Assembly: GCF_016019955.1 (NCBI RefSeq)
Contig: NZ_JAECRZ010000007.1
Span: 62,001-126,000 of the forward strand
Reading direction: 5' to 3'
DNA length: 64,000 bases
Source: Thiosulfatihalobacter marinus
GTDB taxonomy: Bacteria; Pseudomonadota; Alphaproteobacteria; Rhodobacterales; Rhodobacteraceae
The stretch's first letter is position 1. Each line of letters starts with the position of its first letter. The position numbers and the translations under genes were made by a program. The notes under the pieces are model-generated. The model searched no databases. It had not been told where the DNA came from and worked only from the letters and a program-made list of their open reading frames with translations. Positions 1 to 64,000 of this stretch are shown piece after piece.

Positions 1-1
1 A

Positions 2-1174
2 GACACCGCGCGGCACAAGATGAATCGCAAGATCAAGGCGGAAGCGCGGTGGGCCGTAGAGGGGATCAGCGCGCGGCGCAAGCGGAACATGGGACGGGTG
101 CGCGCGCTTAAAGAATTGCGGGCTGTGCGGGCGTCGATGATTCAGCGACAAGGCGCGGCGGCGCTGGATTTGACTTCGGGGCCGAAATCGGGAAGAAAAG
201 TGATTGATGCCAGAGGTTTGTCCAAGTGTTTTGACGGCAAGCATATCGTGCGGAATTTTTCGATCACGGTGCAGCGCGGTGATCGGGTTGCGTTTGTCGG
301 ACCCAACGGAGTTGGCAAGACGACGCTGATCAAGATGCTGATGGGCGAGGTGACGCCGGATGAAGGCACGGTGACACAGGGCACTGGCCTGTTGCCGGCT
401 GTGTTTGATCAGGCGCGCAGCAAGCTCGACCCGGAGTTGTCCTTGTGGGACAGCCTGACGGGCGATCCGGAGATGCGGGTTTCGGGCAAGGCCGATCAGG
501 TGATGGTGCGCGGCAACCCCAAGCATGTTGTTGGTTATCTTAAGGAATTTCTGTTTGACGAACGGCAGGCGCGCGCGCCTGTGAGGTCTCTATCCGGGGG
601 TGAGAAAGCACGTCTGCTTTTGGCGAGGCTGATGGCCAGGGAAAGCAACCTGTTGGTGCTGGATGAACCGACAAATGACCTGGATGTGGAAACGCTCGAC
701 CTGTTGCAGGAGGTGCTGGACGACTACGACGGCACCGTGCTTCTGGTGAGCCACGATCGGGATTTTCTGGACCGTGTGGCCACGACAACGGTAGCGATGG
801 ACGGTACTGGGCGCGCGGTGATTTATGCCGGGGGATGGAGCGATTATCGCCGTCAGCGTGGGCAGGATTTTCCGGAAAAAAATGCTGTAAAAACAGTGCC
901 GAAAGCGGAGAAGGTCAAGCAGGAGAAAGCAGCTAGGGAGGGCTTGAGCTTTACCGAGAAACACCGGCTGGACGCATTGCCGGAGGTGATGGATCGGTTG
1001 GGGGCGGAGATTGCCAGGCTGGAAGCGTTCATGGCCGATCCCGAATTGTTCTCCAAGGAGCCTGTGAAGTTCCGGAAGGCGACGGAAGCGCTTGTGGAGC
1101 GCCAGAAGGCGCTGGCGGAAGCAGAGGAAGAGTGGCTTGAACTTGCGGAAAAGGCGGAAGATTCGGGAGCCTGA
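2..1174 (+). CDS. uup: ABC-F family ATPase (Uup-like), 3' part; start lies before the window
   Basis: The reading frame is open to the left edge, so only about the last 390 residues of a protein of roughly 600 are present. The visible part holds the second ABC domain: Walker A GPNGVGKTT, signature LSGGEKARLLLARL, and Walker B LLVLDEPTNDLD followed by the SHDRDFLD switch. A lysine-rich linker precedes a charged coiled-coil C-terminus (EIARLEAFM to the end), which is typical of Uup. Two ABC domains without membrane segments is the ABC-F plan. These proteins act on ribosomes, and Uup has also been linked to branched DNA. The first ABC domain must lie upstream. Assignment to ABC-F is firm; Uup rather than a sister subfamily rests on the C-terminal coiled coil. 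Confidence 0.88.
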   Translation, partial: DTARHKMNRKIKAEARWAVEGISARRKRNMGRVRALKELRAVRASMIQRQGAAALDLTSGPKSGRKVIDARGLSKCFDGKHIVRNFSITVQRGDRVAFVGPNGVGKTTLIKMLMGEVTPDEGTVTQGTGLLPAVFDQARSKLDPELSLWDSLTGDPEMRVSGKADQVMVRGNPKHVVGYLKEFLFDERQARAPVRSLSGGEKARLLLARLMARESNLLVLDEPTNDLDVETLDLLQEVLDDYDGTVLLVSHDRDFLDRVATTTVAMDGTGRAVIYAGGWSDYRRQRGQDFPEKNAVKTVPKAEKVKQEKAAREGLSFTEKHRLDALPEVMDRLGAEIARLEAFMADPELFSKEPVKFRKATEALVERQKALAEAEEEWLELAEKAEDSGA

Positions 1175-1210
1175 GAGACTCAAAGGTTAACGCCCTTGTT
1201 TTTCAGGGAG

Positions 1211-1256
1211 TCGCGCGTCGGCAGCACGTCGGTATTGCGTCGGTATTGCATCGGTT
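1211..1256. repeat. Array of four 11-bp units with core GTCGGTATT
   Basis: The pentamer (G/A)TCGG starts at 1217, 1228, 1239 and 1250, exactly 11 bp apart, and the second and third units share GTCGGTATTGC. A matching four-unit array lies at 56138-56181. The array sits in the 226-bp gap between the ABC-F gene and the convergent gene at 1401-1994. That gap otherwise holds only a 12-bp palindrome (GCGGTTAACCGC, 1275-1286) and no convincing gene. One-turn spacing suggests a site for a protein binding one DNA face; no factor is known to me. Confidence 0.6.
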
Positions 1257-1400
1257 CGGACATCCAGGGCACCGGCGGTTAACCGCGCGTGCGCAAGGGT
1301 TTGGTAAGGTTTCGCGCTTAAAGTGGAGCGGGTGGTGCCTTGGGCGCCAGGCATACGGATCGAAATGGCGCGTGGACGGATATGGGTTTTTTGGCAAGGT

Positions 1401-1994
1401 TCAGTCGGGAAGGCCGATTTGCGGGATGTATCCGGCGCGCAGAGCCTTGAGAGAGGGCAATGGGGTCAGGACCGTGACGTGCCCAGCGGGGCGTGGTTGC
1501 GGTGTGGCATAGCCTGAAGGGCGGAAGGGACAAACAGCGTCGTGCCAGATCAGGGCGGGGCCGGCTTCCGTCAGGATGAACGCGCCGTCAGGGAGCGTTG
1601 CGGCCTCGGCGTCATAACGGCGTTGCGTAAAGCGACGCGGAATAGCGCGGGCCGCATGCAAAATGGTGTCGAATTCGGAGATGGAGCCGGAATGCCCGGT
1701 GGCATGGAGAAAGGCTCGGTAGGCAGTTCGGCGGCATTCGCCGCAGGGGCGATGGCCAGCGGCGAGGGCGACAGCCTCGTCATGGAAGAACAGTTCCGTG
1801 TAGTGCCCCGGGACCATGAGCGGGCGTTTACGGCCCTTGAAACGGGTCAGGCAGCAGACCCATGCCTTGTGACGCCAGCGGCGGCGGGTCAGGCCATGTT
1901 CATCGTGCAGGATGCCACGATTGCCCATGAAAGCCCCGCGCGCGGGGTGTGCGATGATCTCCGAGGTCGGTTGAACGCGGTTCTGGAGGGGCAT
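1401..1994 (-). CDS. Conserved hypothetical protein with Ada-type zinc-fold resemblance
   Basis: This 197-residue protein has no family name that I can give with certainty. Its middle (about residues 45-75) contains a run ending FFHDEAVALAAGHRPCGECRR. That closely resembles the C-terminal half of the Ada metal-binding domain (FxxxxEAxAAGYRPCxRCRP), where the CxxC pair supplies two zinc ligands. A Cys-Cys pair about 40 residues earlier (AWVCC) could supply the others. No methyltransferase or AraC domain follows, so it is not Ada itself. The start chosen is ATG at 1994 (MPLQNRV); no clear ribosome site is seen. Inference: a stand-alone zinc-binding protein, possibly acting on nucleic acid. Confidence 0.6.
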   Translation of the reverse strand: MPLQNRVQPTSEIIAHPARGAFMGNRGILHDEHGLTRRRWRHKAWVCCLTRFKGRKRPLMVPGHYTELFFHDEAVALAAGHRPCGECRRTAYRAFLHATGHSGSISEFDTILHAARAIPRRFTQRRYDAEAATLPDGAFILTEAGPALIWHDAVCPFRPSGYATPQPRPAGHVTVLTPLPSLKALRAGYIPQIGLPD

Positions 1995-2136
1995 GGCACG
2001 GTTGTGAGGGACGCCGGGGGATGAGGCAAGAGACGTGGGGAAGAATTGCTTGCGATGCGGCGGCCCCGTGCAATCTGGTTTCTTGGGGGCTGATCCGTTA
2101 GCATGTGATATCGTTTCCGGCGAGTAGAACAGGGCC

Positions 2137-2637
2137 ATGACCATACGACGATTTCGCAATGCCGTGCCAACGGATGCGTCGCGCTGTTTCGACATCGAGG
2201 CCGCGGCCTATGGCGGCGAAGAGGCGGCCACGTTTGAAAAGATCGCCAGGCGCATTGGCGCTTATCCGCAAGGCTTTCTGGTTCTTGAAGTCGATGCCAC
2301 GATTGCCGGATTTATCAACAGCGGCTGTGCCCACGATGTTGAAATGTCTGACGACGATTTCAAGGAGTTGATCGGGCATGATCCGGCGGCGGCGCATGTG
2401 GTGATCATGTCCGTTGTGGTGGATCCGGTGTTTCAGGGGCGTGGCCTGTCCGGGGCGCTTATGGATGAATTCGTCAAACGTATGATCTCTCTCGGGAAAA
2501 AGTCCATCCATCTCATGTGCAGAGAGCATCATGTGCCACTTTATGAGAGGTTCGGGTTTTGCTATGCGAAGCCTTCCGCATCAGAGCATGGTGGGGGCCA
2601 GTGGCATGAAATGATGAGGGACTTGCCGAACGCCTGA
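2137..2637 (+). CDS. GNAT-family N-acetyltransferase
   Basis: 166 residues, the normal size for a single GNAT domain. It opens with the usual beta1-alpha1 segment (IRRFRNAVPTDASRCFDIEA). The acetyl-CoA pyrophosphate loop is VVDPVFQGRGLSGALM (motif A, Q/RxxGxG/A), and the C-terminal motif B region is IHLMCREHHVPLYERFGF. Such enzymes transfer acetyl from acetyl-CoA to an amine; the substrate cannot be read from sequence. It is transcribed divergently from the Ada-like gene across a 142-bp gap and converges on the SDR gene. Confidence 0.85.
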   Translation: MTIRRFRNAVPTDASRCFDIEAAAYGGEEAATFEKIARRIGAYPQGFLVLEVDATIAGFINSGCAHDVEMSDDDFKELIGHDPAAAHVVIMSVVVDPVFQGRGLSGALMDEFVKRMISLGKKSIHLMCREHHVPLYERFGFCYAKPSASEHGGGQWHEMMRDLPNA

Positions 2638-2765
2638 GCCGGAAGCCTGGGCAAAAGGCGGTGCCCGGTGGGGGACAGCGGAAGGTGTCCTGAGAGGGGG
2701 TGGGCCCGTCTGGACGTGACCGGACAGAGCAAATGCCGCGCCGTCCGGTCTGAGGCAATTGTTTT

Positions 2766-3521
2766 TCACTGCATCCGCAACGCGCCGTCGATGCGGATGA
2801 CCTCGCCATTGAGATAGCCGTTTTCCACGATGAACCCGGCCAGGCGGGCATATTCGGACGGGTCGCCCAGCCGTTTGGGGCAGGTGACATCATTGGCCAG
2901 CTGGTCTTGAATCTCTTGTGGCAGGCCCTGAAGCATCGGCGTGAGGAAGATACCGGGCGCAATGGCCATGACGCGGATGCCGGAGCGGGCCAGATCGCGG
3001 GCCATCGGAAGCGACAGGCCGACGATACCACCCTTGGAAGCGGCATAGGCGGCCTGGCCGCGTTGGCCATCCATGGCGGCAATCGAGGCCGTGTTGATGA
3101 TCACACCGCGCGCGCCGTCCGGTTCGGGGGTATTTTCGGCCATGACCTGGGCAGCAAGACGGGCGACGTTGAAGGAGCCAACAAGGTTGATGTCGATGGT
3201 TTGCTGGAACGTGTGCAGAGGGTGCGGTCCGTTCTTGCCGAGCGTGGTGGCGGCGGGGGCAATGCCGGCACAGTTCACGCAGGCGGTGATGGTGCCCATG
3301 GCTTTGCGCGCGGCGGCAATGGCGGCGGCGACGCTGGCCTCGTCGGTGACATCGGTCTTGTGGAAGGTGCCGCCCAGTTCGCTGGCCAGGGCGGTGCCCA
3401 GGTCTTCGTTGAGGTCAAACAGAGCGACGCTGGCGCCGTTGGCGGCAAAGTGGCGGGCGGTGGCCGCGCCCAGACCGGAGGCGCCACCTGTGATGATGGC
3501 GCGGGTGGTTTCGAGTTTCAT
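2766..3521 (-). CDS. Short-chain dehydrogenase/reductase, 3-hydroxyacyl-CoA dehydrogenase type 2-like
   Basis: 251 residues. The NAD-binding motif TGGASGLG is at residues 11-18, NCAG at 83-86, and the catalytic residues are S146, Y159 and K163 (YAASK). The overall pattern (VNCAGIAPA, INLVGSFNVARL, APGIFLTPML) matches the HSD17B10-type SDRs that oxidise short or branched 3-hydroxyacyl-CoA. The start is ATG 3521 because AGAGGAG lies just upstream; an in-frame upstream codon lacks such a site. A palindromic operator candidate lies 26-39 bp above the start. No other beta-oxidation gene is adjacent, so the acyl substrate is unknown. Confidence 0.85.
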   Translation of the reverse strand: MKLETTRAIITGGASGLGAATARHFAANGASVALFDLNEDLGTALASELGGTFHKTDVTDEASVAAAIAAARKAMGTITACVNCAGIAPAATTLGKNGPHPLHTFQQTIDINLVGSFNVARLAAQVMAENTPEPDGARGVIINTASIAAMDGQRGQAAYAASKGGIVGLSLPMARDLARSGIRVMAIAPGIFLTPMLQGLPQEIQDQLANDVTCPKRLGDPSEYARLAGFIVENGYLNGEVIRIDGALRMQ

Positions 3522-3546
3522 GGGGCTCTCCTCTGGCGTCATGAAA

Positions 3547-3560
3547 TGAACATACGTTCA
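3547..3560 (-). promoter_or_regulatory. Palindromic operator candidate TGAAC-N4-GTTCA
   Basis: TGAACATACGTTCA has two perfect 5-bp half sites around a 4-bp centre. It lies about 26 bp upstream of the SDR start codon, where a TetR-type repressor would occlude the promoter or early transcript. TetR regulators of acyl-CoA genes often use such sites, but no regulator gene is nearby. Confidence 0.4.
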
Positions 3561-3613
3561 GATAATGCGGGAAAAGGGCTTCTGTCCAGTGTTTCGCGGC
3601 GTCGCGAGGGCGT

Positions 3614-3677
3614 GGGGGCGCCGCCCCCGTCCCAGCGGGGCTGGGACTCCCCCGGAGTATTTATGGCAAAATGAAGG
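3614..3677 (+). repeat. Hairpin-AGTATTT dispersed repeat, copy 1
   Basis: Three parts in order: GGGGG/CCCCC palindrome (3614-3628); a perfect 8-bp hairpin GTCCCAGC/GCTGGGAC with a 3-nt loop (3629-3647); then CCCCCGGAGTATTTATGGCAAAATGAAGG-type tail (3649-3677). It lies between the end of tyrS and the start of the SDR gene, both on the reverse strand. Copies 2-4 are at 21842-21905, 24054-24105 and 63243-63285. Confidence 0.7.
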
Positions 3678-3701
3678 AAGGGACCTGTGCTTGTGGCGCG
3701 G

Positions 3702-4949
3702 TCAGGTGGTCAGTTGCACCAGCGCGTGGCGTTTTTTGCCCGCCGAAAGCTTGATTGGGGCTGACAGCGCGGGCGCGTCGATCATCAGGCCCGCGTCGGT
3801 GAGCGGGGCGTCGTTGATCCGGGCGCCGTTTTCGGCGATCAGGCGTTTGGCTTCCTTGCCGGAATTGGCGAGGCCGGATTTCACGATCAGCTGCACGATG
3901 GAGGCGGGCAGGTCTGCGGCGGTGAGGGTGAGGGTGGGCAGGTCGTCGCCCACGCCGCCTTTTTCAAAGACTTCGCGCGCGGTTGTTTCGGCGGCGGCGG
4001 CGGCATTCGCCCCGTGACAGAGGGTTGTCACTTCGTTGGCGAGGATGACTTTGGCCGTGTTGATTTCCGAGCCGGCCAATTGTCCAAGCCGGTCACATTC
4101 GTCTACCGGAAGCTCTGTATAGAGTTTGAGGAAACGGCCGACATCGGCGTCGGTGGTGTTGCGCCAGAACTGCCAGAATTCGTAGGGCGCGCGCATGTCG
4201 GCATTGAGCCAGACCGCGCCATCGGCGGATTTGCCCATTTTCTTGCCGTCCGACGTGGTGAGCAGGGGGGAGGTGAGACCGAAGATCCGGGTGTCATCGG
4301 TGCGGCGGGTGAGGTCGATGCCGTTGACGATATTGCCCCATTGATCCGAGCCGCCGAACTGAACCAGACAGCCGTAGCGGCGGTTGAGTTCGAGGAAGTC
4401 ATAGGCCTGGAGAATCATGTAGTTGAATTCGAGGAATGACAGAGACTGTTCGCGATCAAGGCGCGATTTCACCGATTCAAAGCTGAGCATCCGATTGACC
4501 GAGAAATGGCGACCGATGTCGCGCAGGAATTCCAGGTAGTTGAGATCGTCGAGCCATTCCGCGTTGTTGAGCATCAGCGCATCGGTATCGCTGTCGCCAT
4601 AGCTGAGATATTTGGCGAAGACCTGTTTGATGCCGGCGATGTTGGCGTCGATCTGATCGGGGGTCAGCAGGGGGCGTTCGTCGGCGCGGAAGGAGGGGTC
4701 GCCCACCTTGGTGGTGCCACCGCCCATCAGGGTGAGCGGTTTGTGTCCGGTTTTTTGCAGCCAGCGCAGCATCATGATCTGGATCAGCGAGCCGACATGG
4801 AGGGATTTGGCGGTGGCGTCAAACCCGATATAGCCCGGCACAACGCCTTTGGTCAGGGCGTCGTCCAGCCCGGCGTAATCGGTGCAATCGGCGACAAAGC
4901 CGCGTTCCAGCATGACAGCAAGGAAATCCGATTTGGGCTGGTAGGTCAT
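3702..4949 (-). CDS. tyrS: Tyrosyl-tRNA synthetase
   Basis: Class I aminoacyl-tRNA synthetase of 415 residues, which charges tRNA-Tyr. The HIGH-equivalent is LHVGS in the segment [14 protein letters not shown], the tyrosine pocket is [15 protein letters not shown], and the KMSKS-equivalent is KKMGKS. A C-terminal S4 RNA-binding domain spans about residues 350-412 ([18 protein letters not shown]). Length and order match bacterial TyrS. The frame continues upstream without a stop, but ATG 4949 (MTYQPKSDF) is the family start. It is divergent from anmK across only 63 bp, so the two promoters must nearly overlap. Confidence 0.97.
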
Positions 4950-5012
4950 GGTCTGCGTCCCGTATGTTTGTCGCGCCCGTGTATAGGGGTGGATGAGCAG
5001 AAGGAAAAGGCC

Positions 5013-6119
5013 ATGTTGAAGGCCGCAGATACGGGTGGACCGGTGCGCGCGCTGGGGGCGATGTCGGGCACGTCGCTGGACGGGGTGGACGCGGCCGTGG
5101 TGGTGACGGACGGGCAGGATATTCTCGGGTTTGGCGAGACCGGGTACCGGGCCTATACGCGTCAGGAACAGGCGGTGCTGATGGCGGCGCTGGGGCGATG
5201 GGACGGGCCACAGGTGGCTGCGGCGGCGCAGGTTGTGGAGGCGGCGCATCGGGAGGTTCTGGGAGAATTCGAGGGCGTGGATCTGGTGGGATTTCACGGC
5301 CAGACGCTGGCGCACGCTCCGCGCGGGCGCGGGACGTTGCAGGTGGGGGACGGGCAGGTTCTGGCCGGGGCACTGGGGGTGCCGGTGGTGTGGGATTTCC
5401 GCAGCGCGGATGTGAAGCTGGGCGGTGAGGGCGCGCCTTTGGCGCCGTTTTTCCATTTTGCCTGCGCGCGCTGGATGGGGGCGACGGCGCCGCTGGCATT
5501 CCTGAACCTGGGCGGGGTGGGCAACCTGACATGGGTGGACCCGCGCAAGGCGGCGGCGCAGGAGGCCGGCGCGTTGCTGGCGTTTGATACGGGGCCGGCG
5601 AATGCGCCGCTGAATGATCTGTTGCGCCAGCGACGGGGGATTGCGTTTGACGAGGACGGGCGGATCGCGGCGCGCGGGCGCGTGGAAACCGGGGCGCTGG
5701 AACTGTTTCTGGCGGAGCCGTATTTCTCAAGAATGCCTCCGAAGTCTTTGGACAGGAACGATTTTTCAGAAATGATAGAATTGGTGAGCGAGTTGTCGGA
5801 CGCGGATGCCGCGGCGACGCTGACGGCGATGTGTGCCGCGGCGGTGGCGCAGGGGATGCAGCATTGCCCCGCGCCGCCCGGGCGGGTTCTGGTGACGGGG
5901 GGCGGGCGGCTGAACCCGGTGCTGATGGAAATGCTGTCCGTATCGCTGGATTGTCCGGTGGCGCCTGTGGAGGATGTCGGCCTGGATGGGGATATGCTGG
6001 AGGCGCAGGCCTTTGCCTATCTGGCGGTGCGGGTGGCGCGGGGGCTGCCCACCTCTTGTCCCACGACAACCGGGGTGCGGGCGCTGGTGGGCGGGGGCAC
6101 GGTGAGCGTGCCGGACTAA
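5013..6119 (+). CDS. anmK: Anhydro-N-acetylmuramic acid kinase
   Basis: 368 residues, the usual length. AnmK phosphorylates and opens 1,6-anhydro-MurNAc released from peptidoglycan, returning it to cell-wall synthesis as MurNAc-6-P. Visible motifs: the ATP-binding start [57 protein letters not shown] and the late [14 protein letters not shown]. The start at 5013 follows AAGGAAAAGG. It is divergent from tyrS, and it ends 10 bp from the convergent cupin gene. A lytic transglycosylase that makes its substrate type is encoded at 19678-20265. Confidence 0.95.
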
Positions 6120-6129
6120 CCTGCCCTCA

Positions 6130-6573
6130 TCAGGATTTTGGTGCGCGGGGAATGTCGAAACCGGGTTCGGCCAGGGTGAAGCCGGAATACTGAAAGCCGG
6201 GCGACACGGTACAGCTGACCAGGGTCCAGTCGCCGGTGCTGTGGGCGGATTGCCAGTGATGCGGGGGCACGATCATTTGTGGCGCGTGATCTGTGGCAAG
6301 GTTGGGGCCCAGCAGGTGGTCGCGCGCCGGGCCATGATCGGTATCCGACAGGGACAGCACAAGCGGCGCGCCGGCATGGAACAGCCAGATCTCGGTGGCA
6401 TCGACGCGGTGCCAGTGCGAGTATTCCCCGGCGGCCAGCAGGAAATAGATCGCGGTTGCCGAAGGGCGCGCGCCGGGTGTGGCGGGGGCGGCCCAGGTTT
6501 GGCGGTAGTGGCCTCCTTCGGGATGGGGGGCGAGGTTCAGGCGGGAAATGATCTCGGCAGCGGTCATGGTCAT
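6130..6573 (-). CDS. Cupin-fold protein, DUF985 type
   Basis: 147 residues. The pattern APHPEGGHYRQTW, IYFLLAAGEYSHWHRVDATEIWLFHAG, then MIVPPHHWQSAHS and SCTVSPGFQYSGFTLA is that of the DUF985 cupins (yeast YML079w-like). The two histidines of HWHR and a downstream Glu sit where cupin metal ligands lie. The biochemical role of the family is not settled. Two start codons six bases apart (6573, 6567) are possible; the first is given. Confidence 0.8.
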   Translation of the reverse strand: MTMTAAEIISRLNLAPHPEGGHYRQTWAAPATPGARPSATAIYFLLAAGEYSHWHRVDATEIWLFHAGAPLVLSLSDTDHGPARDHLLGPNLATDHAPQMIVPPHHWQSAHSTGDWTLVSCTVSPGFQYSGFTLAEPGFDIPRAPKS

Positions 6574-6694
6574 TCCGATTTTATCACATAAGGCCAGTGG
6601 GTTCGTGAGTGGACGGCCCGGCATCGGGCGGTGAGGGTGAAAATGACGCGCGTTTGGTGTATGCTGGGCGGGTAATTGGTGAAAAGGTTTTGCA

Positions 6695-6943
6695 ATGACG
6701 TTTGTGTATATGGTGGCGCGCTCGCGGGAGCAAGGCAGCGCGGATTTTGATGAGTATCGTACAAGAACCCAGCCAGTGGTTGATGCGTTTCAGGGGAAAC
6801 ACGTGGCATCGGCGCGGGCGCAAGGCGGGGCCGCGCACAAAGCGCCGCAGATGATGGTGGTGCGGTTTGGCAGTATTTCACAGGCGCGCGGGTTCTTTGA
6901 GTCCGACGCCTATGCGGCGGCCCGCAAACCAACCACACATTGA
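6695..6943 (+). CDS. DUF1330-like protein, C-terminally short copy
   Basis: 82 residues. The body (FDEYRTRTQPVVDAFQGKHVAS, MMVVRFGSISQARGFFESDAYAAAR) matches the downstream gene and the DUF1330 ferredoxin-like fold. It ends KPTTH directly after the AAR motif and so lacks the last 13-15 residues (normally REQAA..DLxLVEG), which form the final strand. The next gene starts 19 bp later in the same direction, indicating tandem duplication with decay or specialisation of the first copy. Function is unknown for the family. Confidence 0.7.
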   Translation: MTFVYMVARSREQGSADFDEYRTRTQPVVDAFQGKHVASARAQGGAAHKAPQMMVVRFGSISQARGFFESDAYAAARKPTTH

Positions 6944-6962
6944 CCGTAATACAGGGGGAAAC

Positions 6963-7253
6963 ATGCCCAAAGGTTATCTGGTGGCCCATATCCGGGTGCA
7001 TGACACCGAAAAATTCGCAGAGTTCCGCCGTATGGCCACGCCGGCAATCGCCGATTACGGCGGGCGGGTTCTGGTTGGAAATCCCGAGATCGATCACCGC
7101 GAAGGCGGGGCAAGGGGCGTGTCCATTGTCATCGAGTTCGACAGCCTTGCACAGGCGCGCGGGTTTTATGAATCTGATGCGTACACGGCGGCGCGGGCGG
7201 TGCGTGAACAGGCGGCGGAAACCGATTTGATCCTGGTGGAAGGGATTTCATAG
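6963..7253 (+). CDS. DUF1330 family protein
   Basis: 96 residues, full length for DUF1330: GYLVAHIRVHDTEKFAEFRRMATPAI, VEFDSLAQARGFYESDAYTAARAVREQAAETDLILVEG. The fold is a dimeric alpha/beta barrel-like domain related to antibiotic-biosynthesis monooxygenases; no enzymatic activity is established. The start ATG follows CAGGGGGAAAC. The gene is the downstream half of a tandem pair and converges on eno with a terminator between them. Confidence 0.85.
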   Translation: MPKGYLVAHIRVHDTEKFAEFRRMATPAIADYGGRVLVGNPEIDHREGGARGVSIVIEFDSLAQARGFYESDAYTAARAVREQAAETDLILVEGIS

Positions 7254-7255
7254 AC

Positions 7256-7280
7256 AAAACCCCGCGCGGGTGCGCGGGGT
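7256..7280 (-). terminator. Intrinsic terminator of eno
   Basis: On the reverse strand an 8-bp perfect stem CCCCGCGC/GCGCGGGG with a 4-nt loop is followed by TTTT, 26-50 bp past the eno stop codon. On the forward strand the same hairpin lacks a T run. Confidence 0.8.
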
Positions 7281-7305
7281 GTCAGAAGGCCCAATGTGCC
7301 CGTGT

Positions 7306-8826
<1,521 letters not shown>

Positions 8827-8901
8827 TTACGCTTGAACACATCCGGGGGGGCACAATCTGGCGGATCGACTTCGCCAGGGCAATGAGATGGCAGGTTGGC
8901 T

Positions 8902-10443
8902 ATGAGCGATGCCCGTGAGGATAACAGCAACACAAGGCGCAGCCGCGCCGGACAGGGCGACGGTGCAGGACACCGGGCGGGATCGTCAATGTTGCTGGAC
9001 ACGGATACGGTATTTGAAATCCTGGAATCCTCGGGTGTTGGATTGTTCAACATCGATCTTGAAACGGGCAAGTCCCGGGTTTCGCCGACCTGGAAAACCA
9101 TGATCGGGCTGGCGCCGGATGCGGATATCGAGCCGCAGACCGAGTGGTTGAAGCGGTTGCATCCCGACGACCGGGACCGGATGCAGGCGCTTGACCGGGA
9201 GGTGATGAAAGGGCGGGTGCCCCACAACAAGAGCACGGTCCGGTTGCGCCATGACGACGGTCACTGGGTCTGGATCGAGACCAATGCAAGTATCATCAAG
9301 TGGAGCGAGGACGGCAGACCGCTTCAGCTTGCGGGCACGCATGTGGATGTGACCGCCGAGAAAACCACGCGCCGGATCGCCATGGAAACCAACGAGCGCA
9401 ACCGGCTCATGCTGAAATACTCGCCGGTCGGCATGGCCGTGTTTTCCGAAAATGCCCGGGTTCAGGATTGCAACCGCGTATTCAGCGACATGCTGGGATA
9501 TACGCAGACCGAGGTTCTGGGCATGAATCTGATGAAGCTGGTCTGGTTTGACATGGACCCGGACGAAGTGCGCCGCAAACAGGAATTCTATTCCGGCAAG
9601 ACCGAAGACATCACCTTTGAAACGGCGCTGTTGTGCAAGGACAAGTCGCGGCGGCATGTGTTGGTCAAGGGGGTGCGGTTTTTCGACAAGGACGAGAATG
9701 TGCGGTTCCTGTTCCAGTGTTCGGATATCACCGACCGCGTGAAGGCAGAGCAGCAGAAGGACGAGTTCCTGTCCACGGTCAGCCACGAGCTGCGCACGCC
9801 GCTGACCTCGATCATGGGGGCGATCAAGCTGGTCAACAGCGGCGGCATCGGGCCGGTGAGCGACCCGGCCCGCAAGATGCTGGGCGTGGCGGAGCGGGGC
9901 TGTGACACGTTGCTGGCGTTGGTCAATGACTTGCTGGATCTGAAATCGCTGGAAGCCGGCGCCTTGAAATACGAGATGGACAACGCTTTGGTAGGGCCGA
10001 TTATTCAGGATGCGGCAGCGGCCATGGAGGGCTATCTGAAGCCGGATCAGGCATTGGTGATCGACATGCCCGGGCGGCTTGCCGGGGCGGTGCTGCATGT
10101 GGACGCGGCGCGGCTGGGCCAGATCCTGGCCAATCTGCTGTCGAACGCCGCCAAGTTTTCACCGGATGATGGCAGCCTGCGCCTTCAGGTGCGGCTCAGG
10201 AACCGGGCGTTGCGGATATCGGTGACGGATCAGGGCACGGGGGTGCCGCCCGAGCTGGAAGGGCGCATGTTTCGCAAGTTCACGCAGGGACAGTCGGATG
10301 ACAAGCGCACGGTGCGGGGCACCGGGTTGGGTTTGCCGATCTCGCAGCGCATGGCGCATGACATGGGCGGGACGATCGGTTTCTTCAATACCGAGAAAGC
10401 AGGCGCCACGTTCTGGGTGGAATTCCCGCTGATCGACCATTAG
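8902..10443 (+). CDS. PAS-PAS sensor histidine kinase (orphan)
   Basis: 513 residues with no transmembrane segment, so probably cytosolic. A PAS_3-type domain with PAC (about 30-150) is followed by a second PAS/PAC (about 165-280). Then come a HisKA domain with the phospho-accepting His295 in FLSTVSHELRTPLTS and a HATPase_c domain (N-box N415 in LLSNAAKF, G1 DQGTGVPPE, G2 GTGLGLPIS near 473). No response regulator lies next to it. ATG 8902 was chosen over the TTG six bases earlier. The TAG stop is formed where the MITE-like element entered; the pre-insertion stop would have been TAA at the same place, so the protein is intact. Confidence 0.92.
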   Translation: MSDAREDNSNTRRSRAGQGDGAGHRAGSSMLLDTDTVFEILESSGVGLFNIDLETGKSRVSPTWKTMIGLAPDADIEPQTEWLKRLHPDDRDRMQALDREVMKGRVPHNKSTVRLRHDDGHWVWIETNASIIKWSEDGRPLQLAGTHVDVTAEKTTRRIAMETNERNRLMLKYSPVGMAVFSENARVQDCNRVFSDMLGYTQTEVLGMNLMKLVWFDMDPDEVRRKQEFYSGKTEDITFETALLCKDKSRRHVLVKGVRFFDKDENVRFLFQCSDITDRVKAEQQKDEFLSTVSHELRTPLTSIMGAIKLVNSGGIGPVSDPARKMLGVAERGCDTLLALVNDLLDLKSLEAGALKYEMDNALVGPIIQDAAAAMEGYLKPDQALVIDMPGRLAGAVLHVDAARLGQILANLLSNAAKFSPDDGSLRLQVRLRNRALRISVTDQGTGVPPELEGRMFRKFTQGQSDDKRTVRGTGLGLPISQRMAHDMGGTIGFFNTEKAGATFWVEFPLIDH

Positions 10444-10707
10444 GGTCAGGACCCATTAATCCTGCACCACTGGCGCCAAATCCACGAAATATCGGGGGTT
10501 TGGCGCGCGCCGGAAATAGTGGCTCTATTTCCAAGCGTGCCAAGCCGCTGAAATGAAGTGGATTTGGCGTCCTACGGATTTGACGGATTTGCCGCCTGAC
10601 GTCCTTTCAATGCCTTGAAATAGAACCACTATTCCTGCGGCATTGTACGTAGCCAGACAGCAAATCTGTCAAACCAGTGGCGCAAGATTAATGGGTCCTG
10701 ACCCTAA
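10440..10707. mobile_element. MITE-like element, 262 bp, flanked by TA
   Basis: Terminal inverted repeats 10440-10473 and 10674-10707 match at 32 of 34 positions (outer part GGGTCAGGACCCATTAATC). Direct TA dinucleotides (10441-10442, 10705-10706) would be the target duplication, giving a 262-bp element (10443-10704). Inner inverted pairs are 10474-10485/10558-10569, 10512-10531/10617-10635 and 10576-10598/10654-10675, so the RNA or single strand could fold strongly. No open frame of transposase size is present. TA duplication is used by IS630/Tc1-mariner elements and some IS5-group elements; the parent element is not in this window. Confidence 0.85.
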
Positions 10708-10727
10708 GCCGGGGTGGCGCCGGACGG

Positions 10728-11600
10728 TCAGGGGCCGCCGGGCGCCTGGCGACGTTCGCGCAGGAATGTGTAAAGACCCGAGGCGATGACCAGCGCCGCG
10801 CCGGAATAGGTAAGCGCGTCCGGGCGTTCGCCAAAGACGATCATGCCACCCGCAACCGAGAAAATGAGCCGTGAATAGCGGAACGGCGCGACGATTGACG
10901 CCTCGCCCACCCGCATCGCGGTGACAATGCCCCAATAGCCCAGCGCGTTGAACACGACCGCCCCGGCCAGAAGCCCCAGCACAGGGACAGGCATCGGGGC
11001 CAGATCGCGCGGGCCGAACATCAGCAGAATGGCTCCGGCAATACACAGCGCCGTCATGCCCTGCACCGCCAGCACATGGGATGAAACCGACACATCGGCC
11101 CGCCGCGTGATGAGATCGCGCGCGGCAATCGTGACCACCGCGCCCAGAACCAGAAGGACATTTGGGTCAAACCCATCCAGACCGGGGCGGATGATGAGCA
11201 GCACCCCAAGAAAGCCGATACAAATCGCGCTCCATCGGCGCCAGCCGACCTTTTCGCCCAGAAACAGGGCAGCCCCCAGCGTTATGACCAGCGGCAGCGT
11301 CTGGAAAACCGAGGCCACGATGGAAAGCTCGTTGAAGGCCAGCGCCGACATGAAGAACAGGGCGGACAACCCGTCGGTGACGGCCCGGAACACCAGAATC
11401 GGGCTCCAGGCGGCTGGCGCGGTCACGCGGGCGCCTGTGGCGCGGGCCAGCGCGGCAAAAATCACTGCCGAAACCGCGCCCATGGTCAGAAGAATCTGCC
11501 CGGTGGGCAGGGTGGCGGACAGCTGCTTGACGAATACATCGCCCAGGGCGAACCCCAGCATTGCGCCGATCACCAGAAATATGCCTTGCAGGTTGTTCAT
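10728..11600 (-). CDS. EamA-type drug/metabolite (DMT) transporter
   Basis: 290 residues with about ten hydrophobic helices in two EamA repeats. The halves are GAMLGFALGDVFVKQL..FLGEKVGWRRWSAICIGFLGVLLIIRPG and LVLGAVVTIAARDLITRR..VFGERPDALTYSGAALVIASGLYTFLRE. The GE-kink (FLGEK, VFGER) that ends helix 4 of each half is typical of the family. It is an inner-membrane exporter of a small metabolite of unknown identity. The gene ends 21 bp from the MITE-like element. A 19-bp tandem repeat lies 83-120 bp upstream of its start. Confidence 0.87.
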   Translation of the reverse strand: MNNLQGIFLVIGAMLGFALGDVFVKQLSATLPTGQILLTMGAVSAVIFAALARATGARVTAPAAWSPILVFRAVTDGLSALFFMSALAFNELSIVASVFQTLPLVITLGAALFLGEKVGWRRWSAICIGFLGVLLIIRPGLDGFDPNVLLVLGAVVTIAARDLITRRADVSVSSHVLAVQGMTALCIAGAILLMFGPRDLAPMPVPVLGLLAGAVVFNALGYWGIVTAMRVGEASIVAPFRYSRLIFSVAGGMIVFGERPDALTYSGAALVIASGLYTFLRERRQAPGGP

Positions 11601-11682
11601 GCGCGCGCTCCGAACCGGGTTTCGCTCATGTGGCGCCAGAGGCCTACAGGGAGCAAGCCGGATTACCGAACATGTTATCAAT

Positions 11683-11720
11683 TTTTGGCGGGGTGCCCAT
11701 CTTTTGGCGGGGTGCCCATC
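11683..11720. repeat. Two tandem 19-bp units (ttttggcggggtgcccatc)
   Basis: Two perfect adjacent copies, 11683-11701 and 11702-11720, in the 256-bp gap upstream of the EamA transporter gene. Each unit contains GGGGTGCCC, a near palindrome. It may be a duplicated operator or replication slippage. Nothing else was seen in the gap. Confidence 0.75.
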
Positions 11721-11856
11721 ACGACAAGTGAAGGGGCTTTGCCCTTCGTGGCGCGAACGCCAATTCAGCTCAGGATGGTTTCCGGCAATCGAGACGTGGC
11801 AGGGGGCTTGCCGGTCCATGGGATCAAACCCCAAACACTGTCCCATATGCCGGGGA

Positions 11857-13164
11857 TCAAAGAGGGCGGATCTTGAGCGCGGTGATGCGGTTTGCGGTGC
11901 GCCCCGTCACCTCGAACCGGAAGCCGTGAAAGGAAAACACCTGTCCCACGGTGGGGATCATCTGGGCTTCGTGGATCACCAGCCCGGCGATGGTGTTGGC
12001 CTCGTCATCGGGCAGGTTCCAGTCGGTCGCGCGATTCAGGTCGCGGATCGTCATGGCGCCGTCCACAAGGAACTGGCCATCTTCGGACTTGCCGATAGGG
12101 TGTTCGGCGTCGGGATCGAATTCGTCGGTGATCTCGCCCACGATCTCTTCGAGAATGTCTTCAAGCGTGATCAGCCCCTGGAGCGAGCCATATTCGTCCA
12201 CCACCAGCGCAAAATGCGACCGGCGGCGCAGGAATTGGCGCATCTGATCGTCCAGCGAGGTGGTTTCGGGAATGAAGTAGGGCTTTTTCGCCACTTGTGT
12301 GATGTCGAAATTGGTCAGGTCCGACAGGCTGCCCCTGGACTCGGAAATCTGGCTGTGCATGGCGCGCAACAGATCCTTGGCATGCACGACGCCGATGATG
12401 TTTTCAGGTTCGTTCTTGAACACGGGCAGGCGCGTGTAATTGCTTTGAAGGCATTGGGCCAGAATCTGGGCCGGGTCGCTGTCGGCGTTGATCATCTCGA
12501 TGCCGGACCGGTGCAGCATGATCTCTTCGACCGCGCGTTCGGACAGGTCCAGCGCGCCCAGGATGCGGTCTCGGTCCTCTTTTTCGACGATGCCTTCGGA
12601 ATGGCCCAGTTGAATCGCGCCGGCGATTTCCTCGCGCACGGCCAGGATGTGGCTGTCAGGATCGGTTTGCACGCCGAAGACGCGCAGCACACCGCGCACC
12701 AGCAGGCGCACGGCCGACACGACCGGGGCAAAGACGCGCACGACAAACCCGATGATCCCCGCAACGCGGGCAGCGGCGATTTCGGGCGCGGTGATGGCAT
12801 AGGTCTTGGGCAGCACCTCGGCAAAGATCAGCACCAGAAGCGTCATGACCAGAGTGGCCAGCGCCACCCCGCTTTCGCCAAAGGCCCGGGTAAAGAGCGC
12901 GGTCGCCAACGACGCGGCAAGGATGTTGACGAGATTGTTGCCCAGCAGCACCGAGCCGATCAGGCGTTCGTTGTCTTCGGTGATGGCAAGCGCGCGTTCG
13001 GCGCCGCGGTTGCCCTTGTCGGCCTGTGTGCGCAGCTTGCCGCGCGACGCGGCGGTGAGCGCGGTTTCGCTGCCCGAGAAAAAGGCGGAAAGCACCAGAA
13101 GGGCAACGATGGCCCCGGCGGTGATCCAGAATGCGCTGTCGAATGTGGCGGTGGTGGCGTCCAT
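11857..13164 (-). CDS. CNNM/CorC-type transporter with CBS pair (hemolysin C family)
   Basis: 435 residues. The N-terminal CNNM domain (about 1-190) has three to four helices and the GSETALTAASR motif. Next come a CBS pair (about 205-340, with RLPVFKNEPENIIGVVHAKDLL and FALVVDEYGSLQGLITLEDILEEIVGEI) and a C-terminal CorC_HlyC domain (about 350-435). Members of this family transport or control efflux of Mg2+ or Co2+ in the inner membrane; the old name hemolysin is misleading. It is 62 bp downstream of xerD in the same direction. Confidence 0.9.
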   Translation of the reverse strand: MDATTATFDSAFWITAGAIVALLVLSAFFSGSETALTAASRGKLRTQADKGNRGAERALAITEDNERLIGSVLLGNNLVNILAASLATALFTRAFGESGVALATLVMTLLVLIFAEVLPKTYAITAPEIAAARVAGIIGFVVRVFAPVVSAVRLLVRGVLRVFGVQTDPDSHILAVREEIAGAIQLGHSEGIVEKEDRDRILGALDLSERAVEEIMLHRSGIEMINADSDPAQILAQCLQSNYTRLPVFKNEPENIIGVVHAKDLLRAMHSQISESRGSLSDLTNFDITQVAKKPYFIPETTSLDDQMRQFLRRRSHFALVVDEYGSLQGLITLEDILEEIVGEITDEFDPDAEHPIGKSEDGQFLVDGAMTIRDLNRATDWNLPDDEANTIAGLVIHEAQMIPTVGQVFSFHGFRFEVTGRTANRITALKIRPL

Positions 13165-13226
13165 GGTCCTGACCTGTTTGTACCTGTTGGGTTATGGGGG
13201 CAGGCGGGGGCGCAATCAAGGGGCGG

Positions 13227-14168
13227 TCAGCCCGAGCGTTTCAGATCGCGCGACAGGGGATGGTTTCCCAGCACCAGTTCGCGCAGCCGTTCATCAAGCA
13301 CATGCGTGTAGATTTCCGTTGTGGCGATGTCGGCATGGCCCAGCAGGGTCTGGATCGCGCGCAGATCTGCGCCATTGGCCAGCAGGTGCGTCGCGAAGGC
13401 GTGGCGCAGCGTGTGCGGCGTGACCTTGTCCGGCGAAACGCCCCCGGCCACGGCCAGTTCCTTGATCAGCGTGTAAAAGCGGTGGCGCGTCAGATGCCCG
13501 GCCTTGCCATGAGACGGGAAAAGGAACCGCGAGGATGCGAGGCCCTTGGCCCGGCGGGTGTCTTCGGTGGTGTCGCGATCCTTGAGCCAGGCAGCAAGAG
13601 CGGCGCGGGCCGGAGGCGAGAGCGGCACCATGCGTTCCTTGCCGCCCTTGCCCATGACAAGCAACATCCGGGGATCCCCCCGCGCCGCGGCGACCGGCAG
13701 ACCGACCAGTTCGCTGACGCGCATCCCGGTGGCGTAGAGCAATTCCATCAGGCAGGTGTTGCGCAGCCGGTCCGATTGCGTGCGCCCGGTGCTGCGGGCC
13801 GCGTCCAGCAGGCGGTCAACTTCGATCACGTCCAGCGTTTTGGGCAGGCGCCTGGCACGGCCCGGCCCCTTGATCTGGATTGCCGGATTTTCCGTACGCC
13901 AGCCTTCTTCGAAGGCAAAGCGGTAGAGTTGCTTTATGGCCGAAAGCCGCCGGGCGCGGGTGGCCATGGCAAGCCCCTGGGCGTCGCAGTCAACAAGGTA
14001 GGATTCGATATCGGCCCGTTGGATCGCTGCAAAGCCGATGGCCTTGCCGTCCGCCCAATCTGAAAAGTCGCGCAGATCGCGGGCATAGGCCAGCCGGGTG
14101 TTTTGCGCGGCGCCCAGTTCGGCGGCCTGAGCTTCGAGGAAGGTGGATATCCAGCGCAGGTTGTCCAT
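13227..14168 (-). CDS. xerD: Tyrosine recombinase XerD
   Basis: 313 residues, XerC/D size. A SAM-like N-terminal DNA-binding domain (FLEAQAAELGAAQNTRLAYARDL) precedes the catalytic domain. The latter has Arg in ATGMRVSELVGL, HTLRHAFATHLLANG (H-x-x-R) and LGHADIATTEIYTHV (His and nucleophilic Tyr). XerCD resolve chromosome dimers at dif. The gene starts 2 bp after the 507-aa envelope protein and is probably co-transcribed with it. XerD rather than XerC is inferred from position near aroKB and overall motif form. No dif-like site was identified here. Confidence 0.9.
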   Translation of the reverse strand: MDNLRWISTFLEAQAAELGAAQNTRLAYARDLRDFSDWADGKAIGFAAIQRADIESYLVDCDAQGLAMATRARRLSAIKQLYRFAFEEGWRTENPAIQIKGPGRARRLPKTLDVIEVDRLLDAARSTGRTQSDRLRNTCLMELLYATGMRVSELVGLPVAAARGDPRMLLVMGKGGKERMVPLSPPARAALAAWLKDRDTTEDTRRAKGLASSRFLFPSHGKAGHLTRHRFYTLIKELAVAGGVSPDKVTPHTLRHAFATHLLANGADLRAIQTLLGHADIATTEIYTHVLDERLRELVLGNHPLSRDLKRSG

Positions 14169-14170
14169 GG

Positions 14171-15694
14171 CTAACCGCGCGTGTCCAGAAGCGCGATCTG
14201 GAGCGCGGCCCGGCGGGCGGTGTCTTCCAGTCCGACAGCGCGCAAGGTGGCCAGCGCCTCGGTCAGGGCGCGCAGATCTCCGGCGGCGCCGTCATCCATG
14301 AGCGACATGGCCCGCAGGATGGTTTCGCCCAACTGGCCGCGGGCCAGCATGGTGGACAAGGCCTGAGGCACGCCGGCGCCGTGCCACGCTTCGGCGATGG
14401 CGCGTTGCGTGCGATCCTGGGGCAGACGTGGCGGCATTCCCAACGCGAGGCCGGCCAGGAAATCGCGCGGCCCGGACAGGGCGGCGCGTTCGTAATCGCC
14501 GGACAGAAGCGCAATGTCACGTGCCAGTGTCGCGGTTACGCCCTGCAAGGGAAGCGACAACAGGTTCGCCCCATAGAGCCGCGCAAAGGGAACGGCGAGA
14601 TTGACTTGCTGCATGGCTGCCCAGGCGGCAGGCAGGGTTTCGGTGACGGCGGACACGTCGCGCGCGGTCATGGCGGCATCGAAACTCTGGATCGCGGCGA
14701 CCCTGTCCCAGATCATGCCCGAAGCAGCGGGCGCGCGCTCGCTATAGATTCCCAGAAGGCGGTTTTCGTGCAGCGCCGAGGTGCGCGCCAGGCGTTCGGC
14801 GGCTTCAAGCTGGGCCTTCCATCCAACATTGTCACGCAGATCGGCATGGGCGTAGGGACGGGGCAGAGAACTGGTGGTTTGCGCTTCGCCGATCGCCTCG
14901 TACAGGCGAAACTTGAGAGGCGTGGGTGGGCCAGGCGAGACCGGGGGCGGTTCGCCCTCGAACAGATCCGGATCGAGAAAACGCAAAAGCAGCGCGTCAA
15001 GCTCGTCATCGATGAGGCCCAGCGCCTTTGCTGTGTCCAGTGTAAGCGCCGCGGCGCGCCAGTCGCCCGAACGTGCGGTGCAGAAGATTCGCGCGCCGTA
15101 ACCGGGCGCGAGATAGGGCTGGGCAACGAGGCGTTCACAGGCGGCATTTTCATGTCCCATCAAAAGGGTCACATCAAACCAGCGGGCGAACAACTGAGGC
15201 GTGTCCGGCCCGGCGCGTTCCAGAAGCGCGGCCGCCTGTTCCAACGCGCCCATTTCCACCAGCTTGTCGACCCGCGCCAACAGCAATTCGCTGGCCGTAC
15301 CCGCGTCAAGCGGGGCGTTGGCCTCTGCCAGAAGCAGGGTATATAGCAGCGCCTGCATCGCGGGGAGCACTTCGGGGCGCTGGTCCGAGACCAGATCGGC
15401 CAGCCGCGTGGCATAGGAATAGGACCAGAGAGTTGCGGGCAGGCCGGTCACGGTGGCTGACAGAAGGCCGACGGAATCGCGCCCCTGCTGATCCAGCGAG
15501 GTCACATCTACCGAGGGGGTGGCCACCCCTTCGGACACAGGGGTTTCGCCGATGGGCAGACCCATGTCCAGGGTCACGGTCGGGGTGGGGTTGAGCCAAT
15601 CGATGGCCGACAGCGGCGCCTCTTGCGCTGTCAGCGGCTGACCGGCAAGAAGCAGGGCCAGCGCGGCAGGGCTGAGGCGCGCGCTATTTGCCAT
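14171..15694 (-). CDS. Conserved secreted protein of unknown function
   Basis: 507 residues. It begins with a cleavable signal (LSPAALALLLAGQPLTAQEAP), so it is periplasmic or envelope-associated. The rest is Ala/Leu-rich and helical with degenerate repeat-like helices (for example LLLARVDKLVEMGALEQAAALLERAG), reminiscent of TPR or Sel1 solenoids, and no catalytic motif. I do not recognise a named family. Its start overlaps the end of the 49-aa membrane protein by 11 nt and its end nearly touches xerD, so all three are probably translated from one mRNA. Confidence 0.75.
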   Translation of the reverse strand: MANSARLSPAALALLLAGQPLTAQEAPLSAIDWLNPTPTVTLDMGLPIGETPVSEGVATPSVDVTSLDQQGRDSVGLLSATVTGLPATLWSYSYATRLADLVSDQRPEVLPAMQALLYTLLLAEANAPLDAGTASELLLARVDKLVEMGALEQAAALLERAGPDTPQLFARWFDVTLLMGHENAACERLVAQPYLAPGYGARIFCTARSGDWRAAALTLDTAKALGLIDDELDALLLRFLDPDLFEGEPPPVSPGPPTPLKFRLYEAIGEAQTTSSLPRPYAHADLRDNVGWKAQLEAAERLARTSALHENRLLGIYSERAPAASGMIWDRVAAIQSFDAAMTARDVSAVTETLPAAWAAMQQVNLAVPFARLYGANLLSLPLQGVTATLARDIALLSGDYERAALSGPRDFLAGLALGMPPRLPQDRTQRAIAEAWHGAGVPQALSTMLARGQLGETILRAMSLMDDGAAGDLRALTEALATLRAVGLEDTARRAALQIALLDTRG

Positions 15695-15833
15695 CAAGTT
15701 CCATCGGAATACGTATCTCGCCCTGCGGCGCAGAGAAATCCGCGCCGAACATCGGCCCGACATAGGCGTAGATCACCAACGCAATCACCGCCAGAAGCAC
15801 CAGCGCCAGAATCGCCCGGATCAGTTTGCCCAT
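15684..15833 (-). CDS. Small single-pass membrane protein (49 aa)
   Basis: 49 residues: an MGKLIR basic start, one helix (AILALVLLAVIALVIYAYVGPMF), then a short polar tail (SAPQGEIRIPMELDGK). The positive N-terminus predicts N-in, C-out topology. It heads the run with the 507-aa secreted protein, and the two overlap by 11 nt (ATGGCAAATAG). The partner may be held or exported with it. It is divergent from aroK. Function unknown. Confidence 0.7.
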   Translation of the reverse strand: MGKLIRAILALVLLAVIALVIYAYVGPMFGADFSAPQGEIRIPMELDGK

Positions 15834-15963
15834 TGTTTTCCCCGATTTTCCTGCCCGTTTTTTCCAACTTATAACTGGCCTTTTACACAAGATCACGTCA
15901 TTCAATGCCGAAACGTGAAATTTGAGCAAGGCTTGGCCGATCGGGCCGGCAAATGGGCGGTTC

Positions 15964-16509
15964 ATGGGCTTGGAACTGAAGAAAACGGTTGTGCTGGTGG
16001 GCATGATGGGCGCGGGCAAGACGGCGGTGGGCCGCGCGCTGGCCGCACGGCTGGGTGTCCCGTTCCTGGATTCGGATGCCGAGATTGAAAAAGCCGCCAA
16101 CATGTCCATTGCCGAGATTTTTGCGCGCGATGGCGAACCTTTTTTCCGCGAGAAGGAAGCCCGCGTGATCGCACGCCTGCTGGAAAGCGAGCGCGGTATC
16201 CTGTCGACGGGGGGCGGGGCCTATCTTGCGGAGGGCAATCGGGCGATGATCTCGGATCTGGGGGTCGCTGTGTGGCTGGATGCAGATATCGATTTGCTGT
16301 GGAGCCGGGTGAAGCACAAGGATACGCGCCCCCTGTTGCGCACAGCCAATCCGCGCGGAACGCTGGAACAGATCTATGCCGCGCGGGTGCCGGTTTACGC
16401 GTTGGCGGATCTGCCGGTAAAGACGGAAGCGGGCTGTTCCATCGAGCAAACGGCGGACCGGGTGGTTGACGCGCTGAAGACGCGGCCTGACGTGTTGAAA
16501 GAGGTGTGA
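15964..16509 (+). CDS. aroK: Shikimate kinase
   Basis: 181 residues. It phosphorylates shikimate at the 3-position (fifth step of the chorismate pathway). The P-loop is GMMGAGKTAVGRAL, the shikimate site is FLDSDAEIEK with GEPFFREKEARVI and STGGGAYL, and the lid arginine region is KDTRPLLRT. ATG 15964 was preferred; an in-frame TTG lies 42 bp upstream. aroB begins 2 bp after its stop, so the two are one transcription unit. Confidence 0.95.
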   Translation: MGLELKKTVVLVGMMGAGKTAVGRALAARLGVPFLDSDAEIEKAANMSIAEIFARDGEPFFREKEARVIARLLESERGILSTGGGAYLAEGNRAMISDLGVAVWLDADIDLLWSRVKHKDTRPLLRTANPRGTLEQIYAARVPVYALADLPVKTEAGCSIEQTADRVVDALKTRPDVLKEV

Positions 16510-16511
16510 CG

Positions 16512-17624
16512 ATGCGTGAAACGGTTCATGTGGGTCTGGGCGAGCGGGCCTATGACATTCATATCGGCCCCGGCTTGCTTGCCGAGGCGGGCGTGCTGAT
16601 CGGGCCGGGTCTGGCGCGCAAAAGGGTATGTGTGATCACCGATGAAAACGTGGCGCCGCTGCATCTGGAGGCGTTGCGCGACGGGCTGGCGGATGAGGGC
16701 ATCGCCTGCGAGGCACTGGTTTTGCCAGCCGGGGAAAGCACCAAGAGCTGGCCGCAATTCGAGCGCGCCGTCGAATGGTTGCTGGAGCAGAAGGTGGAGC
16801 GGCGTGATCTGGTGGTGGCTCTGGGTGGCGGGGTGATCGGGGATCTGACCGGTTTTGCCGCTGCCGTTCTGCGGCGCGGCGTGGGGTTCGTGCAGATTCC
16901 GACATCGCTTTTGGCGCAGGTGGACAGTTCGGTGGGGGGCAAGACCGGGATCAATTCCACGCAGGGCAAGAACCTGATCGGGGCTTTTCACCAACCGGCC
17001 TTGGTGCTGGCGGATACGGCGGTTTTGGGCACGCTGACGCCGCGCGATTTCCTTGCCGGGTATGGTGAGGTTGTGAAATACGGGTTGCTTGGCGACAATG
17101 CGTTCTTTGAATGGCTTGAGGCGCAGGGCCCGGCGCTGGCTGCCGGGGATATGGCGGCGCGGATCGCGGCGGTAAAACGCTCTTGCGAGATGAAGGCCGA
17201 GATCGTGATGCGCGATGAGACCGAGCAGGGGGATCGCGCGCTGCTGAACCTGGGCCACACGTTCTGTCACGCGCTGGAGGCCGCGACGGGTTATGGCACG
17301 CGCTTGTTGCATGGCGAGGGCGTGGCGATTGGTTGTGCGCTGGCGTTTGAACTGTCGGCCCGATTGGGCCTGTGTGCGCAGGAAGACCCGAGCCGGGTGC
17401 GTCAGCACCTTGCCGAGATGGGCATGAAGGTGGATCTGAAAGACATCGCCGGAGACCTGCCGGATGCCGAAGGGCTGCTGGAGCTGATGGGGCAGGACAA
17501 GAAAGTGGTGGACGGGCAGTTGCGGTTTGTTCTGGCGCGCGGGATCGGTGCGGCATTTGTCACGGCGGATGTGCCACGTGATGCGGTTCTGGGGCTGTTG
17601 CGGGAGGAGCTGGCCCGCCGCTGA
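16512..17624 (+). CDS. aroB: 3-dehydroquinate synthase
   Basis: 370 residues. Converts DAHP to 3-dehydroquinate with NAD and a divalent metal. Motifs: ITDENVAPLHL, the NAD loop LGGGVIGDLTGFAAA, QIPTSLLAQVDSSVGGKTGIN, the metal ligands in YGEVVKYGLL and NLGHTFCHALEA, and HGEGVAIG. It follows aroK by 2 bp. The gene for the fused partner step found in fungi is absent; this is the normal bacterial stand-alone form. It converges on pepT. Confidence 0.97.
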   Translation: MRETVHVGLGERAYDIHIGPGLLAEAGVLIGPGLARKRVCVITDENVAPLHLEALRDGLADEGIACEALVLPAGESTKSWPQFERAVEWLLEQKVERRDLVVALGGGVIGDLTGFAAAVLRRGVGFVQIPTSLLAQVDSSVGGKTGINSTQGKNLIGAFHQPALVLADTAVLGTLTPRDFLAGYGEVVKYGLLGDNAFFEWLEAQGPALAAGDMAARIAAVKRSCEMKAEIVMRDETEQGDRALLNLGHTFCHALEAATGYGTRLLHGEGVAIGCALAFELSARLGLCAQEDPSRVRQHLAEMGMKVDLKDIAGDLPDAEGLLELMGQDKKVVDGQLRFVLARGIGAAFVTADVPRDAVLGLLREELARR

Positions 17625-17672
17625 GGCCAGGGTGTCGGAAGGCGACCCGGACGCGCGGTGTGCAATCCGCGC

Positions 17673-18917
17673 CTACCGGGCGGCGATTTGGATGAGGCGA
17701 AGGCAGACGCGCGTGGCCGCGGCCATGTCCTGAACGCTGATCCATTCCAGCGGGCCGTGGATTTCCTGCATCCCGGTAAACAGATTGGGGCAGGGCACGC
17801 CCAGTTCGGTCAGGCGTGATCCGTCCGTGCCGCCCCGGATCGGCACCGAATGGGGAGTCAGGCCTTCGTCGCGCACCGCAGTGCGCGCCAGATCGACCGG
17901 GGTCATGTCGTTTTCCAGCCAGTAGCGCATGTTGCGGTATTGTTTGGTGATATCGCAGCGAACCTGTGCGCCGGGAAAGGCGGCTTGGGCGGCGGCACAG
18001 GCGGCGCGCAGTCTGGTTGCGCGCTGTTCCAGGCCGTCGCGTTCGAAATCGCGCAAAAGGAGACCGATCCTCGCCTCGGACGAACCGCCTTCGAGCTTGT
18101 AGACATGGATGAACCCGTCGCGCCCGTCAGTTGTTTCGGGGGTTTCGCCCGGCTGATCCAGCGCGGCGACGATATGGGCGGCCACGTGCAGGGCATTGAC
18201 CAGCTTGTCCCGGGCATAGCCGGGATGGGCGGAGATGCCGGTGATGGAAACCTGCGCGGCGTCGGCCGAAAAGCTTTCGTATTCGATCTCGCCCAGGCGC
18301 GCGCCGTCCAGCGTATAGGCGAAATCGACACCGAAATCATCGGGCAGGCGCGGGTCCACACCGCGCCCGATTTCTTCATCGGGGGTAAAGGCCAGCCGGA
18401 CACGGCCATGGTTCAGGCCCGGTGTTGTCAGCAGGTGTTCAGCCAGTGTCATGATGATGGCGACACCGGATTTGTCATCCGCGCCCAACAGCGTGAGGCC
18501 CGAGGCCGTCACGATGTCATGCCCGATCTTTTGCGCCAGATAGGCAGAGCCGTTCGCGCTGAGGCTCAGGTCCGGAGCATCGGGATAGGTGATGTCGTTG
18601 CCGTCCCAGCCGCGAAACACGCGCGGTTTAACACCGGTGGCGTTGAATTGCGGTGCGGTGTCGACATGCGCGCAAAAGCCGATGGTCGGGGCGTCCGGCG
18701 CGGTGGCCGGAACCGTGGCCAGCACGGCACCATAGGGTGTCAGCGTGACATCCTGCGCGCCGATCCGTTCCAGCTCGTCCACGAGATGGCGCTGCATGTC
18801 CATCTGGATCGCCGTGCTGGGTTGGCTGGCGGAGGTCTCGTCGCTTTGGCTGTCGATCGAGCAATAGGCAACCAGCCGCGCCTCCAGCGCGCGGTCAAAG
18901 GCTGGCATGTCGGTCAT
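17673..18917 (-). CDS. pepT: Peptidase T (tripeptide aminopeptidase)
   Basis: 414 residues, M20B metallopeptidase length. Zinc-site motifs: GFCAHVDTAP (HxD), LLGADDKSGVA (bridging Asp), FTPDEEIGRG (catalytic and ligand Glu), the dimer-domain SITGISAHPGYARDKLVNA, and the C-terminal PIRGGTDGSRLTELGVPCPNLFTG with LEWIS. It releases the N-terminal residue from tripeptides in the cytoplasm. ATG 18917 is chosen; ATG 18908 is also possible. It lies 19 bp after ssb on the same strand. Confidence 0.95.
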   Translation of the reverse strand: MTDMPAFDRALEARLVAYCSIDSQSDETSASQPSTAIQMDMQRHLVDELERIGAQDVTLTPYGAVLATVPATAPDAPTIGFCAHVDTAPQFNATGVKPRVFRGWDGNDITYPDAPDLSLSANGSAYLAQKIGHDIVTASGLTLLGADDKSGVAIIMTLAEHLLTTPGLNHGRVRLAFTPDEEIGRGVDPRLPDDFGVDFAYTLDGARLGEIEYESFSADAAQVSITGISAHPGYARDKLVNALHVAAHIVAALDQPGETPETTDGRDGFIHVYKLEGGSSEARIGLLLRDFERDGLEQRATRLRAACAAAQAAFPGAQVRCDITKQYRNMRYWLENDMTPVDLARTAVRDEGLTPHSVPIRGGTDGSRLTELGVPCPNLFTGMQEIHGPLEWISVQDMAAATRVCLRLIQIAAR

Positions 18918-18936
18918 GTTGGCCCCCCGGAAAGGA

Positions 18937-19440
18937 TCAGAACGGGATTTCGTCGTCCAGATCGCGCGACGGCGCCGGGCTGCCCTGGCTGGGAGCGCCG
19001 CCATAGGAGCTGTCGCCGCCCTGATCGTAGCCGCCGCCATAGCTGCCGCCCTGAGAGCCGCCGCCAAAGCCCTGATCGCCGCCCCCGCCGCGCGGATCGA
19101 GCATCACCAGTGTGCCGCCGAAGCCCTGAAGCACGACCTCGGTCGAGTAGCGATCCTGGCCGGACTGGTCCTGCCATTTGCGGGTTTGCAACTGGCCTTC
19201 GATGTACACCTTGGAGCCCTTGCGCAGGTATTGCTCGGCCACGCGGACCAGACCTTCCTGAAAGATCGCGACGGAATGCCATTCCGTCTTTTCGCGCCGT
19301 TCGCCCGTGTTTCGGTCTTTCCAGCTTTCCGAAGTGGCGATGCGCAGGTTGCACACCTTGCCGCCATTCTGAAAATTGCGCACCTCGGGGTCGCGCCCCA
19401 GATTGCCCACCAGAATTACCTTGTTCACCGATCCGGCCAT
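18937..19440 (-). CDS. ssb: Single-stranded DNA-binding protein
   Basis: 167 residues. The OB fold is about 1-110 ([48 protein letters not shown]), followed by a Gly/Ser/Gln-rich linker ([20 protein letters not shown]) and the acidic tip DLDDEIPF that recruits repair and replication partners. It forms tetramers on ssDNA. The 237-bp region upstream is shared with the divergent transglycosylase gene; I saw no clear LexA box there. Confidence 0.97.
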
Positions 19441-19677
19441 GCGCCCATTCTCCCGTCGAAAGATTCTGTGTCGATTTCTGTTCCGGCCACCATACACCAT
19501 TGCGCGCCGCCAATGGGAAGCCGATTCTTGAGAAAACCCGCCCATCTCCGCGTCAGGCCGGGCGCGGAGTTGGGCGCGGAAACGTGCCGCCCGACACCGG
19601 CCGTGACGGATAGTGTTGGAAAAATCCACTGAAAATGGTTTATAACCGCGCGAAACGAGGACAAGGGCAGGCTTGGC

Positions 19678-20265
19678 ATGTCTTGGAAAGTGATCGCAAC
19701 AGTGGGTGTGGCCGCGCTGATGGTGGGCCCGGTATGGGCACAGACCGCGTTTTCCACGAAATCCCAGGCCCGGCTGTTCAAGAACCAGACCAAGCTTCTG
19801 GATGGGCGCGCTTCTCAACAATACAACAGCTCTGTCCGGCTGAAACCCGCGCCGATCTATACGCCGTCCAAATGGGGCGATGGCAGCTATCAGGGCAAGT
19901 ATGACGGCCCTTATCTGGACATGGCACGCAAGGCGGCGTTGTTGCATGGTGTACCGGTGGATTTGTTCCTGAAGCTGGTGCAGCAGGAATCCGGCTGGAA
20001 CGCCAACGCCAAGTCCAGCAAGGGCGCGCTGGGGCTGGCGCAGTTGATGCCCGAGACCGCGCGCCTGTTGCGGGTGGATCCGCTGGTGCCACAGCAGAAT
20101 CTTGAAGGCGGCGCGCGTTATCTGAGCCAGCAATACCGCAAGTTCGGTTCATGGCGGCTGGCACTGGCAGCCTATAATGCGGGGCCGGAGGCGGTGGAGA
20201 AATATGGCGGTGTGCCGCCCTACAAGGAAACCCGTAACTACGTGCGCGTTATCCTGGGGCTGTGA
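19678..20265 (+). CDS. Periplasmic lytic transglycosylase, SLT domain
   Basis: 195 residues. Signal peptide [22 protein letters not shown]; the SLT domain fills the second half. The catalytic Glu is in [30 protein letters not shown], and the substrate-binding [18 protein letters not shown] and the end ETRNYV are intact. It cleaves peptidoglycan between MurNAc and GlcNAc, giving 1,6-anhydro-MurNAc products. It resembles the small LT proteins encoded near secretion or flagellar systems, but none is here. Confidence 0.9.
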
Positions 20266-20336
20266 ACATGCCGCCGGGTTGACGGATATCAATTCCACGT
20301 TTCCGGAACCTGCTAGGTCTGCTTGCGAGCTTTCGT

Positions 20337-21485
20337 ATGGAGTCCTGGCAGATGCGGCTGATGGCGATATTCCCGGGTTTGTTGGCGGCGGTGGCTGTTG
20401 CCCTGGCAGAGCCCGCGTCTGATCCGGCGCCGGTGACGCTGAGCGGTTTGGGCGAGGCGTTGTTTTTCGATCCCGATCTGAGCCAGAATCGCACCCAGTC
20501 CTGTGCCAGTTGCCATGATCCGGCGCGCGGGTTTTCCGACCCGGGCGGCGCGGCGGTGTCGCGGGGCGATGACGGGGTCTCGCTTGGAGATCGCAACGCC
20601 CCCGCGCTGGGATATGTGGCGCTGGTGCCGCCGTTCCAGCGCACCTGGGCAGGGCGTTATGTGGGCGGGCTGTTTCATGACGGGCGCGCGGCGACGCTGG
20701 AGGTTCAGGCCGGTGGGCCGGTGTTGAACCCGATCGAGATGGGGTTGCCTGACAAGTCGGCAGTGCGGGAACGATTGGCGGAGAACGCAGCCTATACGCG
20801 CGCCTTCGAGGCATTGTTTGGGCTGGGCGTCTTGTCAGACGACGACGCGGCCTTTGCGGCGATGACGCGGGCGTTGGCGGCTTTTGAGCGTATGCCGGAT
20901 CTGGCGCCGTTCGATTCGCGCTATGACCGGTTTTTGCGGGGCGAAGCGGAATTGACCCGGCAGGAGGCGCGCGGGCGGGATTTGTTTTTCGATCCGGAGG
21001 CGACGAATTGCAGCCTGTGCCATCAATTGAGCGCATCGGCGCAGGATCGGCGCGAGCCGTTCACCAGTTTTGAGTACCACAATATCGGCGTGCCGGTGAA
21101 CACGGCGGCACGGGCTGGCAACGGCATGGTGGGGCGCGATCCGGGACTGCTGGGAAATCCGGCGGTGGATCATCCGGCCGAGGCCGGCCGGTTTCGCGTG
21201 CCGGGTTTGCGCAATGTGGCAGTGACGGGGCCGTATATGCATAACGGCGTGTTCGCCGACTTGCGCACAGCGGTGCGGTTTTATAACAAATATCAGTCCT
21301 CGCGGAAGAAATGGCAGACCAACCCCGAAACCGGGAGGACGTGGCGCATGCCCGAGACTTTCCAGACACTGGCGGTAGGGGAATTGACTCGTGGGCAGGC
21401 GCTGACAGAGCGGGAAATCGATGCAGTTGTGGCCTTCCTGAAGACCCTGACGGACGCGCGATACGAGGGTCTGTTGGAAAACTAG
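20337..21485 (+). CDS. Di-heme cytochrome c peroxidase (CcpA/MauG family)
   Basis: 382 residues with a signal-like N-terminus (MRLMAIFPGLLAAVAVALAEP), so periplasmic. Two c-type heme motifs are present: CASCH (56-60) and CSLCH (225-229). NPIEMG near 131-136 supplies the possible Met ligand and YMHNGVFADLRTAVRFYN is typical of the peroxidase C-terminal domain. It would reduce H2O2 with electrons from a small cytochrome, or act on a protein substrate as MauG does; sequence alone does not decide. Its TAG stop overlaps the stop of the convergent monooxygenase gene (CTAG). Confidence 0.9.
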   Translation: MESWQMRLMAIFPGLLAAVAVALAEPASDPAPVTLSGLGEALFFDPDLSQNRTQSCASCHDPARGFSDPGGAAVSRGDDGVSLGDRNAPALGYVALVPPFQRTWAGRYVGGLFHDGRAATLEVQAGGPVLNPIEMGLPDKSAVRERLAENAAYTRAFEALFGLGVLSDDDAAFAAMTRALAAFERMPDLAPFDSRYDRFLRGEAELTRQEARGRDLFFDPEATNCSLCHQLSASAQDRREPFTSFEYHNIGVPVNTAARAGNGMVGRDPGLLGNPAVDHPAEAGRFRVPGLRNVAVTGPYMHNGVFADLRTAVRFYNKYQSSRKKWQTNPETGRTWRMPETFQTLAVGELTRGQALTEREIDAVVAFLKTLTDARYEGLLEN

Positions 21486-21817
21486 CGCCCGTCGGGACCG
21501 CAATAGGCCCGCTCGACCCGCGCCACGCGCAACGTGTAGTGGCTGTACCAGCGAGTCTTGCCGAGCTTCTGGGCGAGCAGGTGTTCGGCCTGGGCTTTCC
21601 AGGCCAGGAGGCTGGCTTCGTCCGTCCAATAACTGATCGTGATGCCCAGCCCGTCGGCGTCGCGGGTAGATTCGACGCCGATATGGCCAGGCTGATCGGC
21701 GGCAAGCGCCATCATCCTGTCGGCCATGGCGCCATATCCGTGATCGGCTTCGGTGCGCTGTGCGGTGAAGATGACCGCATAATAGGGAGGATCGGGCAGG
21801 GGGGCAAAACGTGACAT
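21482..21817 (-). CDS. Antibiotic biosynthesis monooxygenase (ABM) domain protein
   Basis: 111 residues, one ABM fold: YYAVIFTAQRTEADHGYGAMADRMMALAADQPGHIGVESTRDADGLGITISYWTDEASLLAWK and HYTLRVARVERAY. The pattern (GxxxxES, SYWxDExSLxAWK) is that of the cofactorless monooxygenase or HmoA-like group. Its substrate is unknown. ATG 21817 is the only start consistent with the domain. Confidence 0.85.
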   Translation of the reverse strand: MSRFAPLPDPPYYAVIFTAQRTEADHGYGAMADRMMALAADQPGHIGVESTRDADGLGITISYWTDEASLLAWKAQAEHLLAQKLGKTRWYSHYTLRVARVERAYCGPDGR

Positions 21818-21841
21818 TGGGAACCTGTCTGGAACCGGGGA

Positions 21842-21905
21842 GGGGGCTCTGCCCCCGCCGCCCCCGTGGGGCGGCCCCCCCGGGATATTTGGGGCCAAAA
21901 GAAGG
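21842..21905 (+). repeat. Hairpin-AGTATTT dispersed repeat, copy 2
   Basis: Same three-part plan as copy 1: GGGGGC/GCCCCC palindrome (21842-21856), 8-bp hairpin GCCGCCCC/GGGGCGGC with a 3-nt loop (21857-21875), then the tail CCCCCGGGATATTTGGGGCC with AAAAGAAGG (to 21905). It lies between the ABC ATPase end and the ABM gene start. The tail differs from copy 1 (GATATTT for AGTATTT; AAAAGAAG for AAAATGAAG). Confidence 0.65.
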
Positions 21906-21920
21906 GCAGGGCGCGGGTTG

Positions 21921-24008
21921 CTACTCGGCGGTGACCTTGATGACCGGGGTCATGCGTGCCAGGATATCATCGGCCAGGTGACACTTGACCTGGTGGCCGC
22001 CGCCCAACTGGCGGACTGGCGGCACGTCTTGTTCGCACAATCCGCCCGGCACCTCGGATTTCCAGCGGCAGCGCGTCTGGAAGGGGCAGCCAGACGGAGG
22101 ATTCATCGCCGAGGGGATGTCGCCGTCGAGCACGATATGTTCCTTTTGCACCGACGTGTCCGCGATGGGCACAGCCGAGAGCAACGCCTCGGTATACGGG
22201 TGGTAGGGGGGGGCGAAGACCTGATCCGTGGTACCCATTTCGACCACATGGCCGAGATACATGACCATCACGCGGTCGCTGAGATACCGCACGATGGAGA
22301 GATCATGTGAGATGAACAGCAGAGTGGTTTTTTCCTCGCGCTGGATTTCCATCAGGAGGTCCGTCACGGCGGCCTGAACCGACACATCGAGCGCCGAGAC
22401 GGGTTCGTCCGCCACCACGATCCGCGCGCCCCCGGCAAACGCGCGGGCGATGCCAACGCGCTGTTTCTGACCGCCGGAAAGCTGGCGCGGCATCCGATCA
22501 GCAAAGGCGCGGGGCAGTTTCACAAGGTCGAGCAGTTCCAGCATCCTTTTGCGTCGGCCGATCTCGCTGTCGCCGATGCCGAAGATTTCCAGCGCGCGCA
22601 TGATCTGGCGGCCCACGGTCATCGACGGGTTCAGCGTATCGAACGGATTCTGGAACACCATCTGCACATCGGCCACTGTTTTGGTGTTCCGCTTCTGGAT
22701 CGGGGTATTCTGAATCTCGTTGCCGTCCAGCAGGATTGTCCCCTCGGTGGCGGTTTCCAGCCCCATCAAAACCTTGGCAAAAGTGGATTTGCCACAGCCG
22801 GATTCACCCACGATGGCCAGGGTTTCGCTTTCTCGCGCCTCGAAGGAAAGGGTCTCGTTGGCCTTGACCACTTTCTTGCCGCCGCCGCCGAACAGGGCGT
22901 TTGCAGCGACCTCGTAGTATTTCTTGAGGTTGTCCATCTTGAGAACAACCTTGCCAATTTCGCCCTTCTCCTTGGTTTCGGCCAACGTAAGCGGCGCGTC
23001 CCAATCGATTTCCTCGCTTTTGAGGCAGCGGGTCGAATGACGTTCGAAGCCCTTGACATTCACCATCGGAATGTCCTGCGCATCACATCGCCCTTCCTCG
23101 AAATAATCGCAACGTGGGCCGAAATTACAGCCTGGCGGGCGCTCGTGCGGCAAGGGGAAGTTGCCCGGGATCGCCACCAGCGGGCGCGCGTTCTTGTCGG
23201 CGCCGGGCAGCGGGATCGAGCGGAACAGCGCCTGAGTATAGGGGTGCTGCATATTGTCGAACACGTCCTCGATGCTGCCCCGTTCCACCGCCTCGCCGGA
23301 ATACATCACGCACAGGCGGTCGCAGGTTTCCAGAATCAGGCCAAGGTTGTGCGAGATGAACAGCATGGAGGTGCCGTATTTCTTGCCCAGATCCCTGACC
23401 AGTTCGACAACCGCCGCCTCGACGGTCACATCCAGCGCGGTGGTGGGCTCGTCAAGGATCAGCAGCGAGGGTTTCGACATCAGTGCCATGGCGATGACAA
23501 TACGCTGCTGCTGGCCACCTGAAAGCTGATGGGGAAAAGAGTTCAGCATCCGCTCCGGGTCGGGCAGGCGCACATCCGTTACCACTTCCAGCGCGCGCTG
23601 GAAGGCGTCATTTTCGCCGATGCCTTCATGGATCATCGGCACTTCCATCAACTGCTTGCCGATCTTCATCGCAGGGTTCAGCGAGGCCATGGGCTCCTGA
23701 TAGATCATGGCGATTTCGTTGCCTCTAATGTCGCGCAGTTCCGCATCGCTCATTTCGCTGAGATCGCGGCCCTTGAACTTGATCGTGCCCCCGACAACGC
23801 GGCCGTTCTTGCCAAGATCCTGCATTACGCCCAGTGCCACGGTGGATTTGCCGCACCCGGATTCGCCAACAAGCCCCACGGCCTCGCCCGGCTGAACCCG
23901 GACAGAAAAGTCCATAACCGCCGGGATTTCCCGCAACCGGGTGAAAAACGAGATGGACAACTTGTCGATTTCCAGGATCGGGCCGTCATATTCCGCCATT
24001 TTTGTCAT
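21921..24008 (-). CDS. Peptide-type ABC transporter, fused double ATP-binding protein (DppD-DppF type)
   Basis: 695 residues carrying two complete ABC domains. The first (about 10-340) has Walker A GESGCGKST at 48-56, signature LSGGQQQR and Walker B LLILDEPT. The second (about 400-690) has GESGCGKSTFAK, LSGGQKQRVGIARAF and IVVADEPVSALD. Each domain ends with the oligopeptide-type C-terminal Cys cluster (PPGCNFGPRCDYFEEGRC and PPSGCPFQTRCRW), as in Dpp/Opp ATPases that can carry an Fe-S cluster. It energises the two permeases encoded upstream on the same strand. ATG 24008 follows GGGAGAACGGAAC. Confidence 0.93.
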   Translation of the reverse strand: MTKMAEYDGPILEIDKLSISFFTRLREIPAVMDFSVRVQPGEAVGLVGESGCGKSTVALGVMQDLGKNGRVVGGTIKFKGRDLSEMSDAELRDIRGNEIAMIYQEPMASLNPAMKIGKQLMEVPMIHEGIGENDAFQRALEVVTDVRLPDPERMLNSFPHQLSGGQQQRIVIAMALMSKPSLLILDEPTTALDVTVEAAVVELVRDLGKKYGTSMLFISHNLGLILETCDRLCVMYSGEAVERGSIEDVFDNMQHPYTQALFRSIPLPGADKNARPLVAIPGNFPLPHERPPGCNFGPRCDYFEEGRCDAQDIPMVNVKGFERHSTRCLKSEEIDWDAPLTLAETKEKGEIGKVVLKMDNLKKYYEVAANALFGGGGKKVVKANETLSFEARESETLAIVGESGCGKSTFAKVLMGLETATEGTILLDGNEIQNTPIQKRNTKTVADVQMVFQNPFDTLNPSMTVGRQIMRALEIFGIGDSEIGRRKRMLELLDLVKLPRAFADRMPRQLSGGQKQRVGIARAFAGGARIVVADEPVSALDVSVQAAVTDLLMEIQREEKTTLLFISHDLSIVRYLSDRVMVMYLGHVVEMGTTDQVFAPPYHPYTEALLSAVPIADTSVQKEHIVLDGDIPSAMNPPSGCPFQTRCRWKSEVPGGLCEQDVPPVRQLGGGHQVKCHLADDILARMTPVIKVTAE

Positions 24009-24053
24009 GTTCCGTTCTCCCTGTTGGAGCGGTGGGCCTTGCGCCCCTTTTGT

Positions 24054-24105
24054 CTCTTCATTGTTCCGGAAATACTCCGGGGGGTCCGGGGGGCTGGCCC
24101 CCCGG
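24054..24105 (-). repeat. Hairpin-AGTATTT dispersed repeat, copy 3
   Basis: On the reverse strand: CCGGGGGG/CCCCCCGG hairpin (24086-24105), then ACCCCCCGGAGTATTTCC with GGAACAATGAAGAG (down to 24054). It lies inside the ABC transporter operon, in the 109-bp gap between the second permease and the ATPase gene. The hairpin could therefore set mRNA stability or relative expression there. Confidence 0.65.
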
Positions 24106-24117
24106 TCACCAGTAGGA

Positions 24118-25569
24118 TCAATCCCTAAGGCTTTCCTCGCGCAAGCCATCGGCCAGCAGGTTCAGCCCCAGCACAAGGCTGAGCAGTGACAGCGCGGGTA
24201 CGATCGCGGGATGGGGGTAGATCGACAAGAGCTTGCGCCCGTCATTGATCGTGGTGCCCCAGTCAGGGCTTTCGGGCGGCAGGCCAAGCCCGAAGAAACC
24301 CAAAGTTCCCAGAAGGATCGTGGTATAGCCGATGCGCAGACAGAAATCGACGATCAGCGGCCCACGTGCGTTGGGCAGGATCTCCCACAGCATAATGTAC
24401 CAGGGGCCTTCGCCCCGTGTCTGGGCCGCTGCCACATAGTCGCGGGTCTGGATATCAAGCACCAGCCCGCGCACGATCCGGAACACCGTTGGCGAGTTCA
24501 CGAAAACCACCGACACGAACACCACCAGGATGCCGGAATTGATGTCAAAGAGATCCATGAACCCGGGCAGCACGCTGATGGCAGTGCCGGGAGCGGAAAT
24601 CGCCGACAGATAGATCCAGATCATTGCCAGCAGGACGGCCGACAAAAGCGGGGTGCGCAGTTTCGGGCGTGTGTAGAATCGCGAGTTCAGCAGCACGCCG
24701 ACAAAGATGATCGGGAACACGAACAGGACCATGGCCATGTAGTTGGGAATGCCCGTGGCCACGATTTCCGGAGTTACCAGAAGGTAAAACAGCAGGATCA
24801 CCGGAAAGGCCAGGACCAGGTTGGCCAGGAACGACAGGAACGCGTCCAGCCTGCCGCCAAAATAGCCCGCGGGCAGGCCAAGGGTAATGCCAACCATGAA
24901 GGCAAAGAGCGTGGCAAAGGGCGCGATCACGATCACGATCACCGAGCCGTAGACCATGCGCGAAAACACGTCGCGCGCCAGGTTGTCGCCGCCAAGAAGG
25001 TAATAGGCATACTGGCCCTCTTCGGCGCCACGCAGCGGGGTGCCGGGCAGTTTGTTCTTCATGCCAGACGCCTGGGTCAGCGGGTCCAGCGTGGCGACCA
25101 TGTCAAAGAGGCCCACAAACAGCGCGGTGTAGAACCAGAACATCAGCAATCCGAAACCGATCATGCCGATCAAGCTGTCAAACAGTTTGCCATAAAGGCC
25201 CAGCTTGCGCTTGTAGGTGATTGACAGAAGGAAAGTGATGACCAGCGCTATCCAGACCGGCGCGAACTGCGCCGCAACCGCACCGATGATGCCCACCGTG
25301 CCCAGCGGGGTAAACATACCCGCAAGGATGTAAAGAACGCAAAGCGCCAAAAGCGCCAGCAGGCTGTATTTCACGCCCATGGCGATCATCAGGTTCGGGC
25401 CCATGGTTCGTTTGATCGTGCCATCGGAATTGACGGATTCCTCTATCGCGGGAAGGACGAAGGAGCCGATGATCTGCAACACCACGGTGATGATGAAGAA
25501 ATAGGCGACGATGGTGAAAACCGGATCGACGATGCTGCCGAAAGGGCCTGTCCAGGTAAGTGGTTCCAT
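24118..25569 (-). CDS. Peptide-type ABC transporter permease (DppC-like), enlarged
   Basis: 483 residues, against about 280-310 for common DppC proteins. The first 190 or so residues add about five hydrophobic segments and a loop before the conserved core. The core starts at GDNLARDVFSRMVYGSVIVIVIAPFATLFAF and contains the cytoplasmic EAA-type loop DYVAAAQTRGEGPWYIMLWEILPNARGPLIV. A second added block (about residues 265-345) lies inside the core. It is 15 bp after the DppB-like gene and forms the membrane channel with it. Confidence 0.9.
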   Translation of the reverse strand: MEPLTWTGPFGSIVDPVFTIVAYFFIITVVLQIIGSFVLPAIEESVNSDGTIKRTMGPNLMIAMGVKYSLLALLALCVLYILAGMFTPLGTVGIIGAVAAQFAPVWIALVITFLLSITYKRKLGLYGKLFDSLIGMIGFGLLMFWFYTALFVGLFDMVATLDPLTQASGMKNKLPGTPLRGAEEGQYAYYLLGGDNLARDVFSRMVYGSVIVIVIAPFATLFAFMVGITLGLPAGYFGGRLDAFLSFLANLVLAFPVILLFYLLVTPEIVATGIPNYMAMVLFVFPIIFVGVLLNSRFYTRPKLRTPLLSAVLLAMIWIYLSAISAPGTAISVLPGFMDLFDINSGILVVFVSVVFVNSPTVFRIVRGLVLDIQTRDYVAAAQTRGEGPWYIMLWEILPNARGPLIVDFCLRIGYTTILLGTLGFFGLGLPPESPDWGTTINDGRKLLSIYPHPAIVPALSLLSLVLGLNLLADGLREESLRD

Positions 25570-25584
25570 GTCTCAGACCCTCCC

Positions 25585-26670
25585 TTATGAAATGCGGATG
25601 CGCGGGTTGAGGTAAACATAGCCGATATCCGATATCAGCTGTGTCACCAGAACCACGAAGACCGAGACAACCGAGACCGCCAGAAGCATCTCGATATCGT
25701 TATTGCCGGCCGCGTTCACCAGTTGCCAGCCAAAGCCGGTATAGGAAAACAGCGTTTCCACGATCACCACGCCATTAAGCAGCCATGGGAACTGCAACAT
25801 GATGACGGTGAAGGGTGCGATCAACGCGTTGCGCAGGGCGTGTTTGAGAACGATGTTGCGGAAACTCACGCCCTTGAGACGCGCGGTGCGGATATATTGC
25901 GCGGTCATGACCTCGGCCATCGAGGCGCGGGTCATGCGGGCGATATAGCCCATGCCATAGAGGGCGATCGTGACCACCGGCAGGGTGAAGTTTTCAAAGG
26001 TGATCCCGTCCATGGCCGATTTTGCCGTCCCCTTGAACAGCGCCTTGCCCTCGATCAGTCCCATTTCGTTCAGCCATGGCCCCAGACCAAACCGGGTCGA
26101 GGCCAACAGCGCGATAAAGATCACACCCGACACATATTCCGGCGTGGCGGTGGACAGGATCGACGTGGTGGATAGCGTCCGGTCTGTGCGCGACCCCTCG
26201 TTCATCCCGGCCAATACGCCAATGATCAGTGCCGAGGGCACCATCACGACCATCACCCAGAACATGAGCTTGCCGGTATTTGCCAGCCGCGAGCCAAGCA
26301 CATTGGCCACCGGCTCCTTGGCCACGGTGGAAAAGCCCCAGTCGCCTTGCAGGATGCCGCAGAACCGGGGCGTGTCCTCGGCGGCGATACCGGGGCGCAC
26401 GCATTTGCCCAGTTGGGTGCCGTCTTCCTTGACCTTGACGTACCCAGGCAGAACGCCCAGCCATTGCAGATATTTCACTGGTGTCGGTTGCAGATATCCC
26501 CGATCCCCAAGAAAGCTTGCGACGGCTTCTTCGGACATGCGGAAATTGCCCTGGGTCTTGGCCAGTTTCTCAAGGTTCGGATAAAGGTTGGTCAGGAAGA
26601 AAACGATGTATGTCAGGCAGATAGCCGTGAGCACCATCATTCCAAACCGTCTTAAGATGAATAGTCCCAT
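25585..26670 (-). CDS. Peptide-type ABC transporter permease (DppB-like)
   Basis: 361 residues. The typical DppB start MGLFILRRFGMMVLTAICLTYIVFFLTNLYPN precedes a periplasmic loop longer than usual (about 45-115, with two Cys). The conserved transport core follows, with the EAA loop YIRTARLKGVSFRNIVLKHALRNALIAP and the end LFSYTGFGWQLVNAAGNNDIEMLLAVSVVSVF. It is the first gene of the transporter run. No substrate-binding protein gene precedes it: the next 395 bp are non-coding and then comes an AraC regulator. Confidence 0.92.
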   Translation of the reverse strand: MGLFILRRFGMMVLTAICLTYIVFFLTNLYPNLEKLAKTQGNFRMSEEAVASFLGDRGYLQPTPVKYLQWLGVLPGYVKVKEDGTQLGKCVRPGIAAEDTPRFCGILQGDWGFSTVAKEPVANVLGSRLANTGKLMFWVMVVMVPSALIIGVLAGMNEGSRTDRTLSTTSILSTATPEYVSGVIFIALLASTRFGLGPWLNEMGLIEGKALFKGTAKSAMDGITFENFTLPVVTIALYGMGYIARMTRASMAEVMTAQYIRTARLKGVSFRNIVLKHALRNALIAPFTVIMLQFPWLLNGVVIVETLFSYTGFGWQLVNAAGNNDIEMLLAVSVVSVFVVLVTQLISDIGYVYLNPRIRIS

Positions 26671-27065
26671 GTGGTTCCCTGTCGCTGGACCGGGGCGGCA
26701 CCCGCGAAACGGATGACTGGCCCGGTGGCAAGGCCGGTCCCGCCCATGGGGCGAGGCCGATTTCAGTTGCGTTCAGAGCGGTTCACGACAGTGAAAGTGA
26801 CCGGTGCAATCACGTCGGACCGTCCCGCCAAAGCAGGCAAGCTGACCGTGATCCGGCGGGCGTCTGGCAAATTCCCCTCCCACTGGAATGCCGGGTCGCG
26901 CGCTGAGCGAGCTTGGTGGCCGGTTTGATGGTTCTGGTGCTCCGGCCTTGTATTGTGCCATTCGGCATCAGAAATCGCGCCACGTCAACGGCTGCATTCG
27001 TCATTTGGGAGACAAAAAACGACATTGGGCATGTCGAATTTTGGCAATCTTCGCTTGAGGGCGTG
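26671..27065. other. 395-bp non-coding interval upstream of the ABC transporter
   Basis: No frame here has a family match or a ribosome site. The only structures seen are the araC-side terminator (27014-27036) and G/C-rich sequence. It should carry the transporter promoter. No clear -35/-10 pair was recognised. Confidence 0.5.
27014..27036 (-). terminator. Intrinsic terminator after the AraC-family gene
   Basis: On the reverse strand CGACAT/ATGTCG (6-bp stem, 5-nt loop) is followed by TTTTTT, 30-52 bp past the regulator stop codon. Confidence 0.7.
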
Positions 27066-27992
27066 TCAGGCGCGGGTGGTTTCGCCACGGGCGACCTTGC
27101 GAATCTGGCTGGGGGCGTGGCCGAAATGCTGCTGGCTGAATCGGGTGAAATAGGCCGCGCTGCCAAAGCCCAGCGACGCGGCGACCTCGTTGATTGGCAG
27201 GTCCGTGTGGATCAGCAGCGAGCGGGCCTCGTGCTGGATCATCTGGCTGAGCATGTCCGCCGCCGTCAGGCCCGCGCATTGCCGGCACACGCGGGTCAGG
27301 TGGGTGGGGGTGATGTCCAGCCGGTCCGCATAGGCGGCCATGCCCTGTCCCGAGCGAAAATCCTGCGCAATCAGATCGCAAAAGCGGCGCACGAGCCGTT
27401 CGGCGGCCCTGGCCGGGGGCAGCGGGCCGGCCTCCTGTATCTGGCGGCGCAGCGTGATCGACATAAGTTGGACATGGGCGTTGAGCGCCTCGGCCAGAAA
27501 AGGCCGGTCCTCGTGCAGTTCGCGGCGAAGGGCATCGAAGACCGAGGTCATTTCGGCCTGGGCCAGCCCGTCGGTCAGGCGCAGATGCTGAGTACGATCG
27601 GGCAGGGAGACCCGCCCGTCATCGGGGATCAGAATGGCCTGTCCCTGTACCTGAAGCCCAAGTTCGAAGGCCAGCAGCTTGCCCGCCGGGACAAACAGCG
27701 CGTTATGGGCGCCGAACCCGCGCCGGATCCCGTGCAGCAGAACCCGGCCCTGTCCGCGTGTTGTCCACAAAAGAATATGGTGGTTGCGCACATGCAACTG
27801 CTCAAGTAGCCAGGATTCGCCCTTGATCAGCTGCGGGAAGGTGACAACCTTGATGCGTGCCAGGGGCTTGTCCGGCGAAGGATGTCCGGTGACGGTCGGC
27901 CTGGGGCTTTGCTCCTGCATGGCAGGTTGGCCCTTGCGGGTCATGAATGATGGGATATGTAAACTGTGCTCGGCCATGGCGGCGGAAAACAT
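27066..27992 (-). CDS. AraC-family transcriptional regulator
   Basis: 308 residues. The N-terminal half is a cupin-like sensing domain (HHILLWTTRGQGRVLLHG, FVPAGKLLAFELG). The C-terminal 100 residues hold two helix-turn-helix motifs: MAAYADRLDITPTHLTRVCRQ and INEVAASLGFGSAAYFTRFSQQHFGHAPSQIR. Several in-frame ATGs (27992, 27977, 27920) exist without a decisive ribosome site; the longest is given. It is transcribed toward the ABC transporter but is cut off from it by a terminator, so the transporter is a plausible target, not a proven one. Confidence 0.9.
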   Translation of the reverse strand: MFSAAMAEHSLHIPSFMTRKGQPAMQEQSPRPTVTGHPSPDKPLARIKVVTFPQLIKGESWLLEQLHVRNHHILLWTTRGQGRVLLHGIRRGFGAHNALFVPAGKLLAFELGLQVQGQAILIPDDGRVSLPDRTQHLRLTDGLAQAEMTSVFDALRRELHEDRPFLAEALNAHVQLMSITLRRQIQEAGPLPPARAAERLVRRFCDLIAQDFRSGQGMAAYADRLDITPTHLTRVCRQCAGLTAADMLSQMIQHEARSLLIHTDLPINEVAASLGFGSAAYFTRFSQQHFGHAPSQIRKVARGETTRA

Positions 27993-28033
27993 GCGCGCAA
28001 TGTTTCAAAAGCGCAAGGGAGTGTCTGCGGTGG

Positions 28034-28915
28034 TCAGGCGGAATCCGGCCGATATCGATGCCAGTGGCCCATTTTGGAACGGAACCATGTGCGCTGACGC
28101 TTGGCGAATTGCCGCGTGGCGATGGTGGCGCGGCTGCGGGCCTCTTCCAGAGACAGTTCGCCGCGCAGATGGGCGATCAGTTCCGGCGCGCCGATGGCCT
28201 TGGTCGACAGATTTTCGTGGGTCCAGCCGTCCAGATTGGCGCGCGCCTCGTCCAGCGCGCCCAAGTCCAGCATCTGATCGAACCGACGCGCGATACGGGT
28301 GTTTAGCCAATCGCGATCCGCGTCCACGAGCAGGGGGCGGGCCTGATCCAGCGGCAGGAGTGGCGGCGGCGTTTCATCCTGCCAGTCTGCCAGCGGCCGG
28401 CCGGTGGCACGCAACACTTCCCAGGCGCGCTGAACCCGCATCGGATTGAGCCGGTCGATACGCGCCGCCGTTTCGCTGTCCAGCTCTGCCAGAAGCGACC
28501 GGAATCCATGGGTGGCCACACGGGCATTGGCCTCGTCGCGGATATCGGGCGGGGTGGGGGGGATTTGCGCCAGCCCGTTGGTGAGCGCAGAAAAATAGAG
28601 GCCGGTGCCGCCAACGATGATTGGCCGTTCCGGCCCGGCCAGCAGCGGCGCCACCTCACGCAGCCAATGACCTACGGAATAGTCCGCATCGCCTGCCACA
28701 TGCCCATAAAGCGCATGGCGGGCGCGCAATTCGTCCTCGACCGAGGGGCGCGCGGTGAGGATCCGCCAGTTTGCAAAGACCTGAATGGCATCGGCATTGA
28801 CGATCACGCCGCCGCCGGACTCGGCGATGCGCAACGCAAGCGCGCTTTTGCCCGAGGCGGTCGGGCCGGCGATCAGAACCGGGCAATCGGCGGGGATGTC
28901 GGGCAGTTCGCTCAT
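28034..28915 (-). CDS. miaA: tRNA dimethylallyltransferase
   Basis: 293 residues. Adds dimethylallyl to A37 of tRNAs reading UNN codons. P-loop [16 protein letters not shown] at about 17-32, then [53 protein letters not shown] and the C-terminal [15 protein letters not shown]. The frame extends 25 residues upstream, but ATG 28915 ([12 protein letters not shown]) fits the family start. It is divergent from pyrH. Confidence 0.95.
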
Positions 28916-29031
28916 TGCGGCGGCCGGCATTTCGCGAATTCGTGGGATTTGGGGAACTCTCGCATTGAACCTGACCGCGTTTTCCGACATTTTGCGCCCG
29001 ATCCTAATTCGACGCGCAGACGGAGTGCAAC

Positions 29032-29766
29032 ATGAGCGACGACACCGCCCCGAAGGACACCACCTACAAACGTGTGATGCTCAAGATTTCGGGGGAGGCG
29101 CTGATGGGGGATCAGGGTTTCGGCCTGCATCCGCCCACCGTGCAGCGTATCGCGCGCGAAGTGAAGTCGGTGCATGACATGGGGGTGGAGATCTGCATGG
29201 TCATCGGGGGCGGCAATATCTTTCGCGGCCTTCAGGGTTCGGCCCAGGGGATGGAGCGCACAACCGCCGATTACATGGGGATGCTGGCCACAGTGATGAA
29301 CGCGCTGGCGATGCAGTCGGCGCTGGAAGCCGTGGGTGTGTTCACCCGCGTGATCTCGGCGATCCGCATGGATGAGGTGTGCGAGCCCTATATTCGGCGC
29401 CGCGCCGTGCGCCACCTGGAAAAGAAACGTGTCTGCATCTTTGCCGCGGGAACCGGCAACCCCTATTTCACCACCGACACCGCCGCAACGCTGCGGGCCA
29501 ATGAAATGGCCTGCGAAGCGATCCTGATGGGCAAGAACGGGGTTGACGGTGTGTATGACAAGGACCCGAAGGCGCATGGTGACGCAAAACGCTATGATCA
29601 GGTGAGCTATGATGACGTGCTTACCAAGCGCCTGAAGGTGATGGATGCCAGCGCCATCGCCCTGGCACGGGAAAACAACCTGCCGATCATCGTTTTCGGC
29701 CTGGACGAGCCGGGCGGGTTCAAGGGCATTCTGGCGGGGCAGGGCACCTATACAAAGGTCCAGTGA
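29032..29766 (+). CDS. pyrH: UMP kinase
   Basis: 244 residues, hexameric bacterial UMP kinase of the amino-acid-kinase fold, making UDP from UMP. Motifs: [69 protein letters not shown] and [16 protein letters not shown]. It heads the long forward run that continues with frr, 61 bp downstream. The usual upstream genes rpsB and tsf are not here. Confidence 0.97.
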
Positions 29767-29827
29767 TCCCGCTAGAGTAGGAAAGAAACTGGGGGCCGTG
29801 GGCCCGGAAAAGAAAAAGAGCAAGCCA

Positions 29828-30394
29828 ATGTCCGACGAAGATTTCGAGATTGATACCGACGACCTGACCCGCCGGATGGAAGGCGCGATGGGGGCGCTCA
29901 AGACCGAGTTTGCCTCGCTGCGTACGGGGCGGGCCTCGGCCACGATGCTGGAGCCGGTGATGGTGGAGGCCTATGGCCAGAAAACCCCGATCAACCAGGT
30001 GGGTACGGTGAACGTGCCCGAGCCACGCATGGTGACGATCAACGTGTGGGACCGTTCGCTGGTGAGCGCGGTTGAAAAGGCGATCATGAATTCCGGTCTG
30101 GGCATCAATCCGCAGACCAACGGCACCATCGTGATGCTGCCGATCCCCGAGTTGAACGAGGAGCGCCGTGCCGAGCTGGCGCGGGTGGCGGCACAATATG
30201 CCGAACACGCGCGGGTGGCGATCCGCAATGTGCGCCGCGACGGCATGGACCAGATCAAGAAAGCCAAGGCGGCGGGTATGTCGGAAGACGACCAGAAAAT
30301 CTGGGAATCCGAGGTGCAGGAGTTGACCGACGATTTCATCAGGCAGGTCGACAAGGCGCTGGACCACAAACAATCCGAAATCATGCAGGTCTGA
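29828..30394 (+). CDS. frr: Ribosome recycling factor
   Basis: 188 residues, full length. Splits post-termination ribosomes with EF-G. Signatures: [67 protein letters not shown] and [17 protein letters not shown]-like ending. The frame is open upstream into pyrH, but ATG 29828 is the family start. uppS follows after 4 bp. Confidence 0.97.
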
Positions 30395-30398
30395 GCGG

Positions 30399-31121
30399 AT
30401 GCCCGAGGATCAGTCCCCGCGGGGCCCGCGGCATGTGGCCATCATCATGGATGGCAATGGCCGTTGGGCACAGGCCCGGGGGCGGCCTCGGCTGTTTGGC
30501 CACCATGCAGGCGCCAAACGCGTCAAGGAAATCGTGCGCGCCTGCAAGCCTTTGGGGGTCAAGTATCTGACAATCTTTGGTTTTTCCACAGAAAACTGGA
30601 AGCGCACCCAGGCCGAAGTTGCCGGGCTGATGAGCCTGTTTCGCCAGTATATCCGCAAGGAAGCGCGTGCGCTGAAGGCCGAGGGCGTGCGTGTGCGTTT
30701 CATCGGCGACCGGGTGAAGCTGGACGACAAGCTGCGCGCGCTGATGGATGAGCTGGAGGAACTGACCCAGGAAAACGATGACGTGCACCTGACGATCGCG
30801 CTGAACTATGGGGGGCGCGACGAGGTGGCGCGGGCCACACAGAGGCTGGCCCAGGATGTGGCGGAGGGGCGTCTGAAACCCGAGGACGTGGACGAGGAGA
30901 CGCTTCCGAAATATCTGGACACTTGTGTGTTGCCCGATCCCGACCTGGTGATCCGCACCAGTGGTGAGGCGCGGATTTCCAACTTTCTGCTGTGGCAGTC
31001 GGCCTATGCCGAGTACGAGTTCATCGACACGCTGTGGCCGGATTTCTCGAAGGAAGAGTTCCGCGGGCTGGTGGATGCCTATTCGGCGCGTGACCGCAGA
31101 TTCGGTGCGATCAGCGCGTGA
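30399..31121 (+). CDS. uppS: Undecaprenyl diphosphate synthase
   Basis: 240 residues. cis-Prenyltransferase that builds the C55 carrier lipid for peptidoglycan and LPS. Motifs: AIIMDGNGRWAQARG (catalytic Asp, P-loop), KYLTIFGFSTENWKR, LTIALNYGGRDE and DLVIRTSGEARISNFLLWQSAYAEYEF. Its TGA overlaps the GTG start of cdsA (GTGA). Confidence 0.97.
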   Translation: MPEDQSPRGPRHVAIIMDGNGRWAQARGRPRLFGHHAGAKRVKEIVRACKPLGVKYLTIFGFSTENWKRTQAEVAGLMSLFRQYIRKEARALKAEGVRVRFIGDRVKLDDKLRALMDELEELTQENDDVHLTIALNYGGRDEVARATQRLAQDVAEGRLKPEDVDEETLPKYLDTCVLPDPDLVIRTSGEARISNFLLWQSAYAEYEFIDTLWPDFSKEEFRGLVDAYSARDRRFGAISA

Positions 31122-31903
31122 ACGGGACCGGCGGAAACACTCCCGGAAGATGGGGCGATCTGCCGGCGCGGGTGGGATCGGCGGCGGTGATGCTGACGGT
31201 TGGCGCCGCGGCGATCTGGGCCGGTGGAATGTGGTTTCAGGTATTGGTCGCGGTCATCGGCGGCGGCATGATCTGGGAATTTTCGCGCCTGATGGGGCCC
31301 GACAAGCAGCGGTTTGCCGTCCCCATGGGGCTGTTGGCGGCGGTGGCGCTGGCGTCGACGGCGGTATTGCCCGCCCAGGCGATATTCCCGGTGCTGTTGG
31401 CCGTGGCCATAGCCGGGGCCACTCAGCTTGAAAAAGATCGTTTGGTTTACGGGCTTTACGCGGCGGCGTTGATCCTGGCCTGTTTCGGGCTGATCGTGAT
31501 CCGCGAAACGCGGGGCGCTTATTGGATCGTCTGGCTGGTCAGCGTTGTGGTGGTCACGGATGTGGCGGGATATTTCGCAGGGAAACTGTTGGGTGGGCCA
31601 AAATTCTGGCCCAGTGTCAGCCCCAAGAAAACCTGGTCGGGCACCGTTGCGGGCTGGATCGCGGCGGCGGGCGTGGGCATGGTATTTGGCGGTGTGCCGC
31701 TGATCGTTCTGAGCGTGATGACATCCTTCTCTTCGCAGATGGGAGATGCGGCCGAGAGCGCGCTAAAGCGGCGGGCAGGCATCAAGGACAGTTCCAACCT
31801 GATCCCCGGTCACGGCGGTTTGCTGGACCGGTTTGACGCCATGCTGGGGGCGGCGTTGTTTGTGCTGCTGATGGGGGCGGCGCTGGGGCTGCCGGCGGTA
31901 TGA
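31118..31903 (+). CDS. cdsA: Phosphatidate cytidylyltransferase
   Basis: 261 residues, about seven or eight hydrophobic segments. It makes CDP-diacylglycerol, the branch point of phospholipid synthesis. The C-terminal signature is GDAAESALKRRAGIKDSSNLIPGHGGLLDRFD, with KLLGGPKFWPSVSPKKTWSGTVAG before it. It uses a GTG start overlapping the uppS stop and itself overlaps dxr by ATGA, so translation is coupled through all three. Confidence 0.96.
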   Translation: MNGTGGNTPGRWGDLPARVGSAAVMLTVGAAAIWAGGMWFQVLVAVIGGGMIWEFSRLMGPDKQRFAVPMGLLAAVALASTAVLPAQAIFPVLLAVAIAGATQLEKDRLVYGLYAAALILACFGLIVIRETRGAYWIVWLVSVVVVTDVAGYFAGKLLGGPKFWPSVSPKKTWSGTVAGWIAAAGVGMVFGGVPLIVLSVMTSFSSQMGDAAESALKRRAGIKDSSNLIPGHGGLLDRFDAMLGAALFVLLMGAALGLPAV

Positions 31904-33072
31904 GGAAAGTTTCGATATTCGGCGCCACGGGATCGATCGGGCAGAACACGATCGATCTGATCGCGCGCGATCCCGAAGCCTATGATGTGGTGGCGCTGAG
32001 CGGCGGACGCAACATTGCCCGTCTGGCCGCGGATGCACGACGGTTGCGCGCGGATGTCGCGGTGACGGCTGATGAGGCGCGGCTAGAAGAACTGCGCGCG
32101 GCGCTGGCCGGGACGGGAATCGAGGCGGCGGCAGGGGCCGCGGCCATTGATGAGGCGGCGGCGCGGCCCGCGGATTGGGTGATGAGCGCGATCGTGGGGG
32201 CGGCAGGGCTGAAACCCGGCCTTCGGGCGCTGGAGCAGGGCGCGACGCTGGCGTTGGCCAACAAGGAATCGCTGGTCACGGCGGGCGCGCTGGTTATGGA
32301 CACCGCCGCGCGCCACGGCGCCCGCATTCTACCGGTAGACAGCGAACATTCGGCGGTGTTCCAGGCGCTTGTTGGCGAAGACATGGACGCGGTAGAGCGC
32401 ATCGTCATCACCGCCAGCGGTGGCGCGTTTCGCGACTGGAGCCTTGAGCAGATGGCAGGGGCAACCCCTGAACAGGCCGCGACCCATCCCAATTGGGACA
32501 TGGGCCAGCGGATCACGATCGACAGCGCGAGCATGTTTAACAAGGCGCTGGAGGTTATTGAAACCAAAGAGTTCTTTGGGTGTCCGCATGAGATGATTGA
32601 GGTGTTGGTGCACCCGGAATCTCTGGTTCATGCGCTGGTCGGGTTCAATGACGGCGCGCTGATGGCGCATGTCGGACCGCCGGATATGCGCCACGCGATA
32701 GGTTATGCGCTGCATTGGCCAGCGCGCAGGGCGCTGCCGGTGGAACGGCTGGATCTCGCGCAGATCGGGCAGCTGACCTTTCGCGCGCCCGATCCGGCCC
32801 GGTACCCGGCGCTGCGGCTGGCGCATGAGGTGCTGGCGGCGGGCGGGCTGGCCGGGGCAGTGTTCAACGCGGCCAAGGAACGGGCGCTGGACGGGTTTCT
32901 GGAGCGACGCATCGGTTTTCTGCAAATGGCCGAAGTTGTGGAAGAGGTGTTGACGCGGCTGACGGGATCACAATGCCTCAAGAATGCCGAAATCACCCTT
33001 GATACCGTGCAGGAAACAGACCATTTGGCCCGAAAGACGGCCGAAGCGGCCATGGCAGACATCAACAGGTAG
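31900..33072 (+). CDS. dxr: 1-Deoxy-D-xylulose 5-phosphate reductoisomerase
   Basis: 390 residues. Second step of the MEP isoprenoid pathway, feeding uppS. NADPH site SIFGATGSIGQNTIDLI; substrate and metal sites LANKESLVTAGALVM, LPVDSEHSAVFQAL, ITASGGAFRDW, THPNWDMGQRITIDSASMFNKALEVIE and HPESLVHALVGF. The usual genus is intact. It starts inside the end of cdsA (4-nt overlap); rseP follows after 9 bp. Confidence 0.97.
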   Translation: MRKVSIFGATGSIGQNTIDLIARDPEAYDVVALSGGRNIARLAADARRLRADVAVTADEARLEELRAALAGTGIEAAAGAAAIDEAAARPADWVMSAIVGAAGLKPGLRALEQGATLALANKESLVTAGALVMDTAARHGARILPVDSEHSAVFQALVGEDMDAVERIVITASGGAFRDWSLEQMAGATPEQAATHPNWDMGQRITIDSASMFNKALEVIETKEFFGCPHEMIEVLVHPESLVHALVGFNDGALMAHVGPPDMRHAIGYALHWPARRALPVERLDLAQIGQLTFRAPDPARYPALRLAHEVLAAGGLAGAVFNAAKERALDGFLERRIGFLQMAEVVEEVLTRLTGSQCLKNAEITLDTVQETDHLARKTAEAAMADINR

Positions 33073-33081
33073 GACCCGGTT

Positions 33082-34428
33082 TTGGACATTTTCGCCTTTC
33101 TCCCGAGCTTCGGAAATTCGATTCTCGTGGTGCTGGCCTTTGTGGTGGCGCTGTCGGTGATCGTGGCGATCCATGAATACGGGCATTACATTGTCGGTCG
33201 CTGGTCGGGCATTCATGCCGAGGTGTTCTCGCTGGGGTTTGGTCCGGTTCTGTGGGCGCGCGATGACAAACGCGGCACGAAATGGCAGATCGCGGCGATT
33301 CCGCTGGGGGGCTATGTGCGGTTCAAGGGCGATTCCAATGCCGCCAGCGGCAAGGATGGCGCGGCGATGGAGCGGCTGTCGGAGGACGAATTGCGCAGCA
33401 CCATGCACGGTGCCCCGCTTTGGGCCCGCACGGCGACGGTGGCGGCAGGGCCGGTGTTCAATTTTGCCCTGTCGATCCTGATTTTCGCGATTGTCCTGAT
33501 GTCTAACGGCAAGGTGGGCGAATCGCTGATCGTGGGCGAATTGCGGGAGCTTCCGAATGTGAGCTATACGCTGCGTCCGGGCGACGAAGTGCTGGCAATC
33601 GATGGGCAGGCGCTGCCGTCGCTGGGCAATGGCGAGGCCTATGACAGGTTCTGGGAAGAGATGACCAAGGCCAATCCGCTGCCCTATCAGGTGCGCCGGG
33701 CTGACGAGGTGATCGAGGTGACGGGTCCGTACCTGTATCCGCCCATCGTATTGCAGCTTGCACCCAAATCCGCGGCTTATGGCGCTGGTTTGCAGGTGGG
33801 CGACGTGTTCACGGCAATCGATGGCAAACCGATCGTGGCCTTTTCCGAACTGAAAGATGCGGTCGAGAATGGCGACGGGCGCACGTTGATGCTGACGGTG
33901 AACCGGGCGGGCGAGGAGCAGGATATTGCCCTGACCCCGCGCCGGGTGGACGAGCCACAGGCCGATGGCGGGTTCCAGACCTATTGGCGGATCGGCATTG
34001 GCGGCGGGCTGGCCTTTGAGCCGGCGACCGAGTCGCTTGGGCCGGCGGCGGCGGTATGGAGCGGCGTGCAGCAGACCGGGCGGATCATCGAAGGGTCCAT
34101 TTCGGGGCTGTATCACATGATTACCGGCGCGATCAGCAGCTGTAACCTGTCTGGTCCGGTGGGCATTGCCCAGACCTCGGGCGCGATGGCAAGCCAGGGG
34201 GTGCAGAGCTTTGTCTGGTTCATCGCCGTTCTGTCAACCGCGATCGGGATGCTGAACCTGTTTCCGATACCGGTTCTGGATGGCGGGCATCTGGTGTTCT
34301 ACGCTTATGAAGCGGTCACGGGCAAACCGCCCAGTGACGGGGCGCTGCGCGTGCTGATGACGATGGGGCTGATTATCGTGCTGGGGCTGATGCTGTTCGG
34401 GCTGACCAACGATCTGTTCTGCCCATAA
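33082..34428 (+). CDS. rseP: Site-2 intramembrane zinc metalloprotease RseP
   Basis: 448 residues. Zinc motif HEYGH at 31-35 in the first helix. The PDZ region is about 120-290 (LRPGDEVLAIDGQALPS and LQVGDVFTAIDGKPIVAF, suggesting two PDZ copies). The second zinc-site motif PVLDGGHLVFY lies in the C-terminal membrane part. It cleaves membrane anti-sigma factors and remnant signal peptides. The start codon is TTG at 33082, the only start giving the family N-terminus. Its place before bamA is the common alphaproteobacterial arrangement. Confidence 0.95.
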   Translation: MDIFAFLPSFGNSILVVLAFVVALSVIVAIHEYGHYIVGRWSGIHAEVFSLGFGPVLWARDDKRGTKWQIAAIPLGGYVRFKGDSNAASGKDGAAMERLSEDELRSTMHGAPLWARTATVAAGPVFNFALSILIFAIVLMSNGKVGESLIVGELRELPNVSYTLRPGDEVLAIDGQALPSLGNGEAYDRFWEEMTKANPLPYQVRRADEVIEVTGPYLYPPIVLQLAPKSAAYGAGLQVGDVFTAIDGKPIVAFSELKDAVENGDGRTLMLTVNRAGEEQDIALTPRRVDEPQADGGFQTYWRIGIGGGLAFEPATESLGPAAAVWSGVQQTGRIIEGSISGLYHMITGAISSCNLSGPVGIAQTSGAMASQGVQSFVWFIAVLSTAIGMLNLFPIPVLDGGHLVFYAYEAVTGKPPSDGALRVLMTMGLIIVLGLMLFGLTNDLFCP

Positions 34429-34507
34429 CCGCCCGACCGTTGCCCTAATTCTGCCAGAATTCGCGCCTATGTTGGGCGCAGATGAAGACAGAACCAGGGT
34501 GATCCCC

Positions 34508-34645
34508 ATGCATACCATCACTGACGGATATCGCGCGATTGGCTTGCTGATCGATATCAACTGGGATCGGCTGTTGTTTCCGGCGGCCATTCTGGCCGGG
34601 TTGATGCTGGGTGCCTATATCGGGATGTTCCTGGCGCAGTTCTGA
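34508..34645 (+). CDS. Small single-pass membrane protein (45 aa)
   Basis: 45 residues starting MHTITDGYRAIGLLIDINWD and ending in one hydrophobic helix (LLFPAAILAGLMLGAYIGMFLAQF). GGGTGAT-like sequence (AGGGTGATCCCC) precedes the ATG. It lies in the 403-bp gap between rseP and bamA and is followed by a perfect 13-bp inverted repeat. I do not recognise a named family. The coherent coding pattern and position support a real gene. Confidence 0.6.
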   Translation: MHTITDGYRAIGLLIDINWDRLLFPAAILAGLMLGAYIGMFLAQF

Positions 34646-34668
34646 ACCCTCCGGGACTGGTTGAGACC

Positions 34669-34702
34669 CACAACCCGCCACCAGATGATGTGGCGGGTTG
34701 TG
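34669..34702 (+). terminator. 13-bp perfect inverted repeat, probable terminator without a T run
   Basis: CACAACCCGCCAC (34669-34681), 8-nt loop, GTGGCGGGTTGTG (34690-34702). It follows the 45-aa ORF by 23 bp and precedes bamA. No T tract follows (GTGTTCAT), so it may be an attenuator or mRNA-stabilising hairpin instead. Confidence 0.5.
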
Positions 34703-34769
34703 GTGTTCATACCAGTGCCTGTGGATAACTTTATCTCCCGTATTGCAACAGTCTGCGCCGATTGGTCTT

Positions 34770-34798
34770 TTGACAAGTGGTCCCATTCCCGCTAGTCA
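34770..34798 (+). promoter_or_regulatory. Possible promoter before bamA
   Basis: A consensus -35 TTGACA (34770-34775) is followed after 17 bp by TAGTCA (34793-34798), a poor -10. It lies 34 bp above the bamA start, and after the hairpin, where a separate bamA promoter would be expected. Confidence 0.3.
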
Positions 34799-34831
34799 CG
34801 TTCCAACTGGGATGTCTTGCGGAGTTTGGGA

Positions 34832-37183
34832 ATGTCCAAACAAGGAAGAGCCTTGGCCTGTGCCAGGGACGGCGGCTATACGCGAATCAGGCAGCTTGGC
34901 TTTGCCTTTTTCTTTTTGATTTCAGCACTTTTGCTGGCACTGCCGAATTTGGCACTGGCGCAGCAGTACAATTTCGGGTCGATCGCGGTCGAGGGCAACC
35001 AGCGGATCGAATCCTCTGCCATCATCAATTACGCAGGAATCACCACGGGCCAGGCCGTCAGCGGCGGACAGTTGAACGGTGCTTATCAAAGGGTTCTGGA
35101 CAGTGGGCTGTTCGAATCCGTGGATATGGTGCCCAGCGGAAACAGGCTGGTGATCAAGGTCAAGGAATATCCGACGATCAACCAGATCAGTTTTGAAGGC
35201 AACGCGCGTCTCAAGGATGATGTTCTGGAAGGACTGGTGGAATCACAACCCCGGCTGGTTCTGAATCCAACTGTGGCAGAGCGTGACGCGGCGCGCATCA
35301 CCCAGGCCTATGCCGAGTCCGGCCGGCTTGCGGCGCGGGTTACACCGCGCATTATCCGGCGCAGCGAGAACCGGGCAGATCTGGTATTCGAGATCTTCGA
35401 GGGCGGTATCGTGGAGATCGAGCGCATCGGATTTGTCGGCAATCAGGAGTATTCCGACCGCCGCCTGCGCCGTGTTCTGGGCACCAAGCAGGCCGGCGTG
35501 TTTCGGGTGTTTTTCAAGCAGGACACGTTCGTCAACGACCGGATCGAATTCGACAAGCAGGTGCTGCGTGATTTCTACCTGTCGCGCGGCTTTGTGGATT
35601 TCCGTGTCACCAGTGTGAACGCAGAGCTTTCACGGGAACGCGACAGCTATTTCATCACGTTCAACGTTGAAGAGGGGCAGCAGTTTCAATTCGGCAATGT
35701 GAGCACCGTAAGCGAAGTGGCCGGGGTTGATCCGCAGGAATACCAGGATGCGATCAAACTCAAGCCCGGCGTGATCTATTCGCCCTTGCAGGTGGAAAAC
35801 GCGATCACCCGCATGGAAAACCTGAGCCTGAAACAGGGTCTGGATTTCGTGCGGATCGACCCGCGCATCACACGCAATGACCGCGACCTGACGCTGAATG
35901 TGGAATTCGCCATTGTGCGCGGGCCGCGTATCTTTGTGGAGCGCATCGACATCGAGGGCAACACCACCACGCTGGACCGCGTGATCCGTCAGCAGTTCCG
36001 CATCGTTGAAGGCGACCCGTTCAATCCGCGCGAAATCCGCCAGAGTGCAGAGCGTATCCGGGCCCTGGGGTTCTTTTCTTCCGCCGAGGTGAATGCCCGC
36101 GAAGGCAATTCTCCCGATCAGGTGATCATCGACGTGGATGTCGAGGAACAGCCAACGGGCTCGCTGTCGTTTGGCGGGTCCTATTCAACCAACAGCGGCT
36201 TTGGCCTGACGGCACAGTTCAAGGAACGCAACTTCCTTGGGCGGGGCCAATCGCTCGGCTTTTCGTTTTCGACCGCCTCGGAAATCACGGATTACGGTAT
36301 CTCCTTTGGCGAACCCGCGTTTCTGGGGCGTGATCTGGCGGCGGGTTTCACGCTGGGATATCGCGAGTACGAACCCAGCGACGCGCGGTTCTCGAACATT
36401 GTCGGCGAATTCACCCCGACACTGAGCTTTCCGGTCAGCGAGTTCGGGCGGCTGGACCTGAACTATTCGCTGAAGAACGTGGACATGTCCATCAATTCGG
36501 GCGAGAGCATAGCCGGATCCCTGATTGACGCCGAAGCGGCGCGTGGCGATATCTGGAAAAGTTCGGTCGGGTACAAGTACACGTATGACACGCGCAACAC
36601 GGGTCTGGATCCGAACCGGGGCGTGTTGCTGGAATTCGGTCAGGACTTTGGCGGTTTGGGTGGTGATTACACCTTTGTGAAAACCGGCGCCAAGGCGGTT
36701 GCGGAAACGCGCGTCTTCCACGAGGAAGTCACGCTGCGCGCCGTTTTGGAGGGTGGGATGTTGTATTCGCCCGACAAGGACAGCCGTGTGGATGACCGCT
36801 ATATCACCACGGCCCGCAATATTCGTGGTTTTGATCCCTATGGTATTGGTCCGCGCGAATATCAGGCGGGTGGCGTACAGGACGACGCGTTGGGCGGGAA
36901 CTATTTCGCGGTGGCGCGGTTCGAGGCCGAATTCCCGCTGGGATTGGCCGACGAGATCGGCATCCGGGGCGGGCTGTTCTATGATGTCGGGTCGCTTTGG
37001 GGGCTGGATCAAACCTCGGCCAATGTTCTGTACCAGGACTTCAGCCTGCGCCATGTGGTCGGGTTCTCGATTTTCTGGGATACGGTGATCGGACCGCTGC
37101 GTTTCAACTTCTCCAAGGCATTGAAGAAGGAAGCGTTTGACCGTGAGCAGAATTTCGATTTCACCATCAGCACCCAGTTCTGA
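34832..37183 (+). CDS. bamA: Outer-membrane protein assembly factor BamA
   Basis: 783 residues. A signal peptide (FFFLISALLLALPNLALAQ), five POTRA domains (about 38-435; first IAVEGNQRIESSAIINYAG) and a C-terminal 16-strand barrel of the Bac_surface_Ag family ending in FTISTQF with terminal Phe. It inserts barrel proteins into the outer membrane. Strand-6 motif region NIRGFDPYGIGPRE shows the conserved xRGF. ATG 34832 was preferred over a TTG 15 bp upstream. ompH follows after 6 bp. Confidence 0.96.
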   Translation: MSKQGRALACARDGGYTRIRQLGFAFFFLISALLLALPNLALAQQYNFGSIAVEGNQRIESSAIINYAGITTGQAVSGGQLNGAYQRVLDSGLFESVDMVPSGNRLVIKVKEYPTINQISFEGNARLKDDVLEGLVESQPRLVLNPTVAERDAARITQAYAESGRLAARVTPRIIRRSENRADLVFEIFEGGIVEIERIGFVGNQEYSDRRLRRVLGTKQAGVFRVFFKQDTFVNDRIEFDKQVLRDFYLSRGFVDFRVTSVNAELSRERDSYFITFNVEEGQQFQFGNVSTVSEVAGVDPQEYQDAIKLKPGVIYSPLQVENAITRMENLSLKQGLDFVRIDPRITRNDRDLTLNVEFAIVRGPRIFVERIDIEGNTTTLDRVIRQQFRIVEGDPFNPREIRQSAERIRALGFFSSAEVNAREGNSPDQVIIDVDVEEQPTGSLSFGGSYSTNSGFGLTAQFKERNFLGRGQSLGFSFSTASEITDYGISFGEPAFLGRDLAAGFTLGYREYEPSDARFSNIVGEFTPTLSFPVSEFGRLDLNYSLKNVDMSINSGESIAGSLIDAEAARGDIWKSSVGYKYTYDTRNTGLDPNRGVLLEFGQDFGGLGGDYTFVKTGAKAVAETRVFHEEVTLRAVLEGGMLYSPDKDSRVDDRYITTARNIRGFDPYGIGPREYQAGGVQDDALGGNYFAVARFEAEFPLGLADEIGIRGGLFYDVGSLWGLDQTSANVLYQDFSLRHVVGFSIFWDTVIGPLRFNFSKALKKEAFDREQNFDFTISTQF

Positions 37184-37189
37184 TCGGAT

Positions 37190-37744
37190 ATGAAGCGGGG
37201 CCTTGCGCTTGTCGTGATGCTGGTGTGGGCGTTGGCCGGGGCGGGCGGCGCGCAGCAGTTGGGCGTACCGGTGGCGCCAGTGCTGACAATCGACAGCGAG
37301 GCGCTGTTCGCGCGTTCGATGTTCGGTCAGCGGGTCACGCGCGAGATTGCGGCGGAGCAATCGATCCTGTTGGCGGAAAACCGCAAGATCGAGGCCGAGT
37401 TGAGCGCGGAAGAGCGCGTTCTGACGGAAAAGCGCAAGGCGATGTCAGCCGCGGATTTCCGGGCTGTCGCGGATGCGTTCGACGTACGGGTGGAAGAGAT
37501 TCGCACCCAGCAGGACAACAAATCGCGCGAGATCGCCCAGCGCCAGGAGCGGCAGCAGGCGCTGTTCATCCAGTCCGCGCGGCCGGTTCTGGCGGAATTG
37601 ATGCGCGAGTTCGGTGCCTCGGTCATTCTGGAGCAGCGTACGGTGCTGTTGTCCAACAAGGCGGTGGATGTGACAGAAGAGGCGATCCAGCGTCTGAACA
37701 CCGCGATCGGCGATGGCATGACGCTGGTACCAGAGCAACAATAG
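37190..37744 (+). CDS. Periplasmic chaperone Skp/OmpH
   Basis: 184 residues. Signal peptide [23 protein letters not shown], a short beta segment ([16 protein letters not shown]), a long charged coiled coil (about 60-140, [30 protein letters not shown] and [21 protein letters not shown]) and a C-terminal strand region ([22 protein letters not shown]). This is the trimeric jellyfish chaperone that carries unfolded porins to BamA. It follows bamA directly; in many bacteria lpxD comes next, but here fabZ does. Confidence 0.9.
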
Positions 37745-37817
37745 CCGCGCTTGCCCAACCGCGCCGGTGTTGCTAGGGACAGGCGCATCAAATCATGACC
37801 AATGCGGGAGCCTGCGG

Positions 37818-38285
37818 ATGTCCAACGAACTGAAAAGCGCCGATATCGAACTGATCCAGCGGATTCTGCCGCACCGGTATCCGTTCCTGCTGGTTGACAA
37901 GGTGGTGGATATCGACGGCTATTCGGCTGCGCGCGGGATCAAGAATGTGACGTTCAACGAGCCGCATTTCCAGGGCCATTTTCCTTCGGCCCCGATCATG
38001 CCCGGCGTGACCATCGTTGAGGCGATGGCGCAGACGGCGGGTGTGATGCTGGGCGTCGGGTTCGATGTGGTGGATACCAATCTGCTGATCTATTTCATGT
38101 CGATTGACAAGTGCAAGTTCCGCCGCAAGGTGGTGCCGGGCGACGTGATGGAAATGCACGTTACCACGCTGCGTGGCAAACCGCGCGGCAAGCTGTTCAA
38201 GTTTCAGGGCGTGGCCACGGTTGAGGGCGACGTTGCGGCAGAGGCCGAATTCTCGGCCTATGTCGACTGGACACCAGGAGAGTGA
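37818..38285 (+). CDS. fabZ: 3-Hydroxyacyl-ACP dehydratase FabZ
   Basis: 155 residues. Hot-dog fold with [11 protein letters not shown] and the active-site segment [26 protein letters not shown] (His54, Glu68). Dehydrates 3-hydroxyacyl-ACP in fatty acid synthesis, competing with LpxA for 3-hydroxymyristoyl-ACP, which explains the shared operon. ATG 37818 gives the family start. lpxA begins 2 bp after its stop. Confidence 0.96.
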
Positions 38286-38287
38286 AC

Positions 38288-39070
38288 ATGGCCGATATTC
38301 ATCCCACTGCGATCATTGAAGAGGGCGCGCAGCTTGGCGAAGGCGTCAAGGTGGGCGCGTTTTGCGTGGTCGGACCCGGCGTTGTGCTGGGGGATCGGGT
38401 CGAACTGAAAAGCCATGTGGTTGTGACCGGCAATACCGAGGTGGGCGCGGATACGATCATCTTCCCGTTTGCCGTGATCGGCGAGATCCCGCAGGATCTG
38501 AAATTTGGCGGTGAAGAGACCCGGCTTGTGATCGGAGAGCGCAATCGCATCCGCGAGCATGTGACGATGAATTGCGGCACGCAGGGCGGTGGTGGCGTGA
38601 CCCGGATCGGCAATGACGGGCTGTTCATGGCGGGCGTGCATATTGCCCATGATGTGCAGATCGGGGACCGCGTGATCGTGGTGAACTCGGTTGGCGTGGC
38701 CGGGCATTGCGTGGTCGAGGATGATGTGATCATCGGCGGGCTGAGCGGGTTGCACCAGTGGGTGCGCGTGGGGCGCGGCGCCATTATCGGCGCCATGACG
38801 ATGGTGCCCAATGACGTGATCCCCTATGGGCTGGTCCAGGGGCCACGCGGTGTGCTGGATGGGCTGAACCTTGTCGGTCTGAAGCGGCGCGGCGTGTCGC
38901 GGGCCGATATCACCGCCCTGCGCGCGGCGTTCCAGATGCTGGCCCAGGGCGAAGGGCCCTTCATGGATCGCGCCCGCAGGCTGGGCGAGGAAACCGAGAG
39001 CGCCTATGTGGAAGAGATCGTCGCCTTCATCCTGGGCGATACGGATCGCAACTTCATGACTCCGGGCTGA
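38288..39070 (+). CDS. lpxA: UDP-N-acetylglucosamine O-acyltransferase
   Basis: 260 residues. First step of lipid A synthesis. Left-handed beta-helix hexapeptides from IHPTAIIEEGAQLGEGVKVGAFCVVGPGVVLG onward, and the catalytic His region GVHIAHDVQIGDRV. The C-terminal helical domain (RGVSRADITALRAAFQML) is intact. ATG 38288 follows CAGGAGAG; an in-frame GTG overlapping fabZ lies 6 bp earlier. Confidence 0.96.
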   Translation: MADIHPTAIIEEGAQLGEGVKVGAFCVVGPGVVLGDRVELKSHVVVTGNTEVGADTIIFPFAVIGEIPQDLKFGGEETRLVIGERNRIREHVTMNCGTQGGGGVTRIGNDGLFMAGVHIAHDVQIGDRVIVVNSVGVAGHCVVEDDVIIGGLSGLHQWVRVGRGAIIGAMTMVPNDVIPYGLVQGPRGVLDGLNLVGLKRRGVSRADITALRAAFQMLAQGEGPFMDRARRLGEETESAYVEEIVAFILGDTDRNFMTPG

Positions 39071-39073
39071 ACG

Positions 39074-39874
39074 ATGCAACGCTTGGCGATTCTGTCCGGC
39101 GGGGGGGCGTTGCCTGCGGCTTTGGCGGCGGCTTACCCGGAGGCGCTGCGCATCGTGTTTGACGATGTGCCCCACCAGATGCCCGCACCTGTAGAGCAAC
39201 ACAGCCTGAACCGGATGGGCGGGCTGTTCGATGCCTTGCGGGCGGGCGGGGCGAGTGACCTGGTGCTGGCCGGGGCGATGGGGCGTCCGGCGCTGAACCC
39301 GGCCGAGTTCGATGCAGGCATGATGGCGATTGCGCCGCGCCTGCTGCCGGCCATGCAGAGCGGGGATGATGGCATCCTGCGCCTGATGATCGCCGTGTTC
39401 GAGGAACAGGGGTTTTGCGTGCGCGGCGCGCATGAGTTGCTGCCGGAGCTGACCGTGCCCGAGGGGCTGTTTGGCGGTCCTGTGCCAACGGATGCGGCGC
39501 TCGCAGATGCGTCGCGGGCGTTTGACATTCTGCTGGCGCTGTCGCCGCTGGATGTGGGACAGGGCGCGGTGGTGTCCGCCGGGCTGTGCCTGGGGGTGGA
39601 AACCTTGCAGGGCACCGATGCGATGCTGCGGTTCGTGGGCGAAACGCCCGAAGCGCTGCGCCGGGGCCGGGGTGTTCTGGTGAAGGCGCCCAAGCGGGGG
39701 CAGGATTTGCGGGTGGACATGCCCGCCATTGGCCCGGACACGGTGCGCAACGCCGCCGCCGCCGGGCTGGAGGGGATTGTGGTTTCGGCGGGCAGGGTTC
39801 TGTTGTTGCAGGCCGACGAAACGCGCCGGGCATTGGACGAGACCGGTTTGTTCCTTTTGGGCCGCGTGCTGTGA
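39074..39874 (+). CDS. lpxI: UDP-2,3-diacylglucosamine pyrophosphatase LpxI
   Basis: 266 residues, DUF1009/LpxI family, which in alphaproteobacteria replaces LpxH and hydrolyses UDP-diacyl-GlcN to lipid X. Motifs: LAILSGGGALPAALAAA, RMGGLFDALRAGGASDLVLAGAMGRPAL, GDDGILRLMIAVFEEQGFCVRGAHELLPEL, DVGQGAVVSAGLCLGVETLQGTDAML and a late VDMPAIGPDTVRNAAAAGLEGI. It sits between lpxA and lpxB, and its TGA overlaps the lpxB ATG. Confidence 0.95.
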   Translation: MQRLAILSGGGALPAALAAAYPEALRIVFDDVPHQMPAPVEQHSLNRMGGLFDALRAGGASDLVLAGAMGRPALNPAEFDAGMMAIAPRLLPAMQSGDDGILRLMIAVFEEQGFCVRGAHELLPELTVPEGLFGGPVPTDAALADASRAFDILLALSPLDVGQGAVVSAGLCLGVETLQGTDAMLRFVGETPEALRRGRGVLVKAPKRGQDLRVDMPAIGPDTVRNAAAAGLEGIVVSAGRVLLLQADETRRALDETGLFLLGRVL

Positions 39875-41037
39875 TGAAGGTGTTTCTGGTCGCCGGGGAA
39901 ATGTCGGGCGACAAGCTGGGCGGCGCGCTGATGGCGGGGCTGAAACAGTTGGTGCCCGAGGTGTCCTTCGAGGGGATCGGCGGGCCGGCGATGCAGGCGC
40001 AGGGGCTGGACAGCCTGTTTGCGATGGACGAGCTGAGCGTCATGGGCATTGCCGAGGTGCTGCCCAGGTATCGCCACCTCAAACGCCGGATCGCACAGAC
40101 TGCCGAGGCCGTGGTCGCGGCCAGGCCCGACGTGTTGATCACCATCGACAGCCCTGATTTTTCGCTGCGCGTGGCAAAGATCGTCAAGGCCCGCAGCGAT
40201 ATTCGCACCGTGCATTACGTCGCCCCCACAGTCTGGGCCTGGCGCGCGGGGCGGGCCGGCAAGATGGCGAAGATGATCGACCAGGTTCTGGCGCTGTTGC
40301 CATTTGAGCCGCCCTATATGGAAGCTGCCGGAATGCGCTGTGATTTCGTGGGGCATCCGGTGGTGGCCGATCCGGTTGCGAACGATGCCGAGGTTTTGGA
40401 ACTGCGCGAAACCAACGGGCTGGGCGATGCGCCGCTTTTGCTGGCATTGCCGGGATCCCGCCGGGGCGAGGTGTCGCGGCTGGGGCCGGTCTTTGGCCAG
40501 ACACTGGCGAATGTGCTGAAAGCGCGGCCCGATCTGAAGGTGGTGCTGCCGACAACCGCCTCGGTCGCGGGGCTGGTCAGGGAAACCGTGCGCGACTGGC
40601 CCCTGGAGGTGGTGGTGCTCGACCCGCGAGACAAGAGCCCCGAGGTGGCGGCGCGGGAAAAACGTGCGGCGTTCCGGGCGGCGGATGTGGCGCTGGCGGC
40701 GTCCGGCACGGTGTCGCTGGAACTGGCGGCGGCGGGAACGCCGATGGTGATTGCCTACGATCTGAACTGGCTGACGCGCAAGATTGCCGGGATGATGCTG
40801 AAGGTGGATACGTTCACGCTGGTCAACCTGATCAGCGGGACACGGGTGGTGCCGGAGCTGATCGCGGAAAACTGTCGCCCGGACCTGATCGCGCCGGCGG
40901 TTCTGGACGTGCTGGAAAACCCCGGTGAACAGGCCGCCGCCATGGCCGAGACCATGCAGGCGCTGGGGCTGGGTGGCGAGGCGCCGGGACTGCGCGCCGC
41001 GCGCGCGGTGCTGGACGGGTTGGGGAGGCGCGCGTGA
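39874..41037 (+). CDS. lpxB: Lipid-A-disaccharide synthase
   Basis: 387 residues, GT19 glycosyltransferase that joins lipid X with UDP-diacylglucosamine. Motifs: VFLVAGEMSGDKLGGALM, FEGIGGPAMQAQGL, SVMGIAEVLPR, VHYVAPTVWAWRAGRAGKM, CDFVGHPVV, LLALPGSRRGEV and AASGTVSLELAAAGTPMVIAY. The start ATG shares a base with the lpxI stop (TGATG). The end overlaps the next gene by GTGA. Confidence 0.96.
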   Translation: MKVFLVAGEMSGDKLGGALMAGLKQLVPEVSFEGIGGPAMQAQGLDSLFAMDELSVMGIAEVLPRYRHLKRRIAQTAEAVVAARPDVLITIDSPDFSLRVAKIVKARSDIRTVHYVAPTVWAWRAGRAGKMAKMIDQVLALLPFEPPYMEAAGMRCDFVGHPVVADPVANDAEVLELRETNGLGDAPLLLALPGSRRGEVSRLGPVFGQTLANVLKARPDLKVVLPTTASVAGLVRETVRDWPLEVVVLDPRDKSPEVAAREKRAAFRAADVALAASGTVSLELAAAGTPMVIAYDLNWLTRKIAGMMLKVDTFTLVNLISGTRVVPELIAENCRPDLIAPAVLDVLENPGEQAAAMAETMQALGLGGEAPGLRAARAVLDGLGRRA

Positions 41038-41588
41038 GCGTGTTGCTGTATGGCATGTCGGCGGCGCTGGCGCTGGTGATGACCAATCTCGACAATCTGG
41101 CGCTGATGGTGGCGCTGTTGGCGCGGCTGCCCGCGCGCAAGGTGGCCGGGGCCTATGCGCTGGCGTTGGGGATCATTCTGATCCTGGCGCTTCTGGTGGC
41201 CGAAGGTGCCCAGGCGTTTCCGCGCTATGTGGGGTATCTGGGCGTCGTGCCGATTCTGTTGGGCCTGCGAGAGCTGTTGCGCCGCCATGGGGAGGCACCC
41301 GCAACCGCAGAACGGCCCTCGACCTTTGTGGCGCTGGTGTTGACCTTCCTGAGCGTATCGACCGACAGCCTCTCGGTGCTGGCCCCGTTGTTGGCGGACG
41401 CTGCGCCGGGGTATCGGTTTGCCGGGCTTTACGGCGCGGTTGCCGCCGGGAGCGCGCTTGTTCTGGCCGGACTGAGTGCCTCGGGGCTTTCGGCGCGGTT
41501 GGGTGCCGTATTAGAGCGGCTGGCGCCGTTCGTGATGATCGCGGTGGGAATCTACGTCCTGCTGAACACGGCGACGGATTCGGTTTAG
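41034..41588 (+). CDS. CadD-like/LysE-superfamily membrane protein
   Basis: 184 residues, about six hydrophobic helices. The first has [19 protein letters not shown], where the conserved NLDN motif resembles the TNxDN signature of CadD-type cadmium-resistance and related LysE-superfamily transporters. A second copy-like half begins [20 protein letters not shown]. It starts with GTG overlapping the lpxB stop and ends with a 4-nt convergent overlap with mnmA. The transported ion or metabolite is unknown; its place after lpxB is probably incidental. Confidence 0.65.
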
Positions 41589-42730
41589 GCGCCTTTCCAG
41601 ATCCAGCCGCCACCGAAAATGCGGCTGCCTTCGGATTCGTAAAACACGCAAGCCTGTCCGGGAGATACGCCCTCCTCGGGGGTCAGCAATTCGACCATGG
41701 CCGTATCCGGCCCCGTGGGGCGCACGATCGCCTCGCGTGGGGGGCGGGTGGAGCGGACCTTGACCGAGAGGTGCCATTCGCGGCGCGAGTTGAACGGATC
41801 GTCGCCCAGCCAGTTGATTTCGCGTACCGGGATCTGGCGGGTGGCCAGCATGTTTTTGGGGCCGACGACCACTTGTTTTGCGTCGACATCCAGTTTGACC
41901 ACGTAGAGCGGTTCGGTCAGGCCGCCGATCCCGAGGCCCCGGCGCTGACCGATCGTGTAATGGATCACGCCGTCATGCGTGCCGCGCACATTTCCCAGAT
42001 GATCGACAATCTCGCCCGGTTCGGCAGCGCCGGGGCGCAGTTTCTCGATCACGCTGGCGTAATCCCCGTTGGGCACGAAACAGATGTCCTGGCTGTCGGG
42101 CTTGTCGGCCACGGCCAGGCCATATTCGGCGGCCAGCGCGCGGGTGGCGTCTTTGTTGGGCAAGTGTCCAAGCGGAAAGCGCAGGTACTCAAGCTGTTCC
42201 CGGGTGGTCGAAAACAGGAAATAGGACTGGTCGCGGCGGGGATCGGCGGCGCTGTGCAGTTCCGGCCCGTTTGCGCCGATCTTGCGCTGGATGTAGTGGC
42301 CGGTGGCCATACAGTCGGCCTCCAGATCGCGGGCGGTTTCCAACAGGTCCTTGAACTTTACCCGCTCGTTGCAGCGGATGCAGGGCACGGGTGTGGCCCC
42401 GGCAAGATAGCTGTCGGCGAATTCATCGATCACCGCATCCTGGAAGATGTTTTCGTAGTCCAGTACGTAATGGGGAAATCCCTTTTCCTCGGCCACGCGG
42501 CGGGCGTCGTGGATGTCGATCCCCGCGCAACAGGCGCCTTTCTTGGCCAGGGCGGCGCCGTGGTCATAAAGCTGGAGCGTCACGCCCACCACGTCATAGC
42601 CTTCGTCGGCAAGCCGCGCGGCCACGACCGACGAATCCACGCCCCCCGACATGGCCACCACCACGCGGGTTTCAGACGGGGGTTTTGCAAACCCAAGCGA
42701 GTTGAGTTTGGGGTCGGCATCAAGGGCCAT
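41585..42730 (-). CDS. mnmA: tRNA-specific 2-thiouridylase
   Basis: 381 residues. Thiolates U34 of tRNA-Lys, -Glu and -Gln. PP-loop [17 protein letters not shown]; catalytic cysteines in [14 protein letters not shown] (first) and [13 protein letters not shown] (second); also [25 protein letters not shown] and the C-terminal barrel (IRGxxxYxxYT-like [11 protein letters not shown]). Divergent from sciP across about 120 bp. Confidence 0.96.
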
Positions 42731-42850
42731 GCGAATCTCCGATCAGAAGTCGACGAGAATATAGGAAAATCCTAATTACTCTCAAGCCCCGGTTTCATGG
42801 CTCGTTAAGCGGTTTCGCCCAGCATGTCCGAAGCTGCAAGGATGATAACG

Positions 42851-43129
42851 ATGTTTCTGAAGAAAGTGGATGGGCCGCGTTGCGTGACACTGGCCGATGG
42901 CAAGGTGATGAGCCAGGCGGATCTGCCCCCGCCAGATACGCGGCGTTGGGTCGCGTCGCGCAAGGCGGCGGTGGTGCGCGGGGTGGCCTATGGGCTGATC
43001 AGCCGTGAAGAGGCGCTGGAGCGATACGGGCTGAGTGACGAGGAGTTCAGCGAGTGGGTGAATGCCGTTTCGCAACATGGAATCGATGCACTTAAAGCGA
43101 CAACCATACAGCGCTATAGACAACCATAG
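42851..43129 (+). CDS. sciP: CtrA inhibitor SciP (DUF1153)
   Basis: 92 residues. The helix-turn-helix family DUF1153 is clear: VMSQADLPPPDTRRWVASRKAAVVRGVAYGLISREEALERYGLSDEEFSEWVNAVSQHGI and ATTIQRYR. In Caulobacter SciP binds CtrA and stops it recruiting RNA polymerase. ATG 42851 is preferred because AAGGA lies 8-13 bp upstream; ATG 42824 would add nine residues. ctrA follows 93 bp downstream in the same direction, which supports the assignment. Confidence 0.92.
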   Translation: MFLKKVDGPRCVTLADGKVMSQADLPPPDTRRWVASRKAAVVRGVAYGLISREEALERYGLSDEEFSEWVNAVSQHGIDALKATTIQRYRQP

Positions 43130-43165
43130 GGGGAAGCCGCTAGTTTTGTCGTAGCAGTAACCCGA

Positions 43166-43192
43166 GGTTAACCTTTTTTGTTCACGGTTAAT
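43166..43192 (+). promoter_or_regulatory. GGTTAA half sites upstream of ctrA
   Basis: GGTTAACC (43166-43173) and GGTTAATT (43186-43193) lie 30-57 bp above the ctrA start. TTAA starts are 20 bp apart, not the 11 bp of a full TTAA-N7-TTAA box, so autoregulation is only suggested. Confidence 0.3.
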
Positions 43193-43222
43193 TCCAACGA
43201 CGCCCTATGCGAGGAAAGAAAT

Positions 43223-43942
43223 ATGCGTGTGCTTTTGGTTGAGGATGATCCCACCACCTCGAAGAGCATCGAGTTGATGCTGACCCATGCCAACCTGAAT
43301 GTTTATGCCACCGACCTGGGGGAAGAGGGGATCGATCTTGCCAAGCTCTATGACTACGATCTGATCCTGCTGGATCTGGGCCTGCCCGACATGAACGGGC
43401 ACGAGGTGCTGCGTCAGTTGCGGGTGGCCAGGGTGGATACGCCAATTCTGATCCTGTCGGGCGCGGATGACACGGAAAGCAAGCTGAAGGGATTTGGATT
43501 TGGCGCGGATGATTACCTGACCAAACCGTTTCATCGTGACGAGTTGGTGGCGCGGATCCATGCCATTATCCGCCGCTCCAAGGGGCATTCCCAATCCATC
43601 ATCCGTACCGGGCGCATTGCCGTGAACCTTGATGCCAAGACGGTGGATGTCGATGGCAAATCGGTTCATCTGACCGGCAAGGAATATCAGATGCTGGAAC
43701 TGTTGAGCCTGCGCAAGGGCACGACGCTGACCAAGGAAATGTTCCTGAACCACCTGTATGGTGGCATGGACGAGCCCGAACTCAAGATCATCGACGTGTT
43801 TATCTGCAAGCTGCGCAAAAAGCTGAGCGAAGCGACCGATGGTGCCAATTACATCGAAACGGTATGGGGGCGCGGCTATGTGCTGCGCGACCCCGAACCG
43901 GACAGCATCAGCGAAGAAGAGCAGATGGCCCTGCGCGCCTGA
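43223..43942 (+). CDS. ctrA: Cell-cycle response regulator CtrA
   Basis: 239 residues. The receiver domain has D51 ([14 protein letters not shown]) with the acidic DD at 8-9 and Lys in [12 protein letters not shown]. The OmpR-type winged helix contains [53 protein letters not shown], nearly identical to Caulobacter CtrA. In roseobacters CtrA controls motility, gene transfer agents and cell differentiation. GAGGAAAG precedes the ATG. GGTTAA half sites lie upstream. No CckA or ChpT gene is in the window. Confidence 0.96.
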
Positions 43943-44011
43943 ACGGCGACGCACGGTCTGAACCATCCCGGCTCTGGACGCCGCGCCCCGCCCCGCCTAT
44001 CACTTGTCTGA

Positions 44012-48399
<4,388 letters not shown>

Positions 48400-48415
48400 C
48401 CCGCTAATTCCCCGA

Positions 48416-48445
48416 ATGTTCTCAAATGTTCTCAAATGTTCTCAA
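48416..48445. repeat. Three tandem decamers ATGTTCTCAA
   Basis: Perfect copies at 48416-48425, 48426-48435 and 48436-48445, starting 17 bp after the recG stop. The GTTC cores at 48418, 48428, 48438 and 48449 are spaced 10, 10 and 11 bp. Only the last pair has the N7 spacing of a LexA box. Confidence 0.85.
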
Positions 48446-48452
48446 AAAGTTC
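48438..48452 (+). promoter_or_regulatory. LexA-type SOS box GTTC-N7-GTTC
   Basis: GTTCTCAAAAAGTTC matches the direct-repeat LexA site known from Rhodobacter and other alphaproteobacteria (GTTCN7GTTC). It lies 65 bp above the 40-residue ORF, the only gene on that strand before a strong terminator. A chance match is expected about once or twice per 64 kb, so location and the flanking decamers carry the argument. Confidence 0.6.
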
Positions 48453-48517
48453 TTTACAGAGCGTTAAGGATATGAGAACAAAGTGGCAACAAGATAAACG
48501 AGAGCAGGAGCAGCCCG

Positions 48518-48640
48518 ATGATGTATCAGATCAAAACCGTGATCCGCAATTCACGCGCCACGCTGATTCAAGACGCTGTTGGCGGGGTTGCTGTTGTTGT
48601 CATGATGGTTGTGGCGCTGCACGTGCCCGGCTTTGTCTGA
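48518..48640 (+). CDS. Small membrane protein (40 aa), candidate SOS-induced gene
   Basis: 40 residues: a basic amphipathic start MMYQIKTVIRNSRATLIQDA, one hydrophobic helix (VGGVAVVVMMVVALHV), and the tail PGFV. AGGAG (48506-48510) lies 7 nt before the first ATG; the next codon is also ATG. An alphaproteobacterial LexA-type box lies upstream and a structured region plus terminator lies downstream. By analogy, Caulobacter SidA is a 29-residue SOS-induced membrane inhibitor of division; no sequence identity is claimed. Function is unknown. Confidence 0.65.
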   Translation: MMYQIKTVIRNSRATLIQDAVGGVAVVVMMVVALHVPGFV

Positions 48641-48796
48641 ATTTCTGCCTGCGGCCTTTACGCCGGTCCATCCTCCGCATCCTGTCCCCATTTGTTGATG
48701 CGGTTCGACTGACACTGCCTGTCCCAAGTCCCGAAGGGTTCTGCCTCAATTCCCCTTCAGGGATGGACCGGGTCCCACGTAAAGACGCAATGACTG
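48641..48796 (+). ncRNA. Structured RNA candidate or structured 3' UTR
   Basis: An 11-nt perfect long-range pair, CCGGTCCATCC (48663-48673) with GGATGGACCGG (48761-48771), encloses 87 nt. Inside it CCGCATC pairs with GATGCGG (48675-48681 and 48697-48703), and a short CCC-GAA-GGG hairpin follows near 48730. The interval ends in a strong terminator and has no credible protein frame. It did not show the conserved 4.5S, 6S, tmRNA or RNase P sequence elements I know. It may be the 3' UTR of the 40-aa gene or a separate sRNA. Confidence 0.45.
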
Positions 48797-48832
48797 CCGC
48801 CGCCTCTCGCATGAGAGTGCGGCGGTTTTTTT
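48797..48832 (+). terminator. Strong intrinsic terminator
   Basis: CCGCCGC-CTCTC and GAGAG-TGCGGCGG form a stem of about 12 bp with a GCAT loop, followed by a run of seven T. It ends the short locus that begins at the LexA-type box, 40 bp before the convergent IscU-like gene ends. Confidence 0.9.
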
Positions 48833-48872
48833 ATGCTGTCCGGGTTATGATGTGGTTAACCGGGCGGGCCGG

Positions 48873-49325
48873 TCAGGCACAGTTGGCCTGTTCTGCGCGT
48901 TCCATCGCCTCGGCCGTGGCTTCCAGCGACAGCAGGATCGATGCATGGCGGTTCTTGTAATCGCGCGCCGGGCGCAGCACCTGGAGCCCGTCAAAGGGGG
49001 CGGCTGGGGCCGGCCCGTCCTGTTTGAGCATGGCCTTGAGCGCGTCGCGCGCGGTTTCGATTTCCTCGCGATTTCGGCCGATCACATTGGCACCCACCAC
49101 GGCGGCGGCGGCCTGTCCAAGGGCACAGGCCTTAACGTCTTGCCCGAATTCCGTAACCCGCCCGTCCCGCACGACGATATCCACCGTGACCGTAGAGCCG
49201 CAAAGCGGCGAGCGTTTCTTGACGGTCGCGTCAGGGGAGGTCAGCCGGTCGGTATGGGGAATCGCGGCGGCGAGTTGCAGGATTTGTCCCGAATAAAGCT
49301 TGATCAGGTCGTTGTCGCCGGACAT
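48873..49325 (-). CDS. Iron-sulfur scaffold-like protein (IscU/NifU N-terminal family)
   Basis: 150 residues. The IscU-like pattern is SPLCGSTVTVDIVVRDGRVTEFGQDVKACALGQAAAAVVGANVIG: the Asp after the first Cys of IscU is not obvious, but the LCG and ACALG cysteines match cluster-ligand positions. A last Cys is the penultimate residue (EQANCA). The start at 49325 follows AAAGGAA. It is divergent from hisI across 67 bp. Roseobacters keep this stand-alone form; whether it truly builds Fe-S clusters is unproven. Confidence 0.8.
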   Translation of the reverse strand: MSGDNDLIKLYSGQILQLAAAIPHTDRLTSPDATVKKRSPLCGSTVTVDIVVRDGRVTEFGQDVKACALGQAAAAVVGANVIGRNREEIETARDALKAMLKQDGPAPAAPFDGLQVLRPARDYKNRHASILLSLEATAEAMERAEQANCA

Positions 49326-49392
49326 CGCGGTTTCCTTTGTTGCCTGATTCCTAGATAGAGGGCAAAAGCCGCGATGCAAAGGGGACAATGGT

Positions 49393-49749
49393 ATGGGATT
49401 TGATCCAAAGTCACTGACCTATAACGAGGCCGGGCTGATCCCGGCGATTGCGCAGGACGCTGAAAGCGGCGAAATCCTGATGATGGCCTGGATGAATGCC
49501 GAGGCGGTGACGCGCACGCTGCAAACCGGGCGCGTGACCTATTGGAGCCGCTCGCGTCAGGCGTTCTGGATCAAGGGCGAAAGCTCGGGCCATGTGCAAA
49601 GCCTGGTGGATCTGCGCGTTGATTGTGATCGCGACTGTATTCTGGTGACGGTGAACCAGACCGGTCCGGCCTGCCACACCAACCGGCGCAGCTGTTTTTT
49701 CACGGCGGTGCGCGCGGGGGACGAGGTGGAACTGATGCAGCCGGAATGA
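49393..49749 (+). CDS. hisI: Phosphoribosyl-AMP cyclohydrolase
   Basis: 118 residues, the unfused HisI form. Third step of histidine synthesis. Metal-binding motifs are VDCDRDCILVTV and ACHTNRRSCFF; the substrate region is MMAWMNAEAVTRTLQTGRVTYWSRSRQAFWIKGESSGHVQ. The hisE part is not fused. It ends 4 bp from the convergent moeA. Confidence 0.96.
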   Translation: MGFDPKSLTYNEAGLIPAIAQDAESGEILMMAWMNAEAVTRTLQTGRVTYWSRSRQAFWIKGESSGHVQSLVDLRVDCDRDCILVTVNQTGPACHTNRRSCFFTAVRAGDEVELMQPE

Positions 49750-49753
49750 CGGC

Positions 49754-50929
49754 TCAGATCGGCAGATAGGTCAGTTCGCTGCCGGCCGGTTGCGCCGGGT
49801 CATTTGGCGGGCGGATTGCCAACGCATTGGCCCGGGCCAGCACGGAGAGAAGCGAGCTGTCCTGATTGTCGAACACGGTGAGGGTGCCGTTGTCCAGACG
49901 GGCGCGCATATAGTGCTGACGCGGGCCGTTCGGACCGACCGGGGCGGCCAGCGGCGCGCGGAGTTCGGGCGCCAGGGCGGCGCCAAGGCCCAGCATGGCG
50001 CGCAGCACCGGCAGCACGAAAACATGACCGCACACCATGGCCGAAACCGGGTTGCCCGGCAGGCCGATCATCATGGCACCATTGGCCAGTCGCCCGGCCA
50101 TGAGCGGCTTTCCGGGGCGGATGGCGATCTTGTAGAAGCTGCGCTGCATTCCCAGACCGGCGGCAACCTCGCCGACCAGATCGTGATCGCCCACCGAAGC
50201 GCCGCCGATGGTGAGCAGCAGGTCGGCATCATCCACCAGCGAAAAGGCCATTTCCAGCGCGGCGCGATTGTCGCGGGCGATGGGCAACATGCGCATATCG
50301 GCGCCGTGATCGCGCAGCATCGCCTGAAGCCCGAAACTGTTGGAGGCGATGATCTGGTCGGGGCCGGGATTTTCGCCGGGCATGACCAGTTCGTCACCGG
50401 TGGACAGGATGGCAATGCGGGGTTTGCGGGTGACGGGCACGGTGGCGACGTTCATTGCGGCCAGCAGGGCAATATCGGCGGGGCGCAGGGTGCGCGGGGC
50501 TGTAACCTGTTGACCGGAAAGGAAATCACCGCCCAGGGGGCGGATGTGAAACCCCTGGTCGAGTTTGTCCGACAGGGTGATGGTATCGCCGTCGCGGATG
50601 ACATCCTCCTGGATGATGACGCGGCTGGCGCCCGCCGGCACCGGGGCGCCGGTAAAGATACGCACGGCCTGGCCGGGACCGACCGAGCCGTCAAAGGCGT
50701 GGCCGGCGGCGGCTTCGCCGATCACGGTATAGCGCGCGCCGGGGGCGGCGCCGTCCGCGACGATTGCATAGCCGTCCATGGCGGATGAGGCAAAAGGCGG
50801 CTGGTCGCGCGCGGCGCGCACGGGGGCCGCCAGAACACGGCCATTGGCCTGGGCAAGGGCCACGGATTCGGCCGGCAGCGGTGCCGCCAGCGCAAAGAGG
50901 TGATTCAGAGCCTCGCTGACGGAGATCAT
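49754..50929 (-). CDS. moeA: Molybdopterin molybdenumtransferase
   Basis: 391 residues. Inserts molybdate into adenylylated molybdopterin. Motifs: [73 protein letters not shown] and [19 protein letters not shown]. The four usual domains are present. The start overlaps the moaC stop by ATGA, and it is the last gene of the trpG-to-moeA run. Confidence 0.96.
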
Positions 50930-51402
50930 GGTGCCTCGTACCGCCCCGATTTGCCGCCATCCTTGAGGATCACGCGGATGCCTCCGATCTCCATCGCCTT
51001 GTCCACGGCCTTGGACATGTCATAGACGGTGAGCGCGGCAATGTTGACGGCGGTGAGGGCCTCCATTTCAACGCCGGTCTGGCCGGTGGTCTTGACCGTG
51101 GCCTGGATGCGGATGCCGGGCAAGGCGGCATCGGGGGCCAGTTCGACCGACACTTTGGTGATCGGCAACGGGTGGCAAAGCGGGATCAGGCTGGCACATT
51201 GTTTGGCGCCCATGATCCCGGCCAGCCGGGCCACGCCCAGAACATCCCCCTTCTTGGCACGGCCTTCGGTAATGATATCAAAGGTTTCCCGCGCCATCTT
51301 CACCCAGCCTTCGGCGGTGGCGACGCGGCTTGTCACCGCCTTTTCGGAAACATCGACCATATGGGCGTCGCCCTTGCCGTCGAAATGTGTGAGACCGGCC
51401 AT
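50926..51402 (-). CDS. moaC: Cyclic pyranopterin monophosphate synthase
   Basis: 158 residues. Converts the MoaA product to cPMP in molybdenum cofactor synthesis. Motifs: [88 protein letters not shown] and [10 protein letters not shown]. The ATG shares its A with the trpC stop (TGATG). Confidence 0.97.
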
Positions 51403-52214
51403 CACATCGCCCCCGCGGTCAGTGGGTTGGCCAACAGGCCGCTTGTGGCCCTGGCCACGTCGTCCTGACGCATGAGGCTTTCGCCGATCAGGAAGATGCG
51501 GGCGCCATAGCGGGCCATGTCGGCCAGATCGGCGGGGGTGTTGAGCCCGCTTTCGGACACGATAAGCCGGTCGGCGGGCACGCGCTTGGACAGTTGGCGG
51601 GTTGTGTCGAGCGTGGTCTCGAAGGTCTTGAGATTACGGTTGTTGATGCCCATCAGTTCGGATTTGAGCAGGCTGGCGCGGTCAAGCTCTTCCTGGTTGT
51701 GGACTTCGAGAAGAACATCCATGCCCCAGGAAAAGGCCGCGTCTTCAAGCTCTTGCGCCTGCGAGTCGCTGACTGAGGCGAGGATGATCAGGATACAGTC
51801 GGCCCCCAGCGCGCGCGCCTCGGCAACCTGATAGGTGTCATACATGAAATCCTTGCGCAGCGCAGGCAGGCCGGTGGCATCGCGCGCGGCTGTCAAAAAG
51901 GATTTGTCCCCCTGAAAGCTGGGCGCGTCGGTCAGCACCGAAAGGCAAGTGGCGCCGCCCGCCTGATAGGCGCGGGCCAGTTCGGGCGGATTGAAATCGG
52001 CGCGGATCAGGCCCTTGGAGGGCGAGGCTTTCTTGATCTCGGCGATCAGACCATAGCCGGTGCGCGACGCCATGCGCAGCGCGTCGGCAAACCCGCGCAC
52101 CGGACCGGCCTCGCGCGCGTCGGCCTCGACCGATTCAAGCGGTTTGGCGGCCTTGTCGGCGGCAATTTCTTCCAGCTTGTAAGCCTTGATCCGGTCGAGA
52201 ACGGTTTCAGTCAT
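51402..52214 (-). CDS. trpC: Indole-3-glycerol phosphate synthase
   Basis: 270 residues. TIM-barrel enzyme of tryptophan synthesis. Motifs: [84 protein letters not shown] and [30 protein letters not shown]. The unfused form without trpF. It overlaps ung by ATGA. Confidence 0.97.
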
Positions 52215-52879
52215 TGATTGGTCCAGTTTATGTCTTGCTCGCCGCGGGCGGCAAGCCAGGAATTGATGCGCGAAAAGGGCCGGGAGCCGAAAAAGCCGCG
52301 CCGCGCCGAAAGCGGCGAAGGATGGGCGGTTTCGATCATCAGATGGCCGCTGTCACGGTTGGCGCCAGTTTTAGGGGATGAAATGTGAGGTGCAAGGGCC
52401 TGGGCCTGTTTTCCCCAAAGAACAAAGGCGGTGGGGCGCTGTGACACCTCTTTCAGCACCTGATGCGCCAGCGATTGCCAGCCAAGCGCCCTGTGCCCGT
52501 TCGCCTCTCCGGCCGGAACGGTTAATACGGTGTTAAGCAGCAGAACGCCCTGGGCGGCCCAAAAACGCAAATCGCCGGTGGCGGGCGCCGATCCGAGATC
52601 GTCGCGCATTTCCCTGAAGATATTGTTAAGCGAGCGCGGCAGGGGGTGCAGATCGGGAGCGACCGAAAAGGCCAGCCCGTGGGCGTGGCCCGGAGTCGGG
52701 TAGGGGTCCTGGCCGAGGATCACGACACGCACGGCGCCGGGTGGGGTCTGGTCGAGCGCGGCAAAGCGTTGGGACGCTGGCGGCAGGATGGCGCGCGTTT
52801 CCGTGGCCAGTGCCGTCTTGATGCCGGGCAAGGTGTCGGTGAAGAAGGGCAGGTGGGACCAGGCGGATGGTGGGGTCAT
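52211..52879 (-). CDS. ung: Uracil-DNA glycosylase, family 1
   Basis: 222 residues. The water-activating motif is [16 protein letters not shown] (Asp58), the leucine-loop motif [13 protein letters not shown] near the C-terminus, and [16 protein letters not shown] is the central strand. Removes uracil from DNA. It is placed between trpD and trpC in the trp run, 82 bp after trpD and overlapping trpC by 4 nt. Confidence 0.95.
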
Positions 52880-52961
52880 TGGGCCGGTCCGGGTGTGGTG
52901 CCGGACAGCGACCGGCTGCGTGCGCGCGTGGCAGCGATGCGCGGCTCATTCCGCATTGCGC

Positions 52962-53984
52962 TCAAGCCGCCGCCGAGGTGACTTTGGCCAGCGCCTCGAC
53001 CTTGGCGCGGGCCGCGCCGCTGTCGATGCTTTCCCGCGCCATGGTCACGCCCTGGCGCAGATCGCCTGCGGCGCCAGCCACCACCAGCGCGGCGGCGGCG
53101 TTCAGCAGGACGGCGTCGCGATAGGCCGATTGCGCGCACCCCAGCAGGGCGCGGAAGGCATTGGCGTTGTCCTCGGGCGTGCCGCCGACGATATCCTCGA
53201 AAGGGTGCACCGGCAGCCCCGCATCCTCGGGGTGCAGTTCGGTTTCGTGAATGCTGCCGTCTTCCTCCAGCGCGGCGACCCAGCTGATCCCGGTGATGGT
53301 CAGCTCATCCGTGCCGTCAGAGCCGTGCACCAGCCAGGCGCGTTCGCTGCCAAGCTGTCCCAGTGTTTCCGCCATGGGGCGGATCAGGCCACGGGTGAAG
53401 GCGCCGGTCAGTTGCCGTTTGGCCCCGGCCGGATTGGTCAGCGGGCCGAGGATATTGAAGATCGTGCGCGTGCCCAGTTCGGCCCGCACGGGGCCGACAT
53501 GGGCCATGGCCGGGTGGTGCATCGGTGCCATCATGAAGGCGATGCCGCAGGTCGCCAGTGCCTTTTCCACCACGTCCGGTCCGACCATCACGTTGATGCC
53601 CATCTGGGTCTGCACGTCGGCTGTGCCGGATTTGGACGACAGGTTGCGGTTGCCGTGTTTGGCCACGGGCACGCCGGCGCCGGCCACGACAAAGGCGGTG
53701 GCCGTCGAGATATTGAGCGTGTGTTTGCCGTCACCACCTGTGCCGACAATATCCATCGCGCCTTTGGGTGCCTTCACGGCGTTGCATTTGGCGCGCATCA
53801 CGGCGGCGGCGGCGGCATATTCATCCACGGTTTCGCCCCGGGTGCGCAGCGCCATCAGCAGGCCGCCGATCTGGGACGGGGTGGCCTCGCCTTCGAACAG
53901 GAAAGTAAAGGCGGCTTCGGCCTCGGCGCGGGTCAGCGGGCGGTCGGCCGCAGCGCCGATAAGGGGTTTGATGTCGTCAATCAT
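52962..53984 (-). CDS. trpD: Anthranilate phosphoribosyltransferase
   Basis: 340 residues. Second step of tryptophan synthesis. Motifs: PRPP site [51 protein letters not shown]-equivalent [29 protein letters not shown]; and [12 protein letters not shown]-like [12 protein letters not shown]. It overlaps trpG by 4 nt. No fusion to trpG. Confidence 0.97.
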
Positions 53985-54574
53985 GCGGGCACGCCTTCGG
54001 TCTTGGGCATCATGTCGAGAAAATTCGCCAGCATGGCGTGGCCGTGTTCGGACTTGATGGATTCAGGATGGAACTGCACGCCCTGGATCGGCAGGTCGCG
54101 GTGTTGCAGGCCCATGATGGTACCGTCCTCAAGTTCCGCGGTGATTTCAAGGCAGTCGGGCAGGGTGGCGCGATCCACCACCAGGGAATGGTAGCGCGTG
54201 GCCTCGAACGGGCTGGGCAGGCCAGAGAAGACACCCTTGCCGGTGTGGTGCATCACGCCCATCTTGCCATGCACGATCTCGTGGCAGCGCACCACCTTGC
54301 CGCCAAAGGCCTGGCCGATGGTCTGATGGCCCAGACAGACCCCCATCAGAGGGGTTCTTGTCTCGGCTGCGGCCCTGGTCAGGGCCAGGCAGATACCGGC
54401 CTGATCCGGGTCGCAGGGGCCGGGCGACAGAAGAATTCCTGCCGGGTTCAAGCCCATTGCGTCCTGTACTGTCAGCGCGTCGTTGCGCCAGACCTGCACA
54501 TCGGCCCCCAGTTCGCCCAGATAATGCACGAGGTTGTAGGTGAAGCTGTCGTAATTATCGATGAGAAGCAGCAT
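53981..54574 (-). CDS. trpG: Anthranilate synthase component II (glutamine amidotransferase)
   Basis: 197 residues. Class I GATase: nucleophile Cys in [16 protein letters not shown], oxyanion region [13 protein letters not shown], and catalytic [10 protein letters not shown]. It supplies ammonia to TrpE. The frame is open upstream, but ATG 54574 is the family start. Its partner gene trpE is about 4 kb away (58546-60057) across forward-strand accessory genes. The divergent deacetylase gene begins 145 bp upstream. Confidence 0.96.
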
Positions 54575-54719
54575 TTTCCTGGTTCTTGTCCCAAAGGTGC
54601 GAAAGGGGTGGAGGCCGGGGCCAACGTCGCGGTATACATGTTCAGGCTTGACGATGAGGGTCAAGGGGGGCGCGGGCAGGATCGCCCCGAAAAACAGGGC
54701 CAAGCAGAGGGCAGGACAC

Positions 54720-56087
54720 ATGTTGCGTGGATTTTTGTCGGGGATCATCTGGGGCGGAATTGTCGTGCTGATCGTGGTCGGTGCCGCGTCGCTGCTGGCA
54801 CCGTTGCCCGCAACCGTGACACCGCAGACATCGGCAGTGCAGGGGACAGCGGGGGCCACGGAACCCGAGACCGCGGGCGCGCTGGAAGGTACGTCGCGGG
54901 CGGATGCCGCGGTGGACGGTCCGGCCAAGCCGGATGCCGCCGCGCCGGCGGAAGGCGAGGCGCCGCCGCTGGCAGATACCGATCCCGCGCCGCGTCCGGA
55001 AACGGGCGGGCCAGAGGCGGATCTGAACGCGCCGGAGAACCCGGACGAGGGCGGTGCGGTGCGGGTTGTGGGGGATAGCCCGGTCCTGCCCAATCCGCAG
55101 GCCGAAACCCCGGATGCCCCGGACGCCGAGGAGGACCCCTCGATCTCGACAAACCCGCCCCAGCCTCAGGTGCCGGAGGTTGTCGAAGAGGAGGCGTTTC
55201 CCACGCCGCAACCTGCCGAGGACAGTGCCGAAACAGCCGATCTGACACCCGAGGCCGAAGCCGGCGCACCGCCGCCCGAACCGGAGGATGCCCCGGTGAT
55301 GAAACCGGCCGGCGACCTGGGCAAGGCATTCCCGCAGCGCAAATCGGAACGGCTGCCAACCATTGCCGGGGATGGCGCGCAGGCCGAGCCCACGGCGACA
55401 CAAGCCCCGGTGCTGCGCCCGGTTCTGGCCAATGCCGAACCGCTGGAAAACCCAGAGGGCAAACCGATAATGGCGATTGTGCTGGTGGATCTGGGGGATG
55501 GCGGCGTGGATCTGGACGCGCTGTCGGCCTTTCCCTACCCGCTGAGTATCGCGATTTCCACGCTTGACCCGCAAGCTTCTGAAAAAGCGGCGCAATATCG
55601 GGCGCGTGGGTTTGAGGTTCTGGCCATGATCGATATACCGGGCGCGGCCGCGCCCGCCGATGTCGAGGTGGCGATGGCCGCGCATCTGTCGGTCATGCCC
55701 GAGGCGGTCGCGGTGATAGAGGGGCTTGGGGACGGCTTGCAAGGCAGCAAGCCCGTGTCGGACCAGGTGTCGGAGGTGCTGGCGCAGGCGGGCTATGGGC
55801 TGCTGATGTTGCCCAACGGTCTGAACACGGCGCAGAAACTGGCGGCCAAGGCGGGCGTGCCGTCGGCCACGGTGTTTCGGGATTTTGACAGCAAGGGCCA
55901 ATCAGAGGTCGTGATGCGGCGGTTCCTGGATCAGGCGGCTTTCAAGGCCGGGCAGGAAGACGGTGTGGTGATGCTGGGCCGGTTGCGTGCGGAAACGGTT
56001 TCTGCCCTGTTATTGTGGGGCTTGCAGGACCGGGCCCGAACCGTGGCGCTGGCGCCGGTGTCGGCGGCGTTGAACACCATCGACTGA
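54720..56087 (+). CDS. Divergent polysaccharide deacetylase family protein, membrane-anchored
   Basis: 455 residues. One N-terminal anchor ([22 protein letters not shown]), then an acidic Pro/Ala/Glu-rich linker (about 30-235) that is probably disordered across the periplasm. The C-terminal NodB-like domain is about 240-455 ([49 protein letters not shown]). This is the PF04748-type family, in which deacetylase metal ligands are mostly not conserved, so enzyme activity is uncertain. No neighbour explains it. The start follows no strong ribosome site; the frame is open upstream to 54561. Confidence 0.8.
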
Positions 56088-56137
56088 CCTCTTGTGCCGA
56101 ATCATCGTTAACAGGTTGATTTTGTTTGTGAACGCGG

Positions 56138-56181
56138 ATCGGCAGCGCGTCGGTATCATGTCGGTATCGCGGCGGCGCGGT
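56138..56181. repeat. Array of four 11-bp units, second copy
   Basis: (A/G)TCGG-type cores start at 56138, 56149, 56160 and 56171 (last unit GGCGG), exactly 11 bp apart; units two and three share GTCGGTATC. First unit GATCGGCAGC parallels GTCGGCAGC in the array at 1211-1256. It lies in the 206-bp gap upstream of the alpha/beta hydrolase gene. Confidence 0.6.
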
Positions 56182-56293
56182 TACACTGATATGCGTGGTT
56201 TTGGCGGCGTGCGGGGCATCAACGGGATGGCAGGACCTGGGATTGGGTGTGGTACGGTCGCACTTTGACCCGATTCGACAAGGAGGTCGTCGA

Positions 56294-57100
56294 ATGCCCT
56301 ATGCGGATCTGAACGGAGCGCGAATTCACTACACGGACACCGGAGGGGATGGCGCGGCGATCGTGTTCTCGCACGGGTTGCTGTGGAGCGGCGAGATGTT
56401 CGCCGCGCAGGTGGACCATTTCAGCAATCTCGGATTTCGATGCATCACCTTTGACCATCGCGGGCAGGGGCAGAGCGGCGTGACGGACTCGGGCTATGAC
56501 ATGGACACGCTGAGCGAGGATGCGGCGCAGCTGATCGCGCATCTTGGGGTGGCGCCGTGCCACTTTGCGGGGCTGTCGATGGGCGGCTTTGTCGGCATGC
56601 GGCTGGCGGCGCGCCATCCCCGGCTGTTGAAATCGCTGATCCTGCTGGAGACCTCGGCGGATGGGGAACCGGAAGAGAACGGGCCGAAATACAGGCGGCT
56701 GAACTTTGTCGCGCGCTGGATCGGGCTGTGGGCAGTGGCCGGGCAGGTGATGCCGATCATGTTTGGCCAGACTTTTCTGAACGATCCGGCGCGCGCCGCA
56801 GAGAGGGCGCGCTGGAAGGCGGCGATGATCGCCAATCACCGGATCGGAATCACGCGGGCGGTGATGGGCGTGGTAAAGCGTGCGCCGATCCTGCCGGAAC
56901 TGGGCAAGATCGACCTGCCAACGCTGATCGTGGTGGGGGAAGAGGACGTGGCGACCGTGCCGGAAAAATCCGAACGGATGCACGCGGCGATCGGCGGATC
57001 CGAGCTGGTGCGGCTGCCACGGGCGGGGCACAGTTCGACGATTGAGGAACCGTTGGCGGTGAATGCCGCGATGGAGGCGTTTCTGGCGCGCGTTGGGTAG
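56294..57100 (+). CDS. Alpha/beta-fold hydrolase
   Basis: 268 residues. Oxyanion motif FSHGLLWSGEMF; nucleophile elbow GLSMGGFVGMRLA (Ser); Asp in VVGEEDVATVPEKSERM; His in RLPRAGHSSTIEEP. The pattern is close to 3-oxoadipate enol-lactonase and related carboxyl esterases. No catabolic genes are adjacent, so the substrate is open. AAGGAGGT gives an excellent ribosome site for ATG 56294. Confidence 0.88.
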   Translation: MPYADLNGARIHYTDTGGDGAAIVFSHGLLWSGEMFAAQVDHFSNLGFRCITFDHRGQGQSGVTDSGYDMDTLSEDAAQLIAHLGVAPCHFAGLSMGGFVGMRLAARHPRLLKSLILLETSADGEPEENGPKYRRLNFVARWIGLWAVAGQVMPIMFGQTFLNDPARAAERARWKAAMIANHRIGITRAVMGVVKRAPILPELGKIDLPTLIVVGEEDVATVPEKSERMHAAIGGSELVRLPRAGHSSTIEEPLAVNAAMEAFLARVG

Positions 57101-57459
57101 ACGCTGTCTTGCCGGATCCGACCCTGTCCCGGCGCTCCCTGGCCGGATGTGCGGCGGTGTCTGGTATATGGATACGCGCATGTCACGAAGGCCGGAAAGA
57201 AGGCCGGGGAGCGGTCGTTCCGTATCTGCCGCCGCGCAAGCGGTCCGGGAGGCAAAGCGGCTTGAGATGCATCCCGGTGCTGCATTCTTTTCACGGCGGC
57301 GGCCCGATCTCTTGAAATTTGCGCGTTGGCCTCTTATCTCAGGAGCGCAAGCTTCTTCTTATGACCTTCTGTTTCCTGATGGCCCCAGTTGATCCTATGA
57401 CGACACTGGGCCGGGCTGTCACGTTGTGTGGATGGCAATCGATTTCAGGAGACAACACG
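57101..57459. other. 359-bp interval with no convincing gene
   Basis: Short frames here have no family pattern or ribosome site. It may hold the promoter and a long leader for the cold-shock-type gene, as is usual for csp mRNAs. No clear cold-box sequence was recognised. Confidence 0.4.
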
Positions 57460-57666
57460 ATGGCCAATGGCAGCGTTAAATGGTCCAACACCCAAAAAGG
57501 CTCTGGCTATATCGCCCCCGCGCATGGTTCGAAGGGAATTTTTGTCCATGTCTGCGCGCTGGAGCGGGCCGGACTTCATCCATTGGATGAAGGAAAGAAC
57601 GTGACATTCGACATCGAGAGCGACCGCGAGGGGCGTGACACTGCGTTCAATCTCGCGCTGGCCTGA
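57460..57666 (+). CDS. Atypical cold-shock domain protein
   Basis: 68 residues, CspA length and fold: MANGSVKWSNTQKGSGYIAP, GIFVHVCALERAGLHPLDEGKNVTFDIE, GRDTAFNLALA. Two surface aromatics that normally stack on RNA bases are replaced: KWFN reads KWSN, and RNP1 KG(F/Y)GFI reads KGSGYI. Trp, the FVH core and the ending are kept. TTCAGGAGACAAC precedes the ATG. RNA binding may be weaker or altered. Confidence 0.9.
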   Translation: MANGSVKWSNTQKGSGYIAPAHGSKGIFVHVCALERAGLHPLDEGKNVTFDIESDREGRDTAFNLALA

Positions 57667-57786
57667 GCCAAGGTTCCGGCAGATTTCAAGGCGGATGCGG
57701 CGAATGCGCTGTTCCCGCCAGTTCCCATGATCTGGCCTGGTGCGTGTCACTGCGGCCAATCCCGAAAACCGATTGGAAAGAAAAAC

Positions 57787-58059
57787 GTGATCGAACTTAA
57801 CTGGGGAAATCCAATGACCTTTGTCCTGTCCCCCGCAGGCGGCACTCAGCAATTCACAACGATCGAGCAGGCGTCCTATTGGCTTCGCAAGAAATGGCCG
57901 GTGGCCGATTCGTGCAGAGAATTCGCAATCGAGCAGATCGATGCCGCGATGTCGTGCCTGATACCGGTTGGCGTGGCGCGCGAGGCGTTTGTTTCGGCGG
58001 CACGGACCGCCGGTTTCAAACCCGACACGCCAAACGCGGGACCGGCCAACAGCCCCTGA
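57787..58059 (+). CDS. DUF982 family protein
   Basis: 90 residues. The DUF982 layout is seen: NWGNPMTFVLSPAGGTQQFTTIEQASYWLRKKWPVADSCREFAIEQIDAAMSCLIPVGVAREAFVSAARTAGF. These small proteins are common in rhizobia and roseobacters and have no known function. A GTG start at 57787 follows GGAAAG and keeps the family N-terminus; an internal ATG at 57814 is less likely. Confidence 0.75.
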   Translation: MIELNWGNPMTFVLSPAGGTQQFTTIEQASYWLRKKWPVADSCREFAIEQIDAAMSCLIPVGVAREAFVSAARTAGFKPDTPNAGPANSP

Positions 58060-58175
58060 TGCCGCTGGATCTGCCCCGGCCAGGCGCAAGACACCCCCCG
58101 TGGAACGCGCCTGTTGCTCCATTTGCGGCAAATTGGTGTGCCCCCGAAGAAACCGTCCGTTGAGGAGACGTACAG

Positions 58176-58427
58176 ATGACCAGGCTTACAAAAACGACAT
58201 TGTTCAAACCCGCGCCCCCGCGCGCGGAAACGCTGATGGACAAGACCACGCGCATTGTGCGTGGAATCATTGACGAAGAAGCGGAACAACGCCTGCTGAA
58301 AACCTCCCGTCTTCGCAAGGCCCGTCTGGAAAGAGAGGCCGCGACACCAGAAGACACAGTTGCCGCGAAACCCGGCCGCGCGCGGGCAAAGCCCCGGGCC
58401 ACGGCCGCCAAAACGACCGCCAAATAG
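58176..58427 (+). CDS. Small basic hypothetical protein
   Basis: 83 residues, strongly basic. The middle (TLMDKTTRIVRGIIDEEAEQRLLKTSRLRKARLERE) looks helical; the tail (RARAKPRATAAKTTAK) is Lys/Arg/Ala-rich as in histone-H1-like or nucleic-acid-binding tails. GAGGAG precedes the ATG by 9 nt. No named family is recognised. It is the last forward gene before trpE on the other strand. Confidence 0.7.
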   Translation: MTRLTKTTLFKPAPPRAETLMDKTTRIVRGIIDEEAEQRLLKTSRLRKARLEREAATPEDTVAAKPGRARAKPRATAAKTTAK

Positions 58428-58545
58428 GCTGGCGACACCCGGTTTTGTCGCATATACGCCGGCCATGTCAGTTTGGCGTCGGCTGAATCACGCTCTGCTT
58501 CCGGGGCTTTGACGAAACCCAGCCCTCACCGAGGGCGAGGGGATG

Positions 58546-60057
58546 TCACCCGTTGCCATTACCGGAAAAGCGCGCCGCATCGGCCGCCGCGCGGCGGATG
58601 GCGTTGGATTTGTGCACGGTCTCCATATATTCCGCCTCGGGGTCGCTGTCATAGACGACACCGCCACCGGCCTGAATATAGAGTTTCTGGTCCTTCACGA
58701 TCGCGGTGCGCAGGGCGATACAGATATCCATGTCGCCACCCGAGCTGAAATAGCCCACGCCGCCGCCATAGATGCCGCGTTTTTCCGGCTCCAACTCGTC
58801 GATGATTTCCATGGCGCGCACCTTGGGGGCGCCGGAGACCGTGCCTGCGGGCATGCCGGCAAAGAAGGCGTCGAGCGCGTCCTTGTCGTCGGCCAGTTCG
58901 CCGACGACGTTGGAAACAATGTGCATCACGTGGCTGTAGCGTTCGATGATAAATTGCTCGGTCGGGCGCACGGTGCCGATTTTGGACACGCGCCCGGTAT
59001 CGTTGCGACCCAGATCAAGCAGCATCAGATGTTCGGCCAGCTCTTTCTTGTCGGCCAGCAGATCGGCCTCCAGTGCCTTGTCTTCCTCGGGGGTGGCGCC
59101 GCGCGGGCGGGTGCCGGCGATGGGACGGATGGTGACTTCGTTACCGAAGACCCGCACGAGAATTTCGGGGCTGGCACCGATCACCTGGTAGCCGCCGAAG
59201 TTGAAATAGAACATGAAAGGCGACGGGTTGGTGCGGCGCAGGGAACGGTAAAGCGCAAACGGTGGCTGGCGGAACTCTTGTGTCCAGCGTTGCGCCGGGA
59301 CCACCTGAAAGATGTCGCCCGCGCGGATATAGTCCTTGGCCTTTTCCACGGCGGCCATGTAGCCTTCTTTGGTGAAGTTGGACACCGGCGGCGCGATTTC
59401 ATCGGCGTCGCCCAGATCGCGGGCGGCCTGGGGCATGGCGCGTTCCAGATCGCGCACCGCGTCCATCACCCGCTCGGCGGCCTGGGCATAGGCGGCCTTG
59501 GCCGATTGGCCGTCGCTGACCCAGGCCGGAGAGACCACCGTCACGTCGCCCTTGACCCCATCCAGAACGGCCACCACCGAGGGTCGCATCATGCAGGCAT
59601 CGGGCAGGCCCAAAGGATCGGGATTGACGTTGGGCAAATGTTCGACCAGCCGGATCATGTCATAGCCCAGAAAGCCGAACAGCCCGGCGGCAGCCTGTGG
59701 CAGGTCTTCGGGCAGGTCGATCCGGCTTTCCCCGATCAGGGCGCGCAGATTGGTCAGCGGGTTGCCGTCCTGGGGCTGAAACCCGTCCGGATCAAAACGC
59801 GCTGCACGGTTGATCCGGCTGCTGGATCCATGACATTGCCAGATCAGATCGGGCTTCATTCCGATGATGGAATAGCGCCCGCGCACCTCGCCACCGGTCA
59901 CGGATTCCAGCATGAAGGCATCCTTGTGGGCGCCGGTCAGTTTGAGCATCAAGGATACCGGCGTGTCCAGGTCGGCGGCCAGGCGGGTATACACCACCTG
60001 GTTCTGTACCGCGTCATAGGCCCGGGCGAAATCCTCGAAGGAAGGGACGAGATCCAA
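58546..60057 (-). CDS. trpE: Anthranilate synthase component I
   Basis: 503 residues. Uses chorismate and ammonia from TrpG to make anthranilate. The N-terminal Trp-feedback segment is DTPVSLMLKL; the chorismate domain has FYFNFGGYQVIGASPEILVRV, RPIAGTRPRGATPEEDKALEADLLADKKELAEHLMLLDLGRND and TVSGAPKVRAMEIIDELEPEKRG. The start is TTG at 60057: no ATG gives the family N-terminus. It lies 18 bp after the PpiD-like gene on the same strand, apart from trpGDC. Confidence 0.95.
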   Translation of the reverse strand: MDLVPSFEDFARAYDAVQNQVVYTRLAADLDTPVSLMLKLTGAHKDAFMLESVTGGEVRGRYSIIGMKPDLIWQCHGSSSRINRAARFDPDGFQPQDGNPLTNLRALIGESRIDLPEDLPQAAAGLFGFLGYDMIRLVEHLPNVNPDPLGLPDACMMRPSVVAVLDGVKGDVTVVSPAWVSDGQSAKAAYAQAAERVMDAVRDLERAMPQAARDLGDADEIAPPVSNFTKEGYMAAVEKAKDYIRAGDIFQVVPAQRWTQEFRQPPFALYRSLRRTNPSPFMFYFNFGGYQVIGASPEILVRVFGNEVTIRPIAGTRPRGATPEEDKALEADLLADKKELAEHLMLLDLGRNDTGRVSKIGTVRPTEQFIIERYSHVMHIVSNVVGELADDKDALDAFFAGMPAGTVSGAPKVRAMEIIDELEPEKRGIYGGGVGYFSSGGDMDICIALRTAIVKDQKLYIQAGGGVVYDSDPEAEYMETVHKSNAIRRAAADAARFSGNGNG

Positions 60058-60075
60058 GGCGGCGGCCCTTTCGGC

Positions 60076-61917
60076 TTATTGCATCTGGGCATGCACTGCG
60101 TTCAGTGCCTGCTGGTTGATCGTGACCGAATACATCGCTTGCAGGCTTTGGGCATAGGCCTCGAAGATGTCCTGGGAGATGCCGGCCGAAAGCTGTTGGG
60201 TGATCCCGTCCGCGACAGAGGCCACCTCGGGCGCGTCAGGTGACGGCATGGTGACGCCGTCCAGGCGAACCAGAACCAACCCGGCGGTGTCCGGGATCAC
60301 ACGGAGCTCTCCGGGCTGCATCTGGAACACCTGTGGCATGAAGTCCGCCGGTGTGCCCGGCACAAATGCCGAACGATCCTGACCGGTTTCCACGATGGCA
60401 TTGAAGCCGAACGAGGTGAAATCAGTCCCGGCCTCCAGACGCGGCTTCAGCCGGGTCACAAGCTCTTCCAGCCGCGTTGCGATCTGCGCGTCGCGCCAGT
60501 CGGTGGCGACCTGATCGCGCACATCGGCAAGCGGGGCCGGGTGGGCGGCGGTTTCGCCGTCCAGACGCAGCGCGAAGATTCCGCCATCTTCAAGCGTTTC
60601 GACCTGCGGGAAATCATCCGCCGTCACGGTTGCGGCGAGGGCGCGGAACGCCTCGTAGCCCGCGATGTCCTCTTCTGCGCCCTCGTGCCAGTCCAACGTG
60701 CCCATCTGCATGTCGGATTCGGCGGCCAGTTCCTCCAGCGTGGCACCGGCGGCCAGCAGATCGTCGACATCGCTGATCTGTGAATCGATCAGACGGCGCG
60801 CGCGCTCGGCGGCCAGTTCTTCGCGCAGTTCCGCGCGGGCGTCCTCAAAGCTGACAGACAGGGCCGGAAGCACACCATTGATCCGAAACAGGGCCGCGCC
60901 AAGTTCGGTATCCACCGGCCCGGCCAGCGCCCCGATCGGTTCTGCGAACACCGTCTCGCCAGCCTCGTCCAGATCGTCCTTGGCGACATCGCCCATGTCC
61001 ACATCCGACAGGTCAAGCCCGCGCCCCTGAACCAGCTCTTCAAAGCTGGTCTGGCCCGCATCCAGCTGGGCCCTCGCGGTTTCGGCGGAGGCGAGATCGG
61101 GAAAAACCAGACGTTCGACAAGGCGCCGTTCGGGGCGGTTGAACTCGGCATCGCGCTCGTCATACAGCGCCCGCAACGTATCTTCGTCGATCTCGACACT
61201 GTCGATGATCATTTCGGGGCTGAGCCAGACATAGGTTATCTGGCGCGTGGCCGGAATCATGTACTTGTCCTGAGCCGCCTCGTAATACGTGGTGATATCT
61301 TCTTCCGTCGGCGCGGGAACGGGGCGCGTGAGGTTGTCGGCCCCAAGCCGAACCCAGGTGAAATCACGTTGCTCGCCCACATAGTTGATCAGCGTGTCAG
61401 CATAGGATGCGGGCATGGACACGCCCGACACTATGGCCCCCTGAAGCAGGTTGAGCGCCGCCTGCGCCCGCACGCCATCCTCGAACGCGCGTTCATTGAT
61501 GCCGGCCTGATCCATGGCAAAGGAATAGGCGTCACGGTCAAAGCCGCCATCCAGCCCCTGGAATGCGGGAATGGCCAGAAGCTCGCGGCGCAGATTCTCG
61601 TCGCCAATGGAAATCCCGATGCGATCGGCCTCGGCTTCCATCCCCTTGCGCACCACCAACTGGCCCAGCACGGCCCGTTCCAATCCGAATGTCTGGGCCT
61701 GGGCAAAGGTGATCGTCTGCCCGGTCTGGGCCTCGAGCGAACGCATTTCGTCGCGAAGCGCACGGGCATATTCGTTGATCGTGATTTCCTTGCCATTCAC
61801 ATCCCCAACGGTGCGCACGGCGCCGGACAGGTTGGTCACGCCAAAGCCCCCCAGGCCCAGTATGAGCAAGGCCATGAGGATCCAGACCAGAGTTTTCGAG
61901 GTTTTTCCCTTGGACAT
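60076..61917 (-). CDS. PpiD-like membrane-anchored peptidyl-prolyl isomerase
   Basis: 613 residues. A single N-terminal anchor (TLVWILMALLILGLGGFGVTNL), then a SurA/PpiD N-terminal helical domain (about 35-170), a parvulin-like central region (about 240-370, degenerate), and a C-terminal part rich in Asp/Glu. It faces the periplasm and helps folding of exported outer-membrane proteins. The parvulin signature is weak, so prolyl isomerase activity is uncertain. trpE follows after 18 bp, a pairing often seen in Rhodobacterales. Confidence 0.88.
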   Translation of the reverse strand: MSKGKTSKTLVWILMALLILGLGGFGVTNLSGAVRTVGDVNGKEITINEYARALRDEMRSLEAQTGQTITFAQAQTFGLERAVLGQLVVRKGMEAEADRIGISIGDENLRRELLAIPAFQGLDGGFDRDAYSFAMDQAGINERAFEDGVRAQAALNLLQGAIVSGVSMPASYADTLINYVGEQRDFTWVRLGADNLTRPVPAPTEEDITTYYEAAQDKYMIPATRQITYVWLSPEMIIDSVEIDEDTLRALYDERDAEFNRPERRLVERLVFPDLASAETARAQLDAGQTSFEELVQGRGLDLSDVDMGDVAKDDLDEAGETVFAEPIGALAGPVDTELGAALFRINGVLPALSVSFEDARAELREELAAERARRLIDSQISDVDDLLAAGATLEELAAESDMQMGTLDWHEGAEEDIAGYEAFRALAATVTADDFPQVETLEDGGIFALRLDGETAAHPAPLADVRDQVATDWRDAQIATRLEELVTRLKPRLEAGTDFTSFGFNAIVETGQDRSAFVPGTPADFMPQVFQMQPGELRVIPDTAGLVLVRLDGVTMPSPDAPEVASVADGITQQLSAGISQDIFEAYAQSLQAMYSVTINQQALNAVHAQMQ

Positions 61918-61995
61918 TCGCGCCCCCTGCGGGTTGGTGATTTCATCGGTTTCGCGGATGTCTACGCGGTTGCTGGAAGGGGGGCAAGGGGCAGG

Positions 61996-63171
61996 TCAAT
62001 AGGACGCCCGGGCAAGCCGCGCGAACAGCGTGCCGATTCCGGCCCGATCGACATTGGCAAAGGCAATCCGAAGCTGATTCCGGCCCGCCGGATCGGAACC
62101 AGGCATGAACATGGTGCCCGGCAGGCACAACAGGTGGTGATCGCGCACCAGCGCCGGGGCAAGCTGGTCCGAGGGCATGTCGAACGGGTGTTCCAGATAG
62201 GCGAAATAGGCCCCGGCTCCCATCAGGCGCCAGCCCCGTGCGGTCAGGCGCGGCATCGCTTCGCCAATCGCGGCGCGCCGGTCGAGAATCTCGTCGCGCT
62301 CGCCGGCCAGCCATTGCGACAGGTTGCGCATGCCCCAAAGGGCGGCGTGCTGGCCCAGCTGGTTGGGGCAGATGGTGACGGTGTCGAGAAACTTCTCGAC
62401 CTGGCCAAGCAAAGCCGGATCGGCCACCATGGCGCCCACGCGGTGCCCGGTCAGTCGATAGGCCTTGGAAAAGGAATACAGCTGGATCAGCGTATCGGCC
62501 CAGTCCGGATCGCGGAACAGGCCATGCGGTGCGCCGCTTTGCTTGTGGAAGTCCCGGTAGGTTTCATCGACGATCAGCCGCACGCCCCGCGCGCGGGCCA
62601 ATTCCAGGAACGCCTGTACCAGCTTGCCCGGGTACTCCACGCCGCCCGGATTGTTCGGCGTGACCAGCACAATGGCGCGGGTGCGCGATGTAATCAGCGC
62701 GGCGGCGCGGTCCGGATCGGGCAGCAGATCGTCCCCCGTGGCCAGCGGCACCGCTTTCAGACCCGCCATGTCCAGCCACATCTTGTGATTGAAATACCAC
62801 GGGGTGGGTAAAATGATCTCGTCGCCTTCGCCAGCCAGGGCCGTGATCGCCGCGCAGAACGCCTGGTTGCAGCCCGACGTGATCGCAACATTTGCCGCGT
62901 TGATCTCGCCGCCATAGGCCGTCGACCACTGGCGCGCCACTTCGGCGCGCAGATCGGGCAGGCCCAGCACCGGGCCATAAAGATGCGCCTTGTCCAGGTT
63001 CAGCGCCGTCTCCGCGATGTGTTGGCGCAGGGCGGCGGGCGGCGGATCGACAGGCGCCGCCTGGCTGACATTGATGAGCGGCATTTGAGGCGTGAAAGTC
63101 ATCCCGTCCAGCCAGCGGCGCGCCTCCATGACCGGTGGCGCAAAGGTTGTCGCGGTACGGGGCAGGGTCAT
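61996..63171 (-). CDS. Class I/II PLP-dependent aminotransferase
   Basis: 391 residues. The PLP lysine is in YSFSKAYRLTGHRVGAMV; other sites are ITSGCNQAFCAAITAL, VLVTPNNPGG and RLIVDETYRDF. It belongs to the aspartate-aminotransferase fold type I, subfamily with SFSKAYxLTGxRVG. The donor and acceptor cannot be read from sequence. It lies 78 bp upstream of the PpiD-like gene on the same strand. Confidence 0.88.
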   Translation of the reverse strand: MTLPRTATTFAPPVMEARRWLDGMTFTPQMPLINVSQAAPVDPPPAALRQHIAETALNLDKAHLYGPVLGLPDLRAEVARQWSTAYGGEINAANVAITSGCNQAFCAAITALAGEGDEIILPTPWYFNHKMWLDMAGLKAVPLATGDDLLPDPDRAAALITSRTRAIVLVTPNNPGGVEYPGKLVQAFLELARARGVRLIVDETYRDFHKQSGAPHGLFRDPDWADTLIQLYSFSKAYRLTGHRVGAMVADPALLGQVEKFLDTVTICPNQLGQHAALWGMRNLSQWLAGERDEILDRRAAIGEAMPRLTARGWRLMGAGAYFAYLEHPFDMPSDQLAPALVRDHHLLCLPGTMFMPGSDPAGRNQLRIAFANVDRAGIGTLFARLARASY

Positions 63172-63242
63172 CGGCTCACCTTTGCAATAACATTACGGGC
63201 GACCCTAAGGGCCGCCCGCGAATGGGGCAATTCCCCCATTTC

Positions 63243-63285
63243 TTCATTTTGCCGGAAATACTTCCGCCGGAGGCATCCCGCCGCC
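63243..63285 (-). repeat. Hairpin-AGTATTT dispersed repeat, copy 4 (divergent)
   Basis: On the reverse strand: GGGATGCCTCCGGCGG then AAGTATTTCCGGCAAAATGAAG. It shares the AGTATTT-N5-AAAATGAAG core with copy 1 but has a shorter GC part (CCTCCGGCGG). It lies in the 128-bp gap between gpt and the aminotransferase gene. Confidence 0.6.
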
Positions 63286-63299
63286 GCAACGGGCATTGC

Positions 63300-63803
63300 T
63301 CAGTCCGTTCCGCGATAGGGTTCGACATATTGCAACGCCATGTCCCATGGGAAGAAAATCCACGTATCCTGCGACACTTCGGTGATGAACGTGTCCACCA
63401 TCGCACGGCCCTTGGGCTTGGCATATACCGTGGCGAAATGCGCCTTGGGATAAAGCTGGCGCACCAGTTCCAGGGTCTTGCCCGAATCCACCAGATCATC
63501 CACCACCAGGATGCCGGTGCCATCCCCCATCATCTCCTTGTCAGGGGATTTCAGCACGACGGCCTCACCCTGGCTTTGATGGTGATAGGATTTCACGCTG
63601 ATCGTATCAACGGTGCGCACATCCAGTTCGCGCGCCACGATCATCGCCGGGGCCATGCCGCCACGGGTAATGGCGACGATCGCTTTCCAGGCGCCGTCAT
63701 CCGGGCCATGTCCGTCCAGCCGCCAGGCCAGCGCGCGGCTGTCGCGGTGAATCTGGTCCCAGCTGATGTGAAACCCTTTCTCGTGGGGCAGACGTTCGCT
63801 CAT
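63300..63803 (-). CDS. gpt: Xanthine(-guanine) phosphoribosyltransferase
   Basis: 167 residues. Type I phosphoribosyltransferase with the PRPP loop [41 protein letters not shown] and the tail [16 protein letters not shown]. It salvages xanthine or guanine as the nucleotide. GGGAGGAAATGAG precedes the ATG. It lies one base after the fabI stop, so the two are co-transcribed. Confidence 0.93.
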
Positions 63804-63804
63804 C

Positions 63805-64000
<196 letters not shown>

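Follow-up and report, generated by a model that had tools for sequence, protein, structure and literature searches.

Which genetic element occupies the interval behind recG in Thiosulfatihalobacter marinus, and could it respond to DNA damage? SOS regulons are usually described as a set of repair proteins together with a division inhibitor. The Rhodobacteraceae are abundant in the sea and are producers of gene transfer agents, and we know of no account of how they arrest after damage. We analyzed a window of 64,000 nt from this species (assembly GCF_016019955.1, contig NZ_JAECRZ010000007.1, positions 62,001-126,000 of the forward strand). In the window, 18 bp separate the end of the recG stop codon (48399) from the first GTTC of a cassette that has the same order across the Rhodobacteraceae: LexA-type operators, a core promoter, an ORF for a 40-aa membrane protein, a multi-hairpin RNA, and a terminator. 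Its parts are as follows.

46309-48399, plus strand: recG, the upstream neighbour (NCBIfam RecG NF008164, 1100 bits)
48418-48421 and 48428-48431 (within 48418-48437), plus strand: extra GTTC half-sites, N6-spaced, read from the sequence
48438-48452, plus strand: LexA-type operator GTTC-N7-GTTC, letters GTTCTCAAAAAGTTC, abutting the -35 (152/152 loci)
48453-48458, plus strand: -35-like TTTACA, conserved at 72-100% per base in 142 loci
48473-48481, plus strand: proposed extended -10, TGAGAACAA, 14 nt past TTTACA, conserved at 94-100% per base in 142 loci
48476-48490, minus strand: a second box of the LexA type, GAAC-N7-CAAC, in opposite orientation to the first (GAAC in 148/152 loci)
48506-48510, plus strand: Shine-Dalgarno sequence AGGAG
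48518-48640, plus strand: conserved 40-aa ORF with one membrane segment predicted from hydropathy (about residues 20-40)
48650-48789, plus strand: structured 3' RNA, from folding and covariation, with a bulged closing helix (48650-48673/48761-48789) and three hairpins
48797-48832, plus strand: intrinsic terminator, from folding and a terminator search

A preliminary description of this DNA had reported one GTTC-N7-GTTC box, a 40-residue ORF with a ribosome site, a single membrane helix, an 11-bp long-range stem, and a strong terminator. The ORF with its ribosome site and the terminator were present as listed, the hydrophobic segment was borne out by prediction, and the stem (48663-48673/48761-48771) continues into a longer closing helix through 48650-48662/48778-48789. 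The box itself was also there, but as part of a four-half-site array accompanied by the inverted box, not as a single site. The computational check proposed there, whether box, ORF, and RNA fold are conserved together in relatives, came out positive.

We searched for the cassette in 198 Rhodobacteraceae genomes, one per genus. The ORF sequence matched 128 of the 198, once in each (E <= 0.01), and the pattern GTTCTNANAAAGTTCTTTACA, with at most 2 mismatches, was detected in 137, as a single site except in G089, G146, and G161 (two each). The loci of all 128 ORF-found genomes and of 27 more found by the pattern were then examined, giving 155. The full promoter was identified in 152 of these 155 genomes. 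Because promoters were scored with the cassette consensus, the count carries some ascertainment bias, yet 127 of the 128 ORF-found genomes were positive, as were 25 of the 27 pattern-found ones. Scores ranged from 26 to 39 of 39 in the 152 loci, and the reversed-consensus control, at one spacer length, did not score above 24 of 39. The promoter was scored absent for G157 (ORF-found) and for the sites of G146 and G090 that were examined first. The latter two (L124 and L119, respectively) were excluded from the promoter, ORF, terminator, and RNA-model counts as chance promoter matches. The second site of G146 (L440, about 1168-1240) was later found to be a divergent cassette behind recG with GTTCTTAAAAAGTTC-TTGACG and a family ORF (E 8e-8); it keeps the N7 pair, its downstream GAAC boxes are displaced relative to the -35, and its RNA match is weak (E 0.047). 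We left the count of 152/155 as scored despite this cassette. The pattern site of G056, with neither recG nor a family ORF, is a chance match. G157 is the sole ORF-found genome without a GTTC promoter between recG and the ORF (L209), and its RNA-model match is kept (E 3.2e-4); this genome is 80% complete and has no lexA match, and we treat it as an anecdote.

An exact promoter scan across GTDB returned at least 118 stretches, and the titles listed were from Rhodobacteraceae or Rhodobacterales, or from unplaced alphaproteobacterial or Pseudomonadota bins. Among the matches listed, recG lay on the same strand in 80/80 loci and ended 9-545 nt upstream, and the ORF was present in 79/80. The upstream neighbour was also the less variable one, with recG in 29/30 loci versus a SufU-like downstream neighbour in 21/30. 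In the window, this downstream neighbour lies on the minus strand at 48873-49388, and its likeness to a SufU-type Fe-S protein is below the cut-off (TIGR01994, 48.9 of 92.5 bits). Within the window's genus, all 25 genomes searched contained the ORF. The ORF profile matched five genomes in a class sample of 289, namely four from the family and a fifth in which a weak, partial match of 22 positions lies inside a 401-aa frame; clear kin outside the Rhodobacteraceae was not found in this sample.

The bare count of GTTC-N7-GTTC is weak, with 4 sites in the window versus 1.75 expected; in the whole genome of T. marinus, 138 sites were counted. We nevertheless judged the box to be strong because it is conserved in 152/152 promoter-bearing family loci. 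In the window, the four half-sites are arranged as GTTC-N6-GTTC-N6-GTTC-N7-GTTC at 48418-48452 (starts 48418, 48428, 48438, and 48449). A half-site one N6 step upstream of the pair was present in 130/152 loci and a further one in 28/152. The inverted second box is half-degenerate (GAAC-N7-NAAC, mostly CAAC) and covers -10/+1. NAAC was located at exactly N7 in 147/152 loci, compared with 1-14 at seven other spacings, in the forms CAAC (127), TAAC (10), GAAC (6), and AAAC (4). The spacer from TTTACA to the proposed -10 was 14 nt in 142 loci, 13 nt in 5, and 15 nt in 5. A generic sigma-70 scan found no consensus promoter and did not pick up the -35-like TTTACA. The N7 pair combined with the -35 pattern (<=2 mismatches) revealed no co-regulated genes across the 198 genomes.

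We compared these boxes with those of lexA and uvrA. The lexA box was GTTC-N7-GTTC in 30/30 loci (46 genomes searched), overlapping the -10, with a TTGACA-like -35 before it. The same form was found for uvrA in 23/30 family loci (the box site of L283 is covered by N), apparently upstream of the presumed uvrA -35, and at one uvrA locus the box reads GTTCTTAAAAAGTTC, which is common at the cassette loci too. Several points go against a LexA/SOS reading of the cassette. Immediately before the second GTTC, 147/152 cassette loci have A, versus T or C in 59/65 lexA/uvrA boxes, and the additional half-site stands at N6, a spacing that the lexA/uvrA boxes do not share. The second half of the inverted box is mostly CAAC, and the exact N7 pair is present in 24 of the 25 loci of the window's genus, L302 having a broken box with ATTC as its second half. 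The negative sigma-70 scan and six promoter carriers without a lexA match are further points of this kind. A lexA match was found in the window's own genome (C11:383520-384215) and in 185/198 family genomes. Seven of the 13 without one carry the ORF and/or the promoter: six keep the promoter, and G157 has the ORF without it. The six are 86% (G028), 100% (G069), 95% (G158), 89% (G159), 96% (G160), and 64% (G196) complete, and genome incompleteness is not an easy explanation for all of them because three (G158, G160, and G069) are rated 95-100% complete. The presence of lexA versus that of the cassette across the 198 genomes is not informative on its own.

Additional features were observed at the lexA and uvrA loci themselves. 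In 11/30 lexA promoters (L237-L240, L244, L250, L251, L253, L257, L258, and L263) there was at least one additional overlapping box, with three tandem GAAC half-sites at N7 and four in L258. In many of the 30 uvrA loci (L264-L293), a TTGGAGACTCG-like element is located about 10 nt after the LexA-type box, followed by CTATNT. In Dinoroseobacter shibae, in-silico LexA sites have been described for lexA, recA, dprA, and others, and by term count recG goes without mention in the accessible part of that paper (PMC6473078).

The GTTC array could instead be bound by another regulator, such as an OmpR/PhoB-type direct-repeat activator, with envelope or other stress as the signal. The half-sites in tandem, at distances of 10 and 11 bp and immediately 5' of the -35, would suit such a protein, and the spacer base and the lexA-negative promoter carriers point the same way. 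However, GTTC-N7-GTTC is the lexA and uvrA box of this family, and the inverted GAAC-N7-NAAC at the -10 fits a repressor. With about one site of the tight pattern per genome, no wider regulon of another factor is seen. CenR of Rhodobacter sphaeroides was rejected as the binder because its motif, given as TGA-N8-TGA in the accessible text of PMC9275681, does not fit. Taken together, we consider binding by another regulator unlikely. LexA is probably the protein that binds the cassette boxes, and induction of the cassette in the SOS response is likewise probable. The LexA of Rhodobacter sphaeroides is reported both as repressing and as helping transcription, so LexA could also act as an activator here.

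To what kind of protein does the ORF correspond? A family ORF was present in 152/152 promoter loci; 116 were exactly 40 aa, 150 started with ATG, and a few low-scoring ones (23-30 aa) were probably mis-started. Within the genus, pN/pS was 0.27 (300 pairs, uncorrected counts) versus 1.45 and 2.72 when the frame was shifted, and this comparison of frames shows codon-level (purifying) selection on the ORF. The most strongly kept residues were D19 (150/152), G22 (149/152), L34 (149/152), and P37 (136/152). All 148 proteins of at least 36 aa contained an 18-residue stretch with hydropathy of at least 1.6, and AlphaFold2, run on the single sequence, returned one helix at residues 2-35 (pLDDT 86.8). 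On these predictions alone, the product would be a single-span membrane protein of very small size. The preliminary description had also noted a basic start, which is true of the window's protein and does not extend to the family, where residues 1-19 have a median net charge of 0, with a positive value in 54/148. Pfam and NCBIfam contained no family above the cut-off for the ORF, and PHROGs and PADLOC gave no match at E <= 1. Below the cut-off were matches to PsbI (E 0.33) and Psb34 (E 0.067).

By analogy, the predicted protein resembles SidA of Caulobacter crescentus, which the accessible text of PMC4211646 describes as a 29-aa, SOS-controlled protein of the inner membrane acting on FtsW. The likeness is an analogy in size class and presumed type of regulation, and the two differ in length (29 versus 40 aa). 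In a strict sense, the cassette protein would then bind FtsW/FtsN and stop septation after damage, which would be compatible with the explanation that we prefer below. Against it, there is no clear sequence kin beyond the Rhodobacteraceae in the 289-genome class sample. We regard a SidA-type inhibitor as conceivable rather than probable, and hold the same tentative view of action on a divisome target in general. To our knowledge, no structured RNA tail has been described for SidA. DidA of Caulobacter crescentus, also named as a model in the preliminary description, is likewise small, membrane-located, and part of the response to damage. It turned out to be a poor model because it is SOS-independent and induced by DriD, according to the accessible text of PMC4211646, whereas the cassette has LexA-type boxes in 152/152 loci.

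We next examined the RNA. The stretch of 194 nt that follows the ORF folds with an MFE of -82.4 kcal/mol (z -5.79; 0/200 shuffles as stable), and the whole presumed transcript folds at z -3.95. The closing helix encloses three hairpins at 48675-48703, 48707-48730, and 48733-48758. In the genus alignment (25 sequences), 95.2% of 984 cells were paired, compared with 38-47% in slid controls; 20/41 pairs changed on both sides, and 0/500 shuffles were as high on all five measures. RNA model A2 was based on 24/25 genus sequences, omitting L315, whose 5' part differs. The genus covariance model R1 scored 135.6 bits at 48644-48789, with the window's sequence included in building the model. At E <= 0.01, with matches taken without a place-by-place check, the genus model matched 46/94 plus 30/59 sources (153 of the 155 genomes), and it matched 38/80 GTDB loci among the matches listed. 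A match in only about half of the family suggests that the rest are too diverged for the genus model at this threshold. A family alignment of 66 matches, which was fitted to the structure and includes some weak matches (E <= 1), had changes on both sides in 28/29 pairs and pairing in 89.9% of cells. The counts of G-U versus A-C were 81 versus 5 for the genus and 111 versus 39 for the family, an imbalance that favours the plus (mRNA) strand.

This strand preference bears on the possibility that the locus is a type I toxin-antitoxin system, in which RNA would control a membrane-damaging peptide. TisB and DinQ of Escherichia coli are LexA-controlled small hydrophobic peptides under RNA control, toxins with antisense RNAs, and the cassette resembles them in its LexA-type box, its small hydrophobic ORF, and the adjacent structured RNA. 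In contrast to them, it is conserved in one place, with a single match per genome behind recG family-wide, and its RNA structure is on the mRNA strand. Purifying selection and the near-invariant polar D19 also speak against a toxin, as does the lack of a minus-strand promoter in a simple consensus scan, which missed the plus-strand promoter too. We therefore consider an SOS membrane toxin of this kind very improbable.

The RNAs share a short repeated motif. Among 146 RNAs, which are related and not independent sequences, CTGTCCC occurred 175 times versus 5.0 in shuffles and CTGCCTG 173 times versus 4.7. CTGYCY was present in 0 copies in 4 RNAs, 1 in 10, 2 in 24, 3 in 34, 4 in 46, 5 in 18, 6 in 7, and 7 in 3 (median 4). 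The unpaired fraction was 0.80 for CUGCCU and 0.71 for CUGUCC, compared with 0.58 for other 5-pyrimidine 6-mers and 0.43 for all positions; the CUGYCY pairing and copy counts refer to 142/146 RNAs, with UTRs longer than 260 nt excluded. CsrB, LhrC, and CcsR are multi-loop decoy or C-rich-loop sRNAs that carry one short motif in several loops. The cassette RNA is similar to them in this arrangement, with the differences that its motif is CUGYCY and that Rfam has no match at the RNA, the only hit being a chance snoRNA match over the promoter (snoR13, E 0.95). A terminator was found by rule in 146/152 loci. The six without one were G174, G150, G137, G060, G160, and G026, of which G160 runs off the contig end and G150 and G137 have terminator-like hairpins by eye.

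The RNA might merely be a 3' UTR that stabilizes or ends the mRNA, leaving the protein as the sole product of interest. The element comes after the ORF, and the same simple scan, blind as it was to the plus-strand promoter, gave no separate RNA promoter, as would be expected of a 3' UTR. The repeated motif and the helix covariation well outside the terminator argue against it, and we rate a mere 3' UTR as improbable, somewhat less so than a toxin. Action of the RNA in trans is, in our judgement, moderately likely, and one continuous transcript presumably covers both the ORF and the RNA.

The anatomy of the cassette, its conservation, its promoter architecture, and the selection on coding sequence and RNA structure are established by sequence. 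The explanation that we lean towards, if only slightly, is a LexA-repressed SOS cassette with one dual-function transcript encoding a membrane effector and a 3' sRNA. LexA would bind GTTC-N7-GTTC at the -35 and the inverted GAAC-N7-CAAC at -10/+1, and RNA polymerase would therefore be kept off, with the upstream half-sites providing cooperativity. DNA damage would lead to LexA cleavage and to an RNA of roughly 345 nt. Translation of the 5' part would yield the 40-aa protein of the inner membrane. Its Asp and Gly at the membrane border, both near-invariant, may contact a target in the membrane, for which the machinery of division or of the envelope is the most likely candidate. The 3' part, a closed multi-hairpin structure with a U-tailed terminator, would act as an sRNA or be processed to one, and its repeated CUGYCY loops could pair with mRNAs or bind a protein. 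For arrest after damage, the locus offers a precise candidate gene of 40 codons in which two residues are near-invariant, and it adds a strongly supported structured RNA without an Rfam match that is apparently tied to the SOS response. A bolder reading, which we hold to be possible but doubtful, is a family-wide SOS checkpoint in which one transcript carries a new class of 40-aa divisome or envelope protein and a new class of multi-loop CUGYCY regulator. If so, the RNA would sequester an RNA-binding protein or silence many mRNAs at once, and one damage signal would act jointly at the membrane and at the post-transcriptional level.

Neither small membrane proteins induced in the SOS response nor dual-function RNAs are new as kinds. 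What appears to be new here, as judged from the libraries searched and the open literature, is a protein and an RNA that match no searched library, and their combination. We found no prior naming of the locus in the accessible passages of open papers. Pos19 (RSs0019) of Rhodobacter sphaeroides, from the same order, is also a small coding RNA (150-nt sORF) with sRNA activity. It is not located behind recG and was rejected as the same RNA, as place, promoter, and size all differ. EcpR1 was set aside because the mention of recG concerns a cloning fragment only. For the trans-sRNAs of Ruegeria pomeroyi, the accessible part of the source gives no positions to compare with the cassette RNA. Elsewhere in the window, the plus strand at 25830-26008 matched the Ruegeria cis52 sRNA (Rfam RF02647, 119.9 bits).
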